From Pontibacterium sinense (lineage in GTDB: Bacteria > Pseudomonadota > Gammaproteobacteria > Pseudomonadales > Balneatricaceae): a DNA stretch of 54,071 nt. The notes under the pieces were generated by a model. That model did no database searches. It had not been told where the DNA came from and worked only from the letters and a program-made list of their open reading frames with translations. The position numbers were made by a program, and so were the translations under genes. Location: NCBI RefSeq assembly GCF_015209595.1, contig NZ_JADEYS010000028.1, positions 1-54,071 of the forward strand. Direction: 5' to 3'. Below, piece by piece: positions 1 to 54,071 of this stretch (its first letter is position 1; each line of letters begins with the position of its first letter).

Positions 1-76
1 GGGTCGTTAGCTCAGTTGGTAGAGCAGTTGGCTTTTAACCAATTGGTCATAGGTTCGAATCCTATACGACCCACCA
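1..76 (+). tRNA. tRNA-Lys (anticodon TTT)
   Basis: A complete cloverleaf can be drawn. The acceptor arms are gggtcgt and acgaccc, the D arm is gctcagttggtagagc, and the T arm carries the ggttcgaatcc pattern. The anticodon TTT is at 34-36, flanked by ct on the left and aa on the right, so it decodes lysine codons AAA and AAG. The CCA tail is encoded (74-76). The gene starts at the first base of the window, so its promoter and any upstream tRNA lie outside. A terminator follows at 84-111. Confidence 0.97.
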
Positions 77-83
77 TATTCAG

Positions 84-116
84 AAAAAGGAGCGCTGCGG
101 TGCTCCTTTTTCGTTT
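84..116 (+). terminator. Rho-independent terminator after tRNA-Lys
   Basis: A 10-bp stem (84-93 with 102-111) has a GC-rich inner part and an 8-base loop. The right arm ends in a run of T. It separates the tRNA from the nadA promoter. Confidence 0.8.
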
Positions 117-163
117 CTGTTTTAAACAAACTTTGTTGTCGTTTTTATCTCTATCCAGTCATT

Positions 164-189
164 TTGCAGTGACCTGACTATGGTATAAT
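164..189 (+). promoter_or_regulatory. Probable sigma-70 promoter of nadA (extended -10)
   Basis: A perfect TATAAT lies at 184-189, preceded by TG at 181-182, which is the extended -10 arrangement. The best -35-like hexamer is TTGCAG at 164-169, but the 14-base spacer is short, so the extended -10 probably does most of the work. A small hairpin (ccagatgc / gcgtctgg, 200-219) would lie in the 5' leader of the nadA mRNA. Confidence 0.6.
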
Positions 190-260
190 CAGGCCAGCGG
201 CCAGATGCCTTTGCGTCTGGAGTTTCAATACAGCCTATATAAAAAGAAACAGTTACTTAC

Positions 261-1313
261 ATGTTGAGCAAGCAGGAAATCTCCGACCGTATTCTGGTGC
301 AAGAACACTTTGCGAAAGAACATCTTCCAACCGGTCATGATCGCAAAGAGATCGAAGAGTACAAAGAGCAGATTAAAAAACTGTTAAAAGAGAAGGATGC
401 GTGTCTAGTCGCGCATTACTACACAGACGGCTTGATTCAGGAGTTGGCCGATGAAACAGGCGGATGTGTGTCTGATTCATTGGAGATGGCTCGTTTTGGT
501 AGCGCTCATGAGGCAAGTACGCTGATTGTTGCGGGTGTCCGCTTCATGGGAGAAACAGCGAAAATCCTGAGCCCTGAGAAGCGCATCTTGATGCCGACGC
601 TGGAAGCGACCTGCTCGTTGGATATCGGTTGTCCTATCGATGAATTCTCGGCCTTCTGTGACGCCCATCCTGATCATGAAGTGGTTGTGTATGCGAATAC
701 ATCGGCGGCGGTGAAAGCGCGTGCTGACTGGGTCGTGACCTCTAGTATTGCGCTGCAGGTAGTTGAGCATCTGGCGGATGAAGGTAAGAAAATTATCTGG
801 GCGCCAGACAAGCATCTGGGTGGTTATGTCCAGAAGCAGACCGGTATCGAAATGCTGATGTGGGATGGTGCCTGCATTGTGCATGAGGAGTTCAAAGCGA
901 AGGGTATTCTGGAGCTGAAAAGCGTATATCCAGATGCTGCTGTTTTGGTGCACCCTGAATCCCCTGATTCTGTTGTTGAAATTGCCGATGCTGTTGGTTC
1001 AACTTCACAGTTGATTCAGGCGGCACGGGATTTGCCAAACCAGAAGTTTATTGTGGCCACCGATCGCGCGATTTTCTACAAGATGCAGCAAGCGGCTCCT
1101 GGTAAGGAGTTTATGGAAGCGCCAACGGGTGGTTCCGGGGCAACATGTCGCAGCTGTGCGCATTGTCCGTGGATGGCATTGAACGGATTGGATAATATCC
1201 TGCAATGTCTCCAGCAGGGGCAGGAAGAAGTGATTGTGGATGCTGCATTGATTGAAGACGCGCGCCGTCCTCTGCAGCGCATGCTAGATTTCTCCGCAGA
1301 ATTGAATAAATAA
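261..1313 (+). CDS. nadA: Quinolinate synthase A
   Basis: NadA condenses iminoaspartate with dihydroxyacetone phosphate to quinolinate in de novo NAD synthesis, using a 4Fe-4S cluster in the cytosol. The 350-residue length is normal. The three expected cluster cysteines are visible: C118 (ATCSL), C205 (GACIVHEE) and C302 in the C-terminal CxxCxxC (C296/C299/C302), followed by PWM. The gene is alone behind its own promoter and ends in a terminator at 1350-1377. The ATG at 261 lacks a strong Shine-Dalgarno sequence, but the N-terminal sequence fits the family. nadB is not in the window. Identification is secure. Confidence 0.97.
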
Positions 1314-1349
1314 ACCGCTCTGGTAGCCGCTGTTGGCTATGGAAAATAA

Positions 1350-1377
1350 AAAGCCGCATTTAGATGCGGCTTTTTTT
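1350..1377. terminator. Bidirectional terminator between nadA and the M48 protease
   Basis: The perfect 10-bp stem is 1350-1359 with 1364-1373, with a four-base loop (ttag). T follows on the plus strand and A precedes, so it can serve the two converging genes. Confidence 0.85.
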
Positions 1378-1397
1378 GTGGCAGAAAGTTATGAATG

Positions 1398-2840
1398 TCA
1401 CATGACGCGTCGCATCTGTTGCCGCAGGTATTTTGCTTCCACTTCGAGGGTTTCCAAGCGGGCTCTTTCTTCGCTGCTCAGCTGAGGTGTGCGTAGTGCA
1501 AACTTCACCTGCCGGATGGCAAGGTCGATGTTGCCGGTTAGCATGAAGTACTCGATGCGGGCCATATGCACATCCAGTGTGTTTCCTGCGAGTCCCTGAA
1601 CTTCCGCCAGGTTGTACCAAACGTTAACGTCAGTTGGACGTTGTGCGGCAAGTTGTTTGTAGACTGCAATTGCATGGCTGTTCTGGCCTTGGTGCAGCAA
1701 TAGCTCCGCATATATTGCGTTGGTCGGATAGTTGTCAGGGAACAGTTTCAGAACGGATCTTAGCTGTTGTGACGCTTTATCATAGTGCTTTTGCGCGATG
1801 CTCAGCTCGGCCTTTGCCAATCGGACAGGAAGCTTTTGCAAGAAGGCTTTGCTCATTCCTGAGAATGCACGCTCAGCAACGTCGAACTTTTCTGCGTTTA
1901 TTGCCGCCATCACTGTAGCGTAACGTAATGAATCGCTATCCTGACTTTTGCGTTGATCGGCCAGATTCGCTAAAAGCTGGTCGGCATTTTTGGAGTAATG
2001 GGCGATGATTCGAGACTGCACTAAATCATAATCGATAGCGTCTGCTCTTTTTTTCGGCGAAGGCAGATTCGCTGCCCGGTTAAGTGAGTCGGCTACGCGA
2101 GACTCTGTGACCGGATGGGTGAGCAGGAATTCTGGCGGTTTCTGGCCGTAGCGGGCATTGGCCTGGAGGCGAGAGAACATGTTGGGCATCGCTTTAGGGT
2201 CGAAGCCGGCTTCTGCCAGTGTCTGCATGCCGATATAGTCCGCCTCGCGTTCATTTTGGCGACTAAATGCCAGGCTCGAGGCTTGAGAGGCTGCAACCGT
2301 AGAGGATATGGCTGCTACCCCGCCTTGGCTATCTGCGGCGGCAACCAGCAGGCTGCCCAGCAATGCCGCAAGCATAAAGGGCCGGTTGCGTTTCTGATGG
2401 TCGACGTTCGCTGCATAGTGTCGTTGGCTTAAATGAGCCAGCTCGTGTGCGATAACGGAAGCGAGTTCATCTTCGCTTTGAGCGGCCTCCACCAAGCCGG
2501 TGTGGAGGCCAACAATACCACCGGGTACTGCAAATGCGTTCAGTGTCGGGTTGTCTAACACGACCAGTTCTAAGCGGCGATCAGTCAGTTGGCTGTGCTC
2601 AGTAACATCCCAAAGCAGGTCTTCCAGATACGCGACTACAATCGGATCTTCGTAGAGTTGAGCTGAACCACGTAGCATCCTCACCCAGGTTCGTCCCAGC
2701 ATATATTCTTCTTGTGGTGTCGTAGAAAACCCACTTTCGCTGATTGAGGGCAGTCCAGAGTTGGCTGCGTATAGTGAATTAGTCTGAGATAACAGCATTA
2801 AAGATGTCATCAACGGGAGAAAAAAGCGATAAATATGCAT
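1398..2840 (-). CDS. bepA: Periplasmic M48 metalloprotease with TPR repeats (BepA/YfgC type)
   Basis: BepA proteins act in the periplasm on outer-membrane assembly. They help LptD maturation and degrade stalled LptD and BamA substrates. The 480 residues begin with a signal peptide of about 25 residues (hydrophobic FFLPLMTSLMLLS, then YAA). The zinc motif HELAH is at 132-136 and the third-ligand segment EREAD is near 200. The C-terminal part is helical repeats of TPR type. It sits between nadA and tusA, as in Pseudomonas, and reads against both neighbours. Only the exact substrate role is inferred. Confidence 0.9.
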   Translation of the reverse strand: MHIYRFFLPLMTSLMLLSQTNSLYAANSGLPSISESGFSTTPQEEYMLGRTWVRMLRGSAQLYEDPIVVAYLEDLLWDVTEHSQLTDRRLELVVLDNPTLNAFAVPGGIVGLHTGLVEAAQSEDELASVIAHELAHLSQRHYAANVDHQKRNRPFMLAALLGSLLVAAADSQGGVAAISSTVAASQASSLAFSRQNEREADYIGMQTLAEAGFDPKAMPNMFSRLQANARYGQKPPEFLLTHPVTESRVADSLNRAANLPSPKKRADAIDYDLVQSRIIAHYSKNADQLLANLADQRKSQDSDSLRYATVMAAINAEKFDVAERAFSGMSKAFLQKLPVRLAKAELSIAQKHYDKASQQLRSVLKLFPDNYPTNAIYAELLLHQGQNSHAIAVYKQLAAQRPTDVNVWYNLAEVQGLAGNTLDVHMARIEYFMLTGNIDLAIRQVKFALRTPQLSSEERARLETLEVEAKYLRQQMRRVM

Positions 2841-2944
2841 GGGTTAGAATCCGTCTGAAAACGCGCTGCTAATACTGAATAAATTGTTATATAGTGCTGG
2901 GCCTGTGAATTCTACTCAACCCAGTACGCGGTAAAGATACGTTA

Positions 2945-3181
2945 ATGACTAAACCTGTAATTGATGACACGCTGGACGCTTCAGGAATGAACTGTCCGTT
3001 GCCGCTTTTGAAAGCAAAACAGGCACTTAACCGATTAAATGTAGGGCAAGTGCTAAAGGTAATCGCGACTGATGCGGGTTCAATCCGTGACTTTAAAGCA
3101 TACACTGATCAATCGGACCACGTGATGTTGGAATCGTTCACTGATCATGAGCCCTATGTTTATATTATCCGTCGCGGATAA
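2945..3181 (+). CDS. tusA: Sulfur carrier protein TusA
   Basis: TusA accepts sulfur from IscS as a persulfide and passes it on for 2-thiouridine formation in tRNA (MnmA route) and other sulfur uses. The 78-residue protein has the family signature CPLP, with the carrier cysteine C17 in the usual N-terminal position (LDASGMNCPLPLLKA). It is divergent from the M48 protease with about 100 bp between them, and is followed by the PerM gene with a gap of under 30 bases, so the two are probably co-transcribed. Confidence 0.95.
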   Translation: MTKPVIDDTLDASGMNCPLPLLKAKQALNRLNVGQVLKVIATDAGSIRDFKAYTDQSDHVMLESFTDHEPYVYIIRRG

Positions 3182-3209
3182 TTGTTTAATCTGAGAGTTG
3201 AGAGTAAAG

Positions 3210-4286
3210 ATGCGTAAGATCTTCAGCAAGTGGATAGACCGCTATTTTTCCGACGAAGAGGCGGTTTTGCTATTTGTCCTGCTGGGGGGTGCTTTGCTGA
3301 TCATCCTGACGCTGGGGCAGATGCTGACGCCGGTGTTTGCGGGGCTGATTTTAGCCTTTCTTATGCAGGGGGCCGTGAGCTGGCTGGAGTCGCGCAAGCT
3401 TTCCCACATATTGTCGGTATCGTTAGTTTTTATGCTGTTTGTCAGCGTCACGCTTGCATTGTTGTTGTTTGTCTTGCCGTTGGTTTGGCGTCAGGCGGGG
3501 AATCTCTTTAATGAATTGCCGCGTATCTTGTCTGAGGTTCAGCAGCTCGCATTGTTGTTGCCGAAGCAGTACCCAGACATGATTTCAGTCGCGCAGGTTA
3601 ATGAGTTGATCAATTCTGCAGCTGCCGAGCTATCAAAAGTGGGGCAGTGGGTTGTAACTTTCTCTTTGAATTCTATTGGCAGTGTTGTTGCGCTGTTGAT
3701 CTATTTTGTGCTCGTCCCCATTCTGGTGTTCTTCTTTTTGAAGGACGGCAAAGCGCTGTCATCCTGGTGGGCGTCTTTGCTGCCTGCGAAGCGAGAGATG
3801 ATGACCAAAGTATGGGACGAGATGGACGATCAGATTGCCAATTATATTCGGGGCAAGGTGATAGAGATCTTAATCGTTGGTGTTGCAACCTATGTGGCAT
3901 TTGCTGTGTTGGGCATCAACTATGCGGCATTGCTGGCTATCATGGTCGGATTGTCAGTCTTGATTCCCTATATTGGTGCGGCGTTAGTCACGTTGCCCGT
4001 TGCCTTGATTGCGTTCTTCCAATGGGGCTGGACCAATGAATTTATGGTCCTCATGGCGGCTTACGGCATTATTCAGGCGTTGGACGGCAATGTGCTGGTA
4101 CCGTTGTTGTTCTCTGAGGCTGTTAACCTGCATCCAGTCTCTATTATTATTGCTGTCTTGTTGTTTGGTGGTTTATGGGGGTTCTGGGGGGTGTTTTTTG
4201 CGATCCCGCTAGCAACGTTGATTAAGGCAATACTCAGTGCTTGGCCAAAAGCACCTAAATTGTCGCAGGATGTGCCAGAGAGTTAA
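3210..4286 (+). CDS. perM: AI-2E family transporter / PerM-type permease
   Basis: This is an inner-membrane protein of about 358 residues with repeated hydrophobic segments and the long hydrophilic loop after the first helices typical of the AI-2E/PerM family. The C-terminal pattern AYGIIQALDGNVLVPLLF is highly characteristic. Substrates of this family range from autoinducer-2 to sodium/proton exchange and cannot be told from sequence. I choose ATG 3210, preceded by gagagtaaag, over the in-frame TTG at 3198. The gene follows tusA closely and converges on bcp over a shared terminator. Confidence 0.88.
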   Translation: MRKIFSKWIDRYFSDEEAVLLFVLLGGALLIILTLGQMLTPVFAGLILAFLMQGAVSWLESRKLSHILSVSLVFMLFVSVTLALLLFVLPLVWRQAGNLFNELPRILSEVQQLALLLPKQYPDMISVAQVNELINSAAAELSKVGQWVVTFSLNSIGSVVALLIYFVLVPILVFFFLKDGKALSSWWASLLPAKREMMTKVWDEMDDQIANYIRGKVIEILIVGVATYVAFAVLGINYAALLAIMVGLSVLIPYIGAALVTLPVALIAFFQWGWTNEFMVLMAAYGIIQALDGNVLVPLLFSEAVNLHPVSIIIAVLLFGGLWGFWGVFFAIPLATLIKAILSAWPKAPKLSQDVPES

Positions 4287-4303
4287 TCTGCTGGCACGGA
4301 ATG

Positions 4304-4336
4304 AGCCTGTAATTTGTGTTGGGTTACAGGCTTTTC
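4304..4336. terminator. Terminator shared by perM and bcp
   Basis: The 9-bp perfect stem is 4304-4312 with 4324-4332, with an 11-base loop and tttt after it on the plus strand. The right arm overlaps the bcp stop codon (4324-4326, minus strand). Confidence 0.65.
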
Positions 4337-4791
4337 ACTGCTTCCAGTACTTCGTCAACATGGCCTTTTACTTTCACCGTACGCCATTCCTTACGCAGTA
4401 CGCCTTCCTTATCGATCAGGAAAGTTGAGCGATCAATACCCATATATTCGCGTCCGTAGTTTTTCTTTAGCTTAATAACGTCAAAAAGATTGCAGAGTGT
4501 TTCATCTGGGTCGCTGATCAGTTCAAATGGAAAAGACTGCTTCGCTTTGAAGTTTTCATGGGCGCGCATACCATCGCGGGACACGCCAAAGATAACAGTA
4601 TCAAGCTCGCTGAATTCTGCGTACAGGTCCCGAAAATTCTGGCCTTCAGTGGTGCAGCCGGGTGTGCTGTCTTTTGGATAAAAGTAGATAATTACATTTT
4701 TTTGGCGCAGTTCAGACAACGTAACAGTCTGTTCGCTGGTGGCGTTAGCGGTGAAATCTGGTACGGCTTGATCAAGTGCTACTGTGCTCAT
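4324..4791 (-). CDS. bcp: Thiol peroxidase, Bcp/PrxQ family
   Basis: Bcp reduces hydrogen peroxide and alkyl hydroperoxides with electrons from thioredoxin in the cytosol. The 155 residues carry the PrxQ core: FYPKDSTPGCT with peroxidatic C46, and the conserved later segment GVSRD. The resolving cysteine that many family members have five residues after the first (E. coli C50) is replaced by Q51. C100 (DETLC) is the only other cysteine seen. It may be an atypical 2-Cys enzyme using C100, or a 1-Cys enzyme. The gene is divergent from dapA. Confidence 0.93.
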   Translation of the reverse strand: MSTVALDQAVPDFTANATSEQTVTLSELRQKNVIIYFYPKDSTPGCTTEGQNFRDLYAEFSELDTVIFGVSRDGMRAHENFKAKQSFPFELISDPDETLCNLFDVIKLKKNYGREYMGIDRSTFLIDKEGVLRKEWRTVKVKGHVDEVLEAVKSL

Positions 4792-4971
4792 CTGCTTTCC
4801 CTATATTTTCAAATGGTTGGATGGCTACTCAAGAGTGTAGAAAATCGTATAGAATATCCAACCCTAATACGATGACAAGTGCGATCTGGATTTAAGTAGA
4901 GAGCAGATGTACTTGTTGTGGCGGCCGGTAACGGTCGTTACTATAACCTCTCTTACCTTATGGAGATAAAG

Positions 4972-5847
4972 ATGATTACTGGCAGCATTGTTGCTCTTGT
5001 TACCCCGATGACATCCAATGGAGATATTGATTGGGACGCCCTGGATAAGGTCGTCGATCTCCATCTGGATAAGGGGACAGGCGCAATCGTCGCGGTGGGT
5101 ACCACCGGCGAATCAGCAACGCTTGATTGTGACGAGCACTGCCAGGTAATTAAACGGGTGATTAAACGCGTTGCTGGCAAGATCCCTGTAATTGCAGGTA
5201 CGGGTGCAAACTCGACCTCTGAGGCGATTGAGCTGACCCGTGAAGCGAAAGAAGCGGGTGCTGATGCCTGCCTGTTGGTGACGCCTTATTACAACAAGCC
5301 ACCTCAGGAAGGTCTTTACCAGCATCACAAAGCGATTGCAGAAGCCGTTGATATCCCACAGATCCTGTATAACGTACCAGGCCGCACTGCGTGCGATATG
5401 TTGCCTGAGACGGTGTGCCGTTTGGCTGAGATCCCAAATATTGTGGGTATCAAAGAAGCGACCGGCGATCTGCAGCGTGCGAAAGAGCTGATTGACGCTG
5501 TCCCTGCCGATTTTGCAGTGTATTCCGGTGATGACGCGACTGCGCCGGAACTGATGTTACTGGGTGGTGTCGGAAATATCTCCGTGACCGCAAACGTGGC
5601 TCCGGGTGAGATGGCAGAACTGTGTCGTCTGGCGATGGCAGGTGATGCCGAGCAGACGCGTGATCTGCAGAACAAATTGATGCCACTACACAACAGCATG
5701 TTTGTTGAAGCTAACCCAATTCCTGTGAAGTGGGCGATGGCTGAAATGGGCCTGATGCAGCAGGGAATTCGACTGCCGCTGGTTGAGTTGAGCGATCAGT
5801 ACCACGAAGAGGTACGCGGTGCGCTGCGTACTACCGGTATCATCTAA
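4972..5847 (+). CDS. dapA: 4-hydroxy-tetrahydrodipicolinate synthase
   Basis: DapA condenses pyruvate with aspartate semialdehyde, the first committed step to lysine and diaminopimelate. From ATG 4972 the protein has 292 residues, the same as E. coli DapA, and the catalytic residues fall on the same numbers: T44/T45 (GTTGES), Y133 (ILYNVPGRT), R138 and Schiff-base lysine K161 (GIKEATG). A longer in-frame start at 4918 exists, but GGAGATAAAG sits directly before 4972. bamC follows after 15 bases, as in E. coli. Confidence 0.97.
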
Positions 5848-5862
5848 ACGGCCATAACGATT

Positions 5863-7257
5863 ATGAAAAAGGCAGTATCTCTGACGATTTTAGCCTGTGC
5901 CCTGCAAGCGGGGTGCAGTGTTGTGGAGAATAATCCGATCTATGGTGACAGCGGAATTATCCGTGACCGTAGCCAGGATTATGAAAAGGCCAGTGAAGGA
6001 AAAGCGTTGGAGGTGCCGCCTCATTTGCGTACCCGCGAAACCTCACAGGGCATGGCAATTCCTGATATCAGTCAGGTTGCTACGCAAAGAAATGGTGATT
6101 TCGAAATTCCGCGTCCGGAGTTTTTCTATACTGAGGCCTCCAGCGATAAGGTGAGCTTGTCGCGCGATGGTGCTGAAAAGCTGATTGTTGTTGAATCTCC
6201 AATCAACGAAGTGTGGCCGAAGCTGAAGGACTTTTGGGCGTATAACGGTATCGAGCTGGAAAAGGCCGATGCAAGAAACGCGCAAATGGAAACTGTCTGG
6301 ATTGAGAATAACGATAGCCAGCTGAGTTTCGTGGATAGTTGGATTAAACGTCTGACTTTCCAAGACGTTGAAGGGCCTGCGAAAGATAAGCTGCGCTTGG
6401 AGTTGCGTCCTGATAAAGGCGATCTGACACGTACATCGATCAGCATGAAGCATGTACGTTTTGCTCAGAGTGACGAGATAGGGCAGATTGACTGGGAGCA
6501 GTCCGGACGCGATGTCGGTTACAAATCCGACATGATGTACGAGATGCTGCGATATCTGAGCAAGGCATCAGACAAAGAAGATGCGCCAACCCTGACCAAA
6601 CTGGGGCAGGACACTGGCGGTCGTACTGAGCTGGGTCGCGATTCTCGTGGCAACCCCGTACTGAAAGTTGAAGATTCTACTGATAAAGCATGGGATTCGG
6701 TTGCAGCGGCGATGGCAACAGATCGTTTTGATCTGGGAACCGTCGACAAAGATGCGGGCATGTTCTATTTCTCGTATACCACCAGTATTCCGGTAGATGA
6801 AACTGAAAAGATGGGTTTCTTCGAATGGCTGCACTCGGATAAGGGGTCTATCTCCTTTAAGGCAACCGCACTGGGTGAGGCGTTAGGCGCAGGCCCGGAT
6901 GAGAATGCTAAGAAGATCCGTTACACCTCTAAGACGCTGAGTGAAGACGATAGAGAACGTTTGAGCCAGATGAGCCAGGAAGAAATTGAGCAAGAAGCCC
7001 TGCAAAAAGAAGAGGGATTCAAGATCTGGTTCGCGGGTAAAGTCATCTACGTGTTTAATAATCAGGTCGACGGACCTGAAGGCACGTTCAACGAGCAAAC
7101 CGAAGCGTACGATTTCGTCGGTCGCTATCAGCTTAAGTTGAATCGGGCTCGTAGCGGGGTTTATCTGACAGTGCTGACCGAGGACGGCTTATCCGCGCCG
7201 GCTCAGGTTGCTGAAGAAATATTGTGGGATGTGAAGGATAACCTGCCGAGAGGTTGA
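5863..7257 (+). CDS. bamC: Outer membrane assembly lipoprotein BamC
   Basis: BamC is an accessory lipoprotein of the BAM complex, which inserts beta-barrel proteins into the outer membrane. The N-terminus is a lipoprotein signal with lipobox LQAGC, so the mature protein starts at C19. Two helix-grip type domains follow (roughly 100-230 and 270-460). At 464 residues it is much longer than the E. coli protein (344), mainly through a longer second domain with an acidic insert around SEDDRERLSQMSQEE. It is co-transcribed with dapA, and a strong terminator follows at 7282-7309. Confidence 0.88.
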   Translation: MKKAVSLTILACALQAGCSVVENNPIYGDSGIIRDRSQDYEKASEGKALEVPPHLRTRETSQGMAIPDISQVATQRNGDFEIPRPEFFYTEASSDKVSLSRDGAEKLIVVESPINEVWPKLKDFWAYNGIELEKADARNAQMETVWIENNDSQLSFVDSWIKRLTFQDVEGPAKDKLRLELRPDKGDLTRTSISMKHVRFAQSDEIGQIDWEQSGRDVGYKSDMMYEMLRYLSKASDKEDAPTLTKLGQDTGGRTELGRDSRGNPVLKVEDSTDKAWDSVAAAMATDRFDLGTVDKDAGMFYFSYTTSIPVDETEKMGFFEWLHSDKGSISFKATALGEALGAGPDENAKKIRYTSKTLSEDDRERLSQMSQEEIEQEALQKEEGFKIWFAGKVIYVFNNQVDGPEGTFNEQTEAYDFVGRYQLKLNRARSGVYLTVLTEDGLSAPAQVAEEILWDVKDNLPRG

Positions 7258-7281
7258 TTTTCTTTACATATACCTGCAATT

Positions 7282-7309
7282 AATAAGGGGCCTTTTGGCC
7301 CCTTATTTG
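7282..7309 (+). terminator. Terminator of the dapA-bamC operon
   Basis: An 11-bp perfect stem (7282-7292 with 7297-7307) has a TTTT loop and a GC core of GGGGCC/GGCCCC. Confidence 0.85.
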
Positions 7310-7349
7310 TCTCTGATAACGGGCGATATCAAAATAAGAAGGAACACCG

Positions 7350-8300
7350 ATGAAAGCTGTAATTCTGGATTTAGAAAGTCTTGAGGATCTTGATCTGGGA
7401 CCGATTCAGTCTGAAGTCAGTCAGCTGGATCTGCACATGGCCACCACTTTGGAGCAGGTTGAGGAGCGAATCGCCGGGTATGACATTGTTATTACCAACA
7501 AGGTGAAGATTGATCGTGCTGCGATGGATGCAACGCCCGACCTGAAACTGATCTGTGTGGTGGCGACCGGCACGAACAATATCGATCTGCTTGCTGCGGC
7601 TGAAAAATCGATCCCTGTGTGCAACTGTGTTGCTTACGGTGTTGATTCAGTTGCTCAGCATGTTCTGTCGATGATGTTGGCGTTACATACCAATATTATT
7701 CAGTATGATCGTGCGGTTAAAGCGGGAGACTGGGGTAAGGCAAGTCAGTTTTGCATGCTGGGTTTTCCTATACGAGAACTGTCTGGTCGTACACTGGGGA
7801 TTGTGGGTTATGGCAACCTGGGTAGTGCGGTAGCGGAATTGGCTAAAGCATTTGGCATGAAGGTGGTGATTGCTCAGCGCCCGGGTGGGGAGCCTCAGGC
7901 CGGACGTATGCTGATGGATCAGTTTCTGGCAGAGGTTGATGTGCTGAGTTTGCATTGCCCGCTGACAGACGAAACCCTTAACCTGATTGATTCAGCGGCG
8001 TTGGCAAAGATGAAGCCGGGCAGTGTGTTAATCAATGCGGCGCGCGGCGGAGTGGTGAACGAGCAGGCATTGGCAGATGCATTGCGCTCTGGTCATCTGG
8101 CGGGAGCCGCAACGGATGTGTTGACGCAGGAGCCGCCTGTAAACGGTAATATTCTGCTGGCTGACGATATTCCAAATCTTATCATTACGCCTCACTCCGC
8201 GTGGGGAAGTCGTGAGGCGCGTCAGCGTATTATCGATCAGACCGTCGAAAATATTCAGGCATTCAAATCCGGGCAAAGCGTACGTGCCGTGAACGCATGA
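7350..8300 (+). CDS. D-2-hydroxyacid dehydrogenase (hydroxypyruvate/glycerate type)
   Basis: This is an NAD(P)-dependent enzyme that interconverts a 2-oxo acid and a D-2-hydroxy acid. Its 316 residues have the two-domain fold of the family. The Rossmann motif is GYGNLG (about 151-156), the catalytic arginine is in NAARGG, the glutamate is in TQEPP and the histidine is in ITPHSAWGS. The sequence most resembles hydroxypyruvate reductase/glycerate dehydrogenase (HprA-like), but substrate choice is an inference. ATG 7350 has a good AAGGA site. The gene stands alone and converges on rluA over a hairpin at 8311-8339. Confidence 0.85.
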   Translation: MKAVILDLESLEDLDLGPIQSEVSQLDLHMATTLEQVEERIAGYDIVITNKVKIDRAAMDATPDLKLICVVATGTNNIDLLAAAEKSIPVCNCVAYGVDSVAQHVLSMMLALHTNIIQYDRAVKAGDWGKASQFCMLGFPIRELSGRTLGIVGYGNLGSAVAELAKAFGMKVVIAQRPGGEPQAGRMLMDQFLAEVDVLSLHCPLTDETLNLIDSAALAKMKPGSVLINAARGGVVNEQALADALRSGHLAGAATDVLTQEPPVNGNILLADDIPNLIITPHSAWGSREARQRIIDQTVENIQAFKSGQSVRAVNA

Positions 8301-8310
8301 TGTGATGGGT

Positions 8311-8339
8311 CCCGGTGTCGTCTTTAGAACGGCACCGGG
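8311..8339. terminator. Hairpin between converging dehydrogenase and rluA genes
   Basis: CCCGGTG (8311-8317) pairs with CACCGGG (8333-8339), and CGT/ACG pairs inside. There is no long T run, so termination strength is uncertain. The right arm overlaps the rluA stop region. Confidence 0.45.
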
Positions 8340-8944
8340 GCGGTAAAGTCTTGCCAGTCTCCGCTGACCGGATGATTGAACCCGAGCTGTTCCGCATGAA
8401 GCAGCAAACGGTGGCTGAGGGCCTGTGCATCATCAGGCGCGTAAAAGCGGTCTCCGATGATTGGATGGCCTAAGAACTGCATATGAACACGCAGTTGATG
8501 GGAACGACCGGTAATCGGAGTGAGTTGCACCCGGCTGCCATTCGGCTCGTCCCTTAGTTTTTTCCAGCGCGTATGCGCGTTTTTCCCGTATTCGTAATCG
8601 ACGATCTGCAGCGGGCGGTTATCCCAATCGCAGCGCAGGGGTTCGGTGACTTCACCCGTCTCCTCTTTGAGGGTCCCGTAAACGATCGCTTGATACGATT
8701 TTTGCGTGCGTCTCTCTTGAAACTCTGTGCTTAGACGTCGGTGGCTGTCGGCATTCAGGGCAAGCACCATCAGGCCGGAGGTTGCGTAGTCGAGTCGGTG
8801 TACGATACGCGCAGTGGGGAATGATTGCTGTACCCGTCGCCATACGCAGTCTTGTTTATCCTCTCCGCGTCCCGGTACGGACAGCAGGTCGGCGGGTTTG
8901 TTTACGATAACCAGTTGGTCATCGGAAAATATAATCTCAGGCAT
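8324..8944 (-). CDS. rluA: Dual-specificity 23S rRNA/tRNA pseudouridine synthase RluA
   Basis: RluA makes pseudouridine at position 746 of 23S rRNA and position 32 of several tRNAs. The 206-residue protein has the family motif HRLDYATSGLM with its catalytic aspartate, the N-terminal VVNKP-like segment (IVNKPADLLSVPG), and the C-terminal ITGRSHQLRVHM and GDRFYA motifs. It lacks an S4 domain, as expected for RluA. rlmD starts 8 bases upstream on the same strand, so the two RNA-modification genes are probably one operon. Confidence 0.9.
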   Translation of the reverse strand: MPEIIFSDDQLVIVNKPADLLSVPGRGEDKQDCVWRRVQQSFPTARIVHRLDYATSGLMVLALNADSHRRLSTEFQERRTQKSYQAIVYGTLKEETGEVTEPLRCDWDNRPLQIVDYEYGKNAHTRWKKLRDEPNGSRVQLTPITGRSHQLRVHMQFLGHPIIGDRFYAPDDAQALSHRLLLHAEQLGFNHPVSGDWQDFTAPVPF

Positions 8945-8952
8945 CGACGGTG

Positions 8953-10308
8953 TTACTTCTCTGGCTTCTCAAACAGGGCAAGGGATTCCACATGGGACGT
9001 TTGCGGGAACATATCCATCACGCAGAAACGGCTAAAGCGATAGCCCATCGCCACCAGTTCTGCAGCGTCACGCGCCAGTGCAGAAGGGTTGCACGATACG
9101 TACAGGATCTGATCGGCTTGATAGTGTTCCAGCTGTTTGATCGCTTCGAGCGCGCCTGTGCGGGGTGGATCCAGTACGATCTTGTTAAAACCTTGGTTGA
9201 ACCAGCGATGGTGGCGCAGGTCGTTGCTCAGGTTGGCACGGTAAAAGGCGCAGTTCGCTAAGCCATTTGCTTCAGCATTGGCCGCCGCACGCTGTACCAT
9301 CGTATCGCTACCCTCCACGCCAACCACTTCTCCGGCGTTAAGTGCCAGAGGAAGCGTGAAGTTTCCGATGCCCGAGAACAGGTCGAGAATACGATCGTCA
9401 GGTGTTGGCTGTAACCACTCCAGCGCACGGCTAATCATCTGCTCGTTAACACCGGCATTTACTTGCAGAAAATCACCCGGTTCAAAGCTGAGTTTTATAT
9501 CTTGGTCTGGTAATCGGTAGTGTAGGTCTGCTGCATCCGTATAGGCTAGCGTGTTTTGACCATCATCCAGATACAGGCGGAGGTCCAGTTGATTTGCGGC
9601 CAGACTGATAGCGTCTAGCAGGGCGTCCGACGGGCGCTTCTTTATACGCAGCGTAAGAGCACCTTCTTGATCACCCATTGAGATCTCAGCGTGGGTAATA
9701 TCACGCACCTGACCGGCTTGATCTAGTGCGTTTTGCAGCAGCTGAATCGTCTGGTTGAGCGTATCGTTTAACACCGGGCAGTGGTCTATACGGGTCAGCT
9801 TGTTGCTGGCGCGGCGACGAAATCCAACAACAACGGAGTTGTCACGCTGTAGCTGATTCACCCCAAGGCGGGCGCTGCGGCGATATTTAGAGGCGGGTGA
9901 ATGTAGTGGCGATTCGGTGGCTTCCGGTTGTATTTTGCCCAAACGCTCGAGCTGATCCAGTACGATCCGCTGTTTCTCTTCGATTTGACGCGCGTGTGTC
10001 AGGTGTTGCAGGTCACAGCCACCGCATACGCCGTAGTGCTCGCAAATCGGTTCTGCGCGGTCTTCTGACGCCTGAATCACGTTGATGCATTGCGCCTCAT
10101 CGAAGCGGCGGTGTGTCTTAGTGATACGCGCTTCAACTTCTTCACCGGGCAGGGCCCCGGCAACAAACAGCGTTTTGCCATTGTGGCGGGCGATACCACG
10201 CCCTTCGTGGCTGAGCCCCTCAATGGATAGCTGAATTGGAGCGCCATCGAGGGTAACGGGTTTCTTTTTGTTGGCGGAGTGACGCCGAGGTGCAGATCGT
10301 TTTCGCAT
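8953..10308 (-). CDS. rlmD: 23S rRNA (uracil-1939-C5) methyltransferase
   Basis: RlmD methylates U1939 of 23S rRNA using S-adenosylmethionine. The 451 residues start with a TRAM-type RNA-binding segment (IEGLSHEGRGIA), then the iron-sulfur cysteines CEHYGVCGGCDLQH (near 90-105). The methyltransferase part follows, with QVNAGVNEQM, the SAM motif LDLFSGIGNFTLP, and the catalytic region with LDPPRTGA and VSCNPSALARD. The basic N-terminus (RKRSAPRRHSANKKK) is usual. It lies directly upstream of rluA. Confidence 0.94.
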   Translation of the reverse strand: MRKRSAPRRHSANKKKPVTLDGAPIQLSIEGLSHEGRGIARHNGKTLFVAGALPGEEVEARITKTHRRFDEAQCINVIQASEDRAEPICEHYGVCGGCDLQHLTHARQIEEKQRIVLDQLERLGKIQPEATESPLHSPASKYRRSARLGVNQLQRDNSVVVGFRRRASNKLTRIDHCPVLNDTLNQTIQLLQNALDQAGQVRDITHAEISMGDQEGALTLRIKKRPSDALLDAISLAANQLDLRLYLDDGQNTLAYTDAADLHYRLPDQDIKLSFEPGDFLQVNAGVNEQMISRALEWLQPTPDDRILDLFSGIGNFTLPLALNAGEVVGVEGSDTMVQRAAANAEANGLANCAFYRANLSNDLRHHRWFNQGFNKIVLDPPRTGALEAIKQLEHYQADQILYVSCNPSALARDAAELVAMGYRFSRFCVMDMFPQTSHVESLALFEKPEK

Positions 10309-10344
10309 GATTGCTTCACATTACGCAGAGATGCGCGGATTCTA

Positions 10345-11109
10345 TCAGGCTGCCAATATAAAAGGCAGGCAGAAATAGAGATAAACGGTCAGCTCACAAA
10401 GCTGTTGAGTGGCGCCAAGGCAATCGCCGGTATAGCCGCCAATCCAGCGGCGAAAGAAATAAGATAACCAGTTACGCATCAGCCAGACAGGGATAATGAC
10501 TAACCAGATTTTAGGGCCGAGAGGAATCAGACACAGCAATACCGGTATCGCGGCAATCATCAGCTCGCGTCGAGACATTCTGTTTGCGAGTGGCTTGGCT
10601 TTGCTTTGTTGATCCTCGCGCACGTAATCGTCGGAATAGATAAGTGTGATTGCGGCAAAGCGGCTGAGGGTATGTGCCAACAACAGCGCTGGAATCAGCT
10701 GCTCGATCAGGCTGAGTGTTTGAAACTTCATAAATAATGCAAACACTAAGCCTAAAGCGCCGTAGGTTCCCAGTCGCGAGTCTTTCATGATGGTCAGAAT
10801 CTGGGTTTTCTTCCAGCCCCCGCCAAATCCATCGCAGACATCAGCCAGCCCGTCTTCATGGAACCCGCCCGTCAGCCAGACCGTTGCAACCATTGATAGA
10901 GTGATGGCGATTGCAGGGGGAAATAACATACAGGCAACTAAATATACCAACGCAGCTGTGGCGCCCACGATCAATCCGATCCAAGGGAAGTAACGGCTGG
11001 CGTGGTTGAGGTTTGAATCGGAGAACTCAACCCATGACGGAGCGGGTATGCGTGTAAAAAATGTCAGGGCGTTAAAAAACAGATGGACTTCTGGATGCCT
11101 GAGATTCAT
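10345..11109 (-). CDS. cobS: Adenosylcobinamide-GDP ribazoletransferase
   Basis: CobS joins adenosylcobinamide-GDP and alpha-ribazole in the last part of cobalamin assembly, in the inner membrane. The 254-residue protein is hydrophobic with several membrane segments and carries the signature GGFHEDGLADVCDGFGGG. Other cobalamin genes (cobT, cobC, cobU) are not in the window, so it is separated from the usual cluster. It is divergent from the YbiB-like gene with about 60 bases between them. No cobalamin riboswitch is visible. Confidence 0.93.
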   Translation of the reverse strand: MNLRHPEVHLFFNALTFFTRIPAPSWVEFSDSNLNHASRYFPWIGLIVGATAALVYLVACMLFPPAIAITLSMVATVWLTGGFHEDGLADVCDGFGGGWKKTQILTIMKDSRLGTYGALGLVFALFMKFQTLSLIEQLIPALLLAHTLSRFAAITLIYSDDYVREDQQSKAKPLANRMSRRELMIAAIPVLLCLIPLGPKIWLVIIPVWLMRNWLSYFFRRWIGGYTGDCLGATQQLCELTVYLYFCLPFILAA

Positions 11110-11173
11110 TCGAGCTACCGCTTAGGTGTATAGTGAAGGCCGATAACTTTAGAGCAATCCTCAAGGCAGGTCT

Positions 11174-12169
11174 ATGAAGCAGGAACATCCTTTCGCGCAG
11201 TATGTACGTATCCTTGGTAAGGGAAAAACAGGCACTCGCTCGCTGACCCGTGAAGAAGCGGAAGCGGCGATGGGGATGATTCTGGATGGTCAGGCCGAGC
11301 CAGAACAGCTGGGCGCTTTTTTGATGCTGTTGCGTGTAAAGGAGGAATCACCTGAAGAGCTGGCGGGTTTCGCCGATGCAACGCGGCAGCGTTATGCTGC
11401 TCCGGCTGAGTTGCAGGTAGATTTGGACTGGTCGAGTTATGCAGGTAAGAAACGACGTCATCCCTGGTTTTTGCTAGCAGCTTTGTGTTTGGCGAGTCAT
11501 GGCTATTGTATCTTTATGCATGGTGCGCGTGGGCATACGCCTGAGCGAATCTACACCGAGGATATGTTGTCACAGTTCGGGTTGAGCGCTTGTGATAGCT
11601 GGTTGCGTGTTGATGCAGAGTTGGCGCGTGCAAATTTTGCGTTTATGTCGATTGATCATATGTGTCCGCCTTTAGGGCGAATTATCCAGCTTCGGTCTGT
11701 TCTGGGTTTGCGATCTCCAGTGCATACGTTGGCGCGGATGCTGAATCCATTGCATGCCAAGTGCAGTGTTGATGGTGTTTTTCATCCGCCGTATGGCCCA
11801 ATGCATCAGCAAACGGCACAGCTTTTGGGATTCGAACGAAACTTGACCGTGAAAGGCGATGGCGGTGAGGCAGAAGCGAAGCCGGACGGTGAAAGTATTT
11901 TGCAATGGGTGGTTGAGGGTGAGCTGGAAGAGAGCGAATGGCCGCGCATCGTGCCACGTCGTTTTGTTAAGGAGGGTGAGCTCGATCCCACAATGCTTGG
12001 GCAGGTCTGGCGCGGGGAGGCTGAGCATGAGTATGGTTTGTTGGCGATCAAATCGACAATCGCTATGTTGTTGAAGTTATTGGGTGAGGTCGGCGATCAG
12101 CAGGTATTGTTGGCGCGGGCAGAGAAAATGTGGGATTCACGAACGATCAATCAGTTTTCTGTCGGCTAA
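11174..12169 (+). CDS. YbiB-like protein of the TrpD2 family
   Basis: The protein has 331 residues. The N-terminal helical bundle (LTREEAEAAMGMILDGQAEPEQLGAF) is the pattern of anthranilate phosphoribosyltransferase (TrpD). The later part lacks the strict TrpD substrate motifs and matches the YbiB/TrpD2 group, whose E. coli member is a DNA-binding protein induced by damage rather than a tryptophan enzyme. No trp genes are nearby, which agrees. The biochemical function here is not known; the family call is from recognised sequence pattern. Confidence 0.72.
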   Translation: MKQEHPFAQYVRILGKGKTGTRSLTREEAEAAMGMILDGQAEPEQLGAFLMLLRVKEESPEELAGFADATRQRYAAPAELQVDLDWSSYAGKKRRHPWFLLAALCLASHGYCIFMHGARGHTPERIYTEDMLSQFGLSACDSWLRVDAELARANFAFMSIDHMCPPLGRIIQLRSVLGLRSPVHTLARMLNPLHAKCSVDGVFHPPYGPMHQQTAQLLGFERNLTVKGDGGEAEAKPDGESILQWVVEGELEESEWPRIVPRRFVKEGELDPTMLGQVWRGEAEHEYGLLAIKSTIAMLLKLLGEVGDQQVLLARAEKMWDSRTINQFSVG

Positions 12170-12243
12170 AAAATGTACAAACCGGATCGAGATATGCATA
12201 ATGACGATCCGGTTGTTAATTGTCTGCTTTTTAGTCGAGTTAT

Positions 12244-12795
12244 ATGAATCTTATTAGTCGTCGGGGCTTTCTGAAAAGCCTCAGTGGAACGGCGCTGGGT
12301 TTGGCCAGCGCATCTGCATTGGGTGCTCGGGCGCCGCTTTTGGCCTCTCCTGAGCGTAAGTTAAGCTTCTATAATCTGCACACGGGTGAAAGCCTGGATG
12401 CGACTTATTGGGCTGAAGGCCACTACATTCCGGACGTAATGGCTGAAGTGAATCATCTGTTACGAGATCACCGCAGCGATACCAGCATCGCTATGGATCC
12501 GCGATTGTTTGATATGTTGCACCTGCTCCAGCAAGATCTTGGTATCCAGAAGCAGTTCCATGTCATATCAGGATACCGTTCTCCCGAAACCAACGCCAAA
12601 CTGCGTAAGCAAAGCTCAAGTGTCGCAAAGCGCAGCTATCATATGCTGGGTAAGGCGATCGATATTCGTCTGCCGGGCGTGCCCTTGAAGCAGCTGGGTA
12701 GTCAGGCGCGCTCATTGCAAGTGGGTGGCGTGGGGTATTACCAGCGCAGTAACTTTATTCACGTAGATGTTGGCCCGGTTCGCGCCTGGGGCTAA
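12244..12795 (+). CDS. Murein endopeptidase-like DUF882/M15 protein with Tat signal (MepK-like)
   Basis: MepK (YcbK) of E. coli cuts cross-links in peptidoglycan and has nearly the same length (182; here 183). The N-terminus is a twin-arginine signal (SRRGFLKSLSG, then a hydrophobic stretch), so export as a folded protein is expected. Metal-ligand motifs of the M15/DUF882 fold are seen: SGYRSPETN, SYHMLGKAIDI (H and D) and FIHVDVG (second H). The gene stands alone and ends in a strong terminator. Confidence 0.85.
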   Translation: MNLISRRGFLKSLSGTALGLASASALGARAPLLASPERKLSFYNLHTGESLDATYWAEGHYIPDVMAEVNHLLRDHRSDTSIAMDPRLFDMLHLLQQDLGIQKQFHVISGYRSPETNAKLRKQSSSVAKRSYHMLGKAIDIRLPGVPLKQLGSQARSLQVGGVGYYQRSNFIHVDVGPVRAWG

Positions 12796-12803
12796 TCTTT
12801 GAT

Positions 12804-12836
12804 AAAAAACGGGGCCGTTCTGGCCCCGTTTTTTTG
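12804..12836. terminator. Terminator after the MepK-like gene
   Basis: A 13-bp stem (12804-12816 with 12822-12834) has a GGGGCC core, a five-base loop and a long T run. The A run on the left allows it to work from the antiporter side too. Confidence 0.88.
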
Positions 12837-12896
12837 TGCATTTCAGTCACCTGTTTCTAGGTGCTATCTATCTGCATTGCTTCCGTCTTATCGAAT

Positions 12897-14066
12897 CTAA
12901 TCACGGCGTAACTTGTCAGACACCGCGATCGGTGATGGGAAGTTAAATATCACCACGTAACTTGAAAGCAGGAACGTCAATATTGCCGTTGCTTGGATGA
13001 CATGTGAGGCTTCCTGTCCAATCAACGCAGCGCTTGTTGCGATGTAAGCGATCAGCAGCGAAAACTCGCTAATCTGTCCGAGTCGAAAACCTACCTCCCA
13101 GGCCAGGCTCTTAGATTCGCTGATTTTGCTGAGCATAAAGCGGAATACGACCGGTTTCAGTGCAATCACCAGCACTGCGAGAATCACTGACGGCACTATG
13201 ATCTCGTCGAGTAGCGATAGGTTGAAGCTGGCGCCAATCGAAAAGAAGAACAGAATCAGGAAGAAATCACGCAGCGGTTTCAGGCTCGTCGCAATATATT
13301 GTGCGATAGGGCTGGTGGCGATGGATACGCCCGCAACGAATGCACCGATCTCAGCCGACAGGCCGGACATCTGAGCAACCTCTGCCAGACCCAGACACCA
13401 GCCGATTGCCAATAGAAAGATATACTCATGAAAGCGATCAAAGCGCTGGATGAGCTTCAGCAAGACATATTTAACAAAGACAAATGCACCGGCAATCAGG
13501 GCAGGTAGCGCGGCGAGTGTTTTCAGATAGGTCCCCATACCGTTGTCGCCGGAGTCGCCGCTGTAAAGGAATAGCAGGACCATAATTGCGATAACGTCTT
13601 GCAGTAGCAAAAGGCCAACGACCAGCTCCCCGGTATGACGGTGATGCAACACGGTTGTCGGGAGCAGTTTGATACCGATAATCGTGCTGGAGAACATCAG
13701 CGCTGCGCCGATGATCGCCGCTTCAGTTTGCGTATAGCCAAATGCGACGCCGATACCATATCCTGTGGCGAAGAAAATAATCGAACTGCCGATGGCCACC
13801 AGTGTGGCTTTCTTCAGCATATGGATTAAGTGACTGGGCTGCATATCAAGCCCAAGCAGGAATAGCAGGAAAATAATGCCGATATGGGATATCTCCGACA
13901 GCATTTGAGTGTCGCTGACGTATCCCATGCCATAAGGACCTAGAACTGCCCCCAGCACAATATAGGCCACCAATAAGGGTTGGCGTGTGTAGAGAGCGGC
14001 GGAGGCTAGAATCGCTGCGCCTGTAAAAATAAGAAAGAACGAAAAGACGAGGTTGTGCTCTTCCAT
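12897..14066 (-). CDS. CPA2-family cation:proton antiporter, membrane domain only
   Basis: The 389 residues contain about 12 hydrophobic segments and the Kef/CPA2 patterns GIIFLLFLLGLDM, the LLLQDVIAI segment with its conserved QD, and GAFVAGVSI. Such proteins exchange Na+ or K+ for protons across the inner membrane. The C-terminal RCK/TrkA-N nucleotide-binding domain of KefB/KefC is absent. The protein stops soon after the last helix, a known short form, so this need not be a truncation. The ion is not predictable. Confidence 0.82.
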   Translation of the reverse strand: MEEHNLVFSFFLIFTGAAILASAALYTRQPLLVAYIVLGAVLGPYGMGYVSDTQMLSEISHIGIIFLLFLLGLDMQPSHLIHMLKKATLVAIGSSIIFFATGYGIGVAFGYTQTEAAIIGAALMFSSTIIGIKLLPTTVLHHRHTGELVVGLLLLQDVIAIMVLLFLYSGDSGDNGMGTYLKTLAALPALIAGAFVFVKYVLLKLIQRFDRFHEYIFLLAIGWCLGLAEVAQMSGLSAEIGAFVAGVSIATSPIAQYIATSLKPLRDFFLILFFFSIGASFNLSLLDEIIVPSVILAVLVIALKPVVFRFMLSKISESKSLAWEVGFRLGQISEFSLLIAYIATSAALIGQEASHVIQATAILTFLLSSYVVIFNFPSPIAVSDKLRRD

Positions 14067-14127
14067 TTATTCCAGAGTCCTTAATAAAGCTGATCACGTT
14101 CAAGTCTAACAGATGCTGGGAGCGCCT

Positions 14128-15453
14128 TTATACAGCAATCTCCGCCCATTGCCGTTTTGACCACACATAGGAAAAAATAGCGGACGATAGGGCACGATGT
14201 ATCAGTTGTACCAACCAGATGCCTAACAAGCCAAATCCCCAGTATGGGCCGATTAACCATGCCAGAGGCAGGTAAAACATCCATTGCCCTACTGTGCTGA
14301 TGTAAAGTACTGAGCGGTTCGCTCCGGCGCCTAGCAGTGCTTGTGTTAAGACGATGGCCGCTGTGTCCAGGCAGATGGCGATTGCTGTAATTTGCAGCGG
14401 TAGCTCAGCCTGAAGCAGTAATGTGTCAGAGTGGATGAACAGTCCGAGTATGGCATCCGGGAACATCCATAGAGGCAGGCTCAGTAAAATGATTACCCCT
14501 AGCGCAGTTTTTATCGTATCCCAGCCCCATTGGCAGGCCTCTTCGGCGTTATTTTCGCCAAGTGAATGGCTGACCAGCGAGGTTGATGCAATACCGAAAC
14601 CGACGCCGGGCAGGATCAGAAATAGCGCCAGATTAATCAATACATGGGCAATCGCCTGATCTTCTGTGCCCAGTTGGCCGATGATCCAGAACAGGGTGCA
14701 GATGCCGGCTGCAAAGAAAAACTGTTGCAGAGAGTGCGGTATGGATAGTGAAAGCAATTTGCCTATCGATGCAGGTCCCCGTCGATATTTCAGGAAACCA
14801 TAGGGACGTGCGCTGCGCCACATAAGTACGCCATTCAGCAGGCAACCAAGGGTGAGGGCGATCGCTGTACCCAGTCCCGCTCCTGCTGCGCCCATCTCAG
14901 GTAATCCCAGTTTGCCGAAAATCAGGCCATAGCTAATGGCAACATTTAAAACGTGCATGACCAGCAAGGAGATAAGGTAAGTGCCGGGTTGTTTAATGCC
15001 GTTCCACCATCCGCGGAAAGATAGGTTGATGCCCACGGCCAGCATCGCCATCGTTCGGTAGTCAAAATATGACTGGCCGATGTCCTGAACCTCAGGGTCA
15101 TCACTGATCAGCGCGATGATATCTGCGGAATGGCTGATGTAGATAAGACTGAGCGGTAGCGCAAAAAGTACAGATACAATCAGGCCCCAGTTGACCGGGC
15201 GGGCCATCTCTGCGAGTCGTCCCTGGCCACGTCGGCGTGCCACCATTGCCTGGACACCGGAAGAAAGCCCAAGAATAAGGCTCACGGCTACAAAGTTTGC
15301 GTAGCTACCGACACCTACGCCAGCCAGTGCCGCTTCTCCCAGACTGCCGACCATGGCGGCATCAACAAGGTTCAGAATGCTTTGTGACAGCATGCCGCCA
15401 ATAATGGGCAGGCCAAGCATTAGAATGGTCTTGTAGCGTTGAGTTGCGGTCAT
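14128..15453 (-). CDS. MATE-family multidrug/metabolite efflux protein
   Basis: The 441-residue inner-membrane protein has twelve predicted helices in two repeats. Family patterns are LGLPIIGGMLSQSILNLVDAAMVGSLGE at the N-terminus and the matching SLSIPHSLQQFFFAAG at the start of the second half. MATE proteins export cationic compounds in exchange for Na+ or H+. It is upstream of the antiporter on the same strand with about 60 bases between, so co-transcription is possible. Whether it is NorM-like or DinF-like cannot be decided. Confidence 0.85.
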   Translation of the reverse strand: MTATQRYKTILMLGLPIIGGMLSQSILNLVDAAMVGSLGEAALAGVGVGSYANFVAVSLILGLSSGVQAMVARRRGQGRLAEMARPVNWGLIVSVLFALPLSLIYISHSADIIALISDDPEVQDIGQSYFDYRTMAMLAVGINLSFRGWWNGIKQPGTYLISLLVMHVLNVAISYGLIFGKLGLPEMGAAGAGLGTAIALTLGCLLNGVLMWRSARPYGFLKYRRGPASIGKLLSLSIPHSLQQFFFAAGICTLFWIIGQLGTEDQAIAHVLINLALFLILPGVGFGIASTSLVSHSLGENNAEEACQWGWDTIKTALGVIILLSLPLWMFPDAILGLFIHSDTLLLQAELPLQITAIAICLDTAAIVLTQALLGAGANRSVLYISTVGQWMFYLPLAWLIGPYWGFGLLGIWLVQLIHRALSSAIFSYVWSKRQWAEIAV

Positions 15454-15604
15454 TTTTGGAGGGTAGCCGGGTAAAAACCGCCAGTGTATCAGAAATCATC
15501 GTTGGTAGATTCTGGTTAATAGCTGACCAATTTACTCAGAATTAGAATCGGTGTATGCTTCAGCCACATAAGAGTACGCAAAAAGTTAAGTAACAGGATT
15601 AAGT

Positions 15605-16198
15605 ATGAGCATCACGGTCACCGAAAGCGCTGAAAATTATCTGGCGGAACTGTTAGCTAAGCAGGAAGTTGAAGGTATTGCAGTACGGATGTTTGTAACC
15701 CAGCCGGGTACACCGTATGCAGAATCCTGTCTGGCCTATTGCCGCCCGGATGAGATCGTCGAAGATGACGAAATCATGGAGCTGAGCAAGTTTCGCGTTT
15801 ATATCGAAAATAATAGTGTCGCCTATCTGGAAGATGGTCTGGTTGATTTTGCAGAAGACCGCATGGGAGGCCAGCTAACGATCAAAGCACCTAACTCAAA
15901 AGTGCCGATGGTTTCAGCTGACAGTCCAATGAATGAGCAAATCAATTACATTCTTTATGCTGATATCAATCCGGGTCTTGCTTCCCACGGTGGTGAAGTA
16001 AAGCTGGTTGAGTTGGTCGAAGAAGAGCAAGGTACAATCGCGATACTGCAATTTGGTGGTGGTTGCCAGGGTTGCAGTGCTGTCGATATGACATTGAAAG
16101 ATGGTGTTGAAAAAACACTGGTTGAGCGTGTCGCCGGGTTGATAGGTGTACGCGATGTGACCGACCACTCGGTCACAGACAACGCATACTACAAATAA
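15605..16198 (+). CDS. nfuA: Iron-sulfur carrier protein NfuA
   Basis: NfuA carries a 4Fe-4S cluster at the interface of a dimer and delivers it to apoproteins, especially under oxidative stress or iron shortage. The 197-residue length is normal. The N-terminal half is a degenerate A-type carrier domain (residues 1-90, [15 protein letters not shown]). The C-terminal Nfu domain has the cluster cysteines in GGGCQGCS. A weak terminator (16208-16229) follows, then lon. Confidence 0.95.
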
Positions 16199-16207
16199 TA
16201 CAGAACT

Positions 16208-16229
16208 GGGGCGTAACAGCCCCTTTTTT
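16208..16229 (+). terminator. Terminator after nfuA
   Basis: A short GGGGC/GCCCC stem (16208-16212 with 16219-16223) is followed by six T. Confidence 0.6.
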
Positions 16230-16310
16230 GATTATGTCTTCTGCCTAATGTTGCTATATATTGAAAGCAGCTCCATTCATCTAAGAACCTGATTTTTTTA
16301 TATCTATTGG

Positions 16311-16338
16311 TTGTAATTGCCGGATGGCACCCCCATCT
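16311..16338 (+). promoter_or_regulatory. Sigma-32 (heat-shock) type promoter of lon
   Basis: TTGTAA (16311-16316) is followed by a 14-base spacer and CCCCATCT (16331-16338). The heat-shock consensus is TTGAAA, 11-16 bases, CCCCATNT, so the match is 5/6 and 8/8. Transcription would begin near 16345, about 70 bases before the lon start. lon is a classical sigma-32 gene, which supports the call. Confidence 0.75.
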
Positions 16339-16416
16339 AGCCAGTAACAGGTTTTTAAGTTCGTGTTTATAGCATCTGCCTCAGCAGGTGCCAGTTTCTG
16401 AGAGGGTAAGCTCATC

Positions 16417-18846
16417 ATGGCGCAAACAGATGATAACAATGCACAGGTAACCACAGAGCTTCCGGTTCTTCCGTTGCGCGATGTGGTGGTTTACCCGCAT
16501 ATGGTAATACCGCTTTTTGTAGGTCGCGAAAAATCGATTCAGGCTCTGGAAGTTGCAATGAGCCAGGAAAAAGAGATTCTGTTGGTTGCGCAGAAGAACG
16601 CATCTGACGATGACCCGGCTGCGGATGAGCTGTTTGATGTAGGTACCGTGGCCAGCGTGCTGCAGATGCTCAAACTTCCTGATGGCACCGTGAAAGTGCT
16701 GGTGGAAGGCGATTACCGTGCGACGATCAAGTCGTTGAACGACGACCAAGAATATTTCATGGCAGAGACCGAGTCTCTGGCGATTGAAGATGTAACTGAA
16801 GCTGAAGCGGAACTGTATAAGCGTACGATGCTGGAACAGTTCGAACGTTTTGTGCAGGTGAACAAAAAGATTCCATCTGAAGTACTGGCGTCACTGCAGA
16901 ATATCGACGATGCGGGCCGCTTGGCAGATACTATTGCGGCACACATGTCGCTGAAGCTGGAAGAAAAACAGAAAATTCTAGAGATGCTCAGCAATCGAGA
17001 GCGTCTTGAGCATCTGATGGCACTGATGGAAGGTGAAATCGACCTGGTTGAGGTCGAGAAGCGTATCCGTGGTCGTGTTAAGAAACAGATGGAAAAGAGC
17101 CAGCGCGAGTACTACCTGAATGAGCAGATGAAGGCTATTCAGAAAGAACTGGGCGATATGGACGAGACCGGTTCCAATGACATGGAGCAGCTCAAACAGC
17201 GTATCGAAGAAGCGGGCATGCCGCAGGAAGCGCTGGATAAAACCATGAGCGAATACAACAAGCTGAAGATGATGTCTCCGATGTCAGCTGAGGCAACCGT
17301 TGTCCGTGGTTATATCGATTGGATGCTGCTGATTCCATGGACTAAGCGCTCTAAAGTACGTCATGACATGAAGCGTGCGGAAAAGATCCTGAACGAAGAC
17401 CACTACGGTCTGGAAGAGGTGAAAGACCGCATTCTGGAGTACTTGGCTGTTCAGCGCCGAGTGAAGAAGCTTAAAGGTCCGATTTTGTGTCTGGTTGGGC
17501 CTCCGGGTGTGGGTAAAACCTCACTGGGTCGTTCAATTGCACGTGCAACCAACCGTAAGTATGTACGTATGGCTTTGGGTGGTGTGCGTGATGAAGCGGA
17601 AATCCGTGGTCACCGTCGTACTTACATCGGCTCTATGCCTGGTAAGCTTGTGCAGAAGATGTCTAAAGTGGGTGTGAAAAACCCGCTGTTCCTGCTCGAT
17701 GAGATCGACAAGATGGGTATGGATCATCGCGGTGATCCTGCGTCTGCACTGCTGGAAGTACTTGATCCGGAACAGAACAACACATTCAACGATCACTATC
17801 TGGAAGTCGATTATGATCTGTCTGATGTGATGTTTGTGTGTACCTCGAACTCTATGAATATTCCGGGTCCGTTGCTGGATCGAATGGAATTAATTCGTAT
17901 TCCAGGCTACACCGAAGACGAAAAGCTGAATATTGCACGTAAATATCTGATTCCTAAGCAGCTTAAGAATAACGGTCTGAAGGAAAAAGAGGTTACAATC
18001 GAAGATTCTGCGGTTGAGGGACTGATTCGTTACTACACGCGTGAAGCGGGTGTGCGTGGCCTCGAACGTGAAATTGCTAAATTGTGTCGTAAAGTCGTTA
18101 AGAAGTTAGCTCTGGCAGACAAAGATGAGCTGCCAGTTGTTATTGGTCAGGATCAGCTCGAAGACTATTCCGGTGTTAAGAAGCACAAATTCGGAATGGC
18201 CGAAGAGGAAGATCTGGTAGGCCATGTAACAGGTCTTGCGTGGACACAGGTTGGTGGCGATATTCTGAGTATCGAAGGCGCGGTTGTACCGGGTAAAGGC
18301 CGACAAGTCACAACGGGTAGCCTGGGCGACGTGATGAAAGAGTCGATTCAGGCAGCCCTGACCGTTGTGCGTAATCGTGCTGATACGCTGGGTATTAAGC
18401 CGGACTTCCATGAGAAGAACGATATTCATATCCATGTGCCAGAAGGTGCGACACCTAAAGATGGTCCAAGTGCGGGTATTGGCATGTGCACGGCGCTGGT
18501 ATCTGTACTCACAAATATTCCGGTACGCTCTGATGTGGCGATGACGGGTGAAATTACGTTGCGTGGACAAGTTCTGCCGATTGGCGGACTGAAGGAAAAA
18601 CTGTTGGCGGCACACCGTGGTGGTATCAAGACCGTGGTTATTCCTGAAGAAAATGAACGTGATTTGAAAGAAATTCCGGCCAATATCAAAGCAGATCTTG
18701 ATATTAAGCCGGTTAGATGGATCGACGAGGTTCTGGAGATTGCGCTTAAGTATCAGCCGGAACCTTTGCAGGGTGAAGCAGAAGAAGATGTTTCTGGCAA
18801 GAAGAAATCAGCAAAAAATGAGCATGGGCAAATAAAGGCACATTAG
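16417..18846 (+). CDS. lon: ATP-dependent protease La (Lon)
   Basis: Lon is a hexameric cytosolic protease that unfolds and degrades damaged and regulatory proteins. Domain order in the 809 residues is the N-terminal LAN domain ([16 protein letters not shown]), a coiled region with many charged helices (about 190-310), the AAA+ module with Walker [10 protein letters not shown] near 361-369 and LLDEIDKMG, and the S16 protease domain with catalytic S685 (GPSAGI) and K728 (GLKEK). The charged tail after 780 is longer than in E. coli (784 residues in all). It is transcribed from a heat-shock-like promoter and followed by hupB. Confidence 0.97.
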
Positions 18847-18879
18847 GTAAATCAAGGGGTAGAAAGGCGTTGAAGCTTG

Positions 18880-18909
18880 TTGACACCCCTTTCTGCCTGT
18901 TGGTATAAA
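18880..18909 (+). promoter_or_regulatory. Strong sigma-70 promoter of hupB
   Basis: A perfect TTGACA (18880-18885), an 18-base spacer and TATAAA (18904-18909), with TG just before the -10. The -35 lies inside two competing inverted repeats (aaggggt 18854-18860 with acccctt 18885-18891; agaaagg 18861-18867 with cctttct 18888-18894). These could be the lon terminator or an operator. Confidence 0.8.
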
Positions 18910-18981
18910 ATGCCAAGACCATCTTGCTGGACTGGATTTTTTAGATATAACAACTAGATCTTTTCGATAAAGGGGAACAAT

Positions 18982-19257
18982 GTGAATAAGTCTGAACTGA
19001 TCGACGCGATTGCGGCTTCTGCTGACATCTCTAAAGCTGCTGCGGGTCGTGCTCTGGACGCTACTCTGGAAGCTGTAACTGGTGCTCTGCAGGAAGGAGA
19101 TTCTGTTGCGCTGGTAGGTTTTGGTACTTTTGCTGTGAAAGAGCGTGCTGCGCGTACGGGTCGTAACCCTCAGACCGGTAAGCCAATCGAGATTGCTGCA
19201 GCTACACTGCCTACCTTCAAACCAGGTAAGGCTCTGAAAGACGCAGTAAACAAGTAA
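18982..19257 (+). CDS. hupB: DNA-binding protein HU, beta type
   Basis: HU is a small dimeric nucleoid protein that bends and compacts DNA. The 91 residues begin [24 protein letters not shown] and carry the arm motif [12 protein letters not shown] typical of the family. The start is GTG at 18982. The overlapping ATG at 18980 runs straight into TGA, so it cannot be the start, and AGGGGAA lies at the right distance from the GTG. lon-hupB-ppiD is the conserved order in gammaproteobacteria. A hairpin overlaps the stop codon (19255-19280). Confidence 0.96.
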
Positions 19258-19284
19258 AACCCGGTAGCGTCGGGGTTTTACTAT

Positions 19285-19488
19285 AGGTTCGGACCAGAAA
19301 AGGCACATTGCTATTCTGACCGCTCCGCCAATGTTCTCGTGGAAGGGGGCATCAAGGAATGCAGAGGTACTACAAATTGTGTATTACACCCTGCGTTCCT
19401 TTAAACCGGTTGGTATCATTGCGACATTTGCCGGTTTCAAAATTGTAGAAAAGGCGCATTCCTGTTTTAGGGGTGCGCCTTTTTTGTT
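19285..19488 (+). ncRNA. Candidate small RNA or hupB 3'-derived RNA
   Basis: This 260-bp gap has no open frame but several consecutive hairpins. The first is loose: ccagaa around 19294 with ttctg around 19314. The second has an 11-bp stem, aaggaatgcag (19354-19364) with ctgcgttcctt (19391-19401), with one G-T pair and further pairing inside. The third is AAACCGG (19403-19409) with CCGGTTT (19431-19437). Last is a rho-independent terminator, stem 19449-19458 with 19474-19483, followed by T. No good promoter is seen directly before it, so it may be cut from the hupB transcript. No known RNA family is recognised. Confidence 0.5.
19449..19487 (+). terminator. Rho-independent terminator before ppiD
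   Basis: AAAAGGCGCA (19449-19458) pairs with TGCGCCTTTT (19474-19483), CCT/AGG pairs in the loop, and more T follows. Confidence 0.85.
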
Positions 19489-19521
19489 TGTTACATGATT
19501 TGCCAGGATTCTTAAAGCACC

Positions 19522-21408
19522 ATGCTGCAATCGATTCGGAATAACTCTCAAGGCATTATCGCAAAGGTGATTGTTGGCCTGATCGCTGTTACTTTTGCTC
19601 TGTTCGGTGTTGAGTCACTTGTTAGCCTGACAAGTGGCAGCAATGCGCCAGCGACAGTCAACGGAGAAGAGGTCAGTGAGCGACAGTTGCTGCAGGGCGT
19701 AGAGCTACAGCGTCGCCAGCTACTTAATCAAATGGGAGAGAACGCCGATCCAACTCTGTTGGACGATAACGTTATCAGCAAAATGGTGCTGGACGGTTTG
19801 ATCGAACAGGCGGTGCTGACTCAGGCTGCAGGTGCTCAGGACATGGTGTTTAGTGATCGTATGATCGACCAGATGCTGGTCAGCACACCAAGCTTTCAGG
19901 TAGACGGAAAATTTGACCGTGTACAGTTTGAGTCCGTGCTGCGTAACGCCGGCCTGTCTCCGCTGATGTATCGCGATCTGGTGCGCAAAGAGAAAGTGGT
20001 TGAGCAGCTGCGTACCGGTTACCTGTTGTCTTCGTTCTCTCTGGAATCTGATCTGACACGTGTTATAGAGCTAGATCAGCAGACTCGAGATCTGAGCTAC
20101 TTCGAGCTGGATGCAGATAAAGTACAGGCAGGTATCCAGATTGATGAGCAGGATGCTAAGCAGTACTTTGATGATAACCGCGCGTCATACAAGACTGAAG
20201 AGCAGGTGGTTGTAGAATACCTGTTGCTGGATAAAGTCAAAATGCTGGACGAAGTGAAGGTCGATGACGACGAGATTCAGCAGAAATATCAGGCGTTGGT
20301 TGATAACTTCGAAGGACAGGAGGAGCGTCAGGCGTCTCATATCCTGATCGAAATCTCCGATAGCCGCGATGCCGGTGATGCAGAAACAAAAGCGCAAGAT
20401 ATCGCCCAGCGGATCGCAGCAGGTGAAGACTTCGCCGAGCTGGCAAAAGCAGAATCCGACGATCCGGGTTCAGCTGAAAATGGCGGTGATCTGGGCTTCA
20501 ACGGCAAAGGGCTGTTTGTACCGGAATTCGATGAAGCATTGTTTGCCCTGGAGAAAGGACAGGTTTCAGAGCCTGTGCTCACTGATTTCGGTTATCACAT
20601 TATCAAGCTGATCGATGTGAAAGCGACTGAGGCGCCTAGCTTCGAGCAGGCTCAGAACGATATTAAATTTGATCTGATGCGTGAAAAGGTGGAGGCAATC
20701 TATGTTGATCGCATGGAGCGTCTGGCTGATCTGAGTTTCTCTTCAGGTGATCTGGTTGAGCCGGCGGAAGCGCTGGAGCTGGAAATCGTCACCAGCGAAC
20801 CGTTTACGCGTCTGGGTGGTGAAGATGATATTACCAGTAACAACCGCGTTGTTGCTGCTGTGTTTGGAGATGAGCTGCTGAAAGAAGGCGTGAACAGTAC
20901 ACCGCTGGAGCTGGATTCTTCTCGGGCAGTTGTTGTGCGTGTTAAAGAACATCTGAAACCACGCGAGCAGGCTTACGACGAGGTATCAGAGCAAGTGAAT
21001 GCAGAATTGCTGAAGGTGCGTGTATCTGACGCGTTGGATGCGAAAGTAGCTGATATTCTGGTCGCGTTGAACGGTGGGCAGACTCTAGCCTCTCAGGCTG
21101 ACGACAGTGAAGTTAAATCCCTGCCGGGCGTGAATCGTGCTCAGCGTGATCTGCCAGCAGAAGTGTTGCAGGAAGCGTTTAAAGTGCCTCATCCAGCTGA
21201 AGGCGGCGCTTCGTACGCATCTGTTGTGTTGGGTGACGGCGGTCGTGCGGTACTGGCCGTAACTGGCGTGCAGCAGGGTGCTGCGGGCGAGATGGGCGAA
21301 GAGGAGCGTACAACGATGCGCGCTGTACTTGGTTCGCGTAATGGTCAGTACGACTATCAAGACCTGCTGACTGAACTGAACGCTAAAGCTGAGGTTGAGC
21401 GTCTCTAA
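19522..21408 (+). CDS. ppiD: Periplasmic folding chaperone / peptidyl-prolyl isomerase PpiD
   Basis: PpiD is anchored in the inner membrane near the Sec translocon and helps newly exported proteins fold. The 628 residues start with a short cytosolic tail and a single membrane anchor (GIIAKVIVGLIAVTFALFGVE, about 10-30). A SurA-like N-terminal chaperone domain follows, then one parvulin domain starting at ASHILIEI and including FAELAKAESDDPGSAENGGDLG (about 270-365). The C-terminal third is helical. It ends in a strong terminator. Confidence 0.95.
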   Translation: MLQSIRNNSQGIIAKVIVGLIAVTFALFGVESLVSLTSGSNAPATVNGEEVSERQLLQGVELQRRQLLNQMGENADPTLLDDNVISKMVLDGLIEQAVLTQAAGAQDMVFSDRMIDQMLVSTPSFQVDGKFDRVQFESVLRNAGLSPLMYRDLVRKEKVVEQLRTGYLLSSFSLESDLTRVIELDQQTRDLSYFELDADKVQAGIQIDEQDAKQYFDDNRASYKTEEQVVVEYLLLDKVKMLDEVKVDDDEIQQKYQALVDNFEGQEERQASHILIEISDSRDAGDAETKAQDIAQRIAAGEDFAELAKAESDDPGSAENGGDLGFNGKGLFVPEFDEALFALEKGQVSEPVLTDFGYHIIKLIDVKATEAPSFEQAQNDIKFDLMREKVEAIYVDRMERLADLSFSSGDLVEPAEALELEIVTSEPFTRLGGEDDITSNNRVVAAVFGDELLKEGVNSTPLELDSSRAVVVRVKEHLKPREQAYDEVSEQVNAELLKVRVSDALDAKVADILVALNGGQTLASQADDSEVKSLPGVNRAQRDLPAEVLQEAFKVPHPAEGGASYASVVLGDGGRAVLAVTGVQQGAAGEMGEEERTTMRAVLGSRNGQYDYQDLLTELNAKAEVERL

Positions 21409-21435
21409 TTCGCCAACCTGAACACGCTTGAATAG

Positions 21436-21473
21436 AAACCGGTTCGTGCTGAAAAGTGCGAACCGGTTTTTTT
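21436..21473 (+). terminator. Terminator of ppiD
   Basis: A perfect 11-bp stem (21436-21446 with 21459-21469) is followed by a seven-T run. Confidence 0.88.
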
Positions 21474-21610
21474 ATGCGTGAGCGATGCCTTGGTAGTGGT
21501 TCGAAAGTAGTACTCATTCCCGCCTGACTGATAACGGATAAATGGCAGAAAGCAGCCATGCTTAATATACGTACCTTGTTAGCTGATATGCGTCAGTGGG
21601 AGATGATTCC

Positions 21611-21796
21611 ATGCCTGTTGCCAAAATAGACCTTCTGGAAAGCTGCTCAGCGGAAGAGAAAGAACGATTGGGTCAGGAACTGATTGATACCATCTGTCGA
21701 ACCATTACGGTTCCCAGAGACAGAGTAAAGGTCATCATCCATGATCAGGTAATCAGCCAGCGTGACGGAGGAGGGATGACGTTTATTCAGGGTTAA
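21611..21796 (+). CDS. 4-oxalocrotonate tautomerase-family protein
   Basis: The 61-residue protein starts Met-Pro, and the exposed Pro-1 is the catalytic base of this family. For that reason I place the start at ATG 21611, not at the upstream in-frame codon at 21596; GGGAGA lies at a suitable distance. The rest (ending RVKVIIHDQVIS.RDGGGMTFIQG) fits small tautomerases that form hexamers. No aromatic degradation genes are nearby, so the substrate is unknown. Confidence 0.8.
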   Translation: MPVAKIDLLESCSAEEKERLGQELIDTICRTITVPRDRVKVIIHDQVISQRDGGGMTFIQG

Positions 21797-21804
21797 CGCA
21801 GCCC

Positions 21805-21831
21805 TAAATGTCTGAGAAGATCGGCCGATAA
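21805..21831 (+). promoter_or_regulatory. FliA (sigma-28) flagellar promoter of motA
   Basis: TAAA (21805-21808), exactly 15 bases, then GCCGATAA (21824-21831). This equals the sigma-28 consensus TAAA-N15-GCCGATAA. The motA ATG follows about 85 bases later. It places the stator operon in the late flagellar class. Confidence 0.85.
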
Positions 21832-21915
21832 AACAGATTCAAACTGCATGGTTGAGCAGGATGCGAAACCGTCTGCTAGTATGTCTCAGACCCTATTACG
21901 GAATGCGTGTAACTT

Positions 21916-22743
21916 ATGGATTTTGCATCACTTATCGGTATTGTTTCCGGTCTTGCGCTGATTGTCTCTGCAATTATATTGGGTGGTAGCGCAGATGTTT
22001 TTGTAAACGTACCAGGTCTCATGATTGTGGCCGGTGGTACGATTGCCGCAACGTTTCTCACCGTTTCTTTCAAAGACGTACTCAAAGCCTTTAGAGCCGC
22101 GTATATCGTTTTCTCTAGCGATAAAACAAACGCCCAGAAGATGATTCAGACGATGTTGGAGCTGAGCCGTATCAGCCACCGTCACGGTTTGGTGAAATTG
22201 GGTGACGTTAAAACCAGTTCCAACGTTTTGAAGCGAGCCTGTAATCTGCTGGCGGAGGCTGCATCTGAGCAAGTCATCAGGAATACGCTACAGAACGAAA
22301 TTGATTCCCTGATCATGCGGCATCATACGGTTCAGGATATCTTCAAAAAGATGGCTGCGTATGCACCAGCATTCGGCATGCTGGGCACGCTGATTGGTCT
22401 GATCCAGATGCTGAGCGAGCTGGATAACCCGGAGACCATCGGTCCATCCATGGCTGTTGCACTTCTAACAACCTTCTATGGCTCTTTGCTTTCCACCATG
22501 GTGTTTCTGCCGATTGCCGGAAAGCTGCGCGCCCGTACCTTAGCTGAAGTGGCCAACCTGGAAATTATTCGCGAAGGCTGTATAGGCATCCTCACGAACG
22601 ACCACTACATGCATGTCTATGAGCAGCTGGCTTCCTATTTGCCTGAAGCGGAGCGTAAACCCGTGCGTATCGGAGGGAATAAATCTGCGTCGGGTGGCAA
22701 AGCGGCTCCGGCGGGGGCTGAGGCAAAAGGCAAGGCGAAGTGA
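21916..22743 (+). CDS. motA: Flagellar stator protein MotA/PomA
   Basis: This is the ion-channel subunit of the flagellar motor stator, forming a pentamer around the MotB dimer. The 275 residues have four membrane helices. Two are near the N-terminus (residues 5-25 and 30-55), followed by a charged cytosolic loop that contacts FliG. The last two include MLGTLIGLIQML and AVALLTTFYGSLLS. The sequence is closer to Vibrio PomA than to E. coli MotA, suggesting Na+ drive, but that is inference. A lysine/alanine/glycine-rich tail ends the protein. Its stop overlaps the motB start. Confidence 0.92.
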   Translation: MDFASLIGIVSGLALIVSAIILGGSADVFVNVPGLMIVAGGTIAATFLTVSFKDVLKAFRAAYIVFSSDKTNAQKMIQTMLELSRISHRHGLVKLGDVKTSSNVLKRACNLLAEAASEQVIRNTLQNEIDSLIMRHHTVQDIFKKMAAYAPAFGMLGTLIGLIQMLSELDNPETIGPSMAVALLTTFYGSLLSTMVFLPIAGKLRARTLAEVANLEIIREGCIGILTNDHYMHVYEQLASYLPEAERKPVRIGGNKSASGGKAAPAGAEAKGKAK

Positions 22744-23558
22744 AAACTAAGCATCAGTTCCCGGATGAGGGCAGCGAATCAGGCTGGTTGATGACGTATG
22801 CGGACTTGATGACACTGCTGTTGGTGTTTTTTGTGCTGCTGTTTTCCATCTCAAGTGTTGAGAAGGACAAGTTTGAACTGGTAGTGAATGCCTTACAGGT
22901 TGAGTTTCAAGGAGATCTCTCTGCAAACAGTCTTGTCGATCTTTCGGTGATAGCGCCTGTCACCACCGATATCCCTCAGCCACTGAAAATCGATGTGACA
23001 GAAACCTCCATTAAAACGTCTGATGCGGCTGATGGGGATCAAGGAGGGGATAAATCTTCCCCTAACCTGACCACTGCACCAGTAGCGGAAACGGACCTTC
23101 AGGATTGGGAGCTCATGGTGCGTGATCTCCAAGAGGCCGTAGATAACCAAAAATTGGCGGAACATGCGACGGTCAGCATGCCCAAGGATGGTGTGGTCAA
23201 AATTGTTGTGGATGGATCTGTGTTCTTCGAAGTTGGATCAGCACGCCTGAACAAGCGTATTAACCCATTTGTAAATGTATTGTTGGACACCATGTATCAA
23301 CATGGACGCTATAGGATGAACATTCAGGGGCATACGGATGATACGCCGATAGATACTGATCAGTTCCCGTCTAACTGGGAGCTGTCAGCTGTGCGTGCCA
23401 CGACTGTTTTACGCTACCTGGTGCGTGGAGGCGTTCAACCAGAGCGTCTGTCGGCAACAGGATACGGCGATTCCGTTCCATTGGCACCTAACAGCAGTTA
23501 CGTGAACCGCGCGCGAAATAGACGCATAGAGTTTGTACTAGAGAAGAGCGATGATTGA
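22740..23558 (+). CDS. motB: Flagellar stator protein MotB/PomB
   Basis: The 272-residue protein anchors the stator to peptidoglycan. One membrane helix near the N-terminus carries the ion-binding aspartate D22 in TYADLMTLL, and a plug/linker follows. The C-terminal OmpA-like peptidoglycan-binding domain (about 150-270) has IQGHTDDTPI, FPSNWELSAVRA and NRRIEFVL. The start is GTG at 22740, in a GTGA overlap with the motA stop, so translation is coupled. Its own stop overlaps the PilZ gene by eight bases. Confidence 0.92.
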   Translation: MKTKHQFPDEGSESGWLMTYADLMTLLLVFFVLLFSISSVEKDKFELVVNALQVEFQGDLSANSLVDLSVIAPVTTDIPQPLKIDVTETSIKTSDAADGDQGGDKSSPNLTTAPVAETDLQDWELMVRDLQEAVDNQKLAEHATVSMPKDGVVKIVVDGSVFFEVGSARLNKRINPFVNVLLDTMYQHGRYRMNIQGHTDDTPIDTDQFPSNWELSAVRATTVLRYLVRGGVQPERLSATGYGDSVPLAPNSSYVNRARNRRIEFVLEKSDD

Positions 23559-23913
23559 ATTTCAGTATGAATATGAGAGCGGGCGTCGGGCCTATCGCCA
23601 CGATGTTGTAGACAGTGACGGGTTTCGTTTAACGGTTGCCGGTCATGTCTGTGAGGCGGTTAATCTCTCGGAAAATGGCGTCGCTTATCGTGCGGTGGGG
23701 CCTATGGGTGAAGACCTGAAACCCGCTGAGCTGGAGTTCAGTCTGGACGGTGTACCCATTAGCGTGTGTTGCAATCTACAGTGTGTTCGCGTAGACGCAG
23801 GTATTCATTGTTGCACGTTCACTGCGATGTCTGAGCGTCAGCATCTGATGTTGTCGCGTTTCATCATGCAGTGTCAGAAAGCCTATATCCGTCGTGAGCG
23901 CGGTGTGCGTTAG
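23551..23913 (+). CDS. PilZ-domain protein (c-di-GMP receptor)
   Basis: PilZ domains bind cyclic di-GMP. Both binding motifs are visible in the 120 residues: RxxxR as R12..R16 (RRAYR) and N-x-S-x-x-G as N38-S40-G43 (NLSENG). The gene starts inside motB (8-base overlap), so it is made with the stator. By analogy with YcgR and other stator-acting PilZ proteins, it may brake or retune the motor when c-di-GMP is high. That role is inferred from position and domain only. The protein is cysteine-rich for a cytosolic protein of this size. Confidence 0.85.
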   Translation: MIEFQYEYESGRRAYRHDVVDSDGFRLTVAGHVCEAVNLSENGVAYRAVGPMGEDLKPAELEFSLDGVPISVCCNLQCVRVDAGIHCCTFTAMSERQHLMLSRFIMQCQKAYIRRERGVR

Positions 23914-23982
23914 CGGCGTTAGTCTCCATTCTTAAGTCTTATGCCCATTCGCATTTCTGGCCCATTGATGCATAATGGCTGG

Positions 23983-24303
23983 ATGAAACGTCGCCAATCA
24001 AAATCAGAACTGCGTGCCGAACTTGAGAAACAGGTTCAGTCTTATATCGACAAAGGTGGAGAGATCCAGCAGGTTGATATGGGCGAGAGCGGGCTGGAAG
24101 ATGGGAAGTATGATCCCCGTCGTTTTGGCTTTGAAGCGGGTGCTCAGGCCCGTACACCGCTAAACGGTTTGTTGGCGACGATTGATTCTCGCCGTAAAAG
24201 TAAGCCCGAGCCTGCACTGAAAAAGACTAACAAACGCCTGCGCAAGAAAGTGATCTATGATGACTTTGGCGAGCCACTGCGTTGGGTATGGGTTGAAGAA
24301 TAG
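23983..24303 (+). CDS. Conserved hypothetical charged protein
   Basis: From ATG 23983 (starting MKRRQSKSELRAELEK) the protein has 106 residues and is strongly charged. The N-terminal amphipathic helix is followed by GGEIQQVDMGESG, a middle YDPRRFGFEAG and a basic tail with KKTNKRLRKKV. The first two pieces resemble a small family seen in Pseudomonas-like bacteria, with no function known to me. An in-frame ATG at 23941 would add 14 residues; neither start has a clear ribosome site. The gene follows the stator operon but is probably separate. Confidence 0.6.
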   Translation: MKRRQSKSELRAELEKQVQSYIDKGGEIQQVDMGESGLEDGKYDPRRFGFEAGAQARTPLNGLLATIDSRRKSKPEPALKKTNKRLRKKVIYDDFGEPLRWVWVEE

Positions 24304-24323
24304 CCAACCCACACCCCTCTGAC

Positions 24324-25085
24324 TTAAGCGCCTAGTAGGCCAGCAATCAGGCCGATTAAACCGCCAAAAACACCACCCCATACAACCAGCCAGCCAAGAT
24401 GCTCGCGAATCATACGCTGGATAATCTCTTTCACCAGCTCAGGTGTTAGTTCGTCCAGACGCTGCTCTACAACCTGTTCTACTTTCTGGCTCATCTCTGC
24501 CATAACAGAAGGTTGTTCCAACTCTTCTTTGAGCAGGGCGATAAACTCTTCTTGTTGTGTGATCTCTTCGATAGAGCCTTTTACTTTCTCTACAAAAGGG
24601 ATACGCAGCGGCTCGATAACGGCCACGCCACCCACCATGCTGAGCATCGAACCCAGTGATGAGCTCTCAATCACTTCGATCAGGTTGTCGAATACCGGGT
24701 TGAAATCGACCTGCTCAATCACCGGAGCCAGATGCAGATTAGGCTGAGTGCCGTTCTCTGAGCCGAGGAAACGTTCGATATTTTCCTCAGTAAAGAACTG
24801 CTCCATCATCAGCGTTTTGATACCCAGCTTAAAGTCTTCAAAGCGCGCTGGAATTACACCCGAGCCATAGAGCCCTGGTACCTTCTCAAACAGCATGTGC
24901 ACTGCCAGCCAGTTGGTGATCGCACCGGATGTGGCAAACAGGCCGATAGAAAACAGAATAGGATCTTTGGATATGTAGCCGGCGATCGTAGCGATAATCG
25001 CAAGGCCATTGGTAATCAGACTTTTGTTCACGTCAGGCATTCTCAACGCAGTTGATGGAAACGAAAGGATCATAGCAGCGCACAA
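24324..25085 (-). CDS. DUF445-family membrane protein
   Basis: The 253-residue protein has hydrophobic segments near both ends: GLAIIATIAGYISKDPILFSIGLFA near the start and VVWGGVFGGLIGLIAGLLGA at the end. A long soluble helical part lies between. FATSGAITNWLAVHMLF is the recognisable DUF445 (YheB-like) signature. The C-terminal glycine-rich helix is typical. The start may instead be the internal ATG at 25040 (MPDVNKSL). Function is unknown; some relatives are linked to envelope or sporulation processes. Confidence 0.75.
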   Translation of the reverse strand: MCAAMILSFPSTALRMPDVNKSLITNGLAIIATIAGYISKDPILFSIGLFATSGAITNWLAVHMLFEKVPGLYGSGVIPARFEDFKLGIKTLMMEQFFTEENIERFLGSENGTQPNLHLAPVIEQVDFNPVFDNLIEVIESSSLGSMLSMVGGVAVIEPLRIPFVEKVKGSIEEITQQEEFIALLKEELEQPSVMAEMSQKVEQVVEQRLDELTPELVKEIIQRMIREHLGWLVVWGGVFGGLIGLIAGLLGA

Positions 25086-25097
25086 AAACGCTGTACA

Positions 25098-25334
25098 TTA
25101 CGGACAGGTCAGGGATTCCAGTTCAGTGATCAGGTGAAGGGCTTCTGTACGAGACGTCCCACAGACTCCCATCTCCGCCTTAAACTCCGCGCAGGCTGAA
25201 GGACGGTGCGGCTCGTTAAAGATTGTGCAGAGCATGGCATCGTCCAGATGCTGGCAGCGATCACCCGCAGGTTTCATCAGGGCGCTTATGCTCGGTGCAA
25301 TGCAGCAGGCACCACAGCCCATACGGCAATCCAT
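25098..25334 (-). CDS. YkgJ-family zinc/iron-chelating cysteine cluster protein
   Basis: The 78 residues have the family cysteine pattern: C3, C7/C10/C11 (GCGACC), C27, C36, C48, C58 and a C-terminal C77. The family (formerly UPF0153) is thought to bind Zn or Fe-S; its function is unknown. The gene lies 12 bases upstream of the DUF445 gene on the same strand, so the two may be one unit. Confidence 0.8.
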   Translation of the reverse strand: MDCRMGCGACCIAPSISALMKPAGDRCQHLDDAMLCTIFNEPHRPSACAEFKAEMGVCGTSRTEALHLITELESLTCP

Positions 25335-25862
25335 CTATTTATGCCTCTTAAACCGGAAAGCCAAACATTATAACAGTTTAATGTTGGAGCGCTTCAAACG
25401 GTCCATATCTTGCAATTTACCCTCACACATAAATGATCAGATGACTCTAAAAGTGATTGCTGTACTTACGTTGCTGAAATGAACATCGCGTCTGAGCCAG
25501 TGCCTGAAGAGATGGGCTATCAGTGGTAATTCATTGCTTTATAAGGTCTTTTGTATGGGAGGGGAGCCTCACGAGCAGGAAAAATTGTAACCAGCGTTAA
25601 ATCCAATCTAAATGGAACGGGTAATTCGGCAACCTGACCGGTGGGCGAAGGAGGTATCTCTTTGCCGCCAGAAAGGTATCTGAAGGCAACCGGCTTCCGT
25701 TTTTACATACTGTCCGCATTTTTGTTTTTGTCCTGACAAAAGCAACGGGGTCGCTTTGTCTCTGAAAAATGAAACGGACATTTTGTTGCTGATTTTAAAG
25801 TGGGCGATAGGAGTCCACTCGACTGAAAACAGCGTTGATACAGGGATATTCCGGAGAGTTTT
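25335..25862. other. 528-bp intergenic region with a folded leader
   Basis: No believable gene is seen. The 3' half before the calcium-binding gene holds a large imperfect palindrome at 25711-25780. TGTCCG (711-716) pairs with CGGACA (775-780), CATTTTT (717-723) pairs with AAAAATG (765-771) leaving an AAA bulge, and an inner hairpin pairs GACAAAAGC (735-743) with GCTTTGTC (753-760). Upstream of it, AGGTATCT occurs twice and GCC/GGC arms may pair. It could be an mRNA leader of the next gene. No known riboswitch was recognised. Confidence 0.55.
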
Positions 25863-26969
25863 ATGATTATTCAGAGCAGCAATGTGCACATGAGCGCCGA
25901 ACACGAAAAGTTTGAGTCTGTCACGCGTAGCAGCACGTTTGATTCCAGTAGTGAAAAGCTGGATTTCAGCCAGTTTATGAAGGAATCAGGCTTTGGTGGG
26001 CTGTTTGCTGGTGCAGGGTCGTTAGCCACCGGGTCAGCAGACGGTGCCAGTGGTGAGGAAGCTGAATCGACAACGCCTTCTATTCTGGTGATGACCGACA
26101 ACGGCTACGAGTTTAATACCGGAGATTCAGAGGATAAATCTCTGGCTCAGCAGCAAGAGATTACCCGAGACCGCTTGTTTCGTGGATTACTTGAAGCGAT
26201 CAGCGGCCGCAAGGTACCCATGGCGGATATCAACCAGGATGAATTGGCCACTGTGCCTGAAGAACTGGGTGTAAAAGCGGAGGGTTCACCTGTGGGTGGG
26301 CAAGTGAACATGCTGACCATGACGTTCAATGTCACTGAAACCGTTGAAGAGTATGAGTGCAGCAGCTTCAACAGCTGTGGTTCGGTGAAAACCGCAGATG
26401 GTCGGGAGATCGACTTTGCATTGGAAATGTCGATGGAGCGCAGTTATTCGTATACCCGTACGGTTGAAGTGACGCAGCAAGTTAGCTTTACCGATCCTCT
26501 GGTGATCAACTTTGAAGGCAATGCTGCAGACCTAACCGATGAAAAGTTTAACTTTGATCTGAATGCGGATGGTGAAGATGAGCTGATCAGTTACTTTGCC
26601 AACAGCGGTATGCTGGCGCTGGATAAAAATGAAGACGGTGTGATCAATGACGGTACCGAGCTGTTTGGTACGCTGTCAGGTAACGGTTTTGCCGATCTGG
26701 CGCAGTATGATGAAGACGGTAACAACTACATCGATGAGGCTGACAGCATCTTCGATGATCTCCAGATCTGGACTAAAACACTCGGTGAGGACAAATTGGA
26801 ATCCCTGGCAGATCGGGATATAGGTGCCATTTACCTCGGATCCACAGAAACCCCGTTTGATGTGAAAGGTGAAGACAATCAGCAAAATGGTCGGGTCAGG
26901 GCCAGTGGCTTCTATCTCACGGAAGCCGGAGATGTGGGAACCGTGCAGCAAGTTGATATGGCGGTCTGA
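25863..26969 (+). CDS. RTX-associated calcium-binding protein (copy 1)
   Basis: The 368-residue protein has no signal peptide. The variable N-terminal two thirds are followed by a conserved C-terminal domain (about 215-368). That domain has FDLNADGEDE, LALDKNEDGVINDGTELFG, SGNGFADLAQYDEDGNNYIDEADSIF and IGAIYLGS. The DxNxDG and DxDGN loops are EF-hand/dockerin-like calcium sites. The same module occurs in large RTX proteins, but no GGxGxDxxx nonapeptide repeats are present here. A second copy lies at 46885-48117 (minus). Start ATG 25863 follows CCGGAGAG. Function is unknown; secretion would have to be signal-peptide independent. Confidence 0.7.
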   Translation: MIIQSSNVHMSAEHEKFESVTRSSTFDSSSEKLDFSQFMKESGFGGLFAGAGSLATGSADGASGEEAESTTPSILVMTDNGYEFNTGDSEDKSLAQQQEITRDRLFRGLLEAISGRKVPMADINQDELATVPEELGVKAEGSPVGGQVNMLTMTFNVTETVEEYECSSFNSCGSVKTADGREIDFALEMSMERSYSYTRTVEVTQQVSFTDPLVINFEGNAADLTDEKFNFDLNADGEDELISYFANSGMLALDKNEDGVINDGTELFGTLSGNGFADLAQYDEDGNNYIDEADSIFDDLQIWTKTLGEDKLESLADRDIGAIYLGSTETPFDVKGEDNQQNGRVRASGFYLTEAGDVGTVQQVDMAV

Positions 26970-27023
26970 CCGTCTGGCGTTCTTATCAGGTTGCCCGCAC
27001 GTGCTGTTATGCGGGTAATCTGA

Positions 27024-27815
27024 TTAACGTGTTACCGCCTGGGATGATGTTCGCCAGTCGAGCCAGTACGCGTACTCCACCCGATGAGAACGGATCAGCG
27101 CCTGTTGAAAGGTCGTGCTTGGGGTCGCATTACATTGCACGCCAGTAAACTCTGGCTCGGTCCATCCAGTGCTACCGCCCATATAGTCACGCGTATATCC
27201 CCATGTACCGCAGGCAAGAAGGGTATCGTAACGATCTTCCCGTTCGCACACGACACAGGTCTCAAACTGAACGTTGATGTTCTTCCCCTCCACACCGTAT
27301 GCATCTGACACGTAAGGCGTGTCGTAGATCGCTACGGTAGATGCGCGGGTAGGGCGACCGCTCCAGGGTTTATCCCGATCATCTTCGGGTGTGAGATGCA
27401 TACCGTAACCGTGTTCCAACGGCGCATTGTCATAGAAAGGATTATCAAACTCATCAGGAATATCGATCTGAACGGCGCTTTCCCCGTCAAACAGCCGTGC
27501 GGTGGTACTACGAACCTGTAACAGACGGTATTGGTCACAGCGCGCCGTGTTATCCCCAGTTAGGTGACCGGTTTTATTCGCAAACAGATGGATCTCCAAA
27601 CCGACCCCCGTGGCGTTATCACTCGCGATGTATGAGGCGTTGTCACGACTGCTGTGATACCACTCCTTAGAAAACACCAGAATACCGATATTCTCTTGTT
27701 GGTAACTGACAGGGCATGCTTTACCGACCAACAGCTCCTCGGCAATAACAGTCGACGGCGAAAGTAACACGCTAGCTGTGGCGGCGGTGATTAAAACAGA
27801 TCGTAAGTTCTGCAT
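27024..27815 (-). CDS. Hypothetical secreted cysteine-containing protein
   Basis: The 263 residues begin with a clear signal peptide (SVLITAATASVLLS, cleavage after VIA at about residue 25). The mature part has six cysteines: one near the N-terminus (GKACPV), one at TARCDQY, a pair in ETCVVCERE, LACGTWGY and VQCNAT, probably forming disulfides in the periplasm or outside. It is rich in Y, W and T. No family is recognised. It converges on the calcium-binding gene and borders the cassette remnant. Real coding is supported by length, signal peptide and codon use. Confidence 0.6.
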   Translation of the reverse strand: MQNLRSVLITAATASVLLSPSTVIAEELLVGKACPVSYQQENIGILVFSKEWYHSSRDNASYIASDNATGVGLEIHLFANKTGHLTGDNTARCDQYRLLQVRSTTARLFDGESAVQIDIPDEFDNPFYDNAPLEHGYGMHLTPEDDRDKPWSGRPTRASTVAIYDTPYVSDAYGVEGKNINVQFETCVVCEREDRYDTLLACGTWGYTRDYMGGSTGWTEPEFTGVQCNATPSTTFQQALIRSHRVEYAYWLDWRTSSQAVTR

Positions 27816-27901
27816 AGCGACACCCCAATTCAGTGATGAATCCTGAACACGTTGCTATGCAGTATAGACAGGACGGTCTATTCAGCCTCATATCTACTTA
27901 G

Positions 27902-28174
27902 GTGCGATTTAGAGATCGTTCAGTGGGCTACGGACAGCATTGCCGCCCCGATTTAATACATGTGTGTAAATATTTGCTCGGCATACTTCCAGATGCCTCG
28001 GCCAAGATCTGTGCTCAGCTGTCGGCTGATAAGGATGTGTTAGCGGAGGAGGCGGTTGTTTCAGCTCAGGTGTCCAAACCGGCGGGTGGTATACGTTGCC
28101 CTGAATACGGGGATAGCCATGTACAGAGACTGGGCGAAGTGCACTGGCATCACTATCCCGTAGTCGTTGAATAG
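27902..28174 (+). CDS. Doubtful 90-codon open frame
   Basis: A GTG-started frame of 90 codons is the only candidate between 27816 and 28518. It has no recognisable domain apart from a C-terminal stretch (GIRCPEYGDSHVQRLGE) that vaguely recalls a broken zinc ribbon. There is no clear ribosome site. A minus-strand frame of similar length overlaps, so this may be decayed sequence at the edge of the cassette remnant. Listed only because nothing else explains the stretch. Confidence 0.2.
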   Translation: MRFRDRSVGYGQHCRPDLIHVCKYLLGILPDASAKICAQLSADKDVLAEEAVVSAQVSKPAGGIRCPEYGDSHVQRLGEVHWHHYPVVVE

Positions 28175-28404
28175 CAGTTAAACGCCTCTCAGTCCGGGGT
28201 ATTAACAAAGATCGGGGAAAGTCCCGAGGGTACCCTATTGCCAAAAGTCAGGGACGCGCGTAAAAAGGATGTATTAACGAAAGAAAAAGTGAACTGACAG
28301 GCGTACTCGAGGCCATTGGGAGGCTGAGAACGGTACGTATCTCATATCAGGGTTCACAGGGATTTCAATGGCTTAAAAAGCAAACTCCCTAGGATAAACA
28401 CCTG

Positions 28405-28510
28405 CTCAGTTCAACAGGCGGTTATACCGATGACTGCGTCATCCACATAACCGCTTAAGTGTTAGCTACTCCCCCTAATCATACGAAGGGGTAGTGTTGA
28501 ATAAACTGAG
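28405..28510 (+). other. Three-way-junction inverted repeat before the zinc-ribbon gene
   Basis: The outer stem is CTCAGTT (28405-28411) with AACTGAG (28504-28510), continued by CAAC (28412-28415) with GTTG (28496-28499) across an AATA bulge. Hairpin one is GCGGTTAT (28418-28425) with ATAACCGC (28447-28454), containing GATGAC/GTCATC (28429-28434 with 28438-28443). Hairpin two is CTAC-T-CCC (from 28466) with GGGGTAG (28488-28494). The ends GTTCAAC and GTTGAAT also fit the RYYYAAC/GTTRRRY core sites of an attC. The element may be a diverged recombination site or a folded leader; the ribosome site of the next gene touches its right end. Confidence 0.5.
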
Positions 28511-28518
28511 GAAACAAT

Positions 28519-28758
28519 ATGTCAACTCTCTGCCATTCATGCTGCGCTCCACTAGAAAAGCCGGAGTTCATAGGCCCTTCAGATATTTACTGTAAATACT
28601 GTACTGATGACAGCGGAAAACTTAAACCACGCAAAAGCGTGCAATACGGTATTGCGCAATGGTTAAAATCTTGGCAACCGGGTATCGATGACAACACCGC
28701 ATTAGACCGGGCTAATCACTTCATGAAAGCTATGCCAGCTTGGAGTGAGAAAAATTAA
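28519..28758 (+). CDS. Small zinc-ribbon protein, cassette-type gene
   Basis: The 79 residues start with a zinc ribbon: CHSC at 5-8 and CKYC at 25-28. A helical segment follows (SVQYGIAQWLKSWQPG). The start has a good GAGGAAAC site. The stop codon overlaps the left end of an attC site (R-double-prime core at 28753-28759), which is exactly how integron cassette genes end. Small zinc-ribbon proteins of this kind are frequent in chromosomal cassette arrays. Function is unknown. Confidence 0.72.
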   Translation: MSTLCHSCCAPLEKPEFIGPSDIYCKYCTDDSGKLKPRKSVQYGIAQWLKSWQPGIDDNTALDRANHFMKAMPAWSEKN

Positions 28759-28817
28759 CCATACAAGGCGCACAAGCAAGGACGCAGCAAGCTGCGCCGC
28801 TTTTCTTAGCGTTAGAA
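28753..28817 (+). other. attC recombination site (integron cassette site)
   Basis: The left core is AATTAAC (28753-28759) and the right core is GTTAGAA (28811-28817), recombination point G|TT at 28811/28812. The inner arms GGCGCA (28767-28772) and TGCGCC (28793-28798) pair perfectly, with extra unpaired bases on the right side (G799, C800). Such asymmetry is typical of attC. The segment CTTAGCGTTAGA at the right end is the usual attC tail. The length is 65 bp. It lies between two genes in the same direction, the upstream stop and downstream ribosome site both abutting it. Confidence 0.78.
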
Positions 28818-28832
28818 AGTAGGAGCAAAAAG

Positions 28833-29576
28833 TTGGGAGCATGGGGGGCAGCAATATTCTCAAATGATACAGCGTCTGATGTAAGAAGCGACTATAGGGA
28901 TCATATTGGTGACGGTTTATCTTCGGAAGAGGCTACTTCACTTTTAGAGCAGGAGTATTGTCCAGATAGAGATGATCTCGAACAGTATTGCCCATTTTGG
29001 CTTGGTCTTGCTGCAGCTCAGTTTCAGGTAGGTCGGCTGACGGATAGAGCAAAAAACGCTGCTTTGGAAATAATCCAAGATGAGCTAGATCTGAAGATCT
29101 GGAAAGAAAGCAGCGAAATTAAGAGAAGAAAGACAGCGTTGAACAAGCTTTATGACCAATTAAATGGCCCGCAGAAGAAGCCGGTATCAATCAAAAAAAC
29201 GTATAAAGCAACATGCGAATGGCCTGTGGGGAGCTTGCTTTCTTATCAACTCATTTCTGGAAAGTATATCGTATTTCGTGTCGGGGCAATTCTCAGTGAT
29301 AAAGGTGGCGAATACCCTGAAGTTGAAGTGCTTGATTGGATTGGCGGTGAACTTCCAAGGGAAAAGGATGTTCGGTTTAGTCAAATTCTTCGTCACACTA
29401 TCAGTGGTGGCGGTACGCGATTGTTGGTTTTTCGGTCTAGTGAACGTGAGCTTCCTATAGCTAGATTGGCGTTGATTAGATACGGCAACGGTGATGAGCT
29501 GAAATGGTCGCCCCCAATAGTTACCCACTGGAAGGACTTGGACACCGATCTAAATAATGGATATTCGTTGAAGTAA
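28833..29576 (+). CDS. Cassette-borne protein with MGAWG N-terminus (DUF4259-like)
   Basis: The 247-residue protein starts MGAWGAAIFSNDTASDV, the N-terminal signature of a family (DUF4259-like) common in mobile regions and of unknown function. The N-terminal half is helical; the second half is beta-rich (SLLSYQLISGKYIVFRV, EVEVLDWIGG). The start is TTG at 28833, seven bases after a perfect AGGAG; no ATG would give the signature. The gene is visibly richer in A/T than its neighbours. It is the body of a cassette bounded by attC GTTAGAA at 28811 and TTCTAAC at 29580. Confidence 0.72.
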   Translation: MGAWGAAIFSNDTASDVRSDYRDHIGDGLSSEEATSLLEQEYCPDRDDLEQYCPFWLGLAAAQFQVGRLTDRAKNAALEIIQDELDLKIWKESSEIKRRKTALNKLYDQLNGPQKKPVSIKKTYKATCEWPVGSLLSYQLISGKYIVFRVGAILSDKGGEYPEVEVLDWIGGELPREKDVRFSQILRHTISGGGTRLLVFRSSERELPIARLALIRYGNGDELKWSPPIVTHWKDLDTDLNNGYSLK

Positions 29577-29579
29577 AAT

Positions 29580-29620
29580 TTCTAACAAGTACGGGCACGT
29601 TCAGCCACTTCGTGGCTTGG
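29580..29620 (+). other. Left half of a second attC, truncated
   Basis: TTCTAAC (29580-29586), right after the cassette gene's stop, is the exact reverse complement of GTTAGAA at 28811-28817. That is expected for the two ends of one cassette. The left arm CGGGCACG and a central hairpin AGCCAC (29603-29608) with GTGGCT (29612-29617) follow. The right arm and right core are missing, replaced by IS3-type sequence from about 29621. Confidence 0.6.
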
Positions 29621-29840
29621 AGATTTCCCCCAATAAGGTAGACACCTTCCATAGACAGGTTTACCCCTAGCGTGGAGGTGTGCCATGGCTAAACGGAAGT
29701 ATCGACCTATACGGAAAGGCTTCGCCGCGAAGCGGTGAAGCTGGTGGCCAACCCAGTAATACAGTCACTTCTGTGGCGAAAGCGTTAAGGGTTTGTACCG
29801 GTCATCGAACTTGGCAGTGCCTGTGCCCGCTTGGAGTGAT
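29621..29840 (+). mobile_element. Decayed IS3-family element (left end and orfA fragment)
   Basis: The stretch begins with an IS3-like left end (tcccccaataaggtagacacc, about 29625-29645). An orfA start follows at 29685 (MAKRKYRP). The reading frame then has to be changed to follow the family: EAVKLVA at 29729-29749, VTSVAKAL at about 29764-29787, and LGSACARLE ending at 29836. These fit the helix-turn-helix of IS3 orfA. At least two frameshifts are needed, and orfB and the right end are gone. It is a dead remnant inserted at an attC. Confidence 0.65.
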
Positions 29841-29885
29841 CTGGCGGTCTCTGAGCATGGCCATAAACCTCAGGAGGAGGTAGTT

Positions 29886-30125
29886 ATGAAAGACATTAAT
29901 TCTGACTTAAGAAAGTTAGTGCTCGGAAATGGCATTAAAGGGATTTTGTTGCTGATGTTCTTGCACTATGGTTTCTTTTCTTTCCTTATTCATCTCATCG
30001 GCTTGGTGACAGACTTCGGGAAGCCTGCGTTTGGTGGGCCATGGGGCGTACTGTTGTTTTCTTGTGGTATGGCCTCAGTCTGGCTTAGATGGCCATGTGG
30101 GTCTCGATCTGAAAGTAATATTTGA
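29886..30125 (+). CDS. Small hypothetical membrane protein
   Basis: The 79 residues have two hydrophobic segments: GIKGILLLMFLHYGFFSFLIHLIGLV (about 17-42) and PWGVLLFSCGMASVWLRW (about 52-70). The ATG at 29886 has a very strong AGGAGGAGG site at 29873-29881. No family is recognised. It lies just after the IS remnant in the cassette region, so it could be the gene of a further cassette, but no clear attC follows. A hairpin (AACATTTA 30155-30162 with TAAATGTT 30177-30184) lies downstream. Confidence 0.5.
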   Translation: MKDINSDLRKLVLGNGIKGILLLMFLHYGFFSFLIHLIGLVTDFGKPAFGGPWGVLLFSCGMASVWLRWPCGSRSESNI

Positions 30126-30208
30126 AACGCCGCATCTTAGTAAACGCCATCAATAACATTTAATCCCTTTCGGGCCTAAATGTTTCTTCGTAGTTAATAT
30201 CTGAAAAT

Positions 30209-30793
30209 ATGAACAAGTATCTAGAATCTACAGACTATATAGATTGGAAAACCCCTGAAGTTTTGGCTCAGGCACGAAGCTTATCTAACGGACTTTCTGC
30301 TACTGAAGACGTCGCCAGAGTGTGCTTTGAGTTTGTCCGTGATGAGATCAAACACAGCTGGGATTACGAGATGAACCCTGTGACGTGCAAAGCGTCGGAT
30401 GTGCTGCAATACGGTACCGGCTTCTGTTATGCCAAGAGCCACTTGTTGGCTGCGTTGCTGCGCGCCAATTCAATTCCTGCGGGTTTATGCTATCAGCGGT
30501 TAACGATTACGGATGTGCCTCCCTTTTGCCTGCATGGGCTTAATGCCGTGTATCTTGAGCGACACGGCTGGTATCGCCTTGATGCACGAGGTAATAAGCA
30601 GGGTGTGGAGGCAGCATTCTGCCCACCCAAAGAAAAGCTGGCGTTTCCAATTGTCACGCCCGGAGAGGCGGATCTGCCTGAAATCTGGGCTGAGCCTATT
30701 GCTGCAATTACGCATGCACTCAAGCAGTTCGATACGTATCAGGCACTTGCCGATAACTTGCCCGATGTTGAGCTGGTCTCTGCCAAGAAATAG
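30209..30793 (+). CDS. Transglutaminase-like cysteine protease-fold protein
   Basis: The 194-residue protein has the transglutaminase-like core: catalytic C73 in the GTGFCYAKSHLLAALLRA helix, H109 in CLHGLNAVYL and D125 in WYRLDARG. The family contains cytosolic proteins acting as peptidases or amidases of unknown substrate. No signal peptide is seen, so a cytosolic place is likely. It stands alone, with a hairpin before it and a 53-base hairpin after it. Confidence 0.82.
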   Translation: MNKYLESTDYIDWKTPEVLAQARSLSNGLSATEDVARVCFEFVRDEIKHSWDYEMNPVTCKASDVLQYGTGFCYAKSHLLAALLRANSIPAGLCYQRLTITDVPPFCLHGLNAVYLERHGWYRLDARGNKQGVEAAFCPPKEKLAFPIVTPGEADLPEIWAEPIAAITHALKQFDTYQALADNLPDVELVSAKK

Positions 30794-30819
30794 TTGGCTG
30801 TGTGTCCGAAGAGCTTGAC

Positions 30820-30872
30820 CAGTGTGGCTCGTGTTACCTCTGTCTTGTGACAAAGGTAATTACGAGACACTG
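30820..30872. repeat. 53-bp imperfect palindrome
   Basis: Four nested stems pair in order: CAGTGT (30820-30825) with ACACTG (30867-30872), CTCG (30828-30831) with CGAG (30863-30866), TTACCT (30834-30839) with AGGTAA (30854-30859), and TGTC (30841-30844) with GACA (30849-30852). The loop is TTGT. That makes 20 pairs with small bulges. There is no T run, so it is not a typical terminator. Confidence 0.6.
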
Positions 30873-31015
30873 ATTTAGCCCGCGCAGTGACAGGATATCT
30901 CTGCCTCTTTCAGCTACCTCTGCCTATGTCTAAGAGCAAGAGAACTACACAGTTCATATTGGTCCAGTTGATTGAGGTATCATGTCATCAATCCGGTTAA
31001 TTGAGGGCTGTGGCG

Positions 31016-31603
31016 ATGAGCGAAAGTTGGGATGACTATGCAGATGATTGGGACACCAATCAGGATGTCATCACGTATTCTGAAAAAGCGTATGACTCGT
31101 TGTGTCAGCTGATCAGTCTGGATGGTTTAAGGGTGTTGGATTTTGGCTGCGGTACAGGTCTGCTCACTGAACTCATCTCGCGCAAAGCAGGGGCTGTCGT
31201 GGGCCTGGATTCTTCAGAGAAGATGATCGAAGTACTTCAGCGCAAGCAGTTACCTGGTGTTGATGCGTTAGCTGTGGAATTGTCGGCGCAAGAGGTCGCG
31301 TCGAATCCTCATCTTCATTCGAAATTTGATCTTATTGTCGCGTCGTCGGTCTGTGCTTTTTTGCCGAACTACGAAGATACTTTGTTACTGTTGAAATCTA
31401 TGCTGACGCCTGATGGACTGTTTGTGCAATGGGATTGGTGTCAATCGGAGGCAGAGCCTGACTTTGGGTTCACCGAAGAGATGATTTCGATGGCATACGG
31501 CAAAGCGGGAATGGATGTTCTCAAGATAGACAGACCTTTTGCCCTTGAGGGTAAAGATCGCACGATGTGGGTCATCATGGGCGTAGGTAAGGTTATCGCT
31601 TAA
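31016..31603 (+). CDS. SAM-dependent methyltransferase, class I
   Basis: From ATG 31016 the protein has 195 residues. The start MSESWDDYADDWD and SAM motif I VLDFGCGTGLLTE (about 40-52) are clear, with motif-II acidic GLDS and the later LIVASSVCAFLPN. The substrate is unknown; the type is that of small-molecule methyltransferases. An in-frame TTG at 31001 is less likely. The gene has no operon partner. Confidence 0.82.
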   Translation: MSESWDDYADDWDTNQDVITYSEKAYDSLCQLISLDGLRVLDFGCGTGLLTELISRKAGAVVGLDSSEKMIEVLQRKQLPGVDALAVELSAQEVASNPHLHSKFDLIVASSVCAFLPNYEDTLLLLKSMLTPDGLFVQWDWCQSEAEPDFGFTEEMISMAYGKAGMDVLKIDRPFALEGKDRTMWVIMGVGKVIA

Positions 31604-31694
31604 CCAAGACGAAGATATTTGATGGTTCCAGAGGTTTCGGTGTCTTCTCTAGGCTTGTTTATCCAACTTGGTTTGTGTCACCTCAGCCATTGCT

Positions 31695-32576
31695 CTATTC
31701 GAAGAGTTGTTCGCGAAGGATCGAGCTGGCAGCGCTTAATAGCGGGTTCTCTGCCCGACCTGCAAGGTATGCGAATAACACCTGAACGGTTTGCTGGGCT
31801 TCGCTGATAATTTCAATTTCACCGCACTGTTCCGCTTCTTGTGCTGTCTCTGCATGCAGAAGACCGATACCTACGCCGCCTGCGATCAAGGTGCGGGTCA
31901 CACTTTCCCGATCAATGCTGATTATTCGTTTGGGTCTTATCTGATGTTGCTTAAACAATGTTTCGGCTGCCTGTCCGCAGCAGGAATGTGTGGTTGGGCC
32001 GATCCATGGCAGGTCCGCGAGGGCTTGCCAGTCTAAAGGGTTTGAGGTGGAGACCAGTCCGGGTGGTGCTGCGAGATAGATGCCAAACTGAGTGATTTCA
32101 ATGGTGGCGAGTTCTGAGCCCGGTGTGCCTGCCTCGTTATAAAAACCTGCGTCCAGATGACCGTTGCGGATACCGTTGAGTATTTCAAGAGAAGTACCAT
32201 GCTGGAGTTCAACGTCGACCTCGGGATAACGTTCAGATAGTACCGTCAGCAAATGACCCAGCTCATCCGAACGGGTACTGCCCCCTGCGCCCAGACGCAG
32301 TTTTCCCGTCAGACGTCCTTTGATGCGGGTGGCTTCTTCAAGCAGTTCCCGATGGGCATCCAGTGTCTGTTCCGCTTTGGTCAGCAGTCGTTGACCCTCT
32401 GCGGTTAAACTCATCCCGCGCGGAGTGCGGTCAAACAGTGGGATGCCCAGTGTCTCTTCCATCGCTTTAATATGCGCACTGACGGCGGGTTGGCTCAAGC
32501 AAAGCTGATCGGAGGCATTGGTGATACTGCCCTCACGCGCCACGGCTACGAACGTTTTGAGCTGATGAATTTCCAT
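31695..32576 (-). CDS. LysR-family transcriptional regulator (neighbour of an SLC13 transporter)
   Basis: From the ATG at 32576 (MEIHQLKTFVAVAREGS) the 293 residues carry the N-terminal winged helix (ITNASDQLCLSQPAVSAHIKAMEETLG) and the LysR effector domain. The longer frame beginning at 32657 would add a non-homologous tail, so I reject it. The gene lies 43 bases downstream of the SLC13 transporter on the same strand. It probably controls that transporter in response to its substrate. Confidence 0.87.
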   Translation of the reverse strand: MEIHQLKTFVAVAREGSITNASDQLCLSQPAVSAHIKAMEETLGIPLFDRTPRGMSLTAEGQRLLTKAEQTLDAHRELLEEATRIKGRLTGKLRLGAGGSTRSDELGHLLTVLSERYPEVDVELQHGTSLEILNGIRNGHLDAGFYNEAGTPGSELATIEITQFGIYLAAPPGLVSTSNPLDWQALADLPWIGPTTHSCCGQAAETLFKQHQIRPKRIISIDRESVTRTLIAGGVGIGLLHAETAQEAEQCGEIEIISEAQQTVQVLFAYLAGRAENPLLSAASSILREQLFE

Positions 32577-32619
32577 TCGATGATCCTGTTTTAGGGGCGT
32601 AAGGGCTGATCTTAAGAGT

Positions 32620-34089
32620 TTAAAGCATACCCAATATCTGCCACCACAGCAGGTCAAAGGGCGTTAGTAGCACCGCGCTTATGGCGAACATGATAAGACA
32701 GAGCTTGGTCACGGCTTTGATCGGTAACTGACCGAGTTGTATTGCGGTAATCAGGGGCGGGGCCTGATAGGGCAGAAACACATTGGAAAATGCCAGTACC
32801 TGCGTCATCAACACGGTGGTCAGGGGCAAACCTGTCAGACTGGTTAGATCACTAGCAATCGGTGTGAGGATCGCCGGTACATCGGGCAGGTTGGTGACGA
32901 TCGCGACCAGTGTGGAGATGGCTGTTAGGACAACAATATTCGAGAACGGTTGATCAGCTGAAAACCCAGCCTGTTCGTTCAGGCTTTGCAGCAGGGACTC
33001 CCCCAATCCGGTCGCGGAGATGACCGCACCTAACCCCATGATGCCCGCGACAAAGAGCAGTGGGGCATACTTAATATCCTCATTCAGGCAGTTTTTAGAC
33101 GTAAGCCTGGATGAAGGCCACAGGCAATAGAGTGCAGCAGCCAAGCCGATCCATCCCGGAGAGATGTTGTGAACCCCGTCGGTGAACCAGAGGATGAGGC
33201 ACAGTCCCAATACGGCACTTAAGCGGCGCTCTTCTGAGGACATTGGGTTGCTGGTATCGGATTGAGACGGTGTGCTTTGTGTAGGGGCGCGATCAGGGAA
33301 TATCCACAGAATGACGCACACCAGCAGTGCCGCTTTAAGCGCACCTAACACGGGAAAGTGCAGCAGAAGATAATCCCAATACGCGAGATTCTGGCCATAT
33401 AGGTTTTCCGCCATCCCCGCCAGAATCATATTGGGCGCATTGGACGGAAGGATTGCGAATGCAGGCAGACAGGTACCAAAAGCCGCCGCGGTTAACATGC
33501 CGATCCGACCGTTGGAACCCGCAGGGTATCCACTGTGATCGGCCAGTGCGATGATGATGGGCATCAGTAATACGATACGCCCCATTGCAGAGGGCATCAG
33601 GAATGCCAGCGCGAGGCCAAAGACCACAATGCCTGAAATGACACTGGAATAACGTGTGCCGATCATTCTTGAGAGTAGGGCTGCGGCGCGCCGTCCTAGT
33701 CCTGTGAAGTTGATGGCCGCACCCAGAATCAGTCCGCTAAACAGCAGCCAGAACGTTGATGATTGAAAACCCGAAAATACAGCTTGAGCGGGTGCAATTT
33801 CAAAGACCATCGCCACCATAAAGAAGGCGAGTGCGGGCCAGTATTCGGGTACCGCTGCCGTTGCCCATAAGCCGATGCACAAGACCGTCAGTGCTAAAGC
33901 AGCGGCCATCTGAAATGGCAAAAACTCAGCGGTTATGAACCCGGTAATAATGGCTGCGGTGACAACTGCGATGATCTGTTGTGAACGCCGGGACAACCGT
34001 GACGAGGATGCTTTTATGGATGCGGATATGTCTTCGGGCCGCTCTGTATCCGTTGATACAGGTTGCGATTGGAGTCTATGTTCGCTCAT
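32620..34089 (-). CDS. SLC13/DASS-family anion transporter
   Basis: The 489-residue protein has a hydrophilic N-terminal tail of about 40 residues followed by 11-12 membrane segments. The two substrate/Na+ loops of the DASS fold are visible: LPSNAPNMI in the first half and TNLPDVPAI in the second. Such proteins take up dicarboxylates, sulfate or related anions with sodium. The substrate cannot be told from the sequence. The adjacent LysR gene suggests induction by the substrate. Confidence 0.82.
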   Translation of the reverse strand: MSEHRLQSQPVSTDTERPEDISASIKASSSRLSRRSQQIIAVVTAAIITGFITAEFLPFQMAAALALTVLCIGLWATAAVPEYWPALAFFMVAMVFEIAPAQAVFSGFQSSTFWLLFSGLILGAAINFTGLGRRAAALLSRMIGTRYSSVISGIVVFGLALAFLMPSAMGRIVLLMPIIIALADHSGYPAGSNGRIGMLTAAAFGTCLPAFAILPSNAPNMILAGMAENLYGQNLAYWDYLLLHFPVLGALKAALLVCVILWIFPDRAPTQSTPSQSDTSNPMSSEERRLSAVLGLCLILWFTDGVHNISPGWIGLAAALYCLWPSSRLTSKNCLNEDIKYAPLLFVAGIMGLGAVISATGLGESLLQSLNEQAGFSADQPFSNIVVLTAISTLVAIVTNLPDVPAILTPIASDLTSLTGLPLTTVLMTQVLAFSNVFLPYQAPPLITAIQLGQLPIKAVTKLCLIMFAISAVLLTPFDLLWWQILGML

Positions 34090-34267
34090 GAAAAAACGTT
34101 GCCTCGCGTGTATGCTGTGTCATGAGGCGACAGTACATCCGCGGGTGGCGGGCAATCCAATCGTTTATCCTGAGGGATAGCCTCAGTAAAACGGAAGGGG
34201 CGACCCGCGCCACAGATTACGCCTCTTCATCAGCACTGTTCTTCAAGGAAACGATAGGTACTTTTTT

Positions 34268-35119
34268 ATGGAAAATAGACAGTACACCATCAGAACGATG
34301 CAGCCGCAGGAAGTGAATATGGCGGTTGAATGGGCGGCGGCGGAAGGCTGGAATCCCGGTTTACATGATGCCGAGTGCTATCGTAAGGCTGATCCAAACG
34401 GTTTTCTGGTGGGCCTGTTGGATGATGAACCCATTGCCGTGATCTCCGTGATCAAATACAGCGCAGCGTTTGGTTTTTTGGGCTTTTATATCGTGAAGCC
34501 AGAATACCGCGGCAAAGGCTATGGGATTCAGATCTGGAATGCCGGACTGGAATACCTGAAGGGTGCGAATATCGGGCTTGATGGTGTTGTTGAGCAGCAG
34601 GATAACTATAAGCAGTCAGGTTTTAAGCTCGCTTATCGTAATATCCGTTACGAAGGCAGTGGTGGCGGTGTTGCGCCAGACAATAGCGGGATTGTTGCGC
34701 TATCGACCCTGCCGTTTGAAGTGGTGGAATCCTATGATCGTCCCTTCCTTCCAGCTGACCGTGCTCAGTTTATCCAAGCCTGGGTCAGCCAGCCGGATTG
34801 CCTCGCACTGGGTGTGATGCAGGATGGCGAATTGGCCGGTTACGGTGTGATTCGTCAGTGCCGGTCCGGGTATAAAATTGCACCCCTGTATGCCGATACC
34901 CCAGCGTTGGCCGAGCAGCTATTTGTCGCACTGAAATCCCGTGTGAGCGCGTCTGATCTGATCTATCTGGATACGCCAGAACGGAATCAGTCGGCTGTCT
35001 CACTGGCAGAGCGGCACAATATGACGGTGTCGTTTGAGACTGCCCGCATGTATACGCAGGCGATACCGTCACTGCCGGTTGAGCGGTTGTTCGGAGTCAC
35101 ATCCTTCGAGATTGGGTAA
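34268..35119 (+). CDS. GNAT-family N-acetyltransferase
   Basis: The 283-residue protein has an N-terminal GNAT domain. The acetyl-CoA motif is YIVKPEYRGKGYGIQIWNAGL (about 75-95), preceded by the beta strand with FLVGLLDDEPIAVISVI. The C-terminal half resembles the second domain of two-domain GNATs (Acetyltransf_18 type). The substrate is unknown. No ribosome site is evident before ATG 34268. Confidence 0.82.
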   Translation: MENRQYTIRTMQPQEVNMAVEWAAAEGWNPGLHDAECYRKADPNGFLVGLLDDEPIAVISVIKYSAAFGFLGFYIVKPEYRGKGYGIQIWNAGLEYLKGANIGLDGVVEQQDNYKQSGFKLAYRNIRYEGSGGGVAPDNSGIVALSTLPFEVVESYDRPFLPADRAQFIQAWVSQPDCLALGVMQDGELAGYGVIRQCRSGYKIAPLYADTPALAEQLFVALKSRVSASDLIYLDTPERNQSAVSLAERHNMTVSFETARMYTQAIPSLPVERLFGVTSFEIG

Positions 35120-35138
35120 GTGGTTTTGTCCATCGGTG

Positions 35139-35175
35139 ATAGCGCATACCTATAAACTCTATAAGGATAATAGAT
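35139..35175 (+). promoter_or_regulatory. OxyR-type operator upstream of the catalase
   Basis: ATAG (35139), seven bases, CTAT (35150), seven bases, ATAA (35161), seven bases, AGAT (35172). The OxyR tetrad consensus is ATAG-N7-CTAT-N7-ATAG-N7-CTAT; 13 of 16 tetrad bases match with perfect spacing. It ends about 90 bases before the catalase ATG, a normal position for peroxide-induced activation. Confidence 0.68.
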
Positions 35176-35267
35176 TTCAATAGTAGCAGTGCCGCGCCTA
35201 AGCTTGAGATACAGGGTGAGTGATCCTCTCTGCTCACCGCATCCAACGTGTATCTGGAGCAATCAAC

Positions 35268-36734
35268 ATGAGCAAGCAGACTTTGACCACCGCGACGGGT
35301 TCTCCAGTCGCGGATGATGACAACAGCATCAGTGTTGGAGAGCGTGGTTCTCTGACGTTTGATAACCACTATACCTTCGAAAAGCTGGCGCATTTTAACC
35401 GCGAGCGTATCCCCGAGCGGGTTGTTCATGCGCGGGGGACAGGTGCTTATGGCAAGTTCACCGTATCCCGATCACTGACGGACTACACCATCGCCAGTTT
35501 CTTGCAGGAGGTCGGCCAGAGTACCGAGGTGTTTGTTCGGTTCTCTACGGTGGGCGGCGGGCAGGATTCCAGCGATTACGCCCGTGATCCGCGTGGTTTT
35601 GCGATCAAGTTTTATACCGATCAGGGCAACTACGATATGGTGGGCAATAACACACCGGTCTTTTTCCTGCGTGATGCCATAAAATTTCCCGATTTTATCC
35701 ACTCACAGAAGAAGAACCCCCGCACGAATCTGCCCGATCCGGCGGCGATGTTTGAGTTCTGGGCGAACCATCCACAGTCATTGCATCAGATGACGATCCT
35801 GATGTCTGATCGTGGTATCCCGGCGTCTTATCGTCATATGCACGGTTTCAGCTCCCATACCTTCAGTTTCTGGAACAGTAAAGGTGAACGGGTCTGGTTC
35901 AAGTGGCACTTTAAATCCAATCAGGGGATTCAGACCCTGACCAACGAGGAGGCCGCCGTTACATCACCTATTGGCGCCCAACAGGATCTGGTGGAAGCGA
36001 TTGATGCGGGTGATTACCCAAGCTGGACGGCCAAAGTGCAGATGATGACGGAAGCTGAGGCGAAGACCTATGCGATTAATCCATTTGATCTGACCAAAGT
36101 CTGGCCGCATGCGGATTTCCCATTGATCGAAGTGGGACAGCTGGAGCTGAACCGTAATGTGGAAAACTACTTTGCTGAAACCGAGCAGGCGTGTTTTGCT
36201 CCGAGCAATCTGGTGCCGGGGATTGGTGCCTCGCCAGACAAAATGTTGCAAGGCCGACTACTGGCGTACCAGGATGCACATCGTTACCGGGTGGGTGTGA
36301 ACGCCAATCAGCTGCCGGTGAATGCGGCGAAATGTCCGGTGAATCACTATCAGCGTGATGGGGCGATGGCAGGTATGTGTCCTGCGCATGGCACGGCTGC
36401 GGTGCAGACCTCACGGGTGAACTACTATCCGAACGACCAGATCAACGATGGTGCGCCGGTGCCTGATCCTGCGGTAGCGGAACCGCCAATGCCGGTGCTG
36501 GAAAGTGCATGGGTTGCACGCCATGGGCTGGCTGATGACGAAGACCACTACACACAGGCCGGTGATCTGTTCCGCTTAATGAATGATTCACAAAAAGATC
36601 AGCTGACGACCACCATTGCGGGTGGCTTGATCCACGCGTCTGAATCGGCTCAGCAGCGGATGTTGGCACAATTTGCCAAGGCCGACCCTGATTATGCCGC
36701 GCGTATCGTTTCAGCGATGGAATCGATGCGTTAA
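35268..36734 (+). CDS. Heme catalase, small-subunit type
   Basis: The catalase breaks down hydrogen peroxide to water and oxygen. From ATG 35268 the protein has 488 residues, the size of clade-3 small-subunit enzymes. The active-site histidine is H54 in ERVVHARGTGAYG; the distal asparagine is in DMVGNNTPVFF. The heme-tyrosine region is RLLAYQDAHRYRVG. RFSTVGGGQDSSDYARDPRGF is also typical. There is no signal peptide. An OxyR-like site lies upstream. It is likely the katA/katB type, but the symbol is left open. Confidence 0.93.
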   Translation: MSKQTLTTATGSPVADDDNSISVGERGSLTFDNHYTFEKLAHFNRERIPERVVHARGTGAYGKFTVSRSLTDYTIASFLQEVGQSTEVFVRFSTVGGGQDSSDYARDPRGFAIKFYTDQGNYDMVGNNTPVFFLRDAIKFPDFIHSQKKNPRTNLPDPAAMFEFWANHPQSLHQMTILMSDRGIPASYRHMHGFSSHTFSFWNSKGERVWFKWHFKSNQGIQTLTNEEAAVTSPIGAQQDLVEAIDAGDYPSWTAKVQMMTEAEAKTYAINPFDLTKVWPHADFPLIEVGQLELNRNVENYFAETEQACFAPSNLVPGIGASPDKMLQGRLLAYQDAHRYRVGVNANQLPVNAAKCPVNHYQRDGAMAGMCPAHGTAAVQTSRVNYYPNDQINDGAPVPDPAVAEPPMPVLESAWVARHGLADDEDHYTQAGDLFRLMNDSQKDQLTTTIAGGLIHASESAQQRMLAQFAKADPDYAARIVSAMESMR

Positions 36735-36815
36735 TACAGTCTTTAATGACACATCCGGTGCCTCCACAGAGCAGGGTAATCATGCTGTGCTTTGTGTCGG
36801 TGACCGGTTTCACGA

Positions 36816-37040
36816 CTACTTCTTCCAAAATGGTTTGTTGCTTTCCGCTAAAGCGTCGACACGACTAATACCGATATCTTTCAGTTGGTGATGATTCAGC
36901 GTAGCCAGCTCACGCCGGGTGCGCCAGTTGGTGCGCCAATGGATCAGGCGTTGTTTCCAGGACTGAACAATCCCTTGGAAATCCTCAGTTCTCTCGTTGT
37001 TTTCACGTAAGTATCTATTTTCACAGTTCATCGTTGCCAC
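36816..37040 (-). CDS. DUF1127 (YjiS-like) small protein
   Basis: The 74-residue basic protein ends in the DUF1127 motif: WRTRRELATLNHHQLKDIGIS followed by R-x-D and a conserved tail. Short DUF1127 proteins bind RNA or affect phosphate, carbon and stress responses in alpha- and gammaproteobacteria. The start may be the ATG at 37040 or at 37031. It is divergent from the following LysR gene, which often regulates such a neighbour. Confidence 0.75.
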   Translation of the reverse strand: MATMNCENRYLRENNERTEDFQGIVQSWKQRLIHWRTNWRTRRELATLNHHQLKDIGISRVDALAESNKPFWKK

Positions 37041-37152
37041 CTGTCTGAATGGATTGGATACGAACTATTCTTGATAAATTTACGATGGCCGACAAACGAG
37101 AAATTATGGCTTATGATTAAGAAAATCTTATCTATCATGATGGTTGAACGGT

Positions 37153-38088
37153 ATGAAACGATTGCCGCCGCTGAAGGCGCTCCATGCATTTCGATATGCC
37201 GCAGAAGCGCAGAGTTTTAAGGTTGCTGCTCAGCAGTTGAATGTGACGCAAGCGGCGATCAGTCAGCAGATAAAAACACTGGAAGAGCAGTTAGATGTGA
37301 AACTCTTTCAGCGCCTGACGCGAGAAGTGGTGCTCACCCCCGAGGGGATGAAGTTGCTGCCGTATGTGAGCAAAGCGTTTATGACGTTGGAAGAGGGCGT
37401 CATGGATTTAGCGCAAGATCCAAACCCCAATCGACTGACACTCAGCGCGTTACCCTCGTTTGCTGGCCGTTGGTTGGTGCCGCGTTTGGGGCAGTATCAA
37501 CAGCAGATGCCGGATGTTGCCCTGAATTTGTTGCCTAGTATTGATCTGATCAATTTTGAGCGAGGGGAGCCTGATCTGGCGATCCGTTTTGGGCGTGGGG
37601 AGTATCCGGGGTTGACCGTAAAACCGTTGCTAAAAGAATATCTGCTGCCGGTATGCCATCCTTCACTGATCGATCTGGAGCAGCCCATCCCGCCTCAATT
37701 AGCCGAACTGCCATTATTGGCCGATGATTGCCCGGATATTGATGACGCCTGGAGCGAGTTTCAGCGATTGATTGGTACACCGTTCCGACATGAATCCACC
37801 CAGTTACATGTGACCGATGCGGCGATGCTGGTGGAAGCGTTGTTATGCGGACAAGGCTTTGGCATTTTGCGCTTCAGTCTGGCGTATGACCTGCTTGAGC
37901 GGGGGCAGCTGGTCTGCCCGGTGCCGATCTATCTGTCGTCGGCATTTGATTATTATCTGGTGGCACCTGAGGCTCATTTTCAGCGACCAAAGGTAAAACG
38001 GTTTGAGTCTTGGTTGAGTGAAGAGATTAAAGTGATTGAGGAGAGCTGGTGTCGATTTAGTCGTATGCATCCAGCACTCGCTCAGTAA
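37153..38088 (+). CDS. LysR-family regulator, GcvA-like
   Basis: From ATG 37153 (MKRLPPLKALHAFRYAAEAQ) the protein has 311 residues. The helix-turn-helix is FKVAAQQLNVTQAAISQQIKTLEEQL, followed by LFQRLTREVVLTPEG, both characteristic of the GcvA/DSD-type branch. The TTG at 37144 is a weaker start. The gene is divergent from the DUF1127 gene. The interval holds an imperfect palindrome (GATTAAG...CTTATC near 37116-37133) that could be its operator. The glycine-cleavage role of GcvA cannot be assumed here. Confidence 0.85.
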   Translation: MKRLPPLKALHAFRYAAEAQSFKVAAQQLNVTQAAISQQIKTLEEQLDVKLFQRLTREVVLTPEGMKLLPYVSKAFMTLEEGVMDLAQDPNPNRLTLSALPSFAGRWLVPRLGQYQQQMPDVALNLLPSIDLINFERGEPDLAIRFGRGEYPGLTVKPLLKEYLLPVCHPSLIDLEQPIPPQLAELPLLADDCPDIDDAWSEFQRLIGTPFRHESTQLHVTDAAMLVEALLCGQGFGILRFSLAYDLLERGQLVCPVPIYLSSAFDYYLVAPEAHFQRPKVKRFESWLSEEIKVIEESWCRFSRMHPALAQ

Positions 38089-38268
38089 AACGCGAGTTCC
38101 AATGCGATACGATAGATCTTGGCAGTGAATAAGACTGCACTTCTTGAGCCAAACGTTCCGCCGAGATCGGGGAATGAGCTATCTTTTTAAGTAACGTTCT
38201 TCGGTCAAGCCGCAGTCCTATAGCCGTTGTGGGCTTGGTGTTTTATCCATTCTTTCAGGAGACGCGCC

Positions 38269-38856
38269 ATGACAGGCGTATATTCAAGGCTTTTACGTAT
38301 TCCACTGATTATTGGTTGTCTCTTTGCATCTACGGCTTTTGCGCAAGATCAGAATTGGGCACTCACACTCTATCAAACAGTACTAACTGACGATCCAATA
38401 GAAGATGTATTGCTGGGACAGGCTGATTACGACAGCAACTTTCAGCTGACCGCTTTGGCGCTGAGCAAAACCATACCCGTTGACGATACCCGCTACGATC
38501 TTGAGTGGGAGTTACAGGCAGTTAAGCACACGAGCGGTCAGGGTCATGAAGAATTCAATGCATTGCTGGCCGCGCGATGGTATCCGTTTCCTTGGGACGG
38601 TTACCTGAACACTGATGTTGCTGTTGGCTTTGGATTGTCTTATGCGACGGAGGTGCCCGAGTTCGAAATTGCGAATAAGGATGATGCAGAGGACTTGCTG
38701 GCCTACATATTGGTGGAACTTGAGTTCAAACCCCAAAGTTGGGAAAGCTGGAGTCTGGTGGTGCGAAGCCATCATCGTTCCGGCGTGTTCGGTCTGTTCA
38801 ATGGTGTTGAGGGCGCATCCAATTCGTTAGGCTTGGGGATGAAATACCGATTCTGA
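38269..38856 (+). CDS. Outer-membrane beta-barrel protein, possibly PagL-like lipid A deacylase
   Basis: From ATG 38269 (AGGAG site upstream) the 195 residues begin with a signal peptide ending STAFA|QD. Alternating hydrophobic strands follow, and the C-terminus is MKYRF, with the terminal phenylalanine of outer-membrane barrels. Near the end H169, S171 and E181 (SHHRSGVFGLFNGVEG) recall the H-x-S...E active site of PagL, which removes a fatty acid from lipid A, though the H-to-E spacing is 12 instead of 14. The barrel is fairly sure; the enzyme call is tentative. Confidence 0.5.
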   Translation: MTGVYSRLLRIPLIIGCLFASTAFAQDQNWALTLYQTVLTDDPIEDVLLGQADYDSNFQLTALALSKTIPVDDTRYDLEWELQAVKHTSGQGHEEFNALLAARWYPFPWDGYLNTDVAVGFGLSYATEVPEFEIANKDDAEDLLAYILVELEFKPQSWESWSLVVRSHHRSGVFGLFNGVEGASNSLGLGMKYRF

Positions 38857-38972
38857 ACGGGTAAAAGTGATCGACTTTTTCGAGCCTTTGGGGCGAGTTG
38901 TCCGCAAAATACTTAGTCAATCACCGGATAGATGGGCAATAATACGCGCCTTACTTTTTTACAGGTTTCGAT

Positions 38973-39812
38973 ATGCTCTCCTACCGTCACAGTTTTCACG
39001 CTGGCAATCACGCTGATGTTCTAAAACACACTGTTCAGGCTTTGATTATCGAAGCGCTGAAAGAGAAGGATAAACCCTTTGTTTATCACGATACTCATTC
39101 GGGCGGTGGTCGTTATGATCTGGCATCTGAGCATGCAGAAAAAACCGGCGAGAGTGTAGAAGGGATCGGTCGCTTGTGGGAAGAAACCTGCCCGCCTGTA
39201 ATGGCGCCGTATCTGAAAGCGGTGAAGGCAGTCAACCCGAACGGTCGTCTGCGTTACTATCCGGGTAGCCCTGCATTGGCGGGTGCGATGTGCCGTGAAC
39301 ATGATCGGTTAGTGTTAACCGAGCTGCACCCAAATGACTTCCCGCGTTTGTTGCAAACTTTCCGTGGTGATCGTCGGGTGAAGATGTTCAACGAAGAAGG
39401 TTACCAGCGCCTGAAGGCAAGCTTGCCGCCGAAAGAGCGCCGGGGTGTGGTACTGATCGATCCGCCGTATGAACAGAAATCCGAATACGCAGATCTTGTG
39501 CAGGGTATCCGTGAAGCGGCTAAGCGCTGGGCGACGGGTACGTATGCGATCTGGTATCCGGTGGTACAGCGGCATGAAGTGCGCTCACTGGAATCCAAGA
39601 TGAAAGGCACCAATATCCGTAAGATTCTGCGAATTGAAATGTGTGTGCTGCCGGACAGCAAAGAGTATGGCATGACCGGGTCAGGCATGATTGTGATCAA
39701 CCCGCCGTGGAAGTTGGAAAAGCAGATGAAAGAACTGCTGCCGTGGTTAACCGAAAAGCTGGGGCAGTCGCCTGAAGCGAGCTTCAAAGTTGATTGGTTG
39801 GTACCCGAGTAA
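38973..39812 (+). CDS. rlmJ: 23S rRNA (adenine-2030-N6) methyltransferase
   Basis: RlmJ methylates A2030 of 23S rRNA. The 279 residues start with the family-specific MLSYRHSFHAGNHADVLKH and have the amino-methyltransferase catalytic motif DPPY (VVLIDPPYEQKSEYADL). SAM-binding segments include YPGSPALA and LTELHPND. The gene stands alone, and a GFA gene follows after 37 bases on the same strand. Confidence 0.95.
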   Translation: MLSYRHSFHAGNHADVLKHTVQALIIEALKEKDKPFVYHDTHSGGGRYDLASEHAEKTGESVEGIGRLWEETCPPVMAPYLKAVKAVNPNGRLRYYPGSPALAGAMCREHDRLVLTELHPNDFPRLLQTFRGDRRVKMFNEEGYQRLKASLPPKERRGVVLIDPPYEQKSEYADLVQGIREAAKRWATGTYAIWYPVVQRHEVRSLESKMKGTNIRKILRIEMCVLPDSKEYGMTGSGMIVINPPWKLEKQMKELLPWLTEKLGQSPEASFKVDWLVPE

Positions 39813-39849
39813 GGTTTCAGCCGTTTGTCCGCAATGATCAGTTAGAGGG

Positions 39850-40284
39850 ATGTATATGATCGGGCAGTGTTTATGTGAAGGGGTTCAGTTTCAGATTGAA
39901 GGTGACACGCCCAACTTTTATCAGTGTCACTGCTCAATGTGCCGCAAAGCCACGGGATCGTCGGCTAACGCAGCGACCTTTGTAAACGAGTCTGCATTTA
40001 GTTGGTTACAAGGGCAGGATCTGGTGCGTTCTTTTAAAAAAGACACCGGTTATCGTGCAGACTTTTGCAGTGTGTGCGGCAGCCCAGTCCCCAATCAGTT
40101 GCGGGGCACGGACAAGTATTGGATACCCGCAGGCCTTTTAGATGGGTTTGATGGCAGTGTGGTAGTCGCCCATCTGCATACCGCTTCCAAAGCGGAGTGG
40201 GATCAGATCGCAGGTGAGGGCCAGCACTATGATGAGATGCCTTCGCTGGATGAGCTTAACGGGCAGTTACAGCGAGACAGCTAA
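39850..40284 (+). CDS. GFA-family zinc protein (Mss4-like fold)
   Basis: The 144-residue protein has the GFA cysteine pattern: C7/C9 (GQCLCEGV), QCHCSMCRKATGS, and FCSVCGSPV near the middle. Together these bind structural zinc and a site resembling that of glutathione-dependent formaldehyde-activating enzyme. Most family members of this length have no proven activity. A terminator follows. Confidence 0.85.
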   Translation: MYMIGQCLCEGVQFQIEGDTPNFYQCHCSMCRKATGSSANAATFVNESAFSWLQGQDLVRSFKKDTGYRADFCSVCGSPVPNQLRGTDKYWIPAGLLDGFDGSVVVAHLHTASKAEWDQIAGEGQHYDEMPSLDELNGQLQRDS

Positions 40285-40305
40285 GGGATCGCGTGTAAGC
40301 GATAG

Positions 40306-40334
40306 AAAAATGGCCGGATAATCCGGCCATTTTT
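40306..40334. terminator. Bidirectional terminator between GFA and phytase-like genes
   Basis: A near-perfect 14-bp palindrome (AAAAATGGCCGGAT at 40306-40319 and its complement ending at 40334), with A on the left and T on the right. Confidence 0.88.
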
Positions 40335-40363
40335 ATGGGTGTGTGAAATCAGTCAGTGACGGT

Positions 40364-42538
40364 TTACATCTTACCCACAGAGAAGAAGTTGGTTTCACCG
40401 GAGCTGTCGTCGACACCGTCGTTGTCGGTGACCGCGTAACCTTTACCGGATGCATCCACTGTAAAGCCTTCGATCTTATCGGTTACGTAGCCATTCAGTG
40501 CTTTCAGATCTGGAATAAAGTCACGTACCAGCTCTTTCTTCACAACCGGCAGCTCGCCACCCAGCGGTGCTGGTTTCAGCTCGCTCTGTTCAACCTTGTA
40601 CAGACGTTTGATCTTTGCGTCTTCACCGATCTGGTTATCACGCTCGATGATGTAAACCTCATCGTCGTATGCAGTGATCTCCGACAGACCCACCCAACCT
40701 TTGTTTGCGGCTTCCGTTGGGTAGCGCACTGCGCCCCAGGTATTAGTCTTCAGGTTGTAAGACACCAGTTTAACGGTGTTTTCCGGATCATCTTTCCACT
40801 GACGCTGAATCGCAATCCACAGGGAATCACCGATCAGCGTGATACCTTCAGCGCCGAAACGTTTTTCGTGCTTCAGCAAGGCGTCCGGGAAGTTGAGGGT
40901 ACGATCGATCACACCGTTGGCATTTACGTGATAGATGGCGTGAGGCACCTTCTTCTTGGTTTTACCTTCAGACGCCAGCCAGAAACCCCCTTTACCGTCT
41001 TGTGTAATCCCTTCCAGATCCAGTTTTTCCGCCGCGTTGCCATCACGTGTGACCGGTGTTGCTTTCACGATTTTTGCAGGCGTCTGGTTCGCATCGATGG
41101 TGAAGATGCTTGGTTGCTTGGAGTAGAAGCTGTCGTTGACCGCGTACAGCAGACCCGGTTTTTTAGCATCGGCCGTCATGCCGGATAGTGCACCCCAGCC
41201 AATCGGTTCGCCCACGTCGTTACGACCGGATTTGATCTGCGGGTATGCCGCTGCATCGTCATCCAGCTTGTAAACCATCACGTGTGAACGTGGACCTTTG
41301 TCTTCAACCAGGTCTTTTTCGTTGGCGCTGACCAGCAGGTTACGGGATGGAATCGTTACTGCGGATTCAGGTGCAATGCCGGATGGCAGCAGCTGGACGA
41401 ATTCTGGCGCAGCGCCGGTGTCGCGGTATACACCAATGGCACCGCCACGTTCGGACAGGACAAAGATGTAAGTGTCTTTGCCGAAGGTGCCAATCGCCAG
41501 ACCTTCTGGCTCGTTACCTTTTTTACCGGAGCGTTTCTCCGGGTAGTGACCAGCCATGATGATCTGATGTTCGAAGGCTTCAGCGGATTCGTACAGGACA
41601 CGGCCATCTTTATGGAAGATGGTGAAACCACGTGCACCGCCGTTAAAATCGCCTTCGTTTGCCGTAACAAAGCGATCGTTGTCCAGCCACTTCACCGAGT
41701 CCGGCTCACGCAGACGGTTTTCCTGCGTTTTGTTGAAGGTCAGGGTACGGTCTTTTTTCAGATCGACGTTTTTCAGATCAACTGAACCGGCAGAGAAGTG
41801 GTTGATCACTTTGGCCGTTTTCGCATCAACCACCACCAGATGGTTGTTTTCCTGCAAGGTCACAACGATTTCGTTGTTGTCGTTGAAATCGACAAACTCC
41901 GGTTCCGGGTCATCGGCGCCAATCTCGGCCAGACCGGTCATCTCAACACGGCGCATGTCGTCGCAATCCGGCTTGCCATCTTCCAGCGGTGCAATCACCA
42001 GAAAACCGGCAGGCAGTTGTGGCAGTTCGCCGTCGTTCAGGTCTTCGTCACGTTCGTTTTCGATCGCCACCGCAACGTATTTACCGTCTTTGGATACGGC
42101 GATAGAGTCTGGTTGTCCGCCCAGATCACAACGCTTTTCGATCTCCTTGTCGTCCAGATCAATGGCCGCCAGAAAACCGGTTGGTGTTACATAACTGGTG
42201 GATGTGTTCACACCGGTCAGGACGTAATCGTCTGCAATCGCCACTGAGGTAGGCTCACCTTCCAGTTTCAGATGGCCCGCAGGCTTAGGCTCGTCAGCAT
42301 CGCTGATATCCACGAAACCCAACCCTTCGAGTGGGCTGTCCGAGTACACCAGTGTTTTACCATCTTCCGATACAGCAATAATTTCTGCAGAGGTCTCTTG
42401 CTGACGCTCAACGCCTGCAGGTAGGTTCTTTGCTGTTGAGAAGCTCGCAATTCGGTTAAACGCATCAGCCTGAGCGCCTGTTGCAACGGCTGCGACCATC
42501 ACTGCCAGTGCACTGCGGCGGAATGTACGATCAAACAT
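40364..42538 (-). CDS. Exported esterase-like phytase-family protein
   Basis: The 724-residue protein has a signal peptide (SALAVMVAAVATGAQA|DA). The N-terminal half is a beta-propeller with repeated blades such as GQPDSIAVSKDGKYVAVAIENE and EPTSVAIADDYVLTG. The C-terminal half (about 440-720) matches the esterase-like activity of phytase family (DLEGITQDGKGGFWLASEG, FGAEGITLIGDSLWIA). It probably acts on phosphate or sugar-phosphate esters in the periplasm; the substrate is unproven. A large plus-strand frame over its 3' end is a shadow. The gene stands alone. Confidence 0.8.
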   Translation of the reverse strand: MFDRTFRRSALAVMVAAVATGAQADAFNRIASFSTAKNLPAGVERQQETSAEIIAVSEDGKTLVYSDSPLEGLGFVDISDADEPKPAGHLKLEGEPTSVAIADDYVLTGVNTSTSYVTPTGFLAAIDLDDKEIEKRCDLGGQPDSIAVSKDGKYVAVAIENERDEDLNDGELPQLPAGFLVIAPLEDGKPDCDDMRRVEMTGLAEIGADDPEPEFVDFNDNNEIVVTLQENNHLVVVDAKTAKVINHFSAGSVDLKNVDLKKDRTLTFNKTQENRLREPDSVKWLDNDRFVTANEGDFNGGARGFTIFHKDGRVLYESAEAFEHQIIMAGHYPEKRSGKKGNEPEGLAIGTFGKDTYIFVLSERGGAIGVYRDTGAAPEFVQLLPSGIAPESAVTIPSRNLLVSANEKDLVEDKGPRSHVMVYKLDDDAAAYPQIKSGRNDVGEPIGWGALSGMTADAKKPGLLYAVNDSFYSKQPSIFTIDANQTPAKIVKATPVTRDGNAAEKLDLEGITQDGKGGFWLASEGKTKKKVPHAIYHVNANGVIDRTLNFPDALLKHEKRFGAEGITLIGDSLWIAIQRQWKDDPENTVKLVSYNLKTNTWGAVRYPTEAANKGWVGLSEITAYDDEVYIIERDNQIGEDAKIKRLYKVEQSELKPAPLGGELPVVKKELVRDFIPDLKALNGYVTDKIEGFTVDASGKGYAVTDNDGVDDSSGETNFFSVGKM

Positions 42539-42764
42539 CGGGTGGACTCCGTGAATACCATCAATATGAAAGGGGCCTTAAAACTAGCCGCCGCATATGA
42601 CGGCGCTGTTACTTACACGCTGAAAGGTCGAAATTTATGAATGTTCTTTCATCAGGGGCTCCAGAAAATCAGAGGGCATTTACACAACTTAACACCGTCT
42701 TTACGCATCTTAGTTAAGATCGAAACTAAAATGGCGTCTTTGTTCAATGTTAAGGATAGAGACG

Positions 42765-43259
42765 ATGAGTGTGCAGAATACGCTGGCGCTGCGCCGATGG
42801 GCAACGCCGCTGACCATTGTGACGTCGGTGCTGGTGGGTATCTCCGGTGTGATGATGTTTTTCCATTTGGGTGAAGGGCTGATCAAAGGGATGCACGAAT
42901 GGATAGGTCTGCTGATGGTAGCGGCGGTTGTCACGCATATCGTGGTGCACGTAAAGCCTTTTAAGCGACACTTTTCTCAGCGTGCGGCGCTGTCGGTGAT
43001 GTTTGCGGTGTTGTTGGTCAGCGCTTCATTACTGGATTTTGGAGGTGGTGGTAGTCCGATGATGGCGGTTATCCACAGTGTCGAAGGCGCACCGATTACC
43101 TCGCTGGCGGAGTTGCAGCAGGTCAGTACGCAAGTGTTGATTGATAAACTGGCGGCCGCGGGTTTTACGACTGTGTCTGAGGAGATGTCCTTAAACCACA
43201 TTGCCGAGCAAAGTCAGGTACATCCCAAAGAGCTGATCGGAATTGTATTTTCTGAGTAA
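42765..43259 (+). CDS. DUF4405-type membrane protein
   Basis: From ATG 42765 the protein has 164 residues with three hydrophobic segments: TIVTSVLVGISGVMMFF, the HEWIGLLMVAAVVTHIVVHV segment, and LSVMFAVLLVSASLLDF. Histidines in MHEWIGL and THIVVHVKPF are placed as in heme- or quinone-linked cytochrome b561-like proteins and match the DUF4405 pattern. A soluble C-terminal tail of about 70 residues contains a helical region (QQVSTQVLIDKLAAAG). The 5' neighbour is divergent; electron-transfer use is inferred. Confidence 0.68.
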   Translation: MSVQNTLALRRWATPLTIVTSVLVGISGVMMFFHLGEGLIKGMHEWIGLLMVAAVVTHIVVHVKPFKRHFSQRAALSVMFAVLLVSASLLDFGGGGSPMMAVIHSVEGAPITSLAELQQVSTQVLIDKLAAAGFTTVSEEMSLNHIAEQSQVHPKELIGIVFSE

Positions 43260-43470
43260 GCCTCGTGGTTTATTTTCGGCGGGTTATTGAGGCCTCGGCT
43301 AGAATTTAAAAAGCATCGTTTTCAGATAGTCGCTCGTCGTCAACAACGGTCAGGTGGTGCCCCTGATCTTTTGAGCAATGTGGGCGGTGCAGTTCATGGC
43401 AGTAACTTATTCAACTGCAATCCTTCCAGCTTGAAGTGCTTCATCGCTCAGGTTGAAGGGAGGTTTAATC

Positions 43471-44889
43471 ATGACAGAGATAAAGGCACGATCACTGAGT
43501 GGTGAACTCGTCACCCTCAGTGGTGAAAGACTAGAAACACTTCAAACACAGATTCGAGGGGAGGTTATCGGGACAGATCATGCGCAATATGATGATGCGC
43601 GTCAGATCTGGAATGCGATGATCGACCGCCATCCCGCAATGATTATTCGATGCACCGGCACAGCGGATGTTGTGCAGGCGGTGCGTTTTGCGCGTGAGCA
43701 AAATCTGCTGATATCCGTCAAGGGGGCGGGTCACAACATTGCCGGTAAGTCGCTCTGTGACGAAGCCGTGTTGATTGATCTCAGCGCAATCAACTACGTG
43801 CGGGCTGATCCGGAGCAGGGGGTACTCATCGCAGGCCCCGGTGCAACCTTGGGTGATGTCGATCATGAGGCACAGCAGTATGGCCTGGCGGTGCCCGTAG
43901 GCATCAATTCTACGACCGGGGTGGGTGGTTTAACGCTCGGGGGTGGTTTTGGCTGGATCAGCCGTTCCCATGGCCTCTCCATAGATAATCTACTTAGCGC
44001 AGAAGTGGTGACGGCGGCTGGTGAGCGTCTAAAATGTGATGCCAGTCATCATCCCGATCTTTTTTGGGCCATTCGGGGCGGTGGCGGTAATTTCGGTATC
44101 GTCACATCGTTTGAATTCCGAATGCATCCAGTGGGGCCGATGGTGATGTCTGGGCCAGCGGTGTATCCCTTTGATCAGGCGTTTTCCGTGCTGCAGGCCT
44201 ATCGCGCCTTCTGTGAAAAAAGCCCGGATGAGTTAACCACGTGGGCGGTGATCCGCGATGCGCCTCCATTACCTTTTCTTGATGCCCAATATCACGGGCA
44301 GCGGGTTTTGATCATTGTGGCGCTCTATAACGGTCCGATGGATGAAGGCGAGAAAATGATCGCTCCGATACGGCATTTGGGACAACCCATTGCTGATGGA
44401 TTTGCACCTCATCCTTTTGCGGCGTTCCAGCAGGCCTTTGATCCATTGCTCACCCCGGGGAGCCGCAACTATTGGAAGTCCCATAACTTTGCGGCGCTTG
44501 GTGATGAATTGATCGAAACGCTGGTGGACTATGGCGGTAAGCTGCCCAGCTCACAATCAGAGATCTTTGTTGCTCAGCTCGGTGGTGCGATCAATCGGGT
44601 CGCTTCAGATGCTACGGCCTACCCTCATCGGGATGTCGAATACGTGATGAACGTGCATACCCGGTGGGATGACACCCATCAGGACCGTGATTGTATTGGG
44701 TGGGCGCGTGAGTTTTTTGATGCCACTAAACGCTTCGCAACCGGCGGGGTTTATGTGAACTTTATCAGTGAAGATGAAGAGCGGGTTGATGGTGCGTATG
44801 GCGAGAACTACGCCCGTCTGGCGAAGGTGAAATCAGACTATGATCCGGACAACTTCTTCCGTGTAAATCAAAATATCAGACCGGGCTAA
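43471..44889 (+). CDS. FAD-binding oxidoreductase (BBE/6-hydroxynicotine oxidase-like)
   Basis: From ATG 43471 (AGGGAGG site) the 472-residue protein has an FAD_binding_4 domain. The FAD-attachment histidine is in VKGAGHNIAGKS, and GVGGLTLGGGFGWISRSHGLSIDN follows. The second, cysteinyl flavin link of berberine-bridge enzymes is absent (no Cys before GVGG). The C-terminal BBE segment ends in NFFRVNQNIRPG. There is no signal peptide. The substrate is unknown; such enzymes oxidise alcohols, amines or sugars. Confidence 0.86.
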   Translation: MTEIKARSLSGELVTLSGERLETLQTQIRGEVIGTDHAQYDDARQIWNAMIDRHPAMIIRCTGTADVVQAVRFAREQNLLISVKGAGHNIAGKSLCDEAVLIDLSAINYVRADPEQGVLIAGPGATLGDVDHEAQQYGLAVPVGINSTTGVGGLTLGGGFGWISRSHGLSIDNLLSAEVVTAAGERLKCDASHHPDLFWAIRGGGGNFGIVTSFEFRMHPVGPMVMSGPAVYPFDQAFSVLQAYRAFCEKSPDELTTWAVIRDAPPLPFLDAQYHGQRVLIIVALYNGPMDEGEKMIAPIRHLGQPIADGFAPHPFAAFQQAFDPLLTPGSRNYWKSHNFAALGDELIETLVDYGGKLPSSQSEIFVAQLGGAINRVASDATAYPHRDVEYVMNVHTRWDDTHQDRDCIGWAREFFDATKRFATGGVYVNFISEDEERVDGAYGENYARLAKVKSDYDPDNFFRVNQNIRPG

Positions 44890-45049
44890 TGGGCTGATTC
44901 TCGTCTCTATCTATGTGACCGGCCGGAAAAATTACGGTCGGTCACTTATCAAAACTCTATTTATGCATGACAGTTTTGTCACAATTTTGTGAAACTTGTT
45001 TGGTATAACTGAACATTGTCTGACGAAATAGTCTGGTCTGAGTTGTTTT

Positions 45050-45772
45050 ATGCATTCGATATCTTGGTTGTCCCTTAGTTGGTGTCTGATCCCCGTGCTG
45101 TTGATCAGTACGGTATATTTTTATTGGAACGGTAAACCCACTGAAGTGCTGCTGTCCGCCGCGCGGATGGCGTTGCAGTTGGTAGCGGTGGGGTACGTGT
45201 TGGTGATGTTGTTTGAGCAACCCTCACCCTGGATTACCGGACTGGTCCTGACGGTGATGATTTCCGCGGCATCCTGGATTGCAATTCGACCCGTCAGACA
45301 TCAGCCGGGTTTTTTGCGACCAGCGTTTATCGCGCTTTTGGTTGCGGTCGGATTTCATCTGGTGATTGCGCTTAAATTGGTGCTGGGTGTTGAAACCTGG
45401 TACGAACCAAGCGTGATGATTCCGTTGGCGGGCATGTTCTATGCGAACAGCATGAATGCGATCAGCTTGGCTGCTGAGCGTTATTATTCGGGTTTGAAGG
45501 AAGGAAAAGATGAAAATGCCGCGCGGATGGCGGCGTTCCATGCCGCGATGATCCCGCAAGTGAACAGTTTGCTGGCGGTGGGACTGGTGGCGTTGCCGGG
45601 CATGATGACCGGTCAGATTCTCTCCGGTGTATCTCCGCTGATTGCGGTGCGCTATCAGATCATGATTATGACGATGGCGTTAGGTGCCAGCGGTCTGGGG
45701 GCTGCGCTGATGCTTTGGCAGCTAGGGCGTAACAAGATCAGTGTAAGTATCAAGCAAGCCGTAGGTCGCTAA
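45050..45772 (+). CDS. FetB/UPF0014-family permease
   Basis: The 240-residue protein has about seven membrane helices and the UPF0014 patterns SAARMALQLVAVGYVL, VMIPLAGMFYANSMNAISLAAERY and PQVNSLLAVGLVALPGMMTGQILSG. In E. coli FetB works with the ATPase FetA to export iron under peroxide stress. No fetA-like ATPase is within the window: upstream is an oxidoreductase, and downstream genes converge. The partner must be elsewhere, or this protein works alone. Its stop codon abuts the next gene's stop codon. Confidence 0.82.
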   Translation: MHSISWLSLSWCLIPVLLISTVYFYWNGKPTEVLLSAARMALQLVAVGYVLVMLFEQPSPWITGLVLTVMISAASWIAIRPVRHQPGFLRPAFIALLVAVGFHLVIALKLVLGVETWYEPSVMIPLAGMFYANSMNAISLAAERYYSGLKEGKDENAARMAAFHAAMIPQVNSLLAVGLVALPGMMTGQILSGVSPLIAVRYQIMIMTMALGASGLGAALMLWQLGRNKISVSIKQAVGR

Positions 45773-46390
45773 CTACGAGCGAACGACCTGTCCGCGATAC
45801 ATTCTGACGGACTTGCTTCGGGTTGACTGAGAGGGTGTTTCCTCTTGGATCACTTTCGTTATCTTTTGGCCTCGATACACTTGCGTAACTGTACGTGTTT
45901 TGGGGATGGATTCTGGGGCGGTGATCTCGATTGGTTTACCGGGGTCATGGTCACTAGTCGGTGGGATAGGTAGATTCTCTATGCCAACTGATTCGGGGGA
46001 ATCTGATGCTGGAGATGTGTTGGGGGCTTCAACGGCTAACGCTTCAGCGCTTGGCGGATCGGCTAGATCTTGCAGATAGTATTGAAAACCAAGTTGATCC
46101 AGCAGGGCGGTTGCATCATTGGGCAGCAGCGTTTCCGGGATAGGGAATATCAGATCGGGCGTGTAGGAGTATCGGGCATCGTCGAGCAAGGACAGGGCTG
46201 ATAATGCCTGAAAGTTATATTCGCCCCCATAGGCTGCACCGATCAGATGCCCGCGATGGATGACCAGTTGACCCGAGCGGTTTTCCTGTGTGGCGATAAA
46301 TAGGGTGCCGGTGTCTCCTGCGTGGCAATGCTCAAAGAGTTCCAGCCACAAGGAGTAGAGAGGGGAGTCTTTACGTATACCAACTTTCAT
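45773..46390 (-). CDS. DUF4388/PatA-like protein with YRGQ repeats
   Basis: From the ATG at 46390 the protein has 205 residues. The N-terminal 90 (GTLFIATQENRSGQLVIHRGHLIGAAYGGE) resemble the DUF4388 domain of PatA-type regulators, an output that senses or reports through a phosphorelay. A proline/serine-rich linker follows, then two copies of a short unit: QVYRGQKI (about 175) and RMYRGQVV at the very end, like DUF4278. The start overlaps the stop of the receiver fragment upstream as ATGA (46390-46387). The longer start at 46429 is rejected for that reason. No specific function is known. Confidence 0.6.
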   Translation of the reverse strand: MKVGIRKDSPLYSLWLELFEHCHAGDTGTLFIATQENRSGQLVIHRGHLIGAAYGGEYNFQALSALSLLDDARYSYTPDLIFPIPETLLPNDATALLDQLGFQYYLQDLADPPSAEALAVEAPNTSPASDSPESVGIENLPIPPTSDHDPGKPIEITAPESIPKTRTVTQVYRGQKITKVIQEETPSQSTRSKSVRMYRGQVVRS

Positions 46391-46569
46391 ATCCACGGTG
46401 ATACCTCTTTGAGCGACGTGCTTAGGCACAGGGGTTGGGGAATCAGGCCATTTGAACCTTGAAACGGTGTCCAGACTTGGTCCGCGTCGACAACCAAATC
46501 GGATAGCGACAGGCAGAGGTTGTGTTGCTCAGCCACGATGTTATCTACCACCAGAATCTTTTTTGTCAT
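46387..46569 (-). CDS. Truncated response-regulator receiver (60 residues)
   Basis: The start MTKKILVVDN is the first strand and acidic pocket of a CheY-like receiver (D9; the usual second D is N10). The sequence then follows the receiver helix (EQHNLCLSLSDL) to about residue 35. After that it is unlike the family and stops at 60, against a normal 120. The phospho-acceptor aspartate and the lysine loop are missing. It has an AGAGGA site and couples by ATGA to the next gene, so it is probably translated. It may be a degraded receiver or a microprotein. Confidence 0.5.
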   Translation of the reverse strand: MTKKILVVDNIVAEQHNLCLSLSDLVVDADQVWTPFQGSNGLIPQPLCLSTSLKEVSPWI

Positions 46570-46884
46570 CTCCGTTCCTCTGTTGAATCCCTGTTAGGAC
46601 AAGGCAAGTTTCAGGCCATTTCGACCAGTGCCTTGTGAAGGATGTGTATGTGGAGGATTGAACGAGCCCGGTGGGGAATACATCGTTATCAGTGCACACT
46701 TGTGGAAGTGTGATTGAGGTGTCTGATCTGTATTGGTGCGCGGATTATGGAAAAGGTTTTTGTCATACCTTGTCGCGAGAGCTATCAAAGGCGTTGTAAG
46801 GGTCCCGGCCTGTGACATCCCTATCGGCGGCCGGGAGAGGTGGTACTCGTGGAATAAACTGGGGGTATAAACGGTGTGGAGGTA
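46570..46884. other. 315-bp intergenic region with two hairpins
   Basis: No gene is believable here. Two perfect hairpins are seen: CACACTT (46695-46701) with AAGTGTG (46706-46712), and CCCGGCC (46804-46810) with GGCCGGG (46829-46835). The second lies about 50 bases beyond the stop of the calcium-binding gene on the minus strand and could help end its transcription, though it lacks a T run. Confidence 0.5.
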
Positions 46885-48117
46885 TCAGACGACAAGATCG
46901 ACTTGCTGAACGGTGCCGGAGCTACCATCTTCCCTCAGGAAAAAGCTCGAACTACGTACAACGCCCTGCAGTTCGTTATCGTCGTTTTTAATCTCAAACG
47001 GGGTCTGTACAGCGCCGAGATAGATAGCTCCAATCTCTTTATCCGCGAGGGAGAAGTACTGATCGTCTCCGCTGCTGGTTTTGACCCAGATTTTCAGTTC
47101 CGTATAGGCGGCGTCGCCTTCATCGATAAATCCGTTGCCGTCATCATCGTAGGCGCGCAGATCGGCGAAGCCGTTGCCACTCTGAGTGCCGAATAACTCG
47201 TTGCCATTATTAACGCGACCATCACCGTTATGGTCCATCATCAGAAAACCGCTGCCTTCACCGGTAAAACTGATCTGATCCTGTTTGCCGTCTGAGTTGA
47301 TATCCAGTCCAAATTTCTCGTTGGTCAAGTCGGCGGCGGGCGCGTTGAAGTTGATGATTAAGGGATCTTGCAGCTGTGCGCCAGCCGTGATGGTGGTGGA
47401 TTCACGGGTGGCGAAACTGTGGCTCATCTCCATCATCAGATCGATGTTAATCGTCTGACCGTCAGCCGTGTGGATTTCACCTTGGGCGCTGTAGGACGTG
47501 CGTTCGAACTCGCTGTAGGCCACCGTGTGCTGGTAACGCATGCCCACCTCTTCGCCAACACGAGGCGGCTCGAAGTTCTCTAGATCAATACTGAAATCCA
47601 TGGTTTGTACTGCACCAATCTGAATCTGATTCGCCTGTGCGAAGCCTTCGCTCAGCGCGCGACCATCGGTCAGTTCAATCGGTTTGCCGGTAATGCTGGA
47701 GAGAATCGCCGCCGTCAGTTTTAAATTCGGATCAGTCATCTCCGGCATTGGGGGAGTCTCTGCTGGCAACAGTCGATCGATCAGGGTGATTGGGCGAGGT
47801 GTCTGTGACTCTGTAAGGTCTATCACCGGCCCGTTAAAACCGAGCTGACTCATCGGCTGTCGTGTGGATTGACTGATGCTCAGGTTTTGGTTGTTACTAA
47901 ACTGGCTTTGATGAGTTGAGACCTGCACATTGCCGAGGCCTTTTGCAAGTTCGAGTGCTTCTTCGGAGAGACTGGTTTTATCTCCGGCAGTCATCTGTTG
48001 AGACCGGACAGAACCGTCCCGTTGGAAGCGCTGTACTTCGAGGCTTTCATATTCCGTATGCGTCTGCTCTTTAGCATGGCTGGTGCTAAAGCTGACATTG
48101 GTATTGGCGATAATCAT
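46885..48117 (-). CDS. RTX-associated calcium-binding protein (copy 2)
   Basis: The 410-residue protein is a paralogue of 25863-26969. It starts MIIANTNVSFS (copy 1: MIIQSSNVHMS). The C-terminal domain shares LGDxNxDG-type loops: GLDINSDGKQD, LMMDHNGDGRVNNGNELFG, SGNGFADLRAYDDDGNGFIDEGDAAY and IGAIYLGAVQTPFEI, ending GTVQQVDLVV. There is no signal peptide and there are no RTX nonapeptides. The N-terminal 200 residues are polar, Q/S/T-rich and poorly conserved with copy 1. An inverted repeat (CATGAG 48185-48190 with CTCATG 48196-48201) lies upstream and may be regulatory. Confidence 0.72.
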   Translation of the reverse strand: MIIANTNVSFSTSHAKEQTHTEYESLEVQRFQRDGSVRSQQMTAGDKTSLSEEALELAKGLGNVQVSTHQSQFSNNQNLSISQSTRQPMSQLGFNGPVIDLTESQTPRPITLIDRLLPAETPPMPEMTDPNLKLTAAILSSITGKPIELTDGRALSEGFAQANQIQIGAVQTMDFSIDLENFEPPRVGEEVGMRYQHTVAYSEFERTSYSAQGEIHTADGQTINIDLMMEMSHSFATRESTTITAGAQLQDPLIINFNAPAADLTNEKFGLDINSDGKQDQISFTGEGSGFLMMDHNGDGRVNNGNELFGTQSGNGFADLRAYDDDGNGFIDEGDAAYTELKIWVKTSSGDDQYFSLADKEIGAIYLGAVQTPFEIKNDDNELQGVVRSSSFFLREDGSSGTVQQVDLVV

Positions 48118-48343
48118 TATGCCGTTTCCTGAGTAGATGTTTACAGGCTATCGGCAACTCGTGGTGGTTTTTTAGTCAGTTATACATGAGCAATACTCAT
48201 GTTAAACATAAGGGAATATGTCTTGCGCCTGAATATAAAAGGGATTAGCGCACGGAGGAGACTATCGCATGATAGTTATGTCAACGAGGGAAGGGCCTTA
48301 CCGGCCCCATCTCTTGTTGTACTACAGCAGTACTGCTTGAGCG

Positions 48344-50395
48344 TCAGCCCGCTTCCTGTGTGGGTTGATGATTAGCGATCAACTCAGTCTGCTGGCGGTT
48401 GGGTAGCGGTGCATAGTGGCTTAATGCCATTGTGAACTGACCTTCACCCCCGGTCAGTGCTTTGAGGCGTGACTGGTATCCATCCATTTCAGAAAGCGGT
48501 AATTGAGCGCTGATTTCCACCTGCTGCTGCGGTAATACCGCGGTGCCGTTGATCAGGCCTCGTTTGGCCGAGATATCTCCGGTAATGTCGCCCACGTTGT
48601 TGCTGGGGGTGATGATATTCACGTCCACAATGGGTTCCAGCAGAATGGGGTGGGCTTGATGAATGGCATCGAGAAAGGCTTTTTTACCGGCCGCGACAAA
48701 GGCGATCTCCTTCGAATCGACCGAATGGTGTTTGCCGTCGTACACCGTCACTTCAATGTCTTGCAGAGGAAATCCAGCTAAAGCGCCGCTGCCGAGTACC
48801 TGTCGCACACCTTTTTCGACCGCAGGGATAAATTGTCCAGGAATCGCACCACCCACGACCTTGTTTACAAACCGAAAGCCGCTGTCTCTGGGCAGCGGTG
48901 TGATGCGTAGCGAGACTTCGCCAAATTGTCCGGCACCGCCGGTTTGTTTTTTATGACGGTGGTGGCCTTCGGCTGGCGCGGTAATGGTTTCTCGATACGC
49001 GATGCTGGGTGGGCGGGTTTCAATCTCCAGGTTGTACTGGGACTGCATACGATCAAGGATGATTTTCAGATGCAGTTCTCCAGCCCCATACATAACCGTT
49101 TCGTTCTGGGCGATACGATGTTCGATCTTAATGCCAGGGTCTTCTGAGGCCAGCTTGTGCAATGCATCCGAAAGTTTTTGCTCGTCGCCGCGGCGGGTGG
49201 GCGTAATCGCCAGTCCGCACATCGGTTGAGGGCGTTCGACCATTCTCAGGTGATAATCGTCTTCCTCATGGTTGTCGTGTAGCAGGGCGTTAAACTCCAG
49301 ATCGTCTATTTTAGCGACAGCACATAGGTCACCGGGGATAGCGCTGGTGATCTCGCTGTGTTCTTTACCCTGCAGTTTCATCAGGTGAGCGACTTTAAAG
49401 GGTTTTCTGCTATCACCAATAAACAACTGGCTCCCTGTGTTAATCGTACCCTGATAGATACGAAACAGACCCACCCGGCCTAAATAGGGGTCAACAGAGA
49501 TTTTAAACACGTGCGCAATGACGTGAGCGTTAGGATCGGGTTTGACCCTGACCTCCGGGGCGTCAGGGCCTTCCCCTTTTAGGAATTGAGGTGGATTTGT
49601 TTCAAGAGGGCTGGGCATCAGTCGGGTAAGGATCTCCAGCAGCTGAGGAATACCCGCACCGGACTGCGCGGAGACAAAGCAGACCGGGATCAGGTGTCCG
49701 TCACGCAGGGCTTGTTCAAATGGGATATGGAGTTGTTCGGCAGTGAGTTCTTCGCCTTGCTCCAGATACAGTTGCATCAGTTCTTCATCGATCTCGACCA
49801 CCTGATCAACCAGTGTGTCATGTGCCTCCTGTACATCTGAAAATGCCGTTGTGGCATCCGTGTGTTCGAAAAAACAGTCAATCACCGATTGTCCGTCTGC
49901 TGCGGGTAAGTTCAGCGGTAAGCATTCGCTGCCAAACCGGGCCTGAATATCTTCCAGCAAGGCGGATGCATTGGTCGCTGGGCCGTCTGTTTTATTCACA
50001 ATGATTAAACAGGGCCGATCCGCTTCCCGGCTTTTTTCTATCATCAGCTGGGTGACTTGTTCGATGCCGGTATGGGCATTAATCACGACGGCTATGCTGT
50101 CTGCCGCGGGTAAAATGCTCAGTGTGCGTCCCATGAGCTCGGGGTATCCGGGTGTATCGAGCAGGTTCACGTGATGTTCGCTGTGGTCAAAGCTACACAG
50201 GGTGACATCAATCGAGTGTTGCAAGGCTTTTTCCTGCGGAGAGTAATCAGATAGGGTGGTGCCGCATTCAATATTGCCGGGTATGCTCAGTGCACCGGAG
50301 TGATATAGCAGGCTTTCGATGAGCGTGGTTTTACCGCAACCGGTGTGGCCGACAATAGCCACGTTGCGGATGTTCTCTGTGCTGAAGCGGGGCAT
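48344..50395 (-). CDS. Elongation factor G-like translational GTPase
   Basis: The 683-residue protein has all EF-G domains. G1 is GHTGCGKTT at about 16-24, G3 is DTPG and G4 is NKTD. The domain IV start is HHRHKKQTGGAGQFGEVSLR and domain V is C-terminal. The G2/switch I region (GTTLSDYSPQEKALQHSI) differs from that of canonical EF-G. It therefore belongs to the EF-G-like paralogues, which are found beside a normal fusA and whose role in elongation or recycling is unclear. It is not the str-operon gene: no rpsL, rpsG or tuf is nearby. GGAGG precedes the ATG. Confidence 0.85.
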   Translation of the reverse strand: MPRFSTENIRNVAIVGHTGCGKTTLIESLLYHSGALSIPGNIECGTTLSDYSPQEKALQHSIDVTLCSFDHSEHHVNLLDTPGYPELMGRTLSILPAADSIAVVINAHTGIEQVTQLMIEKSREADRPCLIIVNKTDGPATNASALLEDIQARFGSECLPLNLPAADGQSVIDCFFEHTDATTAFSDVQEAHDTLVDQVVEIDEELMQLYLEQGEELTAEQLHIPFEQALRDGHLIPVCFVSAQSGAGIPQLLEILTRLMPSPLETNPPQFLKGEGPDAPEVRVKPDPNAHVIAHVFKISVDPYLGRVGLFRIYQGTINTGSQLFIGDSRKPFKVAHLMKLQGKEHSEITSAIPGDLCAVAKIDDLEFNALLHDNHEEDDYHLRMVERPQPMCGLAITPTRRGDEQKLSDALHKLASEDPGIKIEHRIAQNETVMYGAGELHLKIILDRMQSQYNLEIETRPPSIAYRETITAPAEGHHRHKKQTGGAGQFGEVSLRITPLPRDSGFRFVNKVVGGAIPGQFIPAVEKGVRQVLGSGALAGFPLQDIEVTVYDGKHHSVDSKEIAFVAAGKKAFLDAIHQAHPILLEPIVDVNIITPSNNVGDITGDISAKRGLINGTAVLPQQQVEISAQLPLSEMDGYQSRLKALTGGEGQFTMALSHYAPLPNRQQTELIANHQPTQEAG

Positions 50396-50548
50396 GGAAT
50401 ACCTCCAGGATTCTGGTCAGATTCACAATGCCTGCGGTTAATTGGTGTGGAGCAGTTTCATCCTGAAGCTGCGCAGGGCCCATGCGCAGGTCGAAAATCT
50501 GGGATGATCTTATATCTAGTATTGGGGAGAAAGTGACGAAGGGCCAGA

Positions 50549-51040
50549 TCAGATTTTCTCAATCTTATCCCCCGTATGGATCAGGCCGCTTTTGGTTATT
50601 TTTGCGCAGAAGCCTCCGTATCCGAGCATCGCCGCGACAGCACCCTCACCGAGTGCCGATTCCATGCGTGAACAGGGGTGGCAATGGGCGGTGGCGATGA
50701 ACTCGGCCTCACCGATTCGAAACGGCTGGTGGCGCAGGGCATAGAGGTTGATACCTGATACCAGCAAGTTACGTCTTAGTAGCTCAACCGGCACGTGATC
50801 CCGTCCCATAAATTGAGCGATCAGGTTCAAGTGCTCCGCACTGATCAGGGTGACCTGACGGGCTGAACCGGGGCTTCCCTGACAGCGCCGGTCACCCTCC
50901 AGCCCCAATCCTTCCAGAGCTAAGACCTGCTCGACTGTCTGTATCGGTTCTTTGCGGGCCGGGCGTAATCCTATCCATTCCAGTGTGCCCGCAGGCAGGT
51001 TCTCAGTGAACCGGGCGATCAGTCGGCCTTGGCTGTTCAT
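50549..51040 (-). CDS. MOSC-domain protein
   Basis: MOSC domains occur in molybdenum-cofactor sulfurases and related sulfur-handling enzymes. The 163 residues include GLGLEGDRR, the LISAEHL segment, LLRRNLLVSGIN and the conserved cysteine pair region CHPCSRME near 130. Cys here is the presumed persulfide carrier. A YiiM- or YuaD-like function is possible, but there is no second domain. The gene lies about 150 bases upstream of the EF-G-like gene start on the same strand. Confidence 0.83.
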   Translation of the reverse strand: MNSQGRLIARFTENLPAGTLEWIGLRPARKEPIQTVEQVLALEGLGLEGDRRCQGSPGSARQVTLISAEHLNLIAQFMGRDHVPVELLRRNLLVSGINLYALRHQPFRIGEAEFIATAHCHPCSRMESALGEGAVAAMLGYGGFCAKITKSGLIHTGDKIEKI

Positions 51041-51191
51041 AACACTACATCCTGAATACGAAGGGGGTACCTAATGCTAGTACAAACGAGTCAGTAAAAA
51101 ACAGTCTGTGGCCACGCCTGAATACGGTGATCAACTAAGATTCAGAGTAATCAACGGTATGTAATGCCGCCCAACAAAGAGGATTCAGGTC

Positions 51192-51794
51192 ATGGCAACA
51201 CAGAATGAAAGCCGAGTACGCATTGTGATTATTCCCGGCAGTGTACGTCCCGGAAACTTTACTGCAAAAGCGGTCGCGCTGGTGGCAGATGAGATCACAC
51301 GATACGGTGATATTGAGCTTGAAGTGATCAATATGGATGCACTCGAATTACCCCTGCCGGGACGGGAGGGTGATCTTGTCGCCTTAAAGCAGTTCCGCGA
51401 CACCGTGTCTGCGGCCACTGGCGTTATTTTTGCCACACCGGAGTACCACGGGACGTTTAGTGCACTGACGAAACTGGCCATTGAAAATCTGGGTTTTCCG
51501 TCGGTGATGGCAGGCAAACCGGTCGCTCTGCTCGGGGTTGCTGCTGGGGCGATAGGGGCGATTAAGTCGTTGGAGCAGCTGCGGGGTGTGTGTTCGCATG
51601 TTGGGGCGATTGTACTTCCTGCACCGGTATCCGTCGCGGGTGTGCAGGGTGTGTTTGATGAGCAAGGGCAGTGCACCGATGAGATGATTGATAAGCGGAT
51701 CAGACATGTCGCCACCAATCTGATCGATTACATCAACGACCACATCTGTCCGGGGATTGGTCTGGAAGAGATCGTTCGTACGTCGGACCATTAG
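51192..51794 (+). CDS. NADPH-dependent FMN reductase-family protein
   Basis: The 200-residue flavodoxin-fold protein has the FMN-phosphate loop PGSVRPGNFT near the start and TPEYHGTFSALTKLAIENL in the middle, both signatures of the chromate/azo/FMN reductase family. VAAGAIGAIKSLEQLRGV also fits. It reduces quinones or flavins with NAD(P)H; the substrate is unknown. It is divergent from the MOSC gene. Confidence 0.86.
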   Translation: MATQNESRVRIVIIPGSVRPGNFTAKAVALVADEITRYGDIELEVINMDALELPLPGREGDLVALKQFRDTVSAATGVIFATPEYHGTFSALTKLAIENLGFPSVMAGKPVALLGVAAGAIGAIKSLEQLRGVCSHVGAIVLPAPVSVAGVQGVFDEQGQCTDEMIDKRIRHVATNLIDYINDHICPGIGLEEIVRTSDH

Positions 51795-51981
51795 ACCGGG
51801 GCTCGCGCGGCTTGGGTGCCACGTGAATGCGACACTAGGCATCTTTGTACGCAGCTATACTTTGATGGGTGAGTAGCTGTGCTCCAGTGTCGCCAGATGC
51901 CGGTTTCTTATTGGGGTGAGCTCAACCTTCTGCATATCAACTGACCAGGCTGTAGAGGTCAAGACGAAGAGGACAGATGTT

Positions 51982-52455
51982 ATGCAATCTATACGACACG
52001 TGGGCACCTCTGTGGTGATGGCGCTGTTGCTGATTATGATGGCTCCGCTCATGCACGCGGGTGACCAAAAGTCAGAACCATCGCTCTATAACCGGTTAGG
52101 TGGGGCCTACGCGATAGCCTCGGTGGTGGATGACTTTATTGAACGTCTTCTGGTGAATGATGTACTGAATGCCAATCCGGCTATTAAATCCTCCAGAGAT
52201 CGTGTTCCTAAGGCGGGTCTTAAGTTTCATGTCACCATGATGGTGAGTGAAGTAACCGGCGGGCCTGAGAAGTACACCGGTCGTACCATGAAAGATTCCC
52301 ATGTTCATCTCAACATCACATCGCAGGAATGGGATGCGATGGTGGCGGATTTCAAAGTCACACTGGCGAAATTTGAAGTCCCGGAGAAAGAGCAGCAGGA
52401 GCTGATAGCCATTGTGGCAACAACCAAAGCGGACATAGTGATGTCTGCTAATTAG
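51982..52455 (+). CDS. Exported group 1 truncated hemoglobin
   Basis: From ATG 51982 the protein has 157 residues, with a signal peptide or anchor at the start (VVMALLLIMMAPLMHAG). The globin begins at SLYNRLGGAYAIASVVDDF. The proximal heme histidine H107 is in MKDSHVHL, and GGPEKYTG matches the family. The distal tyrosine at B10 of typical trHbN is Ile here (I53 in DDFIERL), so oxygen/NO chemistry may differ. Export is unusual for a globin. An earlier GTG at 51916 would hide the signal peptide, so I prefer 51982. Confidence 0.78.
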   Translation: MQSIRHVGTSVVMALLLIMMAPLMHAGDQKSEPSLYNRLGGAYAIASVVDDFIERLLVNDVLNANPAIKSSRDRVPKAGLKFHVTMMVSEVTGGPEKYTGRTMKDSHVHLNITSQEWDAMVADFKVTLAKFEVPEKEQQELIAIVATTKADIVMSAN

Positions 52456-52666
52456 TGCCTTTCATCCGATAATCGGCACATGCTGCTGTTATGCAGTATG
52501 TGTCGATCTCCTTGAATCAAATTCAAAACGTCACTCTCTTGTCGCAAACTGCATGTAAAAAACGTGTCTCTCAATGATCATTCTGGTAGAATCCCGCGTT
52601 TCGAATTTCCGGGCTTTCCATGTGATGGGTGGCCTTTCTGATCTAGAGATAACAGGACAGTTTGCA

Positions 52667-53770
52667 ATGAGTCTTGCTGATAAAGTACTGGCAGTAAATA
52701 ACGATCTGCCAATCCGTACCGATGCACCGGTACACAGTGGTAAAGTCCGTTCCGTTTACTGGCTGACGAAAGAAGACAGCCGTCGCCTGATCAAAGAGAA
52801 AGGCTACAACGTTCACGAAGATGCAGAATTGGCAGTGATGGTCATCAGTGACCGTATCTCCGCATTCGAATGCATCTGGACCGGTGAAGGTGGCATGCAG
52901 GGCGTACCGGGTAAAGGTGCCGCACTGAACGCGATCTCCAACCACTGGTTCAAACTGTTCCGTGAACAGGGTCTGGCTGATAGCCACATTCTGGACATCC
53001 CACATCCGTTGGTTTGGGTTGTGCAGAAAGCGAAGCCGGTTATGATCGAAGCGATCTGCCGTCAGTACATCACGGGTTCTATGTGGCGTTCATACGCTAA
53101 AGGCGAGCGTGAGTTCTGTGGTATCGAAATCGCAGACGACCTGAACAAAGATCAGAAGCTGCCTGAGCTGCTGATCACTCCGTCCACCAAAGGTATCCTG
53201 AAAGATATCCCAGGTGTACCTGAAGTCGACGACGTGAACATCACACGTAACGACATCGTGAACAACTTTGAAGCGTTCCAGTTCCGTAGCGAAGCAGACA
53301 TTGATCTGTACGAAAAGCTGCTGAAAGAAGGCTTTGATGTGATCAGCGCTGAACTGGAGAAGATCGATCAGGTCTTCGTTGATACCAAGTTCGAATTTGG
53401 TTACGTAACCGACGCAGATGGTAACGAAAACCTGATCTACATGGATGAAGTCGGTACGCCTGACTCTTCCCGTATTTGGGATGGTGCATCTTACCGTGAC
53501 GGTAAAGTGATCGAGAACTCCAAAGAAGTTTTCCGTCAGGAACTGCTGAGCCACTTCCCTGATTCAGATATTCTGGTCAACAAAGATCGCATGGAAGAGC
53601 GTTACGCTCTGGCACGCGACAACGAGCTGCCTGCAGCACTGATCCAGAAAGTATCTGATACCTATGTAGGTATCGCTGAAAAGATCACAGGCGAGAAACT
53701 GACTCTGTCTGAGAATCCAAAAGCAGAGATCGTTGAGATCCTGCGTGAGCAGTACGGCCTGGTCGACTAA
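52667..53770 (+). CDS. purC: Phosphoribosylaminoimidazole-succinocarboxamide synthase (SAICAR synthase)
   Basis: PurC joins CAIR and aspartate with ATP in purine synthesis. From ATG 52667 ([18 protein letters not shown]) the protein has 367 residues, the long form found in Vibrio-like and other marine gammaproteobacteria, against 237 in E. coli. Motifs are [12 protein letters not shown] (ATP loop), [25 protein letters not shown]-like [14 protein letters not shown], and PDSSRIWD near the C-terminal third. A longer in-frame start at 52574 has no ribosome site. bamC, its usual partner nearby, is 45 kb upstream. Confidence 0.95.
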
Positions 53771-53786
53771 GCCAAACCGCTCGCAT

Positions 53787-53827
53787 AAAAAAGCGCCCGA
53801 TTCGTACAGAATCCGGCGCTTTTTTTG
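53787..53827 (+). terminator. Terminator of purC
   Basis: GCGCC (53793-53797) pairs with GGCGC (53815-53819), GATTC (53799-53803) pairs with GAATC (53809-53813), and a run of T follows. Confidence 0.85.
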
Positions 53828-53892
53828 TGCCTGAGTATTGGGGGGAGTGTGCTGGTTTGAACCTGTAGGAGGTATTTGTATTGGTATTTCTA

Positions 53893-53910
53893 TCACCTGT
53901 AGGGTCGGAT
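53893..53910. repeat. REP-like short palindrome
   Basis: An 8-bp perfect stem, GGTCGGAT (53893-53900) with ATCCGACC (53903-53910), has a TT loop and is preceded by acctgtag, which also occurs as acctgtagg at 53859. It looks like a repetitive extragenic palindrome, but copies elsewhere in the genome cannot be seen from here. Confidence 0.5.
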
Positions 53911-53934
53911 TTATCCGACCGGCATCTTAATCAC

Positions 53935-53976
<42 letters not shown>

Positions 53977-54013
53977 AGCGGCTCTACAACTGAATCGTAG
54001 ATACCATCTCTCC

Positions 54014-54056
54014 ATATGTGCCTCAAGTGATTGATTAGGTCATTTGAGGTACATAT
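54014..54056. repeat. 17-bp inverted repeat near the window end
   Basis: The left arm (54014-54030) and the right arm (54040-54056) pair over all 17 positions, two of them G-T, around a 9-base loop. No T run follows. It may be a folded RNA or a protein-binding palindrome; the next gene lies outside the window. Confidence 0.6.
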
Positions 54057-54071
54057 TCAGTTTGCTGTTTC

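Follow-up and report, generated by a model that had tools for sequence, protein, structure and literature searches.

A hairpin array between hupB and ppiD in Pontibacterium, probably the 3' end of a former hupB-tRNA-Asp transcript

Structured 3' untranslated regions (3' UTRs) that end in an intrinsic terminator are a known kind of system, and among the RNAs that derive from the 3' spacer of a tRNA is one named 3'ETS-leuZ. The class of tRNA 3' external transcribed spacer RNAs is that of Lalaouna et al. 2015, as cited in PMC7213987. Decayed tRNAs can also be put to use: according to PMC3399842, tRNA-Other of Bacillus cereus is a pseudo-tRNA with a role outside translation, which retains its anticodon and can be charged, though poorly, in vitro. 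Here we analyzed a stretch of 54,071 nucleotides from Pontibacterium sinense (the window), in which the space between hupB and ppiD contains an array of hairpins. The array probably ended a transcript of hupB and tRNA-Asp in which the tRNA has since decayed, and would now be the 3' UTR of hupB.

The hupB-ppiD gap is 264 nt long. Upstream of it lies a 91-aa frame on the + strand (18982..19257), used as the tblastn anchor, which we take to be hupB, encoding HU beta; an initial annotation of this DNA used the same name. The frame is preceded by a promoter-like site, TTGACA-18 nt-TATAAA (18880..18909, + strand; sigma-70-like score 12/13), judged from its sequence to be the probable promoter of the whole hupB unit. 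The downstream frame (19522..21408, + strand), presumably ppiD and likewise so named before, starts only after the array, as had been noted. A hairpin spans the hupB stop codon (19253..19282), and hairpins of the same kind occur in all four other Pontibacterium genomes compared. There follow, on the same strand, a putative tRNA-Asp relic lacking its interior (19286..19330), hairpin I with the loop GTGGAA (19331..19352), stem II (19354..19401), stem III (19403..19437) and an intrinsic terminator hairpin with a T run (19446..19486). The initial annotation had described serial hairpins in this gap, and these were found, together with hairpin I as a further small one. Its 11-bp stem at 19354-19401 is present, with 11 outer pairs including one G-U; its 7-bp stem at 19403-19437 is correctly placed but has eight outer pairs; and its strong terminator, put at 19449-19487, is the hairpin at 19446-19486. 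The accompanying statement that no open frame is present is not strictly true, as a 55-codon ATG frame runs from 19331 to 19498. A coded peptide was considered and rejected: in P. granulatum the frame has no start codon and meets a stop after 7 codons (by eye).

The segment 19285-19488 folds at -80.9 kcal/mol (z -5.1), a value equaled by none of 200 shuffles. With 300 shuffles for each part, z was -6.7 for the terminator, -5.3 for stem II, -4.05 for the hairpin at the hupB stop, -2.1 for stem III, -1.8 for hairpin I and -1.75 for the relic. Stem II and the terminator are by these values far beyond chance and account for most of the folding excess of the segment, and the values for hairpin I, for stem III and for the relic, each on its own, are weak. 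The terminator, a G+C-rich stem followed by a U run (-25.4 kcal/mol for the hairpin alone), was missed by a simple terminator scan because the loop and stem rules of that scan are narrower. Without it (19285-19445) z is -3.3, with 3 of 300 shuffles folding as well, and this value is not unique: in a coarse scan of the window, with 337 tiles of 161 nt on the + strand and 20 shuffles for each, the best tiles reach -5.1, and none of the best 12 of the 337 covers the array. Of the three + strand tiles that fold best in that scan, two (z -4.6 and -5.1, 20 shuffles each) fall at 48165-48485, surrounding the end of a long - strand frame that we take to resemble elongation factor G. A GGA displayed in a hairpin loop is a CsrA-like motif, and hairpin I exposes one in its loop (19339-19344; unpaired probability 0.92-0.93) inside CTCGTGGAAGGGG, a loop region that is the same in P. 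granulatum. The array was rejected as a CsrA target; a single exposed GGA (19341) is too little.

Five Pontibacterium genomes were compared: G000 (the window's own), G001 (P. granulatum), G002, G003 and G004. In an alignment of the array from G000, G003 and G001 (A3), 95.0% of cells are paired and 7 of 40 pairs have changed at both positions and still pair; none of 500 shuffles reaches either figure, and slid controls yield at most two double-changed pairs. Six of the seven lie in stem II (19 pairs) and one in hairpin I (8 pairs); stem III hardly varies, with 10 of its 13 pairs invariant and none double-changed. Pairing fails in 6 of 120 cells, and the number of further pair types is unremarkable (48/500 shuffles). 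With G000 and G003 almost the same, the test amounts to a single comparison between two species. The array fold looks conserved as RNA because of the double-changed pairs that no shuffle matches, and the gap is, on two species, a real RNA region of conserved structure. A lack of compensatory changes in related species had been named in the initial annotation as one half of what would refute its claim; the structure passed this half here and, with a separate array, in the genus g2 described below.

What the array derives from is indicated by its relatives. Among 116 genomes of the family, 112 have ppiD and 105 gaps were scored; the remainder of the 112 are G025, G028, G096 and G097, together with G017, G038 and G110, which have no hupB in the stretch. 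ARAGORN placed a tRNA-Asp(GUC) between hupB and ppiD in 65 of the 105 gaps, spread over 11 of 16 genera, with one tRNA read as Asn and no tRNA in the other 39. The tRNA-Asp stands 20-54 nt behind hupB in 55 of these 65 gaps and is followed by a terminator, with hairpins interposed between the two in Pontibacterium and some other genera. What looks like an orphan small RNA in one genome can in this way be explained by its neighbors. At the level of the order, 184 of 194 genomes have ppiD; 40 were picked by hand, one per family, nine of these had no recognizable ppiD start, and 4 of the 31 left carry tRNA-Asp. Among five distant named loci (L114-L118) three have it, and two gammaproteobacterial ones (L117, L118) have tRNA-Val plus tRNA-Asp. 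Within Pontibacterium, tRNA-Asp is present in the gap of G002 and G004 (2/5) and absent from that of G000, G003 and G001; in the window's gap ARAGORN finds no tRNA, and there is no tRNA-Asp cloverleaf with a GUC anticodon. Two intact tRNA-Asp copies are found elsewhere in G000, so the copy in the gap could be lost.

Other features were seen in these gaps. In genus g11 (L022, L027, L031, L035; L026 by eye) a string of hairpins with arms kept and sequence changed precedes tRNA-Asp (mean z -5.1 over four scored loci); our guess is that it looks like a decayed tRNA, which by position would be tRNA-Val. In L073, L077 and L093, insertions of about 150-270 nt with inverted ends (by eye) separate the terminator from ppiD and, we presume, resemble small non-autonomous transposable elements. 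The trailer of the intact tRNA-Asp of G002 (L014) contains a second acceptor-like mini-hairpin, GGAATGG...CCGTTCCGCCA, like the end of the tRNA, and no shuffle out of 500 scores as high.

In the window, the place of the tRNA is taken by the candidate relic, with GGTTCGG at the tRNA's 5' position and CCGCTCCGCCA at its 3' end (19320-19330). Its offset from the hupB stop codon is 28 nt in G000 and G003, the same as that of the intact tRNA in G004, and 27 nt in G001. The version in G000 and G003, GGTTCGG...CCGYTCCGCCA, keeps 5 of 7 acceptor pairs, and that of P. granulatum, GGAACGG...CCGTTCC-ACCCA, keeps 7 of 7. The sequence score of the relic is not above that of shuffles (200/500 as high), and five sites like CCGCTCCGCCA, with at most one mismatch, occur on the window's two strands. 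The identification as a relic would be carried by position, 3' end and intermediates, not by that score; a remnant with recognizable ends does lie at the tRNA's position, as expected of a tRNA-Asp pseudogene. Apparent stages of decay were recognized by eye in other genera, from a full-length, mutated tRNA (G042) and a changed anticodon loop (G059) to a hairpin around the acceptor stem only (G022). The gap tRNA of G059 (L088) is the one read as tRNA-Asn (gtt); four scored congeners have tRNA-Asp, and it is probably decaying.

We then asked from where such a unit would be read, using a scan for promoters of the sigma-70 type in 66 loci that carry a tRNA (in one of these, a tRNA read as Asn); they yielded 66 stretches before hupB and 65 distinct ones before the tRNA. 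A score of at least 10 was found in none of the 65 stretches of 110 nt before the tRNA (mean 7.45, shuffles 7.66), in contrast to 65 of the 66 stretches before hupB (mean 11.94, shuffles 7.86). In the window the best scores out of 13 are 12 for hupB, 8 within 19285-19440 and 7 over the 110 nt that precede the relic, and in a simple scan of 17000-22000 the only promoter-like site is at 19838, inside ppiD. Since sigma-70-like sites lie before hupB and not before the tRNA, the tRNA, and now the array, would most simply be read from the hupB promoter. The initial annotation had given hupB its own hairpin at the stop codon; the hairpin is there, and terminator-like in the scan, but it is not clearly a full terminator, because tRNAs lie beyond it in relatives and have no visible promoter of their own.

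These scores bear most directly on the proposal of the initial annotation, a small RNA gene that stands alone and is read from a promoter of its own. The array is indeed terminated, structured and intergenic, and a terminator of its own is present; a sigma-70-type promoter of its own was not found, either in the window or before the tRNAs of relatives, and we hold such a gene to be quite improbable. Of the structured small RNA that had been claimed, the conserved fold stands; the second, promoter-driven transcript is not favored, and on present evidence the array is not a separate gene. Intergenic folding and a terminator, taken alone, do not make a separate gene, which may serve as a warning.

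A single hupB transcript is our preferred reading. In the window's lineage the interior of the tRNA would have been lost, with the acceptor-stem relic left, and hairpins I-III and the terminator would have been retained, with compensatory changes. RNA polymerase would start at the hupB promoter, pass the stop-codon hairpin, the relic and the array, and stop at the terminator near 19486. The array would thereby form a structured 3' UTR of the hupB mRNA that may shield its 3' end and govern its processing.

The array itself is lineage-specific. Strong matches to a model of it (R1) were found in 3 of 116 family genomes, one of them G000, and weak ones in two genomes (E 0.3-0.4); the trailers of G002 and G004 were not matched. 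Because R1 misses these two trailers, the view that the array is older than the loss of the tRNA rests on architecture, not on demonstrated homology. Genus g2 has a two-hairpin trailer of its own between tRNA-Asp and terminator in 11 of 16 scored genomes. Among ten distinct g2 trailers 7 of 17 pairs are double-changed (2/500 shuffles), with 19 such cells (0/500), in a test where one slid control had five double-changed pairs and further pair types were matched by 230/500 shuffles. A model of the g2 array (R2) matched strongly in 11 of 116 family genomes, of its own genus only, and weakly in nine (E 0.017-0.88; one locus at E 0.12). Homology of arrays across genera was rejected, R1 and R2 being strong only in their own genera.

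Across the family, trailers of at least 40 nt fold with a mean z of -3.4, 27 of 32 being below -2 (- strand: mean -2.1, 15/32); G072 and G073, in which the terminator pattern failed, duplicates and shorter pieces were set aside. Such structure is not general, as g2 pieces before the tRNA have a mean z of -0.6 (n=4) and tRNA-less gaps of g13 one of -0.8 (n=5). In genus g16, three loci (L092, L093, L103) have long, near-perfect hairpins behind tRNA-Asp, with similar AT-rich outer ends and inner stems that are quite different in each species; two other g16 loci have z values of -1.85 and -0.73.

Perfect stems can also arise by quasi-palindrome correction, in which template switching between the arms of a hairpin restores pairing with no selection on the RNA. 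On this basis the array could be debris that shares the origin proposed here and has no function, its hairpins arising and being kept perfect by template switching between arms. The window and G003 (L015) are nearly identical except for clustered changes in the relic loop (19297-19316), where the window's version, AGAAAAGGCACATTGC, resembles the 5' arm of the terminator, AGAAAAGGCGCATTCC, as if templated from it. Stem mismatches are also nearly even (37 G-U vs 28 A-C), which makes the strand asymmetry indecisive. Arm-to-arm templating does not, however, predict one-sided changes that pass through G-U on the + strand, and 9 of the 40 pairs show these (one of the nine being broken in G001 as well). 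In 25 of 29 trailers (those of the 32 below 150 nt) it is the + strand that folds better, which would speak against debris as well, but a control on hupB coding sequence has the same lean (23/31) and for that reason we do not rely on strand bias. We regard a functionless array as rather unlikely.

A small RNA of 130-200 nt may be cut from the hupB transcript by RNase E or a like enzyme and act in trans, akin in kind to tRNA-trailer sponges such as 3'ETS-leuZ or to 3' UTR-derived RNAs bound by ProQ or Hfq; its origin would be that of the preferred reading and its function different. Hairpins are followed by a U-tailed terminator, the structure is conserved in genomes without the tRNA, the array occupies the position of the relatives' spacer behind the tRNA, and a ProQ-domain protein and Hfq are both encoded in the window's genome. 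Against this, arrays of different genera are not recognizably related, and therefore no shared unpaired seed is in view. A released RNA is a possibility that we doubt about as much as that of debris. The probabilities attached to a hupB 3' UTR, a released RNA and debris are not exclusive because all three share the same origin. Bolder, and slightly more doubtful again, is the notion that the family's hupB-ppiD gap is a nursery of hairpins, in which tRNAs and their trailers repeatedly become lineage-specific, structure-conserved arrays, and that the Pontibacterium array survived the loss of its tRNA and now acts as a regulatory RNA freed from hupB mRNA.

Regulation of ppiD could be imagined if an arm of the array paired with the 5' arm of the terminator and opened it, and by eye GGAATGC in stem II is complementary to GCATTCC in the terminator. 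This complementarity is absent from P. granulatum (by eye), and at -25.4 kcal/mol the terminator was judged to be more than seven pairs could outweigh; such an attenuator is hardly credible.

The initial annotation knew of no named RNA at this site, and the gap has no Rfam match at gathering score. Its best match, to RF04312, has 26.5 bits against a gathering score of 59, and most of the gap's loose matches are due to the terminator hairpin. With Rfam 15, the whole window has only a tRNA (1-73) at gathering score, and in ten relatives' loci searched at a loose threshold only eight tRNA genes reach it. A REP, a MITE or another repeat was rejected, the 264-base gap finding in G000 only itself and four matches of 15-20 bases. 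Among the papers searched, none has hupB, ppiD and tRNA-Asp together and none on this array was found; hupB, ppiD and small RNA co-occur in one, on extracellular vesicles.

If the array is functional, it offers a tractable case of a tRNA trailer kept after the death of its tRNA, with related genomes standing on both sides of the loss. As with tRNA-Other of B. cereus (PMC3399842), the window would be a case of a tRNA relic kept in the genome; there the anticodon is retained, whereas here nothing but the acceptor-stem ends remains. With RNAs of the 3'ETS-leuZ type the array would share its place between a tRNA, here the relic, and the terminator of the transcript, a place that holds true in tRNA-bearing relatives, the window having only the relic before the array. 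It differs from them in that the window's lineage has lost the tRNA, a protein-coding gene lies upstream, and the RNA is a predicted one. As in structured 3' UTRs, stable hairpins and a U-tailed terminator follow a gene, and no promoter-like site separates them from it; unlike in such 3' UTRs, the region extends over about 230 nt and includes three extra hairpins, two of which have double-changed pairs. In kind, its nearest counterparts are tRNA 3' spacers and structured 3' UTRs.
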